The notes beneath the pieces were generated by a model, which did not search any database, was not told where the DNA came from, and was given only the letters and a program-made list of their open reading frames with translations. DNA of 22,851 nt from a virus. How positions within the stretch are numbered: position 1 is the first letter of the stretch; every line of letters begins with the position of its first letter. The stretch covers positions 1 to 22,851 of IMG/VR virus record IMGVR_UViG_3300020405_001700. One strand, given 5' to 3'. The translations under genes and the position numbers were made by a program. Shown here piece by piece: positions 1-22,851 of this stretch.

Positions 1-740
1 TTGATAATACCCGTGCCAGGAACGTCTGCGACAGAGAAAAACTCTGCCATCTTACCGCTCATCCTTATGCTGGTCCTGTTACGCATTATACGTAGATCCA
101 GATTGGGTGTCAGTGAGTTGTCATAGTCGTTGACCGGAGTGAATGCGTTGGCACCATTGAGTCTTGCTCCAATTTGGTTGCCGGCCTTGTTGAAGAACAC
201 ACCCAGTATCCGCCATGTGTTACTACTGCCAAATGTTGTGGTGAATTCCTCTTTATCGCCTATGGTACTTGAGATCCTGTTGCCACCCAAACTATCCAAA
301 TCCAACTCACCGTTGAAGTTGCTGTTGTCACCGGAACTCACAGCATAGTCCCTCTTGTTCGTGACCGCGTTCACTGTGTTGTTCTCTGTGCTCCAGAAAC
401 TGTCCTTGGTGTCATTCACTGAGTTCCATTGCCATACTCCTATTGCCCAGTGGTTACCACTGGAGACCTGGTGGACCTCGTTGGTCGTGAGGTCTTCGTT
501 GTTACCCGCGTCAAACGAGAAAGTGTTGAGTGAATTCAGTGTGGTACTGACGTTGGGAGTACCGCCTACTGTGAATGTGGCGCCTGCATTCCCCTTGTCT
601 GTGACTGCGGTTACATTAGATCCACTGAGTGAATAACTTGATGTGTCTGATGCATCAATCCAAATTGCGGTTGTGATGTCTCTCGCGGGTGACCACCCCG
701 TGTACTCTGTTATTATGTGTCTAGCAATTCCCAGAGGCAT
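1..740 (-). CDS. Putative phage structural protein, 3' end outside the window
   Basis: The frame is open from the ATG at 740 to the left edge, about 246 codons, and the C-terminus is missing. The N-terminus reads MPLGIARHIITEYTGW. It continues into a Ser/Thr/Asn/Gly-rich beta-type sequence containing 'IWIDASDTSSYSL' and 'WRILGVFFNKAGNQIGARLNG'. This style resembles LamG/concanavalin-A-like modules of phage tail or capsid-decoration proteins, but I cannot confirm a family. There is no signal peptide or membrane segment. The gene follows the tail-fibre-like gene directly, with 10 bases between that stop and this ATG. It has the strongest Shine-Dalgarno sequence in the window, which overlaps the upstream stop. 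Both genes probably share one late transcript. Assignment to virion structure rests mainly on the neighbour and on composition. Confidence 0.75.
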   Translation of the reverse strand, partial: MPLGIARHIITEYTGWSPARDITTAIWIDASDTSSYSLSGSNVTAVTDKGNAGATFTVGGTPNVSTTLNSLNTFSFDAGNNEDLTTNEVHQVSSGNHWAIGVWQWNSVNDTKDSFWSTENNTVNAVTNKRDYAVSSGDNSNFNGELDLDSLGGNRISSTIGDKEEFTTTFGSSNTWRILGVFFNKAGNQIGARLNGANAFTPVNDYDNSLTPNLDLRIMRNRTSIRMSGKMAEFFSVADVPGTGII

Positions 741-742
741 CA

Positions 743-753
743 ATCACCTCCTA
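743..753 (-). promoter_or_regulatory. Near-full-length Shine-Dalgarno sequence
   Basis: The minus strand reads TAGGAGGTGAT, then TG, then ATG at 740. Only one base differs from a complete complement of the 16S rRNA 3' tail. The first three bases (TAG) are also the stop codon of the gene ending at 751, so termination and re-initiation are physically joined. This site decides the start of the partial structural gene. Confidence 0.85.
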
Positions 754-2979
754 TGAGTAGTTCTTAGCACAGTTGCCCAGGAAGTTGGTTCCATCGTTGA
801 CAATGGTGACCACGTCAATGTCGTTGGCTCCCGTTGACAGTGTTGGTGCTCCACCCGGGAATTTGACTGCAGTCGAGCCGTCTGTTCCGAAAGTTGCTGT
901 TCTTGATCCTGAACCATCCTGTGTGATTATTAATGTGACCGTGCCACCTGTTGGCAGGTTTGATATGTTGAATTCTGTGTTTGTTGCCAATGTGACCGTG
1001 TGTATGCTGGCCGCCGAGCAGTCAACTGTAATTGTTGAACTCGATGTCAGTGTGTTTATATTCTCGATGTAACCTGCGTTGAACTTAAAAGCGGCGTTGG
1101 CAACCACTTGTCCGGTGCCTGCAGGATCAAGAGTGATGTCCGCGTTGGACGGTGAAATTATGGTTGAACCGTTGAAAGTGAGGTCTCCCATTCCATTGAC
1201 GTTGATTGTGAATGAGTCCAAACTATCATCATCCGTTATGGTGACATTGTTTCCAGGATGTATGGTCAGTGTGTCTACAGGATCATCTGCCACCAGAGAA
1301 TTACCTCCACCTATCTGTACTGTCTTGAATGCGTGTTTTGCCACGCCTGTTAGGTTGGCTCCGCTGATCGCCGGCAGTGTGCCTGATAGTCCGCTGGCAC
1401 TAATTGTTCCTGAGATTGTGCCTGTGACGTGTAAATTTTCTTTTATGGTTACCTGTGTTGAGTCAGTTGAACTGATCTCTGTGCCCTTGATCTGAATACC
1501 TTCTATGTCCACTGAACCTGTTCCACCCGCCGACAGTGTTAGATCCGCGTTTGACGGAGCAGTGATCGATGATCCTGTTATTGCTAGGTCACCTGTTGAG
1601 CCACCTGCGTTGTTGTCCACGTAGTCTTTGACAGCGGCACTTGTTGGGATCGTTGTGTCGTTATCGTTTGATCCGATGCCTTCTGATTCTATTACAATGG
1701 CACTTGCCTTGAAGTTGTCCACTTCCAGGTTGGAAACTGTTGAGTTGTCAGCGTCAATCGTGCCTGTGACTGTGCCCGTGATTGTTCCAGATATGTTTCC
1801 TGTGACGTGTAGGTTCTCTTTGATCGTTACCTGTGTCGAGTCACTCGAACTTATCTCTGTTCCTTTGATCTGTATTCCTTCTATGTCCACCGAACCTGTT
1901 CCACCAGCGGTCAACACGATGTCTGCGTTGGATGGTGATGTTATTATTGATCCATCTATAGTGAGACCATCGGTCATTTCAAGTGTTCCAGACACCTTGG
2001 CACCAGTGTATGTGACTCTGAAACGCTCTGCTAGACTGGCTCCGTCAAACACTTGAAATGCAAGTTCATTAGAAGTGCCTCCTGTGCCCTGGAAGTCAAT
2101 ACTTGCACCAACAGTGCCACCACTGCCTTTAAAACGTAGTGTTGGAATATTCGCGTTGTCAGTTCTTTTGAGTGTTAGGTGAGGAGTTGCACCTTCTGTG
2201 TGTAATTCATCAACCACAGTGACGCCACTTGATGAGGTATTCAACTTTTTAACATTATCGTGATACAGTTCGACCGCACCGTCGGCGACACCCTTTATCA
2301 TGGTTTCTGAACCACTGTCCTTGCCAATTATAACATTGTTGTCACTCTGTAGGTAAAGGCTTCCGGTTCCTGTTTCTCTTATGATTGAATGACTTCCGTT
2401 GTGGAATATCTTTAAGTCATCGGCATCACCAACTCCTATATAGTTGTCACTAGCACTGCCATCGGGCAGTGATAAAATGGCGTCGACTTTTACCGCACCC
2501 GTGCCCGACGCTGTGAGTTCTAGATTGGCGTTTGAGGATCCTGTTGAAATCGTGTTGTCAGTTATGCTGACACCGTCAATGGTTGCACCACTTTGAAAGG
2601 TTCCTGTGCCGTCAACTACGAGATTGTCGTTGATGTTGATCGTGCTACTGTCCGAACTTGAAATGCTGGTGCCTGTGATGCTCAATGCTTCGATGTCAAC
2701 TCCTGCTGTGCCGTTACCTGTGATCGTCACAGATGAGTTTGTTGTCAGTGAAGTGATGTTGTCACTGTTGACAGATAAAGCGTCTATCTCCACATTACCT
2801 GTACCGTTGGGTTGGATTGATACGTTACCGTTGGTTACTGAAGTGGTCAGATTGCCATCTGCGGCATTTGAAAGATATAATTCTGTGAAATTGCTGTTGA
2901 TTTTAGACATGGCGGTACGTAAAGTATCACCAGTGGCCGGATTTCCTTCGATTCCTATGTCTATGTTTAATCGTGTCAT
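751..2979 (-). CDS. Repeat-rich tail-fibre-like structural protein (742 aa)
   Basis: The protein begins MTRLNIDIGIEGNPATGDTL and 'RTAMSKINSNFTELY', an N-terminus I associate with structural proteins of marine T4-like phages. The rest is low-complexity, Gly/Ser/Thr/Asp/Asn-rich beta sequence in which modules of the type 'SNADITL-AGGTGSVDI' and 'ISSSDST' recur. It resembles trimeric beta-helical fibre shafts. Two adjacent modules, encoded at about 1413-1557 and 1781-1933, are nearly identical in protein but differ at many synonymous sites. The C-terminal ~70 residues (from about 'TITVDCSAASIHTVTLATN') look like a globular cap. There is no signal peptide. A late-type box (AATAAATA, 3001-2994) lies 14 nt before the ATG, and no good Shine-Dalgarno sequence is visible. 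A role in the virion, probably as fibre or appendage, is inferred. Receptor binding is not shown. Confidence 0.85.
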   Translation of the reverse strand: MTRLNIDIGIEGNPATGDTLRTAMSKINSNFTELYLSNAADGNLTTSVTNGNVSIQPNGTGNVEIDALSVNSDNITSLTTNSSVTITGNGTAGVDIEALSITGTSISSSDSSTININDNLVVDGTGTFQSGATIDGVSITDNTISTGSSNANLELTASGTGAVKVDAILSLPDGSASDNYIGVGDADDLKIFHNGSHSIIRETGTGSLYLQSDNNVIIGKDSGSETMIKGVADGAVELYHDNVKKLNTSSSGVTVVDELHTEGATPHLTLKRTDNANIPTLRFKGSGGTVGASIDFQGTGGTSNELAFQVFDGASLAERFRVTYTGAKVSGTLEMTDGLTIDGSIITSPSNADIVLTAGGTGSVDIEGIQIKGTEISSSDSTQVTIKENLHVTGNISGTITGTVTGTIDADNSTVSNLEVDNFKASAIVIESEGIGSNDNDTTIPTSAAVKDYVDNNAGGSTGDLAITGSSITAPSNADLTLSAGGTGSVDIEGIQIKGTEISSTDSTQVTIKENLHVTGTISGTISASGLSGTLPAISGANLTGVAKHAFKTVQIGGGNSLVADDPVDTLTIHPGNNVTITDDDSLDSFTINVNGMGDLTFNGSTIISPSNADITLDPAGTGQVVANAAFKFNAGYIENINTLTSSSTITVDCSAASIHTVTLATNTEFNISNLPTGGTVTLIITQDGSGSRTATFGTDGSTAVKFPGGAPTLSTGANDIDVVTIVNDGTNFLGNCAKNYS

Positions 2980-2993
2980 ATAATGTTTGTGTG

Positions 2994-3006
2994 TATTTAT
3001 TAAATA
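2994..3006. promoter_or_regulatory. Back-to-back late-type promoter boxes, bidirectional
   Basis: The 13 bases TATTTATTAAATA form an odd palindrome (TATTTA-T-TAAATA). On the minus strand they give AATAAATA (3001-2994), 14 nt before the ATG at 2979. On the plus strand they give ATTAAATA (2999-3006), 6 nt before the ATG at 3013. Both match the T4 late box TATAAATA in the TAAATA core. No -35 hexamer is seen. Confidence 0.6.
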
Positions 3007-3012
3007 AAATTG

Positions 3013-3291
3013 ATGTTCATAGAGACATTAAAAACCATGCGATTGTACGAACGCCAAAGTAAACTGGGTGTTTATCATACCTTCCACCGTAAAAACACCG
3101 TGTATGTTTTCAAGTGCGATTCATGTGGTGACATCTTTCTCAGAGCCAGATCGCAAGTGGATCCTGAGCGAGCATCAAACGATTACAAACATGTGTGTAA
3201 CAACTGTGATACCAAAAAGTTTGCACAATCAGTGGGTGTCAAAATGAGACATATCTATAAAATTGACGCCAGTTCTACAAAACTAATTTAA
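3013..3291 (+). CDS. Small zinc-ribbon protein
   Basis: This 92-aa basic protein has two Cys pairs, C35-x2-C38 ('FKCDSCGD') and C62-x2-C65 ('HVCNNCDT'), spaced as in a zinc ribbon. A conserved-looking 'KKFAQSVGVK' tail follows. I recall similar small proteins beside structural genes in marine T4-like phages, with unknown function. Possible starts are TTG 3010, ATG 3013 and ATG 3037 (MRLYERQ). I chose 3013 because it lies 6 nt from the late-type box, matching other genes here. The protein family itself might start at 3037. The gene runs opposite to its neighbours and overlaps the stop of the convergent gene by 9 bases. Nucleic-acid binding is plausible but inferred only from the ribbon. Confidence 0.75.
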   Translation: MFIETLKTMRLYERQSKLGVYHTFHRKNTVYVFKCDSCGDIFLRARSQVDPERASNDYKHVCNNCDTKKFAQSVGVKMRHIYKIDASSTKLI

Positions 3292-4041
3292 AGGCCACCA
3301 CTGTATCTTGTCCTTTTCACCATTGACCCATCGTTGTAGATCTGCATATGTTCCAACACTAATGTTGGGTTGGTCAAAATAGCCAGGTAAAAAATAATTG
3401 TATTCTATGTATTCACGTCTGTTGATAAAATAAAAATTTGTATTAGGATAACGCCGAAATGTCTGGCGTAAATGATACATCCATTCATACTTTAAATATG
3501 CTTTCATACTCAATCTACTAGGATAATTTTTAGTATTTTTGTAGATGTTGTTTTGTTCTCTACTGCTACTGCCATCGACTGCGGCATATTCCCATTGTCT
3601 TGCACCCAATATGTCAAACGCAAGTATAATAACATTTTTTATTCCTGAGTCGGCGGCCATGGCCACAGCAGAAGTTCCTGACCCTTTTGCTTCACTGAAA
3701 TCCAGTGTTCTAATTTTGCCACCATTTTTGGTTGTGCCTCCACGCCAAATTCTATACAATTTAAGTTTGTCAGGCACGTCGGTGGTCTTGTCACCTTCAA
3801 TTATCCAATTCCAATCCAGTGTGTCTTCTAGTCCGTACACTTTCACAGTGCTTTCGGAGTCTTGTTTCCACTGTTGTAATTCAGCAGTCATGTTTTCATT
3901 TACACTGACAATATGATCGCACAGATCGGGATGATCTCTATAGATTGCGTTACAACCCCATACCACTCCTTTGCCTTTGAGTGTTTCTATAGGAAATATA
4001 TTTCTTGATTCACCGTTGCCAATTACAAACGCTGTGTCCAT
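3283..4041 (-). CDS. GNGESR-motif Rossmann-like protein (252 aa), paralogue 1
   Basis: The N-terminus 'TAFVIGNGESRNIFPIETL' is followed by 'VVWGCNAIYRDHPD'. This resembles the nucleotide-binding loop of MptE-like/DUF115 proteins and the 'GNGPSL...CN' motif of GT42-type sialyltransferases. Further on are 'KGSGTSAVAMAADSGIKNVIILAFDIL' and an aromatic-rich C-terminus. A paralogue lies at 7593-8234 with the same GNGESR, GCNAI(Y/F)RDH and (A/T)MDL/AFDIL landmarks. The ATG shares a base with the stop of iscA (TAATG), so it is the last cistron of the QueD-to-IscA operon. A glycosyl- or nucleotide-sugar-related role, perhaps with the glycosyltransferase at 4701-5399, is an inference. The family cannot be settled by eye. 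Confidence 0.85.
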   Translation of the reverse strand: MDTAFVIGNGESRNIFPIETLKGKGVVWGCNAIYRDHPDLCDHIVSVNENMTAELQQWKQDSESTVKVYGLEDTLDWNWIIEGDKTTDVPDKLKLYRIWRGGTTKNGGKIRTLDFSEAKGSGTSAVAMAADSGIKNVIILAFDILGARQWEYAAVDGSSSREQNNIYKNTKNYPSRLSMKAYLKYEWMYHLRQTFRRYPNTNFYFINRREYIEYNYFLPGYFDQPNISVGTYADLQRWVNGEKDKIQWWPLN

Positions 4042-4376
4042 TAAACACCAAATGACTCACCGCAACCACACCCTGATGATGCATTGGGGTTGATTATTTC
4101 AAACTGTGCTCCAAACACTTCTTCTTTCCAGTCAATTTTGGTACCTGCCACATACATCATAGATGTTTCATCTACCACAAAACGTCCAGTGCCCCAATCG
4201 ACCACTTCGTCATCTTTGCCAATGTCTTCTTTTTTGTCTACAAAATTCCAATCATATTTGAAGCCTGCACAGCCACCGCCCAACACTGCCAAACTCACAG
4301 CATACTTGTCAGGGTGTTTTTCCAAAAGTTTTTCCATTTGTGCTTTTGCTGAATCTGTTATATCAAACCATTTCAT
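4041..4376 (-). CDS. iscA-like: IscA/HesB/ErpA-type iron-sulphur carrier (A-type)
   Basis: This 111-aa protein has the A-type carrier fold. C36 lies in 'GGGCAGFKY', and C103 and C105 lie in the terminal 'GCGCGESFGV', giving the expected Cys-x~65-Cys-Gly-Cys pattern that binds an Fe-S cluster or iron. Length is normal for the family. I chose the ATG at 4376 (MKWFDITDSAKAQMEKLLE). A longer frame back to 4457 would add 27 non-homologous residues and run into the upstream gene. The start is 5 nt past the upstream stop, and the stop forms TAATG with the next gene. A-type carriers pass Fe-S clusters to apo-enzymes. The two radical SAM genes in this window are possible clients, which is inference only. 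Confidence 0.93.
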   Translation of the reverse strand: MKWFDITDSAKAQMEKLLEKHPDKYAVSLAVLGGGCAGFKYDWNFVDKKEDIGKDDEVVDWGTGRFVVDETSMMYVAGTKIDWKEEVFGAQFEIINPNASSGCGCGESFGV

Positions 4377-4380
4377 ACTT

Positions 4381-4704
4381 TTAATTATCAGTGTTGTTGC
4401 CCATGTTTTGTAAACCAACTGCCAAAAAGAAAGCAGTTGCTTCTCTTTGATCTTCAAAACTCATGTAGGCATTCTGATGCTCCCAGTGATTGGCGGGATT
4501 TTGAATATCACCAGTGGGTTTGAACCACCAACCCCATTTTGATTTACAGTTTACCTGACACCATTCTATCAAATCACCATGGATACCGTTGTTGTTCATG
4601 TCTATGTTGTGTGCAAACTGTTTTTGATATCCACAATCTTTAGGAATCTCATTCATTCCAGGCTTGATTTTTTTTATCTTTACTGTGCCGTATTTTTTTG
4701 TCAT
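4381..4704 (-). CDS. Conserved-looking hypothetical protein (107 aa)
   Basis: I do not recognise this protein. It starts MTKKYGTVKIKKIKPGMNEI and is rich in Trp and Asn ('WGWWFKPTGDIQNPANHWEH'). Three cysteines (C24, C49, C53) sit in the middle, and the C-terminus has 'SFEDQREATAFFLAVGL'. The start at 4704 forms an exact ATGA overlap with the stop of the glycosyltransferase gene. A longer frame starting at 4725 would overlap that gene by 25 bases and is less likely. There is no signal peptide or membrane segment. Its position between a glycosyltransferase and IscA inside a tightly coupled operon says only that it is co-expressed. Confidence 0.75.
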   Translation of the reverse strand: MTKKYGTVKIKKIKPGMNEIPKDCGYQKQFAHNIDMNNNGIHGDLIEWCQVNCKSKWGWWFKPTGDIQNPANHWEHQNAYMSFEDQREATAFFLAVGLQNMGNNTDN

Positions 4705-5399
4705 TTCCAATTGTCTACCACCCATTGGTCAGCACAGTTAAAAGGCTTTGGCTCACCATGGAACACTGCCACTTTGTTTTCCGCCACCACATTTGGAGGC
4801 TTCTTGAAATATCTTTTGCCATCTTTATTGATCAACTTTGTGTCTTTGTATCCGATCATTTCCCATTTGTAACTTCTTATCCATTCATCAGGAAACCAAT
4901 TGATATCTTCTTTGGCACGTTTCATAATCCAATCTTGATCTCCATGGTTCTGCTGTATAATTTTGGCATGATTTTGTACAAATTCGTCCCATAGATAATT
5001 CATTGTGCCAGTTTCCCAACGCATCACACTGGAGTTGCTGTTTTTCCAATCTTTTATTCTACATCTATTGAAATCTCTAATAATGTTGAACTTGCCAGGA
5101 TTACATGTAAAAAGATCGTCAATGTTACGGAATATGATTACATCCAAATCAAAAAACAATATGTTGCCCTGCAAAGGGAAATGAGAACCAAACATCCACA
5201 GTTTGCTCCACCAAGTTTTGATCCATGGATCTTTTGGCAAAGGCAAAGTTTTTATGTGCGGATCAAGACCTTTGGGATCATCTGTGATGCAATGGAAATC
5301 CCAGTCCAGTGTGATATTTCTTTCACACATTTTATACAATACGTTTGCATATTTCGAAACGTATTTGTTACCCCACTTAACGCATACTACGTGATTCAT
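4701..5399 (-). CDS. GT-A type glycosyltransferase (GT8-like)
   Basis: This 232-aa protein has the landmarks of small retaining GT-A glycosyltransferases. Its N-terminal strand is 'HVVCVKWGNKYVSKYANVLY', and 'HCITDD' follows at about 36-41. The metal- and nucleotide-sugar-binding DxD sits in 'LFFDLDVII' (D84, D86), and the late motif 'VAVFHGEPKPF' is near residue 215, like the HxxGxxKPW of family 8. It would transfer a sugar from a nucleotide donor, with the acceptor unknown. Candidate acceptors are host surface glycans, phage DNA bases or virion proteins. The 5' end overlaps the upstream gene by 23 bases, and the 3' end couples by ATGA to the next gene. The enzyme class is fairly sure but the substrate is open. 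Confidence 0.85.
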   Translation of the reverse strand: MNHVVCVKWGNKYVSKYANVLYKMCERNITLDWDFHCITDDPKGLDPHIKTLPLPKDPWIKTWWSKLWMFGSHFPLQGNILFFDLDVIIFRNIDDLFTCNPGKFNIIRDFNRCRIKDWKNSNSSVMRWETGTMNYLWDEFVQNHAKIIQQNHGDQDWIMKRAKEDINWFPDEWIRSYKWEMIGYKDTKLINKDGKRYFKKPPNVVAENKVAVFHGEPKPFNCADQWVVDNWK

Positions 5400-6519
5400 A
5401 ACCTCTTCTTAAATTTTCTATTTGTATTTGTTTCCAGTCTTCACTGTCCAAAGTATATGGATAATAATTTTCCCAACTACGGGTGCCTATTGTGTGAATA
5501 CTTTTGATATTTAGATTATCTTTCATTTCTTTATACACTTGAGAAAAAGATTCGTTATCAAAACCCAACTGTAGATCCACTTGGCCTATCTTGATATAAC
5601 CCAAACTAAGTTTAGGGTCATCCCAATCATAACCATTCAGTTCCAGCCAGTGTCTATAGCCTTCCATTTCTTTTTTTTTCCAATCAAAAGTGTCCTCGTC
5701 GATTGTTTGGCCCCATTCTATATCAAATTCTCCAGAGTAGTATTTTTGATGGTTGATTTCAGAACACAGTGCTTCTGTCATTTTAGGTGCACCCTCGTCT
5801 CTGAAAACTTCGTATAGAGTTTTACCAATTTGGCTCCAGTGGAGATACACACCACCCAATTCTCTACGATATCTGTTTTGTTTGAACAATTCATAATCTT
5901 CATCATGTAGGTCATATCTTGGTGCATTCAAAAAGGTTGTGATCTGTGATGGTCTCATCCAGTCAGGGTCTACCTTGCTTTTACGATATGACAACACCCA
6001 ACTTTCTATTTCGTGGCAAAGGTTGTTCAACTGTCTTATTGCGTACTTGGTCTCAAAGTCCGCTTGGCGGTAATACTTGGATAGACTCCAAGCAGTACCT
6101 TGTAATTCTTCAAAAAATCTATGCAGTAGGTTACAGGCCTCGTGTTTCAGTCTCAGTCCTGGCTTTTCCATGGGTGGACGATCATGTGTCAGTCCTGTGG
6201 GTAAGGTAGCACTGTATTGGAAATCATCCACACTGAATGGATGTATTTTTTCGTAAGTAGGATCAAAATCAAATGAATTTATTTGTGCAATACTTTTGTT
6301 TAATTCTCCTACTAGATAATGTAAATCTCTATTAGAATCTGCCCAACCCAACCAACAAAAGTTTTTTTCCAATACACGTTTTTTATCGAGGTTATCTTTT
6401 AAGGCCTCCATAAAACGCTGTCCAAGAGGTGTGTCGTAGATATTGATTCTTAACTGCTTGTTATTGAGTTGGACAACTATGTTTTCAAATAGAAAATTAT
6501 TTTCTTGAGTAGATGGCAC
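5377..6519 (-). CDS. Hypothetical protein of marine-phage type (380 aa)
   Basis: I cannot assign a function. The protein is hydrophilic and rich in Trp, Tyr, Asp and Glu, for example 'EKNFCWLGWADSNRDLHYL', 'HDEDYELFKQNRYRRELGGVYLHWSQIGKTLYEVFRDEGAP' read in pieces, and 'LSLGYIKIGQVDLQLGF'. There are no membrane segments, no cysteine clusters and no nucleotide-binding loop. It overlaps QueD upstream by 23 bases and the glycosyltransferase downstream by 23 bases. The gene is therefore locked into the operon by translational coupling. The clustered acidic and aromatic residues might suggest a metal- or sugar-binding protein, but that is a guess. Confidence 0.75.
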   Translation of the reverse strand: MPSTQENNFLFENIVVQLNNKQLRINIYDTPLGQRFMEALKDNLDKKRVLEKNFCWLGWADSNRDLHYLVGELNKSIAQINSFDFDPTYEKIHPFSVDDFQYSATLPTGLTHDRPPMEKPGLRLKHEACNLLHRFFEELQGTAWSLSKYYRQADFETKYAIRQLNNLCHEIESWVLSYRKSKVDPDWMRPSQITTFLNAPRYDLHDEDYELFKQNRYRRELGGVYLHWSQIGKTLYEVFRDEGAPKMTEALCSEINHQKYYSGEFDIEWGQTIDEDTFDWKKKEMEGYRHWLELNGYDWDDPKLSLGYIKIGQVDLQLGFDNESFSQVYKEMKDNLNIKSIHTIGTRSWENYYPYTLDSEDWKQIQIENLRRGYESRSMR

Positions 6520-6946
6520 TGTTTGCTCCGTGTTCCATGCACTCTACACTTTCTACAAAACATCTACCATCTGTTTGTTTACGAATCAGATCATCTGCAA
6601 AATCAAAAGCATGTTTGGCAAACATTTCTGCGCCAACACCATCAAATACTCTAACTTCAGCGAGGTCATGTTTTTCAAGTTCTTTCAGTTTATCAAACTG
6701 TGGATCATTTTTGTCCAATGCCATTTTATGATCAAACTTGTCTTCTAACCATGCTTTCAGCGGTTTAAGTCCACCAAAGTCCACCGCCCAGTTTTTGTTG
6801 TCCAGTTCATTGCATCCAAATGTGAATTTAAAGGCCAAACTGTAACCATGTAACAAATGACAGTGAGAATGATCTGCGTTAGGTTGTCTGAACACACAGG
6901 CTAGTCCTATGTTGTGTCCATATGTTTTTGTTGAATAGTAAGTCAT
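6497..6946 (-). CDS. queD-like: QueD / 6-pyruvoyl-tetrahydropterin synthase family protein
   Basis: This 149-aa protein is the family's normal length. The core segment is 'DHSHCHLLHGYSLAFKFTFG' (residues 25-44), holding the catalytic Cys29 and His33. 'AVDFGGLKPLKAWLEDKFDHKMAL' follows, carrying the Asp72-His73 pair, and the late 'VESVECMEHG' holds the substrate-binding Glu. In canonical QueD the second zinc-binding motif is HGH. Here it is HGY, and the first 'AAH' histidine is not obvious, so this belongs to a divergent lineage. The usual product is 6-carboxy-tetrahydropterin, a queuosine/7-deazaguanine precursor. No queE, queC or folE is in the window. A clear AAGGAG lies 5 nt before the ATG, and the start overlaps the stop of the mini-ORF at 6943-7011. 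Confidence 0.88.
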   Translation of the reverse strand: MTYYSTKTYGHNIGLACVFRQPNADHSHCHLLHGYSLAFKFTFGCNELDNKNWAVDFGGLKPLKAWLEDKFDHKMALDKNDPQFDKLKELEKHDLAEVRVFDGVGAEMFAKHAFDFADDLIRKQTDGRCFVESVECMEHGANSAIYSRK

Positions 6947-7011
6947 CTTTTCTCCTTAATGATGACTTGCAGAGTGTTTATAGAGGGATGAAAGTCTTTG
7001 AGTCCTCTCAT
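6943..7011 (-). CDS. Possible 22-residue mini-protein bridging two genes
   Basis: The frame MRGLKDFHPSINTLQVIIKE plus KR exactly fills the gap between its neighbours. Its ATG (7011-7009) shares a base with the stop of the 85-aa gene (TAATG). Its TGA (6945-6943) sits inside the ATGA at the start of the QueD-like gene. Reading through it would carry ribosomes across the gap and over the QueD Shine-Dalgarno site. It may therefore be a coupling leader peptide, a real small protein, or chance. It is too short to judge by composition. Confidence 0.4.
   Translation of the reverse strand: MRGLKDFHPSINTLQVIIKEKR
6952..6957 (-). promoter_or_regulatory. Shine-Dalgarno site of the QueD-like gene
   Basis: AAGGAG on the minus strand lies 5 nt before the ATG at 6946 and inside the mini-ORF. 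It is one of the few clear ribosome binding sites in this operon. Confidence 0.7.
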
Positions 7012-7268
7012 TAGTTCAACCTTTTTTTGATATCCCCAAGGTCGAGTCCTAATTCTTCTGATGCTGATCTTATTCGATCAGTAAGTTCATTTGGTATATT
7101 TAATTCTCCATCAATAATACTTTTCAAAAAATGAATCAACACTGAAAATTCTGGTCTATTACTCACAGTCTCTGGATCTACTCCATGTTTCTCCATTGCA
7201 TGAAGCATGGCTTCGCACGTGTCCACCAAAGTCTTAATGCTGGTATTGTGCTTTTCAAAATGTTTCAT
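7011..7268 (-). CDS. Hypothetical protein (85 aa)
   Basis: I do not recognise this protein. It is small and charged, and predicted mostly helical by eye: 'MKHFEKHNTSIKTLVDTCEA', 'ELTDRIRSASEELGLDLGDIKKRL'. It has no membrane segment and one cysteine. The start forms TAATG with the stop of the LSm-like gene, and the stop forms TAATG with the mini-ORF. It is thus the second cistron of the operon led by the promoter at 7607-7580. Early or middle expression is inferred from that promoter. Confidence 0.75.
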   Translation of the reverse strand: MKHFEKHNTSIKTLVDTCEAMLHAMEKHGVDPETVSNRPEFSVLIHFLKSIIDGELNIPNELTDRIRSASEELGLDLGDIKKRLN

Positions 7269-7573
7269 TATGTAATAATGCTAGGTTTTTTAGGAACTTC
7301 TATTGTGCTAAACACTCTATCATATTCCTGCCTTATTTTTTGATTGATGTAAGCAATAGATGTTATCTTGTCTTTTGCAATGTTTATCGGTTTGTCCTGT
7401 TCAGCAGTGGAGAAAAATGTTCCAAATGCAAGACCCTGTGGCCCTTGCATCAAAACAAGTGCTTTCTCTATACTGATGTATGAGTCTGCTCCGCTTTTGT
7501 ATTTTGCAATTACTTCTTCTCCTGAAGCAAGTTTCAGAGTTATAAGATCTCCATCTTTTATATTTTCAAACAT
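7268..7573 (-). CDS. Small beta-barrel (LSm/SH3-like) phage protein
   Basis: This 101-aa protein begins 'MFENIKDGDLITLKLASGEE' and 'VIAKYKSGADSYISIEKALVL'. That is a strand-turn-strand pattern like the N-terminus of small barrel proteins ('G..v.v.l.sGe...gkv'). 'PINIAKDKITSIAYINQKIRQEYDRVF' follows. I recall similar short proteins in marine T4-like phages, and no function is known to me. The barrel assignment is inference from pattern only. It is the first cistron after a perfect TTGACA/TATAAT promoter. The ATG lies 6 nt past the -10, so its mRNA is predicted to begin at the A of ATG. Confidence 0.75.
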   Translation of the reverse strand: MFENIKDGDLITLKLASGEEVIAKYKSGADSYISIEKALVLMQGPQGLAFGTFFSTAEQDKPINIAKDKITSIAYINQKIRQEYDRVFSTIEVPKKPSIIT

Positions 7574-7579
7574 AACGCT

Positions 7580-7607
7580 ATTATAAACTTTATTATTTTT
7601 TTGTCAA
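7580..7607 (-). promoter_or_regulatory. Consensus sigma70-type promoter
   Basis: On the minus strand TTGACA (7607-7602) and TATAAT (7585-7580) are both perfect hexamers, 16 bases apart. Six bases separate the -10 from the ATG at 7573, so +1 falls on or next to the start codon. The -35 lies inside the last codons of the upstream gene (stop at 7595-7593). No T4-late box is present. This suggests host-polymerase, early-class expression of the operon 7573 to 3283. Confidence 0.8.
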
Positions 7608-8234
7608 TTGTTTATTGATCCACTTGGCCAGTCCTTCGTAGGACTCTTGAAAAACATTTTTATGCACTTTCCATTCCTCTGGCATTTTCCAGTTTTCTTC
7701 ATTTACCACTATCCATCTGCAATCGCTGTGTTCAAACAATTTGTTAAATTGGTATATCCAATAGCGAGGGTCAACAGGTTTCTTTATATATGTGTAACCT
7801 TTACTGCCTTTGTACATGTTGTTGACACCCTCAGGCCCTTTCTTATCGCCAACACCGTATAGATCCATAGCAATTAAAAATATTGCTTTGGGTTTAAAAT
7901 TAAGTCCTACTAGAGCGGCAAATTGTCCTGTGCCCCAATGAAAAGGATCATCTTGTCTCTTGTCGCCTTCATAAGGTAGATCAGGTACACATTTAACATT
8001 AGGCCAAAAAGCAAACTGTTTGTACCAATCTTTCCTGGTGTATATGGTTGTGTTTTTTCCAACTGTGTTTACTGCTTCTTGACACATGTGACGATCACAG
8101 GCCACCACATAGTCCATGTTATGATCCCGAAATATCGCATTGCAACCCACCACAGTGGTAATACCTTTCAGAGGTGTTATATCAAATCCACGTCTACTTT
8201 CGCCGTTGCCTATCACACTAACAAACTTAGTCAT
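7593..8234 (-). CDS. GNGESR-motif Rossmann-like protein (213 aa), paralogue 2
   Basis: This is a clear paralogue of the protein encoded at 3283-4041. It has 'FVSVIGNGESRRGFDITPLKG' read as the N-terminal loop, then 'VVGCNAIFRDH', 'WGTGQFAALVGL', 'IFLIAMDLYGV' and 'NNMYKGSKGYT'. It is about 40 residues shorter, mainly in the middle. The GNG loop and following CN resemble MptE-like/DUF115 proteins and GT42-type transferases, and neither is proven. It stands alone between two sigma70-led operons, with its own late-type box 5 nt before ATG. The two paralogues are therefore likely made at different times. Confidence 0.85.
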   Translation of the reverse strand: MTKFVSVIGNGESRRGFDITPLKGITTVVGCNAIFRDHNMDYVVACDRHMCQEAVNTVGKNTTIYTRKDWYKQFAFWPNVKCVPDLPYEGDKRQDDPFHWGTGQFAALVGLNFKPKAIFLIAMDLYGVGDKKGPEGVNNMYKGSKGYTYIKKPVDPRYWIYQFNKLFEHSDCRWIVVNEENWKMPEEWKVHKNVFQESYEGLAKWINKQLTKK

Positions 8235-8239
8235 AACTG

Positions 8240-8247
8240 TATTTAAT
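8240..8247 (-). promoter_or_regulatory. Late-type promoter box
   Basis: ATTAAATA on the minus strand, then CAGTT (5 nt), then ATG at 8234. If used like a T4 late box, +1 is the A of ATG. Confidence 0.55.
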
Positions 8248-8312
8248 CACCCCTTTAAACGCACACAGACGTTTGTATACTGCTGGTAAAATTGATCTGC
8301 GTCACATATAGT

Positions 8313-8594
8313 CTAATCATTATATGCTACTAATTTCCACACAGTTTTGTATTGATCCCATGCCTTTTGTAGTGCAGGATATTTCCTTCTTAGACGTATG
8401 GCCTCTTCGCCCACCATTTCCATTTCGTACATTTCCTGTTCACTATCTTTGGCCTTTTGTGACTGAGAAATAATCTGCCTATCACCATTACCAAATTCTT
8501 GATAAACTGTTTCTCCGCCGTCCGGTGAAGTGAATATAGGATTTTTTACCAACCGCTTCTTGCGTCTAGGTCTTTTATTTTTTCTTCGATCCAT
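8313..8594 (-). CDS. Hypothetical basic small protein (93 aa)
   Basis: The very basic N-terminus (MDRRKNKRPRRKKRLVKNP) precedes 'IFTSPDGGETVYQEFG'. A charged helix and 'RKYPALQKAWDQYKTVWKLV' follow. The C-terminal half resembles small conserved proteins I associate with marine T4-like phages, with unknown function. The ATG at 8594 lies 49 bases inside the preceding small gene, a long overlap. A shorter start would remove the Arg/Lys stretch but no better ATG is near. The frame stays open after the TAG stop for another 21 sense codons (see findings). Confidence 0.75.
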   Translation of the reverse strand: MDRRKNKRPRRKKRLVKNPIFTSPDGGETVYQEFGNGDRQIISQSQKAKDSEQEMYEMEMVGEEAIRLRRKYPALQKAWDQYKTVWKLVAYND

Positions 8595-8704
8595 TCTATC
8601 AATTTTTTATTTTTTTCTTCTTCTGACAAATCATATTGTAAGCGTCGCAAAACTAATAACAGTTGCCATTCCAAACTGCTTAATGAATTGTCCTGCTCGT
8701 CCAT
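8546..8704 (-). CDS. Small helical protein (52 aa)
   Basis: The frame begins MDEQDNSLSSLEWQLLLVLR and continues 'RLQYDLSEEEKNKKLIEWIEEKIKDLDARSGW' to TAA at 8548-8546. It is amphipathic and rich in Leu/Glu/Lys, like a short coiled helix, and its composition is protein-like rather than random. The ATG overlaps the HIT gene stop as TAATG. It fills what would otherwise be a 109-base gap and then overlaps the 93-aa gene by 49 bases. I recall similar 'LEWQLLL...WIEEKI' small proteins in marine phages, with unknown function. Confidence 0.7.
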   Translation of the reverse strand: MDEQDNSLSSLEWQLLLVLRRLQYDLSEEEKNKKLIEWIEEKIKDLDARSGW

Positions 8705-9105
8705 TAATAGTGCTCTTTATGATCAGCGGCAGGATGAGCATAACGCATTCCACCGATTGGTTTAGAGTCTCCTTCGTGTCTAGGAATAAAATGTATGTGC
8801 GGCCACATGATAGTTTGTCCTGCGGGTCTACCAATATTCATGCCCACATTGAAACCTTCCATTTTGCCTTCCTTGATCCATTCCTGTCCGCAGTAGTAGG
8901 CCAACTTTAAACTTTCTCCCACGGCATCTGGAGTATCTTGTTTTGGTATAAACAAGCGATGCCCTTTTACACAAGGATACTTGTCATTGAACACTGCTGT
9001 GTTTTCATTCTCAAATATTGGAGTGTCATTGCCTAGCCAAGTTGATTCTTGATAGTGATCTATCTTCTCAAATGGCTTCTTGTAAGTATGTTCTGGCGAT
9101 GGCAT
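8704..9105 (-). CDS. HIT-family hydrolase-like protein
   Basis: This 133-aa protein has the HIT landmarks: 'ENTAVFNDKYPCVKGHRLFIPKQ' with the early strand pair, 'FNVGMNIGRPAGQTIMWPHIHFIPR' and a Tyr-ending tail. The canonical His-x-His-x-His triad reads W101-P-H103-I-H105, so the first His is replaced by Trp. The second and third remain, including the residue expected to act as the nucleophile. HIT proteins hydrolyse or transfer nucleotide phosphates such as AMP-lysine, Ap3A or nucleotide sugars. The substrate here is unknown. The gene overlaps its upstream neighbour by 38 bases and couples to the next by TAATG. Confidence 0.9.
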   Translation of the reverse strand: MPSPEHTYKKPFEKIDHYQESTWLGNDTPIFENENTAVFNDKYPCVKGHRLFIPKQDTPDAVGESLKLAYYCGQEWIKEGKMEGFNVGMNIGRPAGQTIMWPHIHFIPRHEGDSKPIGGMRYAHPAADHKEHY

Positions 9106-9421
9106 TAGTTTCTATTACTCCTATACTTATGTTACTAGAGTTTGGTCTGTGTCGCAACCTAATTTCTCGCCATGTTTTAGTTGGTGTCACACTGGGATTG
9201 TGTGTTTCTAAGGCCAATAATTGCACAATGGCTTTTCTAACCTTTTCTGCAGGCCCGTGTTTTTTACAGGTGTCTGATCTACCAACATGGACAATCTTAC
9301 TGCCAACACGTAACTTGTAAACACAATTCAATCCAATCCACTTGGTGGTAGGATTTTTGGAATGCCGCAGGCGTTTTCCTTCAAAACGATAGAAGTCTGT
9401 GATCTTGTACCATTTGATCAT
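9068..9421 (-). CDS. Hypothetical basic protein (117 aa), possibly GIY-YIG-like
   Basis: The central segment 'NCVYKLRVGSKIVHVGRSDTC' has the spacing of the first two strands of a GIY-YIG nuclease (x-V-Y-x...I-x-x-V-G-x-S). It is followed by 'GPAEKVRKAIVQLLAL', an Arg-rich stretch, and a late Glu in 'IGVIETNAIARTYLQ'. The canonical Arg and catalytic Glu positions cannot be confirmed, so this is only a suggestion. The protein is strongly basic, which fits nucleic-acid binding. The start couples by ATGA to the exonuclease gene. Function remains unassigned. Confidence 0.65.
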   Translation of the reverse strand: MIKWYKITDFYRFEGKRLRHSKNPTTKWIGLNCVYKLRVGSKIVHVGRSDTCKKHGPAEKVRKAIVQLLALETHNPSVTPTKTWREIRLRHRPNSSNISIGVIETNAIARTYLQEAI

Positions 9422-9942
9422 TTAACACCCAACTGACGATACACACGCTGTACTTTTTTGGCTTGATACTTACAATCTTCAAGTGCATTATGGAGTCCTT
9501 CTCTTTTTTCACGTTCACGAGGCACAAGACTAAACAGTGTTCTGGAATCTCGTATTTGCCAATATTGCCATGGCACAGGATGTCCTAGTTGCGAATATAT
9601 ATTCTGTAAAATCGCGTAATCAAACAACGGTCCTTGACACCAAAATACATCCACTCCAACACTGAACTTGTTAATTTGTTTGATCATGTCATCTAAACTG
9701 ATTCTATCTTTGTCTCCCAATGCTTCTTCTGTAATTTCCGCTGGCTGTTTGCCCCACCAATCAAGTGTGTCTTGCATCACGTGCCGGCCAAGATTTGTTT
9801 GTGAATCTACATCCACCCTAAAGTATAAGTCATTGTAGGGGTTCATTGAAGAGTGTGGATCGAATTTAACTCCACCAACAGTTAGAATAACCGCATCTGG
9901 ATTAGTGCTTAAAGTTTCCAGATCGATCATTGCATGGATCAT
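9418..9942 (-). CDS. DEDDh 3'-5' exonuclease (RNase H fold)
   Basis: This 174-aa protein has the full DEDDh set. D7 and E9 lie in 'MIDLETLST', D108 in 'CQGPLFDYAIL', and H151 and D156 in 'HNALEDC'. Length and the 'WWGKQP...' middle section resemble phage exonucleases of the Rv2179c-like/DexA type. These degrade single-stranded DNA or RNA from the 3' end using two metal ions. A role in nucleic-acid turnover during infection is likely, but the substrate cannot be read from the sequence. The gene is joined by ATGA overlaps to both its upstream and downstream neighbours. It is the second cistron of the sigma70-led operon. Confidence 0.92.
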   Translation of the reverse strand: MIHAMIDLETLSTNPDAVILTVGGVKFDPHSSMNPYNDLYFRVDVDSQTNLGRHVMQDTLDWWGKQPAEITEEALGDKDRISLDDMIKQINKFSVGVDVFWCQGPLFDYAILQNIYSQLGHPVPWQYWQIRDSRTLFSLVPREREKREGLHNALEDCKYQAKKVQRVYRQLGVK

Positions 9943-10130
9943 ACAAACTTTTCTTTATGTTTTGCTTTTGGCTTTGTGCCTGCAACAGGATCCTCGATTT
10001 CACCCAGCACTTTTACTTGTATGTTTTCGTTTTGAAAACGCTGTTTGATATCAGTGCCTGTATCAGAATACACAAAAGATTTTATCGTATGATCAGGAAA
10101 TTTAAGTTCTATTTGCCATGCTTTGGACAT
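9939..10130 (-). CDS. Small hypothetical protein (63 aa)
   Basis: The protein reads MSKAWQIELKFPDHTIKSFV and continues to a Lys-rich tail 'GTKPKAKHKEKFV'. I do not recognise it. A beta-rich N-terminal half and a disordered basic tail are likely. It is the first cistron of the operon 10130 to 8313 and ends in ATGA with the exonuclease gene. Its ATG lies 6 nt past a TACAAT -10 box, so a leaderless mRNA is predicted. Confidence 0.7.
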   Translation of the reverse strand: MSKAWQIELKFPDHTIKSFVYSDTGTDIKQRFQNENIQVKVLGEIEDPVAGTKPKAKHKEKFV

Positions 10131-10136
10131 GTCAAT

Positions 10137-10165
10137 ATTGTATTATAAAATTTCAAGATTGTCAA
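10137..10165 (-). promoter_or_regulatory. Sigma70-type promoter
   Basis: On the minus strand a perfect TTGACA (10165-10160) is followed after 17 bases by TACAAT (10142-10137). Six more bases lead to the ATG at 10130. A TATAAT at 10147-10142 is only 12 bases from the -35 and is less likely. As at 7607-7580, +1 is predicted at the start codon. It would drive the exonuclease-HIT operon. Confidence 0.7.
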
Positions 10166-10167
10166 CT

Positions 10168-11310
10168 TTAAGAGTATAACCAATCTATAAAGTGTTTTGG
10201 TAAAAAACTTAAATCAATTTGTCTTCTTCTGCTGAACTCTTTAACAAAATTTGCTAGATCTTTCTTTGCATTCTCAGATGCTGTTGGTTTTGCAATACTG
10301 GCTAACAGTTTATTTGGATCACATTGCGGATTTGCCACGTACCATTTTTTAAAGTTATTTTTTGACTGTGTATCTAAAAGGTTTGGATAGAAAAATGGTT
10401 TATCATTTATTAATTGAATTTTAATTTTATAATCTTTGTTGAAATAATTATAAAAATTGGCAAAGTCAAGTAAACTGATATTTGTAATAGTTGAACCAAA
10501 AACCAATTCATAACCACTATCTGATATCATTTTAATTTTGTCACAAAATTCTTCCCATTTATTTCCATATCTTAAAAATTCAAAATACTTCCCAGTTGTC
10601 TCAGCCGAAACTTTAAACCGTATTTTTTTACTTTTATACTTCTGCAAAAAATTTTTAAGCCTATCAGAAGCAACTCCAAGTCCGGTCACAATTGTAATTT
10701 CTTTATCTGGTACCACATTTAAAAGTGCAGATAAATCATTGTGTAATAAAGGCTCGCCACCAAGCACATTGACAAATTTTAATTTGTCTGCTAGTTTCAT
10801 TTCTCGTAACAATAGATCAAAAAATTTAGTGTTAGTTGATCTATTTTTTTGTTTCATTTTGCCTAATAATTTAAACCAATTTTGACTTCTTTTGTCCACA
10901 GTCTCTAAATTGTAATTTCCATTTTTTTCTATATCACGCCACCAAGTTGTACTCCACTGTGGACCACAATATGCACATGTTAGTCTACAGTCATTAGATA
11001 AGATAATGTCAAGACTTTGTAAAGATGAATGCGCCTGAGCATAGAATACTTTTTCTGCATTGCTTCTTTGACTCACTATGCCTTGCCTCTCAAACTTGTA
11101 ACAGCCATAATCACAAGATGCATTGATTTTATCATCTAACATTAGTTTTCTATCTTTTATCATAGTAGGAGTGTTAAAAAGGTGTCCTGGATTGTTTTGT
11201 AACCATTCTAAATTAATTCTTTCAGGCATGGCTTTACAGCAATTGTACACTTGTCTGCTTTGAACATCCACATACATGTCAGTAAATTTGGTGGCACAAT
11301 AATAATTCAT
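10168..11310 (-). CDS. Radical SAM protein, SPASM/Twitch-like
   Basis: This 380-aa protein has the radical SAM CxxxCxxC at C108-C112-C115 ('CRLTCAYC') that binds the [4Fe-4S]-SAM cluster. 'VNVLGGEPLLHNDL' follows as the SAM-binding GGEPLL motif. Extra cysteines before the core (C24, C25, C66, C70, with 'YNCCKAM' and 'CDYGCYKFE') could bind an auxiliary cluster, as in Twitch or SPASM proteins, but they are N-terminal here. I recall twitch-type radical SAM proteins in marine phages. The substrate is unknown, and peptide modification is typical of the superfamily. It has its own late-type box 6 nt before ATG. The Fe-S carrier at 4041-4376 could supply its cluster. Confidence 0.92.
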   Translation of the reverse strand: MNYYCATKFTDMYVDVQSRQVYNCCKAMPERINLEWLQNNPGHLFNTPTMIKDRKLMLDDKINASCDYGCYKFERQGIVSQRSNAEKVFYAQAHSSLQSLDIILSNDCRLTCAYCGPQWSTTWWRDIEKNGNYNLETVDKRSQNWFKLLGKMKQKNRSTNTKFFDLLLREMKLADKLKFVNVLGGEPLLHNDLSALLNVVPDKEITIVTGLGVASDRLKNFLQKYKSKKIRFKVSAETTGKYFEFLRYGNKWEEFCDKIKMISDSGYELVFGSTITNISLLDFANFYNYFNKDYKIKIQLINDKPFFYPNLLDTQSKNNFKKWYVANPQCDPNKLLASIAKPTASENAKKDLANFVKEFSRRRQIDLSFLPKHFIDWLYS

Positions 11311-11316
11311 TAACGA

Positions 11317-11324
11317 TATTTACG
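11317..11324 (-). promoter_or_regulatory. Late-type promoter box
   Basis: CGTAAATA on the minus strand, 6 nt (TCGTTA) before the radical SAM ATG at 11310. Confidence 0.5.
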
Positions 11325-11354
11325 CTGAACTTTTTTGGTAAAAGAAAATATTTT

Positions 11355-11567
11355 TTATGTGCCTGTTGTTGGTTCTATCCAACTATTGAATTGATCTGTG
11401 GTCAAACAATGTACTTCGCCACTGGAATTTGGATACATCTGTTGGGCATACTCCATCACTCTGGTGGCTTCATTGTTGCACTCTAATTCAGTATCATACA
11501 GTTTTTGTTCGTATATTGTTTGGCAGGTAAATCCCCAACAAATAACAACGACTAAAATCCAATTCAT
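11355..11567 (-). CDS. Small secreted or membrane-anchored Cys-containing protein (70 aa)
   Basis: The protein begins MNWILVVVICWGFTC, a short hydrophobic N-terminus that could be a signal peptide or a membrane anchor. An acidic, polar domain follows. Cysteines at 10, 15, 30 and 54 could form disulphides in the periplasm. I associate such 'MNW...ICWG' miniproteins with marine T4-like phages, with unknown function. The late-type box is 5 nt before ATG. It lies just upstream of the radical SAM gene, 44 bases away. Confidence 0.7.
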   Translation of the reverse strand: MNWILVVVICWGFTCQTIYEQKLYDTELECNNEATRVMEYAQQMYPNSSGEVHCLTTDQFNSWIEPTTGT

Positions 11568-11572
11568 AAAAG

Positions 11573-11580
11573 TATTTACT
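11573..11580 (-). promoter_or_regulatory. Late-type promoter box
   Basis: AGTAAATA on the minus strand, then CTTTT (5 nt), then ATG at 11567. Predicted +1 is the A of ATG. Confidence 0.55.
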
Positions 11581-11609
11581 CAACCAAAAAATTCACAATA
11601 CGAGCACTT

Positions 11610-11617
11610 CATAAATA
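11610..11617 (+). promoter_or_regulatory. Late-type promoter box
   Basis: CATAAATA, 10 nt before the ATG at 11628. It diverges from the minus-strand box at 11580-11573. Confidence 0.6.
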
Positions 11618-11627
11618 TACACATATT

Positions 11628-11906
11628 ATGGATTTTGTAACATTGATAAAAGATGTGGGTTTTCCAATTGCAGGCGCCATTGCCGCCGGTGCTTTTGTGT
11701 TTATCACTCTAAAATTTATATTGGCTTCGGTCACAGGGAGTGTCAACAGTCTGAAAGCAATCATTGGTGCATTGGACAATCGAGTGCAGACCATGAACAA
11801 CGATTTAGTTAAAATTGATGCTCTACTAAGTTATGTGCTTAAAATTAGACCCAACGATGATCGTATAGCGGCCAATGAAGGAAAAGAAGATGCTAGACGG
11901 GACTAA
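11628..11906 (+). CDS. Single-pass membrane protein, tandem paralogue 1 (holin-like?)
   Basis: This 92-aa protein starts MDFVTLIKDVGFPIAGAIAA, with one membrane span at about residues 12-33. A helical charged tail follows with 'LDNRVQTMNNDLVKIDALLSYVL'. It is a clear paralogue of the next gene: shared 'TxIKDxGFPI', one span, then a 'x-D-N-R/D-M...ND(L/M)-x-K/R' helix. A short N-terminus, one span and a cytoplasmic coil resemble BhlA-type small holins. No holin family can be confirmed by eye. The gene is on the plus strand with its own late-type box and overlaps its paralogue by 17 bases. Confidence 0.8.
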   Translation: MDFVTLIKDVGFPIAGAIAAGAFVFITLKFILASVTGSVNSLKAIIGALDNRVQTMNNDLVKIDALLSYVLKIRPNDDRIAANEGKEDARRD

Positions 11907-12231
11907 TGATTTAGTAACAATAATTAAGGACTTTGGATTTCCAATTGTGGCCGCCATGGGACTTGGTTACTTTGTTTTTTACATCTGGAAGTGGGTCACC
12001 GAAGAAGTCAAACCTGTGTTAGGTGAAGCCAGTTCAACACTAATAAAATTAGTAGATCGTGTGAGAATGCTGGACAACGACATGATTAGACTTAACACCA
12101 AACTATCCATGGTCCTGGAATACAGAGAAGAAATAGTAAAAGCAGGACGTTCTGATGAATTAGATCAAATTCTAAGCAAATACAAAAGCAAGTCAGAACA
12201 TTTTGATTCTACAGGCACTACTAAAAAATAA
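11890..12231 (+). CDS. Single-pass membrane protein, tandem paralogue 2
   Basis: This 113-aa protein starts MLDGTNDLVTIIKDFGFPIV. It has one membrane span ('VAAMGLGYFVFYIWKWV') and a long helical tail with 'LIKLVDRVRMLDNDMIRLNTKLSMVL'. I chose the ATG at 11890 because AAGGA lies 9 nt upstream. An ATG at 11875 has no such site and would add five Lys/Glu-rich residues. It pairs with the preceding paralogue, suggesting a two-component membrane complex. A role in lysis (holin/antiholin) or envelope anchoring is a guess. Its stop is 1 base from the convergent stop of the dehydrogenase gene. Confidence 0.8.
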   Translation: MLDGTNDLVTIIKDFGFPIVAAMGLGYFVFYIWKWVTEEVKPVLGEASSTLIKLVDRVRMLDNDMIRLNTKLSMVLEYREEIVKAGRSDELDQILSKYKSKSEHFDSTGTTKK

Positions 12232-12232
12232 C

Positions 12233-13387
12233 TTAATTAATTTTATAATATTTTACATTGGCACTGTCTAGTTCCTGTGCCGATTGTTTTTCAAGTAGAT
12301 CAGGATACAATGTTTTAAGGCGATTATATACTTTGTCGTTAAGAAACTTTGAAGGCGCCACATACACTTGTATATTATTTTTCAAGAACATTTCTGCTAG
12401 ATCATATTGCTGTGCAGGCTCGTCAAGATCAGTACCTGCTTTGTAACTGATATAGGAAAAGAAATAAGGAAGGTTATTTTTGTTATCTGTGCAATAGTAA
12501 TCATATAAAAAATCAACATGCTTGTCATTGAATTGATCCACTATGTTGCCTAATTCATAATTGTAGCCTATTTTTTCAGCAAACTTCACCAATGACCTAT
12601 TGTCTCGTGGCAGACAAGGACCACCATATCCAAAACCAAAATCTATTAACCGTGTGCCTACATTGGGGTTTAGTTTCATGAGATTATAGAAAGCATCTTT
12701 GTCGTTCCAACTGCCGCTTTTGTATAACAATTGCCCCATCATGTTGGCAAAACTTATTTTAAGAGTAGAAAAACAGTTCAGTGCCATTTTCACAATCTCA
12801 GTGCCTGTGTAACTCAATGCAATTATTTGATCTCCGCTTTGTAATAGAGTTTCAAAAAAGTTTTTGGCTTTTGTAAATGCTTGTTTGCTATCGGTGCCTA
12901 CCATGACATGATCTTGATTTGCAAAATCTTCATACACACCGCCTTGTGCCACATATATAGGACAATACACGACATCACATTCGTAGGCTTTGAGCGTATC
13001 ACTCACAGTTTGGCAGTATCCAGGATTTGTAGTGCTGGCAATGATACACAATTTGTCTTTGAGATTACCTTTGTATTTTTTTATATCATCAACCACGTTA
13101 TCAATGGCCTGCATGTCATAATCACCTGTTGGCAGACTAGGAGTGGCCACAATAATATAAATGATATCGCTTTGATCTATCACATATTGATTGTCTGTGG
13201 TAAACGTAATCTTTGAATTCTGTAACAGTTCATGCACATGAGGTTCGGTTGTATTGATTTTTTTAGTTTGCAAGTCAGCCACATATTTTTCTTTGTATGA
13301 ACTGGCAATAACATTGTGTCCTTTCTGTTCAAAGCACAATGCTATGGGCAAACCACAACGTCCAACACCAATTAATCCTACATTCAT
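12233..13387 (-). CDS. UDP-glucose/GDP-mannose dehydrogenase family protein
   Basis: This 384-aa protein has the family order. The NAD-binding loop is 'GLIGVGRCGLP' (res 4-14), followed by 'STTNPG'. The dimer helix has K200 and N204 in 'TEIVKMALNCFSTLKISFAN', and the catalytic loop 'GFGYGGPCLPRD' has C258 and D262. Such enzymes oxidise a nucleotide sugar twice at C6 to a uronic acid, or epimerise/oxidise related sugars. The usual 'PEFLREG' segment reads 'PIYVAQGG' at about 143-150, so the conserved Glu of UGDH is Gln here. The C-terminal third is short for the family. Activity may differ from UDP-glucose oxidation. The late-type box is 5 nt before ATG. Confidence 0.9.
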   Translation of the reverse strand: MNVGLIGVGRCGLPIALCFEQKGHNVIASSYKEKYVADLQTKKINTTEPHVHELLQNSKITFTTDNQYVIDQSDIIYIIVATPSLPTGDYDMQAIDNVVDDIKKYKGNLKDKLCIIASTTNPGYCQTVSDTLKAYECDVVYCPIYVAQGGVYEDFANQDHVMVGTDSKQAFTKAKNFFETLLQSGDQIIALSYTGTEIVKMALNCFSTLKISFANMMGQLLYKSGSWNDKDAFYNLMKLNPNVGTRLIDFGFGYGGPCLPRDNRSLVKFAEKIGYNYELGNIVDQFNDKHVDFLYDYYCTDNKNNLPYFFSYISYKAGTDLDEPAQQYDLAEMFLKNNIQVYVAPSKFLNDKVYNRLKTLYPDLLEKQSAQELDSANVKYYKIN

Positions 13388-13392
13388 ATGAA

Positions 13393-13400
13393 TATTTAAG
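13393..13400 (-). promoter_or_regulatory. Late-type promoter box
   Basis: CTTAAATA on the minus strand, then TTCAT (5 nt), then ATG at 13387. It sits between the cyclase stop and the dehydrogenase start, so the two genes need not share a transcript. Confidence 0.5.
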
Positions 13401-13405
13401 TGTGA

Positions 13406-15226
13406 CTAAGTGGTTGTGTAAACTTTTATTTTTTCTGTCTTGCCTTTGACTGTGATCTCGTCTACGTAATCAAAATTATAATTGTGTTTGGCACCTTTCA
13501 CAGTTTTCTCACCAATCACTAATGTTTTTCCGAGAGTCTTACTGCTACTTTCTAATCTCGAAGCAAGATTAACATCATCTCCAATCACACTGTAATCAAA
13601 TCTTTGACTGCTACCCATGTTACCTACCAATGCTTCTCCAGTGTTTATTCCAATACCTATGTTTATTTGTGGCAGTCCTTCTGTTTCTAATTCTTTGTTT
13701 AATACGATCAATTCTTTCTGCATGTCGATGGCGGCCTGTACTGCATTTTCCTCATGTTTGGGATCATCAATGGGCGCATTCCAAAATGCCATGATACAAT
13801 CGCCCATAAATTTGTCTATGGTTCCACCGTTCTTGATTATGATATCAGTCATTCGTGTTAAAAATCTATTAATAAGTTTTGTCAGTCCTGCAGGATTGCC
13901 TTTATACTTTTCAGATATGGGAGTAAAGCCTCTGATGTCTGAAAACATAAAAGTCATTGTTTTTGTTTCACCACCCAACTTTAAAAGACTAGGATCCTGC
14001 TGTAATTTTTTAACCATGGCAGGGGCAAGATAATGTTCAAACTGTTTTTTAATCTGCTGTTTGAGGCTGAACTCTTTAACGAATCGATTGAATACTGCAT
14101 GGAAGCCTGTGATGGTTGTGACCAACAAAATCCAACTGGCGTCCCACAGTTGTAAATGTTTGACAAAATAAAAGTATGCTCCGTAGGCTGTTCCCGACCA
14201 TACTGTCAACAAAACTGCACCAACCAACCAGTAGGGAGCAAAGCCGGCCAGCAATATTATTACAAATGCCAATACACCTGCCGCAACATATTCTAAGAAA
14301 GTTGCTGTATCTAGTCTAACAATATTTTCACCATTGATTACAGTCTGTAAACTTACTGCCATTGCATGATGGCTATAGGCTTCGCCGTTTGGTGTGGCAA
14401 TGATTGTGCTGATTCCTTCAGCAGTGTTGCCCAATATGACAGTTTTTCCTTGAACTACTGACAAGTCACCCGTCACACTAACTGTTTCAAATTGTTTATT
14501 CCATCTTAACCATATTCTTGCATACTGATCTGTTTTGATTGTTTTAAATTTTGGAACTCTTAGTGCAATCACACCGCCTGCGCCTGCTTTGACTTGATAA
14601 CTTGGATCGCCCACAGCCACTCTAATCACTTCCATTGGTACACTTGGATACACTTCGTCTCCAACTCTCATCAACAACGGCAGACGTCTAACCACACCAT
14701 CAATTTCAGGAGTTGTGTTGACAACGCCAACACCGTCTGCATTTATTCCTAATAATTCTATTGGTCCCAACATACCAGGCCATTCAAACAACCATGGTAA
14801 TGGATCTCCAATTTTGGCCACTCCTCTTGGCACTGCATTTTTATTTGTCTGTGTTGTGCCCACTTGAGCAATTACAACTCCATTTTGCACCAATGCCTGT
14901 GCAAGGTCCATATCTCCTCCCAACCTGTCCTCTTCAGAAAACAAAATAGGTAACACAATTATACCAGCACCTGCTTCTCTCAATTTCCAGATCACATCTG
15001 CAAGTACAGTTCTTTTCCAAGGCCACTGTCCATTTTGTTCTATGCTCTTTTCATCTATTTCCACAATAACAACATCTTTGCTTATACTGGGAGTGTCGTA
15101 TTTTTGTATGAGGTCAAAACTTTTTAACCTTGCTGTTTCTTTAACGAAAGGATCTTTCAGTCCCCACAGCATCAGTGCGGCCAGTGTAAAGAATGCCAAT
15201 GTCCAGTGTGTAAATATTTTATTCAC
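13406..15226 (-). CDS. CHASE2 sensor-class III nucleotide cyclase
   Basis: This 606-aa membrane protein has an N-terminal span (about 8-23), then a periplasmic CHASE2 domain (about 30-305, with 'VVIVEIDEKSIEQNGQWPW' and 'VVRRLPLLMRV'). Three spans (about 311-380) lead to a linker and a class III catalytic domain (about 420-600). Metal-binding D430 ('FMFSDIRGFTP') and D476 ('KFMGDCIMAFW') are present, as are purine-selecting K472 and D551 and transition-state N553 and R557 ('DDVNLASRLE'). All active-site residues are intact and point to cAMP rather than cGMP. The start is GTG at 15226, with AAGGA 8 nt upstream, overlapping the membrane-protein gene by 8 bases. CHASE2 cyclases often sit near FecR genes in bacteria, and one lies two genes upstream here. 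Confidence 0.95.
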   Translation of the reverse strand: MNKIFTHWTLAFFTLAALMLWGLKDPFVKETARLKSFDLIQKYDTPSISKDVVIVEIDEKSIEQNGQWPWKRTVLADVIWKLREAGAGIIVLPILFSEEDRLGGDMDLAQALVQNGVVIAQVGTTQTNKNAVPRGVAKIGDPLPWLFEWPGMLGPIELLGINADGVGVVNTTPEIDGVVRRLPLLMRVGDEVYPSVPMEVIRVAVGDPSYQVKAGAGGVIALRVPKFKTIKTDQYARIWLRWNKQFETVSVTGDLSVVQGKTVILGNTAEGISTIIATPNGEAYSHHAMAVSLQTVINGENIVRLDTATFLEYVAAGVLAFVIILLAGFAPYWLVGAVLLTVWSGTAYGAYFYFVKHLQLWDASWILLVTTITGFHAVFNRFVKEFSLKQQIKKQFEHYLAPAMVKKLQQDPSLLKLGGETKTMTFMFSDIRGFTPISEKYKGNPAGLTKLINRFLTRMTDIIIKNGGTIDKFMGDCIMAFWNAPIDDPKHEENAVQAAIDMQKELIVLNKELETEGLPQINIGIGINTGEALVGNMGSSQRFDYSVIGDDVNLASRLESSSKTLGKTLVIGEKTVKGAKHNYNFDYVDEITVKGKTEKIKVYTTT

Positions 15227-15620
15227 CTATTATGTCCTTTTCCCATATATCTAAACCTATGTTTAAGCCTGTAACAAGTCCATATATCATGGCGATGCCG
15301 AGTGTTAGGGTGACCAATATGATTGGACTTAATAGCCAAAGCCACCAGTAGTACCTGAATACGTTTTGTCCTTTGGCCAGACGTTTCACCCTATTGTCCA
15401 TGAACCAGTGTACGATTCTCTTGACCACGCTTTTCAATTTATCTACAAGGAATTTGTTAATGAACCAACGCACCGCTCTCATCACTATTAGTATTGGAGA
15501 ACTTAACACTTCAAAAAACAATAGGAAACAGTCAACACTGAGGTCAACTATGTTATCTGCGGTGCAGGCCTTACGCCAACGTTCACGCAGGGTCAGTTTC
15601 TTAGGTTGCTCATCTGCCAT
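15219..15620 (-). CDS. Small membrane protein between curlin and cyclase (133 aa)
   Basis: I do not recognise a family. The protein starts MADEQPKKLTLRERWRKACT. It has a hydrophobic segment at about 26-48 ('LSVDCFLLFFEVLSSPILIVM'), a basic amphipathic stretch with several Trp/Arg/Lys ('RWFINKFLVDKLKSVVKRIV'), and one or two strong spans at about 92-125 ('WLWLLSPIILVTLTLGIAMIYGL'). Its stop overlaps the cyclase GTG start, so it is translationally coupled to the cyclase and is a likely partner of it. A separate late-type box 8 nt before its ATG splits this pair from the curlin genes upstream. Confidence 0.8.
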   Translation of the reverse strand: MADEQPKKLTLRERWRKACTADNIVDLSVDCFLLFFEVLSSPILIVMRAVRWFINKFLVDKLKSVVKRIVHWFMDNRVKRLAKGQNVFRYYWWLWLLSPIILVTLTLGIAMIYGLVTGLNIGLDIWEKDIIGE

Positions 15621-15628
15621 TATGTGTG

Positions 15629-15636
15629 TATTTAAC
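15629..15636 (-). promoter_or_regulatory. Late-type promoter box inside the curli block
   Basis: GTTAAATA on the minus strand, 8 nt before the ATG at 15620 and just past the curlin B stop. It could give the membrane protein and cyclase their own transcript. Confidence 0.5.
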
Positions 15637-15641
15637 TAGAT

Positions 15642-16583
15642 CTAGTTTTGTGTGACTGTGACACTACAACCACCTACCGTTTGGCAGTTTTGATTCAGGC
15701 TATATGTGCCTGCCTGTGTAGATTGTGATGTTCCCATCTGTAGATCAAGATTTGTTCCGTAGTTTCCGTCCAAGGTCACAGTAGCAGTCTGTCCATGTGA
15801 TTTCTTTTGATGTATGGAAACATTGTTGTCATCGTTGTTGATGTTAAGAGTAAGACTTTTTGTAGTGTTTGACTCTTGCATAAGGTGTACGTCATTGTCG
15901 TCAGAGTAAATGTTTATGTCCATGTAGTGTCCAGACGTGTTATTTTGTGAACGCTGTGACATAATAATGTCATTACGATCTCCTGTCACATACAGATCCA
16001 TGCTGTGTCCACCTTGTTCTGTTCCATCATATTGCCAATTGCCAGTTTCGCTGATCTTGTAGCCTTGACCCATCATGATGTCATTATCGTTACCGGTATA
16101 AACATTTAAAACCATAGTGTCTTGATTGCAACTTGATCCTACACTGCATCTTTGTCTGGCATCCACAGAATTTCCGTCATAGTCAATTTCTAGATCCATG
16201 TTTGCGTTTGATGTGATCTGTTGACCAGAAACATTATTATTGTCACCGTGTGTGTCTATTCTCATGATGTTGTCATCACCGGTCTGTGTGGTAGTGATGC
16301 TTCCACTGGTCTGATTATCTGAACCGTAATAGTGCTTGTAAAGACCAAGCATGTTGTTGTCGCCTGTCTGTGTTGATGTCAGTGATTGATTTTTACCGTA
16401 GAAAGTGGCCGCACCTGGACTGCTGGTAGTGGAATCGTTTTTCCTACTGATTCTGTTGTTCTGTCCGTCCTGTGTGATGTTGATATCAACGTTGTCACCA
16501 GATTGATTGATATAAATGTCATTGGCCAATACTGTGGAGCAAAATAAAAGAATACTACTGAGTTTGAATAATAGTGATTGCAT
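15642..16583 (-). CDS. Curlin-repeat secreted protein B (CsgA/CsgB-like)
   Basis: About 313 aa. A signal peptide ends near 'STVLA', and the mature protein starts 'NDIYINQSGDNVDINITQDG', a textbook curlin repeat (x-Q-x-G-x-x-N-x). Further repeats run to the end: 'STQTGDNNMLG', 'TTQTGDDNIMR', 'YTGNDNDIMMGQ', 'VTGDRNDIIMSQ', 'YSDDNDVHLMQ', 'NNDDNNVSIHQ', and a final 'SVTVTQN'. Asp is unusually frequent. Two close Cys pairs ('RCSVGSSC', 'NCQTVGGC') are unusual for curlins. GGAGGA lies 7 nt before the ATG at 16583 but only 1 nt before the ATG at 16589, so I prefer 16583. It should be exported through CsgG and form extracellular amyloid. It overlaps the FecR gene. Confidence 0.9.
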   Translation of the reverse strand: MQSLLFKLSSILLFCSTVLANDIYINQSGDNVDINITQDGQNNRISRKNDSTTSSPGAATFYGKNQSLTSTQTGDNNMLGLYKHYYGSDNQTSGSITTTQTGDDNIMRIDTHGDNNNVSGQQITSNANMDLEIDYDGNSVDARQRCSVGSSCNQDTMVLNVYTGNDNDIMMGQGYKISETGNWQYDGTEQGGHSMDLYVTGDRNDIIMSQRSQNNTSGHYMDINIYSDDNDVHLMQESNTTKSLTLNINNDDNNVSIHQKKSHGQTATVTLDGNYGTNLDLQMGTSQSTQAGTYSLNQNCQTVGGCSVTVTQN

Positions 16584-17670
16584 TTTCATTTCCTCCAATT
16601 TCGTAGTCAATTACATAAAAGTCCTGTTGTTGCACGTTTAACTGATAAGTGTTTTCTTTGCTTAACCGCAGTTCAATATAATTGCCCGCGGCATCTTCTC
16701 TGATCCATACATAGGCATCATTGTCATCTAACAAAATTATTCCTGTCTCAGGATCTTTTCCAAACACCAGGTTACTGAAGTCAGCACGTTTTTTTTGTTT
16801 GTCAAATTCGTCACTCATTTGTATGGCCAACTCTTGATTGATCTGCTCTAATATATCAACTAAAAAATTTTGTTCTAAAAAATCAATATCAAGAGCAGTG
16901 GCCCAGTTGTCTGTTTCTTCTTCCAATAGATAGTCTCTGTTTAGTTCGTTGAATTCTAAAAAATCAATGTCAAGGGCGTTGGCCACTGCATTATATTTGG
17001 CATTGTCTAATGCTTCTTCTATTTCTTTTGGTTTACTGATTATCAAAAGATTGTTTATTAGACTTTCATCCAGGGTCAGTGTTACTGGTGGCATTGGTGG
17101 ACTGGCAACAGTTTCAACCACTGTGGCCTGGAATGCCTGGTTCATAATCACCTGCCCAGCATCAGATTCAACTGCAATTTCTCCCACATAACATTTGCCC
17201 AATGTGTTGCAACTGGGCAATAAAATAATTGTACTGCTACCTAATTCATCAATGGTCATGGCAAAGTCTGTTCCCCTTACTGCAATTGTGGCAGTGGGTG
17301 TGGATATCTTTACATTTTGTTTGGAATTTTTTGCTATCTGTCCTGAAGCATATCTCACAGTCCCTAGTGATGCTTTCAAACTGAGAGCACCTGTTTGTGT
17401 GTTGGGATCATACACAAATTCATCTATGATCAACTTGCTGTGTTGTGTGACATCAACTCTTGTTTCGTCTAAAAATTCTATTCCGGTCTTGCCGTTGCCT
17501 GTTTTGACAATGTCGTAACTGAATATGTCTAGATCAATCACAGTGATCTGTTCTTCACCGGTTGTTCTCTCTACTTCACCATTGCCTTCGTGTAGGATCA
17601 CATTGCCTATACTGGTGTACCCCTGTGCAGTCCAAAGTAGACTGCACAGTAATATTATGAAAAATTTCAT
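16555..17670 (-). CDS. FecR-domain periplasmic protein
   Basis: This 371-aa protein has a signal peptide (about 1-17, MKFFIILLCSLLWTAQG). A FecR domain follows at about 30-150: 'VKTGNGKTGIEFLDETRVDV', 'ALSLKASLGTVRYASG' and the diagnostic 'ISTPTATIAVRGTDFAM'. C154 and C160 flank a small loop. An acidic helical part carries two copies of ALDIDFLE (about 232 and 259). The C-terminus is a small beta segment rich in Gln/Tyr. There is no membrane span after the signal, so it is not a classical FecR anti-sigma regulator, and no FecI sigma factor is nearby. It sits between two curlin genes (TAATG coupling upstream, 29-base overlap downstream). It may scaffold or sense curli assembly, which is inference. 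Confidence 0.9.
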   Translation of the reverse strand: MKFFIILLCSLLWTAQGYTSIGNVILHEGNGEVERTTGEEQITVIDLDIFSYDIVKTGNGKTGIEFLDETRVDVTQHSKLIIDEFVYDPNTQTGALSLKASLGTVRYASGQIAKNSKQNVKISTPTATIAVRGTDFAMTIDELGSSTIILLPSCNTLGKCYVGEIAVESDAGQVIMNQAFQATVVETVASPPMPPVTLTLDESLINNLLIISKPKEIEEALDNAKYNAVANALDIDFLEFNELNRDYLLEEETDNWATALDIDFLEQNFLVDILEQINQELAIQMSDEFDKQKKRADFSNLVFGKDPETGIILLDDNDAYVWIREDAAGNYIELRLSKENTYQLNVQQQDFYVIDYEIGGNENAITIIQTQ

Positions 17671-18356
17671 TAGTCAGTTTGGCTGATGTCTATATCGTGG
17701 TTATCGCCTGATGTGCTTAAAGTCACCATGTTGTCATATACACCTGACTGGACAACGTCAACATCCGCTATACCACCTGTGTGTGTATGTATGAATGTGT
17801 GTCCGTTTATGTCACCATCGCCATCAATGTCTACCAACCAATTGTTTGTGTCGCCGTCAACTGTGATTGTCAAGATTGCACTTACACCATCTATAGTTGC
17901 CGCAATTACGTTGGAGTCATCTGAGGCCGCTGATGTTATAGTTGCAGTCGTGTTAGACGCATCTGCTGTCTCACCAATGTCTAGATCTATGTCATTTGAG
18001 TCACCAACCATTGTGATTGACGCAGTAACAGTTCCACATGAACTGTTGTTTCCTGTGCTATCACAATTCATATCGATGTTGTTGGAGTTACCAGTAACGT
18101 TAAATGTACCAGTATATGTTGCTCCGTTTACATCAAATGTCAATACGTTGGAGTTTCCAACTTGATCAATGTCAATAGTTGCCGTGGCACCTGTGACTGT
18201 TGACGCTGTTGTGGAATTACCCACTTGGTTGTTTTGTCCATCCTGTGTGATGTCCAAGTCAAGTGTGTCTCCAGACTGTGTTACATAGATATCATTGGCA
18301 TAAACACCAAAGGCAATACCTGCTGTCAGCAATAATGTAGTTAATAGTCGCTTCAT
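17670..18356 (-). CDS. Curlin-repeat secreted protein A (CsgA/CsgB-like)
   Basis: This 228-aa protein has a signal peptide ending near 'GVYA'. Its mature start 'NDIYVTQSGDTLDLDITQDG' is almost the same as that of curlin B. Repeats continue as 'DIDQVGNSNVLTF', 'NVTGNSNNIDM', 'TMVGDSNDIDLD', 'TVDGDTNNWLVDI' and end 'DVVQSGVYDNMVTL' and 'SGDNHDIDISQTD'. It is very rich in Asp, Thr, Asn and Ser, with almost no Lys or Arg after the signal. One Cys pair lies in 'NCDSTGNNSSCG'. AAGGA lies 9 nt before ATG, and an internal late-type box is 22 nt upstream. It should be secreted through CsgG as the major or nucleating fibre subunit. Which curlin plays which role is unknown. Confidence 0.92.
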   Translation of the reverse strand: MKRLLTTLLLTAGIAFGVYANDIYVTQSGDTLDLDITQDGQNNQVGNSTTASTVTGATATIDIDQVGNSNVLTFDVNGATYTGTFNVTGNSNNIDMNCDSTGNNSSCGTVTASITMVGDSNDIDLDIGETADASNTTATITSAASDDSNVIAATIDGVSAILTITVDGDTNNWLVDIDGDGDINGHTFIHTHTGGIADVDVVQSGVYDNMVTLSTSGDNHDIDISQTD

Positions 18357-18365
18357 TCCTCGTCT

Positions 18366-18370
18366 TCCTT
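18366..18370 (-). promoter_or_regulatory. Shine-Dalgarno site of curlin A
   Basis: AAGGA on the minus strand, 9 nt before the ATG at 18356, just after the csgG stop. It supports independent, strong translation of the fibre subunit. Confidence 0.6.
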
Positions 18371-18371
18371 A

Positions 18372-19175
18372 TTAGTAGTATTTAATCTTCCAGAGGCCTG
18401 ATTTATCACCCAGTTTTAAGATTTCCAGCAAACAAAATTCTATTGCTGTTCTAACTGCGTAATTCACTGGTTCATTACTTGCCACACCAGATTCCACTTC
18501 AAATGCTTTTGTGCTCATATCTAAAAATCTAAACACATCTGCACCTGTTTTGTGGCTGGCAATTGTTTTTGTTGCTTCTGCTGTAAGCAGGACTTCTCCT
18601 GTTTGTACAGCAACTAGGCGCATACTTACAGTAACCTGGTCAATTCTGTATTCCTCGTGTACGCCAATTCCAAAATATCGTGCTCCATCTCCACCAGAGG
18701 CCACATTGGCGTCATATCCCACTATGCCGCCCTCTATGAGTAGTCCTGCAAACACTAAAGGCTTGATCACATTGCCCACTTCCTGTTTGCCATCATACAT
18801 TTCTCTGGTGCTTCTAATTAATTGTCTCTCTTTGATTAGACTATCCAATCCTTTTCTCTCCACAACTTTGAACCATTTACCTTTGCCCACTGCTTTGAGT
18901 GCCGCTATCACCCAAGTGTCAGCACCCTGTGACACTGCCATCGACAGTTGTGAAAATTTTGTGCTGGGTTTACGTTGTCCTGTGAGATCAGGAAAGTTGT
19001 AAACTGCTATGGTTATCATGGGTTGATCCTGTAATGGTGGAATCGCTTCCAACATGTGTCTAGTGGATGTGCCTTCGATAAAAGGCTCGTCACCTATGTT
19101 GACTTTGTTTGTGTTTTTAGCACAACCTCCGGTAAGTCCACACATTATGGCAAATATTGCTAACAGTTTAAACAT
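18372..19175 (-). CDS. csgG: CsgG, curli outer-membrane export channel
   Basis: This 267-aa protein aligns by eye with E. coli CsgG. It has 'ITIAVYNFPDLTGQRKP', then 'KFSQLSMAVSQGADTWVIAAL', 'WFKVVERKGLDSLIKERQLI', 'IEGGIVGYDANVASGGDGAR', 'YFGIGVHEEYRIDQVTVSMRLVAVQTGEVL', 'ADVFRFLD', and 'GLWKI' near the end. The N-terminus (MFKLLAIFAIMCGLTGGC) is a lipoprotein signal with C18 as the likely acylated residue, although T at -3 is atypical. The E. coli C-terminal tail after 'GLW' is almost wholly missing. In E. coli CsgG forms a nine-subunit pore that exports curlins. The start is TAATG-coupled to csgF. Confidence 0.95.
   Translation of the reverse strand: MFKLLAIFAIMCGLTGGCAKNTNKVNIGDEPFIEGTSTRHMLEAIPPLQDQPMITIAVYNFPDLTGQRKPSTKFSQLSMAVSQGADTWVIAALKAVGKGKWFKVVERKGLDSLIKERQLIRSTREMYDGKQEVGNVIKPLVFAGLLIEGGIVGYDANVASGGDGARYFGIGVHEEYRIDQVTVSMRLVAVQTGEVLLTAEATKTIASHKTGADVFRFLDMSTKAFEVESGVASNEPVNYAVRTAIEFCLLEILKLGDKSGLWKIKYY
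18379..18386 (-). promoter_or_regulatory. Late-type box in the end of csgG
   Basis: ATTAAATA on the minus strand spans the last csgG codons, 22 nt before the curlin A ATG. It is partly forced by the codons for Ile-Lys-Tyr, so chance is possible. If active it would raise curlin mRNA above csgFG. Confidence 0.35.
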
Positions 19176-19636
19176 TAGAAATTAAAGTCTCCCATGGGCA
19201 CAGTCATTGTGGTCACAGTGCCATCTGCACCTGTGACTGTCAAGGTTATGATTTCTGTTGAAGTGTCTTTGACCCAATATATTGTGCTTCCTTCCACTTC
19301 AGCAGTTCCGCTGGTTGGACAAGTTCCTGAACAAGATGTTCCAAACATGTTGTCCACCAATTGTTTTGATAGATTGGCATAAATTCTTGATTCTACGTTT
19401 TTGATGAATTTGTTAATTGTGGTGTTTTCATTTTCTCTTTTTGCTCTAGCCGCTTCAGCCTTTTGTGCTTCTTTGACATCTTGTTTTCTGCTGTACTGCA
19501 ATTGTTCAATACTGAGAACATGTGTGCTGTATCCACTGCCTGAGAAACTGGGATTTTTGAAGTCGTGCGTGAGTTCGCTGGCGTTGGCAAAACCAATCGC
19601 ACCGGCAATAATTAACAATGTTAAAAGTTTTCTCAT
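19175..19636 (-). CDS. csgF: CsgF, curli pore adaptor
   Basis: This 153-aa protein has a signal peptide ending near 'GFANA'. The mature N-terminus 'SELTHDFKNPSFSGSGYSTH' matches the CsgF pattern 'T-F-x-F-x-N-P-x-F-G-G', the part that plugs into the CsgG pore. An Arg/Lys/Glu-rich helix follows, then a beta domain ending 'TVTTMTVPMGDFNF', parallel to the E. coli CsgF end. A Cys pair ('SCSGTC') is extra. In E. coli CsgF links nucleator curlin to the pore on the cell surface. It is the first gene of the curli block, with a late-type box 37 nt upstream and a palindrome in the leader. No csgE, csgC or csgD is seen. Confidence 0.92.
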   Translation of the reverse strand: MRKLLTLLIIAGAIGFANASELTHDFKNPSFSGSGYSTHVLSIEQLQYSRKQDVKEAQKAEAARAKRENENTTINKFIKNVESRIYANLSKQLVDNMFGTSCSGTCPTSGTAEVEGSTIYWVKDTSTEIITLTVTGADGTVTTMTVPMGDFNF

Positions 19637-19646
19637 ATTCGCTCAC

Positions 19647-19662
19647 TGACCTGTACAGGTCA
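19647..19662 (-). promoter_or_regulatory. 16-bp perfect palindrome in the csgF leader
   Basis: TGACCTGTACAGGTCA is perfectly self-complementary. It lies between the late-type box and the csgF ATG (11 nt before the ATG). It could be an operator for a dimeric regulator. In the mRNA it could be a 6-bp hairpin with a GUAC loop near the ribosome site. It does not match CRP (TGTGA-N6-TCACA) or LexA (CTG-N10-CAG) sites. Confidence 0.65.
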
Positions 19663-19809
19663 ATTATTAAACATATTTATCGAAATTTTGGTAAAGGGTT
19701 TTTTGACAGCAGTTTCTAAATCACTAGAATGCACACCATCATAAACTGCGTACTTAATGATAGTGTGGCCTGTTTTTTTCCTGTATTTGCCAAGTAAATA
19801 TCTACGCAT
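19660..19809 (-). CDS. Possible 49-residue basic protein
   Basis: The frame begins MRRYLLGKYRKKTGHTIIKY and continues 'AVYDGVHSSDLETAVKKPFTKISINMFNN'. The composition looks protein-like, with a basic start and a plausible fold, so it may be real. Against it: no Shine-Dalgarno sequence or promoter box is visible, it runs antisense across the promoter of the plus-strand HExxH gene, and its 3' end covers the csgF promoter. Its ATG and that of the HExxH gene share one CATG. It fills the region 19660-19807, where I see no other gene. Confidence 0.4.
   Translation of the reverse strand: MRRYLLGKYRKKTGHTIIKYAVYDGVHSSDLETAVKKPFTKISINMFNN
19674..19681 (-). promoter_or_regulatory. Late-type promoter box of the curli operon
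   Basis: GATAAATA on the minus strand. Its predicted +1 near 19668 would leave a leader of about 32 nt containing the whole palindrome. This is the longest leader at any late-type box in the window. Confidence 0.6.
19793..19800 (+). promoter_or_regulatory. Late-type promoter box
   Basis: AGTAAATA, 7 nt before the ATG at 19808. It diverges from the curli operon box about 110 bases away. Confidence 0.5.
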
Positions 19810-20227
19810 GAAAGAGATTTTGACTGCTTTAATGATTTGGTTGGGCGCCAATACCAATCTAAGCACAAACTACGACATACCGCAAGTGATATTTTTGCCC
19901 ATTGCACAGATGGAAAAAATGTTCTATGAAGATCAAGAATACGAGTCTGATCAACTCCACGGCATGTACGACAGGGAAAATGACACCATATATCTACCTG
20001 ATGATTGGGATCGTAGATCTGCATGGGATTTGGGTGTGTTGGTGCACGAAATGGTGCACTATCTACAGGACATGAACAACCTTGACTTTAAGTGTCACCA
20101 AGAAATGGAAAAGCAAAGTTGGCCCATTCAACAGTTGTACTTGAAAAAAGAACACAATGTGGATTGGGACTATGATAAATTTTGGTTCTTGTTGGTCAGC
20201 AGTTGCAGTGACCCTTTTACGTTTTAG
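19808..20227 (+). CDS. DUF6647-like HExxH protein
   Basis: This 139-aa protein starts MKEILTALMIWLGANTNLST. Its landmarks are 'PQVIFLP', 'GMYDRENDTIYLPDDWD' and 'LGVLVHEMVHYLQDM', with the zinc-metallopeptidase HExxH at H80-E81-x-x-H84. The ending 'LLVSSCSDPF' together with these matches my recollection of DUF6647 proteins. The first ~14 residues are hydrophobic and might be a signal. I chose the ATG at 19808 over an upstream one at 19757 because it follows the late-type box and starts the family-like region. A protease role is inferred from HExxH only, and a third zinc ligand is not certain. The gene is divergent from the curli operon and may act on envelope or curli proteins. Confidence 0.85.
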   Translation: MKEILTALMIWLGANTNLSTNYDIPQVIFLPIAQMEKMFYEDQEYESDQLHGMYDRENDTIYLPDDWDRRSAWDLGVLVHEMVHYLQDMNNLDFKCHQEMEKQSWPIQQLYLKKEHNVDWDYDKFWFLLVSSCSDPFTF

Positions 20228-20802
20228 TCTTTGAAAATTTTACCTGTAATTTCTTCAGTTTTAGATTGCACAGCACGACTGACACACATCTCCCACACAT
20301 CTTCTCTTTGCGGACCAAATACCAACTGTTCATCGTAGGGAACCACAAGCCAACTGCCGGCTGTTTTTCGAGGAGGCACTGCTTCAATTTCGTCTTCCAA
20401 CTGATTGGCCTCCCAATTGCAAAGTCCTAGAGTGATCAGTTTTTTCTCTGGGCCTCCACCTCCTGCAATGGTGTCCAACATTTTCTTGTCTAATGTGAAA
20501 GCCAAAGGCTGATTTTTGTCTGTGTTGGTGGAACCCAACTGATATTCTTTTGAATGCAGTGTGCCCACTATGTTGTTAAGCACTGGACCACCATAGTACA
20601 CAGGAGGATTGACTCCTTCTTTGAGTGTAACTTTGCCTTCTGTGCAAACGTGTTTGAAGTCAGGATGATTGCATTTTTTGTTGATGATTACCCCCGCGGC
20701 TCCTGTAACATCGTGTCGCCACATGTATATCACTGTTTTGGCAAAACGCCAATCAGGCATACCCGGAGGCGCCACCAGCAGTTTGCCGTGTGTGTCTATC
20801 AT
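20224..20802 (-). CDS. yqgE-like: YqgE/AlgH family (DUF179) protein
   Basis: This 192-aa protein has normal length for the family. The N-terminus 'GKLLVAPPGMPDWRFAKTVI' and 'AAGVIINK' are standard. 'PVYYGGPVLNNIVGTLHS', 'LGLCNWEANQLEDEI' (usually GYAGWxxGQLExE), and 'SWLVVPYDEQLVF' follow. The molecular function of the family is not settled, and AlgH was first linked to alginate regulation in Pseudomonas. I recall that some marine myoviruses carry this gene. It converges with the HExxH gene with a 4-base overlap. The start codon lies inside a 20-bp inverted repeat that also holds a late-type box variant. Confidence 0.92.
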   Translation of the reverse strand: MIDTHGKLLVAPPGMPDWRFAKTVIYMWRHDVTGAAGVIINKKCNHPDFKHVCTEGKVTLKEGVNPPVYYGGPVLNNIVGTLHSKEYQLGSTNTDKNQPLAFTLDKKMLDTIAGGGGPEKKLITLGLCNWEANQLEDEIEAVPPRKTAGSWLVVPYDEQLVFGPQREDVWEMCVSRAVQSKTEEITGKIFKD

Positions 20803-20820
20803 ACAAATACTTATTTGTAT
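20801..20820 (-). promoter_or_regulatory. 20-bp inverted repeat with late-type box at the yqgE start
   Basis: The plus strand has ATACAAATA, a CT spacer, and TATTTGTAT, giving 9-bp perfect arms. On the minus strand the same bases hold AATAAGTA (20815-20808), a G variant of the late box, 5 nt before ATG at 20802. A bound repressor here would cover promoter and start codon together. Confidence 0.5.
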
Positions 20821-20846
20821 ATGTGATTAAATTAATATGTATTGAA

Positions 20847-22223
20847 TTAACTTTTAAGTGTCAAAGTAGGTACAGAAATTTCCGCGGTACCACGTAAGAA
20901 TTCAAATATGGCTGAAATTTTTAATCTATCTCTTACTGCTAATAAATCTTTTCCATCAATCACTAGAGTATAATTCATTGTGCCTGCATTTAACATCATT
21001 ACACCATGAAAATTTTTTTTAGATTTGTAAAGATCATAAGCCAAGGAACTAGACAGTGCGGATAATTTGTAAAAATCAATTGTACCATCATCATTGACTC
21101 CGTCACTTATCTGTCCTGAACTTACAGATTGTCCAGGGTAGTTTGCCGCATACATTTTTGAGAGCATGGCCACAACTTTTTTCTTGCCCATTTTTGGAAA
21201 GTATAGGGCATTAAATTGTTTTACTCTTCTTTCGCCTAGGGTAAGATTTTTTTCTACTTTTCCTGGTGTAATTTTTTCTAGTTCTTTTTTCAGTATACTT
21301 TTTGCTTCCATGGCTCCAGGTCCAGTAACTCCCTTTGTTGACTGATCTTGCAATACAAAATCCGTTGCTTTACCTTTACTAATCCCTGAAGTTTTCAATT
21401 CTATTTCTTTTCCTGCCAGAGTAAGATCGCCTTGCTTTTCTTGTTTGGCATTTATATCACCACAAAACACTAACGCAAATTCACCTTGTCCGCCAGCGGC
21501 TGATCCAGGACGCATGACGTTAAACAATGCTTTAAATATGCCTTGAAATTTTGATGTGACAGGAATAGGAGTTGGATCAAGCACAGGCTCTGCAACCATT
21601 TCGCTTGTTTTTACAACTCCAGCCGTTGCACAAAGATTTAAAAATTCTGCTGTATTAACTGGACCTATGTTTGGCCTTGTTACCATGGCTCTAATTTTAT
21701 CATCCATTTGACCCTTATACGAATCCTGAGCGGCTTCAAATTTAGTGTCTATAAGTTTATTGGTCTGTCTAATCATTGGCCCAATGAGTTCTTGATTCAA
21801 AATTTCCATTTGTTGTTGGGCATCTATTTGTGTAGGTTGTTCATTCATAGATTCCTTTGATTGCTTTAAATTTTGTACTTTTTGTTTTACGTTGTTATAA
21901 ATTTCTTTTGCATCTATTGGAATCAAAGCCGCAACTTTTTTTAAGGTATTCATTACTGCATTTTCATTTAATTCTGTTTCTCTTAAGAACCACGGAGTCT
22001 CGAATGATTCCTTCTTCATGAACCTATGTATTAGGTCTTGGTACAGTTTATCGTATGAATCTTGGCCAATTTGTCCTTGGTCGCGTCTTGCTTGTAGGTC
22101 AAGCACACCTGTGATAAAATCTGGATATTCTGAGACACTGGGCATTTTAATAACCTTCCTCTCAGGCTCAGGAAATTTGATTATGTCGGCCTTTTGTTTT
22201 TCTTTTTCAAACCACGGTTTCAT
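20847..22223 (-). CDS. Large phage protein with PD-(D/E)XK-like motif (458 aa)
   Basis: The N-terminal third (MKPWFEKEKQKADIIKFPEP onward) looks like an adaptor or helical region, with a Gln-rich coil at about 115-160. The centre has 'GQGEFALVFCGDINAKQEKQ', 'GDLTLAGKEIELKTSG'. E248, D266 and E275-x-K277 are spaced as in the PD-(D/E)XK nuclease core (Glu on the first helix, Asp, then Glu-x-Lys). The C-terminal part includes 'FYKLSALSSSLAYDLYKSK' and 'MMLNAGTMNYTLVID'. I have seen similar proteins in marine T4-like phages but cannot name one. A DNA-cutting role is possible, and the order E-D-ExK supports it. It has a perfect TATAAATA box 5 nt before ATG. Confidence 0.8.
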   Translation of the reverse strand: MKPWFEKEKQKADIIKFPEPERKVIKMPSVSEYPDFITGVLDLQARRDQGQIGQDSYDKLYQDLIHRFMKKESFETPWFLRETELNENAVMNTLKKVAALIPIDAKEIYNNVKQKVQNLKQSKESMNEQPTQIDAQQQMEILNQELIGPMIRQTNKLIDTKFEAAQDSYKGQMDDKIRAMVTRPNIGPVNTAEFLNLCATAGVVKTSEMVAEPVLDPTPIPVTSKFQGIFKALFNVMRPGSAAGGQGEFALVFCGDINAKQEKQGDLTLAGKEIELKTSGISKGKATDFVLQDQSTKGVTGPGAMEAKSILKKELEKITPGKVEKNLTLGERRVKQFNALYFPKMGKKKVVAMLSKMYAANYPGQSVSSGQISDGVNDDGTIDFYKLSALSSSLAYDLYKSKKNFHGVMMLNAGTMNYTLVIDGKDLLAVRDRLKISAIFEFLRGTAEISVPTLTLKS

Positions 22224-22228
22224 ATTCG

Positions 22229-22236
22229 TATTTATA
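22229..22236 (-). promoter_or_regulatory. Perfect T4-type late promoter box
   Basis: TATAAATA on the minus strand, then CGAAT (5 nt), then ATG at 22223. This is the only exact copy of the T4 late consensus at a start codon here. Confidence 0.75.
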
Positions 22237-22281
22237 GCATATGCCGTGTGTGTTTTTCTAAGTTTGCTGATCTAATGACTC

Positions 22282-22289
22282 TATAAGTA
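22282..22289 (+). promoter_or_regulatory. Late-type box variant
   Basis: TATAAGTA, 6 nt before the ATG at 22296. It has one change (A to G) from the T4 consensus, the same change as at 20815-20808. Confidence 0.5.
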
Positions 22290-22295
22290 AAGTGT

Positions 22296-22851
22296 ATGCA
22301 AAAGTTGGATTTTTTACTGTGTAGTTTACCAAGAATGACCATGACATACCCGCCCAGTGCGCCAGCGGTGCTGAAGTCAATATTATTGGCAAATGGTTTT
22401 ACTGCCCGCACACGTGACTTTGTGTGTGAATGGTTTTACAAGTTCAAGGATCATCCCGAATACAATGCCATTGACAGTTGGACGGCCATGGGTGCATTAC
22501 AGGTGGAAAAAGATATAGAAAAAGAAATTGACGACACTGTGACACAATGGGCACAAGAGTTGTGTGACACTGGTGCTGAATGGATTGGACTTAGTATATT
22601 CAGTTATGAAAGTCACAAATTAGGAAAAGTTTTTGCACAAAAAATAAAAGAGATCAATCCAGAGCAGAAAATATTCATGGGAGGATCAGGCATCACCACT
22701 ATCAGTGAAAAATATCCACAGAAACTGTACGACGCAGGAATGATAGATGCATTTATAACAGGAGAAGGCGAACAATCAATAATAGAATTTGCCAAAGGCA
22801 ATTTTGATTATCCCGGCATCAATGACATGAATTACAAACAGATTACCCCTG
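22296..22851 (+). CDS. B12-binding-domain radical SAM protein, N-terminal part only
   Basis: The frame starts MQKLDFLLCSLPRMTMTYPP and is open to the right edge, 185 complete codons. It has the Rossmann-type B12-binding pattern: 'PPSAPAVLKSILLANGFTAR', 'AEWIGLSIFSYESHKLG', 'KIFMGGSGITTISEKYP', and 'DAFITGEGEQSIIEFAKG'. In this family the domain is followed by a radical SAM core, here beyond the window. The cobalamin-ligand motif DxHxxG is not present in clear form, so B12 binding through a His is doubtful. The start has a late-type box variant 6 nt upstream and no clear Shine-Dalgarno site. It would be the second radical SAM protein of the window. Confidence 0.85.
   Translation, partial: MQKLDFLLCSLPRMTMTYPPSAPAVLKSILLANGFTARTRDFVCEWFYKFKDHPEYNAIDSWTAMGALQVEKDIEKEIDDTVTQWAQELCDTGAEWIGLSIFSYESHKLGKVFAQKIKEINPEQKIFMGGSGITTISEKYPQKLYDAGMIDAFITGEGEQSIIEFAKGNFDYPGINDMNYKQITP

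Follow-up and report, generated by a model that had tools for sequence, protein, structure and literature searches.

As described by Wittmers 2022 (PMC9599517), pelagiphages carry a T8SS module with genes in the order CsgF, CsgG, CsgA/B and FecR, often with a second CsgA/B and a cyclase, i.e., the core CsgF-CsgG-curlin-FecR-curlin-cyclase. In that paper, FecR is read as an iron regulator and a "histidine kinase" precedes csgF, and its main text was not found to mention late promoters, a version with type I secretion or a curlin-like FecR tail. In bacteria, the curli loci (E. coli csg and alphaproteobacterial csgF-csgG loci) share CsgF, CsgG and curlins with the phage genes. Related arrangements outside curli include the Burkholderia BiofilmReg operon, which encodes a periplasmic LysM-FecR protein and a CHASE2 histidine kinase and whose disruption abolishes biofilm (PMC5192318). 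They also include the RTX adhesins of the LapA/MpAFP type, in which a folded periplasmic domain (PDB 5ix9, from the anchoring region of a giant RTX ice adhesin) anchors the exported polymer and resembles the phage FecR domain.

The locus considered here lies within a viral DNA stretch of 22,851 nucleotides (hereafter the window), in which seven minus-strand open reading frames were verified at 13406-19636. An earlier note on this DNA had assigned them to CsgF, CsgG, a first curlin, FecR, a second curlin, a small membrane protein and a CHASE2 cyclase, and all seven are present at these positions and in a rigid order. The exact order CsgF-CsgG-cur-FecR-cur-AC recurs in 66 retrieved loci, and 9 further loci, the window counted, have the small membrane protein preceding AC, so the gene order of the cassette is far beyond chance. 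That a phage combines curli-type export and two curlins with FecR and a CHASE2 cyclase is likewise upheld by the gene identities (Pfam and phage relatives). The same note took the set to be new, but it is described in PMC9599517, and phages HTVC008M and Melnitz carry the core of the block. A chimaera of phage and bacterial DNA, which had been raised as a concern, is ruled out by independent contigs over both junctions: one crosses 13400 (L084, 95-100% identity per protein), and three cross 19700 (L086, L091 and L161). The block extends past 13406, as the s1/s2 pair (11628-12231, plus strand) belongs to the cassette, and many marine bacterial viruses carry this block of about nine genes. The UDP-glucose-dehydrogenase-like gene at 12233-13387 was rejected as a member, having only 4 matches among the loci and not co-travelling. 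Compared with the module of PMC9599517, the window has an extra small two-TM protein, and s1/s2 lie downstream on the other strand. New here are the membership of s1/s2, the features of FecR, a type I secretion version, the late-promoter motifs and the scarcity of cAMP receptors.

The putative curli machinery is well supported by sequence. csgF (19175-19636, minus strand) encodes a signal peptide and a CsgF domain (Pfam CsgF, 1.9e-14), and its N-terminal pore-lining motif F-x-N-P-x-F-x-G is kept in the window and in 68/84 phage CsgF proteins. The adjoining csgG (18372-19175, minus strand) encodes the outer-membrane secretion channel lipoprotein, recognised by Pfam (CsgG, 1.1e-48), alignment and a lipobox that is found in 86/88 phage CsgG. 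Curlin A, a CsgA/B-like fibre subunit (17670-18356, minus strand; Pfam Curlin_rpt, 8e-5), has Q/G/N repeat positions that are invariant in the alignment, and searching its sequence against the PDB gave only spurious GFP-type matches. The second curlin, curlin B (15642-16610, minus strand), is recognised through phage relatives only, using a family HMM across loci, and its start is more likely at 16589 or 16583 (MKMQSLLF...) than at the TTG at 16610. Whereas E. coli-type curli has CsgE, this protein was absent from 13/13 module phage records searched, with a positive E. coli control; according to PMC7029224, it is dispensable for E. coli curli. No published demonstration of fibre, secretion or cAMP was found for any cassette member, and clumping was not seen in Melnitz infection (PMC9004378).

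Between the two curlins, the FecR-domain protein (16555-17670, minus strand; Pfam FecR, 1.8e-8) consists of a signal peptide, a FecR domain at about residues 20-200 (17071-17613, minus strand), a helical linker and a curlin-like C-terminal tail at about residues 340-371 (16558-16653, minus strand). The AF2 model (pLDDT 84) contains the periplasmic FecR fold known from anti-sigma regulators, matching PupR (6ovk) with a Z of 15.2 over 135 residues. It also matches 5ix9, deposited as a "Cell surface anchoring domain", with a Z of 8.0 (74/76 residues aligned, 24% identity) and, in Foldseek, with a probability of 1.00 (rmsd 1.0 Å over 62 columns, 29% identity), and 5ix9 is the top PDB sequence match of the protein as well (E 0.05). 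The fold match is not specific, as PupR scores higher, and any FecR fold may resemble 5ix9 somewhat. FecR anti-sigma regulators have an N-terminal cytoplasmic anti-sigma domain, a TM helix and, nearby, sigma factor and TonB receptor genes, whereas neither an anti-sigma domain nor an internal TM-like segment was found in the window protein, whose N-terminal export signal leads directly into the FecR domain. The window genes examined include neither a sigma factor nor a TonB receptor. The tail was not detected by Pfam, but a purpose-built curlin-tail profile scores 70/77 FecR tails above 5 bits against 3/385 shuffles. Gln348 and Gln369 are the two invariant tail columns among 35 divergent homologues. 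When folded alone, the tail gave no clear PDB match and no curlin, placing its likeness to curlin at the level of sequence. The earlier note had read FecR as a possible reporter of envelope or fibre state; its place in the cassette stands, but the export signal, the curlin-like tail and the 5ix9 fold make it look like an exported surface-polymer anchor and not a separate reporter.

The pairing of FecR and CHASE2 is not confined to phages. Among the matches listed, a FecR match lies within 6 kb of 33/150 CHASE2 genes where ~0.7 would be expected, and both occur in 14/15 retrieved bacterial neighbourhoods, the 15th having been chosen for its CHASE2 gene alone, which bears out the proximity stated in the earlier note. 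Several bacterial FecR proteins adjoining CHASE2 cyclases carry RTX, cadherin, Calx-beta, VWA or TbpB domains (Pfam), and such adhesin domains are absent from some of the retrieved partners. BiofilmReg likewise sets a periplasmic FecR beside a CHASE2 sensor, but it is chromosomal and uses a LysM-anchored FecR, a response regulator and a histidine kinase bearing CHASE2 (PMC5192318), whereas the window encodes a phage CHASE2 cyclase. LapA/MpAFP-type adhesins, in turn, use LapD/LapG and c-di-GMP, whereas here the sensor is a CHASE2 cyclase and the polymer is curli exported via CsgG. A CsgG search of genome contigs returned mostly contigs resembling phage pieces binned into MAGs, and bacterial csgF loci were therefore taken from a genome search instead. 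None of the 8 csgF neighbourhoods sampled in this way contains FecR, a CHASE2 cyclase or s1/s2, all of which the phage block has, and in this sample the seven-gene order is thus not a common bacterial arrangement.

The cyclase gene (13406-15226, minus strand) encodes CHASE2, a transmembrane part and a class III adenylate cyclase (Pfam CHASE2, 1e-40; Guanylate_cyc, 2e-24). Both metal-binding Asp, the purine-site Lys and the transition-state Arg occur in 110/110 phage cyclase homologues, and the transition-state Asn in 97/110; as judged from these residues, the active site is intact and has adenylate cyclase residues. The constant partners of the cyclase across loci are s1 (92 aa, TM and coiled coil; 11628-11906, plus strand) and its paralogue s2 (118 aa; 11875-12231, plus strand), both small membrane proteins, and this association suggests that they work with the cyclase. 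In most loci, their kin of about 80-155 aa hold the place ahead of csgF. Neither Pfam nor NCBIfam gave a kinase match (HisKA or HATPase) for s1/s2, the PDB gave only weak coiled-coil matches, and the "histidine kinase" placed ahead of csgF in PMC9599517 is probably this pair. In MW574966, annotated T8SS genes were absent from the 45 kb inspected for the published "HK". The small two-TM protein (15219-15620, minus strand) is an optional member with no family assigned, and its relatives occur in 10 viral loci.

In sister phages, the slot of the curli genes is taken by a putative type I secretion system with a FecR-cadherin/RTX adhesin. A cyclase of the same family is present there along with s1 and s2, and the small two-TM protein has relatives in both types of cassette. 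The secretion genes, on contigs of 148 and 137 kb, encode OEP (2e-49) and HlyD_3 (6e-17) proteins (Pfam), which together with the FecR-cadherin/RTX protein resemble the LapA/MpAFP-type arrangement, and a third, ABC-like membrane protein of 249-251 aa with no Pfam match and Walker A in no copy. Among the papers searched, none was found that links phage-encoded type I secretion to an RTX adhesin, the one match, going by title and abstract, concerning mussel symbionts. At 33-34% identity to the window FecR, the FecR domain in the phage RTX adhesins is no closer to it than are the best bacterial ones, so a direct swap is not indicated. Since the same core and a FecR domain accompany both curli and the type I-secreted adhesin, the CHASE2 cyclase and s1/s2 probably serve anchored surface polymers generally and not curli alone. 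That the sensor part is kept and the fibre exchanged for a large sticky surface protein also hints at the role of the sensor. Tentatively, and with slightly less than even confidence, we suggest that "anchored surface polymer" cassettes of an interchangeable kind occur in marine phages. In these, the CHASE2 cyclase, s1/s2 and a FecR retention domain would form a constant core, combined with either a curli pore and curlins or type I secretion and a cadherin/RTX adhesin. Late in infection the cell would thus receive a tethered adhesin along with a private sensor for it that signals through cAMP.

T4-type late promoter elements (ATAAATA) are found in the window upstream of csgF (19674-19680, minus strand) and of s1 (11611-11617, plus strand). 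Across loci, the motif precedes csgF in 74/141 and s1 in 101/160, and it is nearly absent upstream of s2, csgG and fecR, which suggests that the curli block is probably switched on late in infection. Exact ATAAATA precedes only 1/5 RTX-adhesin genes, and late expression is therefore not claimed for the type I secretion version. For the window, we give about even chances to a T4-like phage cassette, expressed late, by which the infected cell builds an anchored curli-type (amyloid) surface fibre, with FecR as the anchor and the CHASE2 cyclase as the reader. By homology, the outer-membrane pore would consist of CsgG and CsgF, with curlins A and B as the secreted fibre subunits. The FecR protein would be exported; once folded in the periplasm, its FecR domain would serve as a retention plug, and its curlin-like tail may enter or nucleate the fibre, thereby tethering it to the cell. 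CHASE2 of the inner-membrane cyclase could then read the state of the periplasmic FecR domain and alter the cAMP output; both the anchor and the sensing role are inferred. The weakest step is the benefit to the phage, where late-infected cells may aggregate or adhere and thus release progeny near new hosts.

Four other readings were weighed. Superinfection exclusion, also raised in PMC9599517, would have the curli coat block competing phages while FecR and the cyclase tune it. A surface coat could indeed hide receptors, and a glycosyltransferase-like gene is encoded in the window neighbourhood, but exclusion is usually wanted early, which fits poorly with the late-promoter motifs, and the single anchored adhesin of the alternative cassette suits adhesion better than coating. 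We regard it as unlikely, though the most probable of the four; of the earlier proposal that the phage coats the cell with its own fibre, the fibre-building genes are retained, and a purely early exclusion function is disfavoured.

Somewhat more doubtful is that the cyclase does not sense the fibre and was merely co-transferred, flooding the host with cAMP or draining ATP as a separate takeover function. A cNMP-binding domain, as in CRP-type cAMP receptors, is absent from 58/60 Pelagibacter-family genomes and from all 13 module phage records, and in some loci the cyclase is oriented opposite to the csg genes, both of which suit such a function. Against it, CHASE2 is kept, and the FecR-CHASE2 pairing recurs in bacteria and in both phage cassette types. 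SAR11 genomes appear to encode no class III cyclases and, with few exceptions, no CRP-type receptors. The earlier suggestion that the cyclase may answer with cAMP accords with its intact catalytic residues, but hardly any recognised receptor occurs in SAR11 and none in the module phages searched.

A role in lysis timing, with CsgG/CsgF triggering lysis like a pinholin or another gated pore (PMC9004378) and s1/s2 as a holin/antiholin-like pair, seems improbable. In its favour, s1/s2 are small paralogous TM proteins with a late-promoter motif, and 7/23 members match a holin PHROG weakly (best 1e-4). Its premise of missing curlins fails, however, as the Melnitz record has two annotated curlin genes and FecR, contrary to the published statement; the pore-lining CsgF motif is also kept, and the putative type I secretion system replaces the pore in sister phages. 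Iron or nutrient uptake, an option in PMC9599517 that would make FecR a regulator of iron-citrate uptake and let siderophores or cofactors in through the CsgE-less CsgG pore, can draw on the genuine FecR fold and the missing CsgE but is very improbable, given a FecR protein with neither anti-sigma domain nor TM segment, the lack of sigma factor and TonB receptor genes noted above, and the occurrence of such FecR domains in RTX/cadherin surface proteins.

Taken as an anchored fibre with its own reader, phage curli would no longer be a stray secretion operon accompanied by an iron regulator but a surface polymer, both anchored and sensed, which phages can build with two different secretion systems. 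Three published readings are thereby questioned, namely FecR as an iron regulator, the "histidine kinase" ahead of csgF and the missing curlins of Melnitz. For bacterial FecR-CHASE2 pairs, a role is suggested in sensing the seating of an exported surface polymer. The near absence of CRP-type receptors raises the question of which molecule receives cAMP in SAR11, and, if the proposal is true, a private phage sensor would speak cAMP to a SAR11 host that has no recognised cAMP receptor.

The seven-gene block described in the earlier note is borne out by the open reading frames. It runs on the minus strand from 19636 to 13406 and comprises csgF, csgG, curlin A, fecR, curlin B, a small protein with two transmembrane (TM) segments and a CHASE2-class III adenylate cyclase, overlapping or closely spaced. 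Pfam directly supports five of the seven genes, while the identity of curlin B, outside these five, rests on sequence comparison with its relatives. PHROGs gave strong matches for CsgF, CsgG, FecR and the cyclase, all to unnamed families. The window comes from a virus record (22,851 bases), and a T4-type baseplate wedge/tail-fibre connector and QueD are among the phage families matched, indicating the phage origin of the contig; no tRNA was found in the window. Two further genes (3283-4041 and 7593-8234) both fall in PHROG family 30607. A chimaera of phage and bacterial DNA, raised previously, is ruled out, as independent contigs cross both junctions: L084 spans the cyclase, a dehydrogenase gene and two small genes, s2 and s1, with 95-100% identity per protein to the window, and L086, L091 and L161 span AlgH, DUF6647, csgF and beyond in the window order. 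The dehydrogenase gene (12233-13387, UDP-glucose/GDP-mannose dehydrogenase-like), which separates the cyclase from s2 in the window as in L084, is rare among relatives.

Scanning with FecR identified 308 viral loci and scanning with the cyclase at least 591, locus counts that include the same virus recurring in several samples. The exact order CsgF-CsgG-curlin-FecR-curlin-cyclase is found in 66 fetched loci, and in 9 more the small membrane protein also precedes the cyclase. The curli module is also present on contigs of jumbo-phage size, L318 (258 kb), L324 (349 kb) and L260 (357 kb). In L158, L317, L322 and L324, the cyclase is oriented opposite to the csg genes, sometimes with s1/s2 between, and parts of the cassette can therefore be re-oriented. 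The phage curli module also turns up on several contigs (among L169-L182) assigned to MAGs of Flavobacteriaceae, Rhodobacteraceae, Pirellulales or Pelagibacter, probably phage pieces that were binned with bacterial genomes. A CsgG match was also seen in OR851715.1, a 1.5 kb "Salmonella phage" record that may be host DNA; the 350 kb Brevundimonas phages ON529851-ON529860 encode a distant CsgG-like protein.

The csgF and csgG genes were first reported in pelagimyophages (PMC7029224), and the full set including FecR and adenylate cyclase was described in podo- and myophages by Wittmers 2022, whose trees indicate an alphaproteobacterial origin (PMC9599517). The records of phages HTVC008M and Melnitz hold CsgF, CsgG, a curlin, FecR, a fifth gene at the place of the second curlin, and the cyclase, in the window order; the HTVC008M annotation lists FecR and the gene after it simply as hypothetical proteins. 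Because the core is present in these records and reports, the earlier note was wrong to regard the set as unknown; the core has been known since 2022. Melnitz was said to be without csgA and csgB, and a role in lysis was proposed (PMC9004378), whereas the deposited record annotates two genes as curlin repeat proteins. Four things are new as far as the literature consulted shows: the reading of FecR as an anchor, two additional genes, the late-promoter motifs and a sister cassette based on type I secretion.

The extra genes, lying beyond the block as first stated, are the paralogues s1 (11628-11906, plus strand) and s2 (11875-12231, plus strand), each encoding a single TM segment and a likely coiled coil. 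They accompany 75 of the 87 loci having CsgF, CsgG, FecR and the cyclase, positioned upstream, downstream or inside, on either strand. When s1/s2 served as the starting point, a cassette was present in every one of the 25 loci of 15 kb or longer, 24 of the curli type and one of the type I secretion type (L314). Of 50,697 phage records, HTVC008M and Melnitz alone match s2, with two matching sites in each, and among 289 alphaproteobacterial genomes, s1/s2 were found in one MAG, which also bears a phage-like csg contig. PMC9599517 places "HK, sometimes two" ahead of csgF, and we infer that these are s1/s2; comparison of s1/s2 with histidine kinase families gave no match.

While FecR regulators carry an N-terminal anti-sigma domain and TM helix, the window FecR protein has neither, and instead begins with an export signal followed by the FecR domain. 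Its AlphaFold2 model (pLDDT 84) displays a well-predicted FecR beta domain, a weakly predicted helical linker and a beta tail. The fold resembles PupR (6ovk, Z 15.2) and the "Cell surface anchoring domain" of an antifreeze protein (5ix9, Z 8.0), which serves the giant ice adhesin of Marinomonas as its periplasmic anchor. Retention domains of such adhesins fold inside and are then too large for the channel (PMC12077191). Against a profile of phage curlin C-termini, FecR tails score a median of 11.6 bits, 70 of 77 exceeding 5 bits, a threshold passed by 3 of 385 shuffles; of 2261 other C-termini, 22 exceeded it, some of the best being CsgF. The C-terminus of the window CsgF (19175-19636) itself reaches 11.2 bits, and 6-12 bits was obtained for a few further phage CsgF tails. 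Only Gln348 and Gln369 are invariant across 35 divergent FecR tails, and a structure search with the tail alone gave no clear match.

The sister cassette is found on 23 viral contigs (among L163, L164, L166, L167, L314 and L341-L371; two measure 148 and 137 kb), none of which carries csg genes. It occupies the same slot as in curli phages, flanked by AlgH and, at the opposite end, by the exonuclease gene wherever the contig extends that far. It encodes a FecR-adhesin (1209-1696 aa where complete), OEP (Pfam 2e-49), an ABC-like membrane protein, HlyD (HlyD_3, 6e-17), often the small membrane protein, a CHASE2-cyclase of the same family and s1/s2. Pfam detected FecR in all five adhesins scanned and cadherin in four, with RTX repeats in two of these. 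The ABC-exporter-like protein (L166:6565-7314 and relatives, 249-251 aa) is without Walker A in every copy. No match to the sister OEP gene was found in the 50,697 phage records, and the adhesin FecR domain shares 33-34% identity with the window FecR, which the best bacterial FecR equals. The constant part is the FecR domain, the CHASE2-cyclase and s1/s2, and the variable part is the polymer together with its exporter.

The association of FecR and CHASE2 genes in bacteria, as noted earlier, holds: in 289 alphaproteobacterial genomes, 33 of the 150 CHASE2 genes among the matches listed have a FecR match within 6 kb, with ~0.7 expected. Among the FecR proteins encoded next to bacterial CHASE2 cyclases are RTX, cadherin, Calx-beta, VWA and TbpB-like proteins; two of the seven scanned had no further surface domain. 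The seven-gene order did not occur in the bacterial sample, neither FecR nor cyclase being found near csgF in eight neighbourhoods (three alpha, five gamma). A Burkholderia operon needed for biofilm resembles the phage cassette in pairing FecR with CHASE2, yet differs in that its CHASE2 protein is a histidine kinase (PMC5192318).

Late expression of the cassette is predicted from the placement of ATAAATA, the core of T4 late promoters. Each of the four window sites is correctly oriented and has a gene start 6-38 nt downstream (chance ~2e-6), the genes being the tail fibre gene, s1, csgF and that at 20847-22223; the number of sites alone is not unusual. Within 140 nt upstream, the motif precedes s1 in 101/160 loci (shuffle expectation 9.7) and csgF in 74/141 (14.0), compared with 21/133 for the cyclase (10.0), 1/136 for csgG, 0/162 for s2 and 0/129 for fecR.

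The cyclase active site is intact, both metal Asp residues, the purine-site Lys and the Arg being kept in 110/110 homologues. As for a cAMP receptor, a cNMP-binding domain was detected in 2/60 Pelagibacter-family genomes, and the 13 module phage records, the complete HTVC008M and Melnitz among them, had none; a class III cyclase was likewise found in 2/60 of the Pelagibacter-family genomes, both strongly matching the phage cyclase model. This receptor scarcity is relevant to phages of SAR11, HTVC008M for instance, and not directly to the window.

By homology, the curlins would leave the cell via CsgG/CsgF. The fold, tail and partners of FecR suggest that it would act as a plug tying the fibre to the cell, and the pairing of the two genes, seen in bacteria as well as in both kinds of phage cassette, points to CHASE2 as the domain that would read FecR. 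More speculatively, the benefit would be aggregation or adhesion of late-infected cells; "sibling capture" has been put forward as a candidate benefit (PMC7029224). The absence of clumping in Melnitz cultures counts against this reading (PMC9004378).
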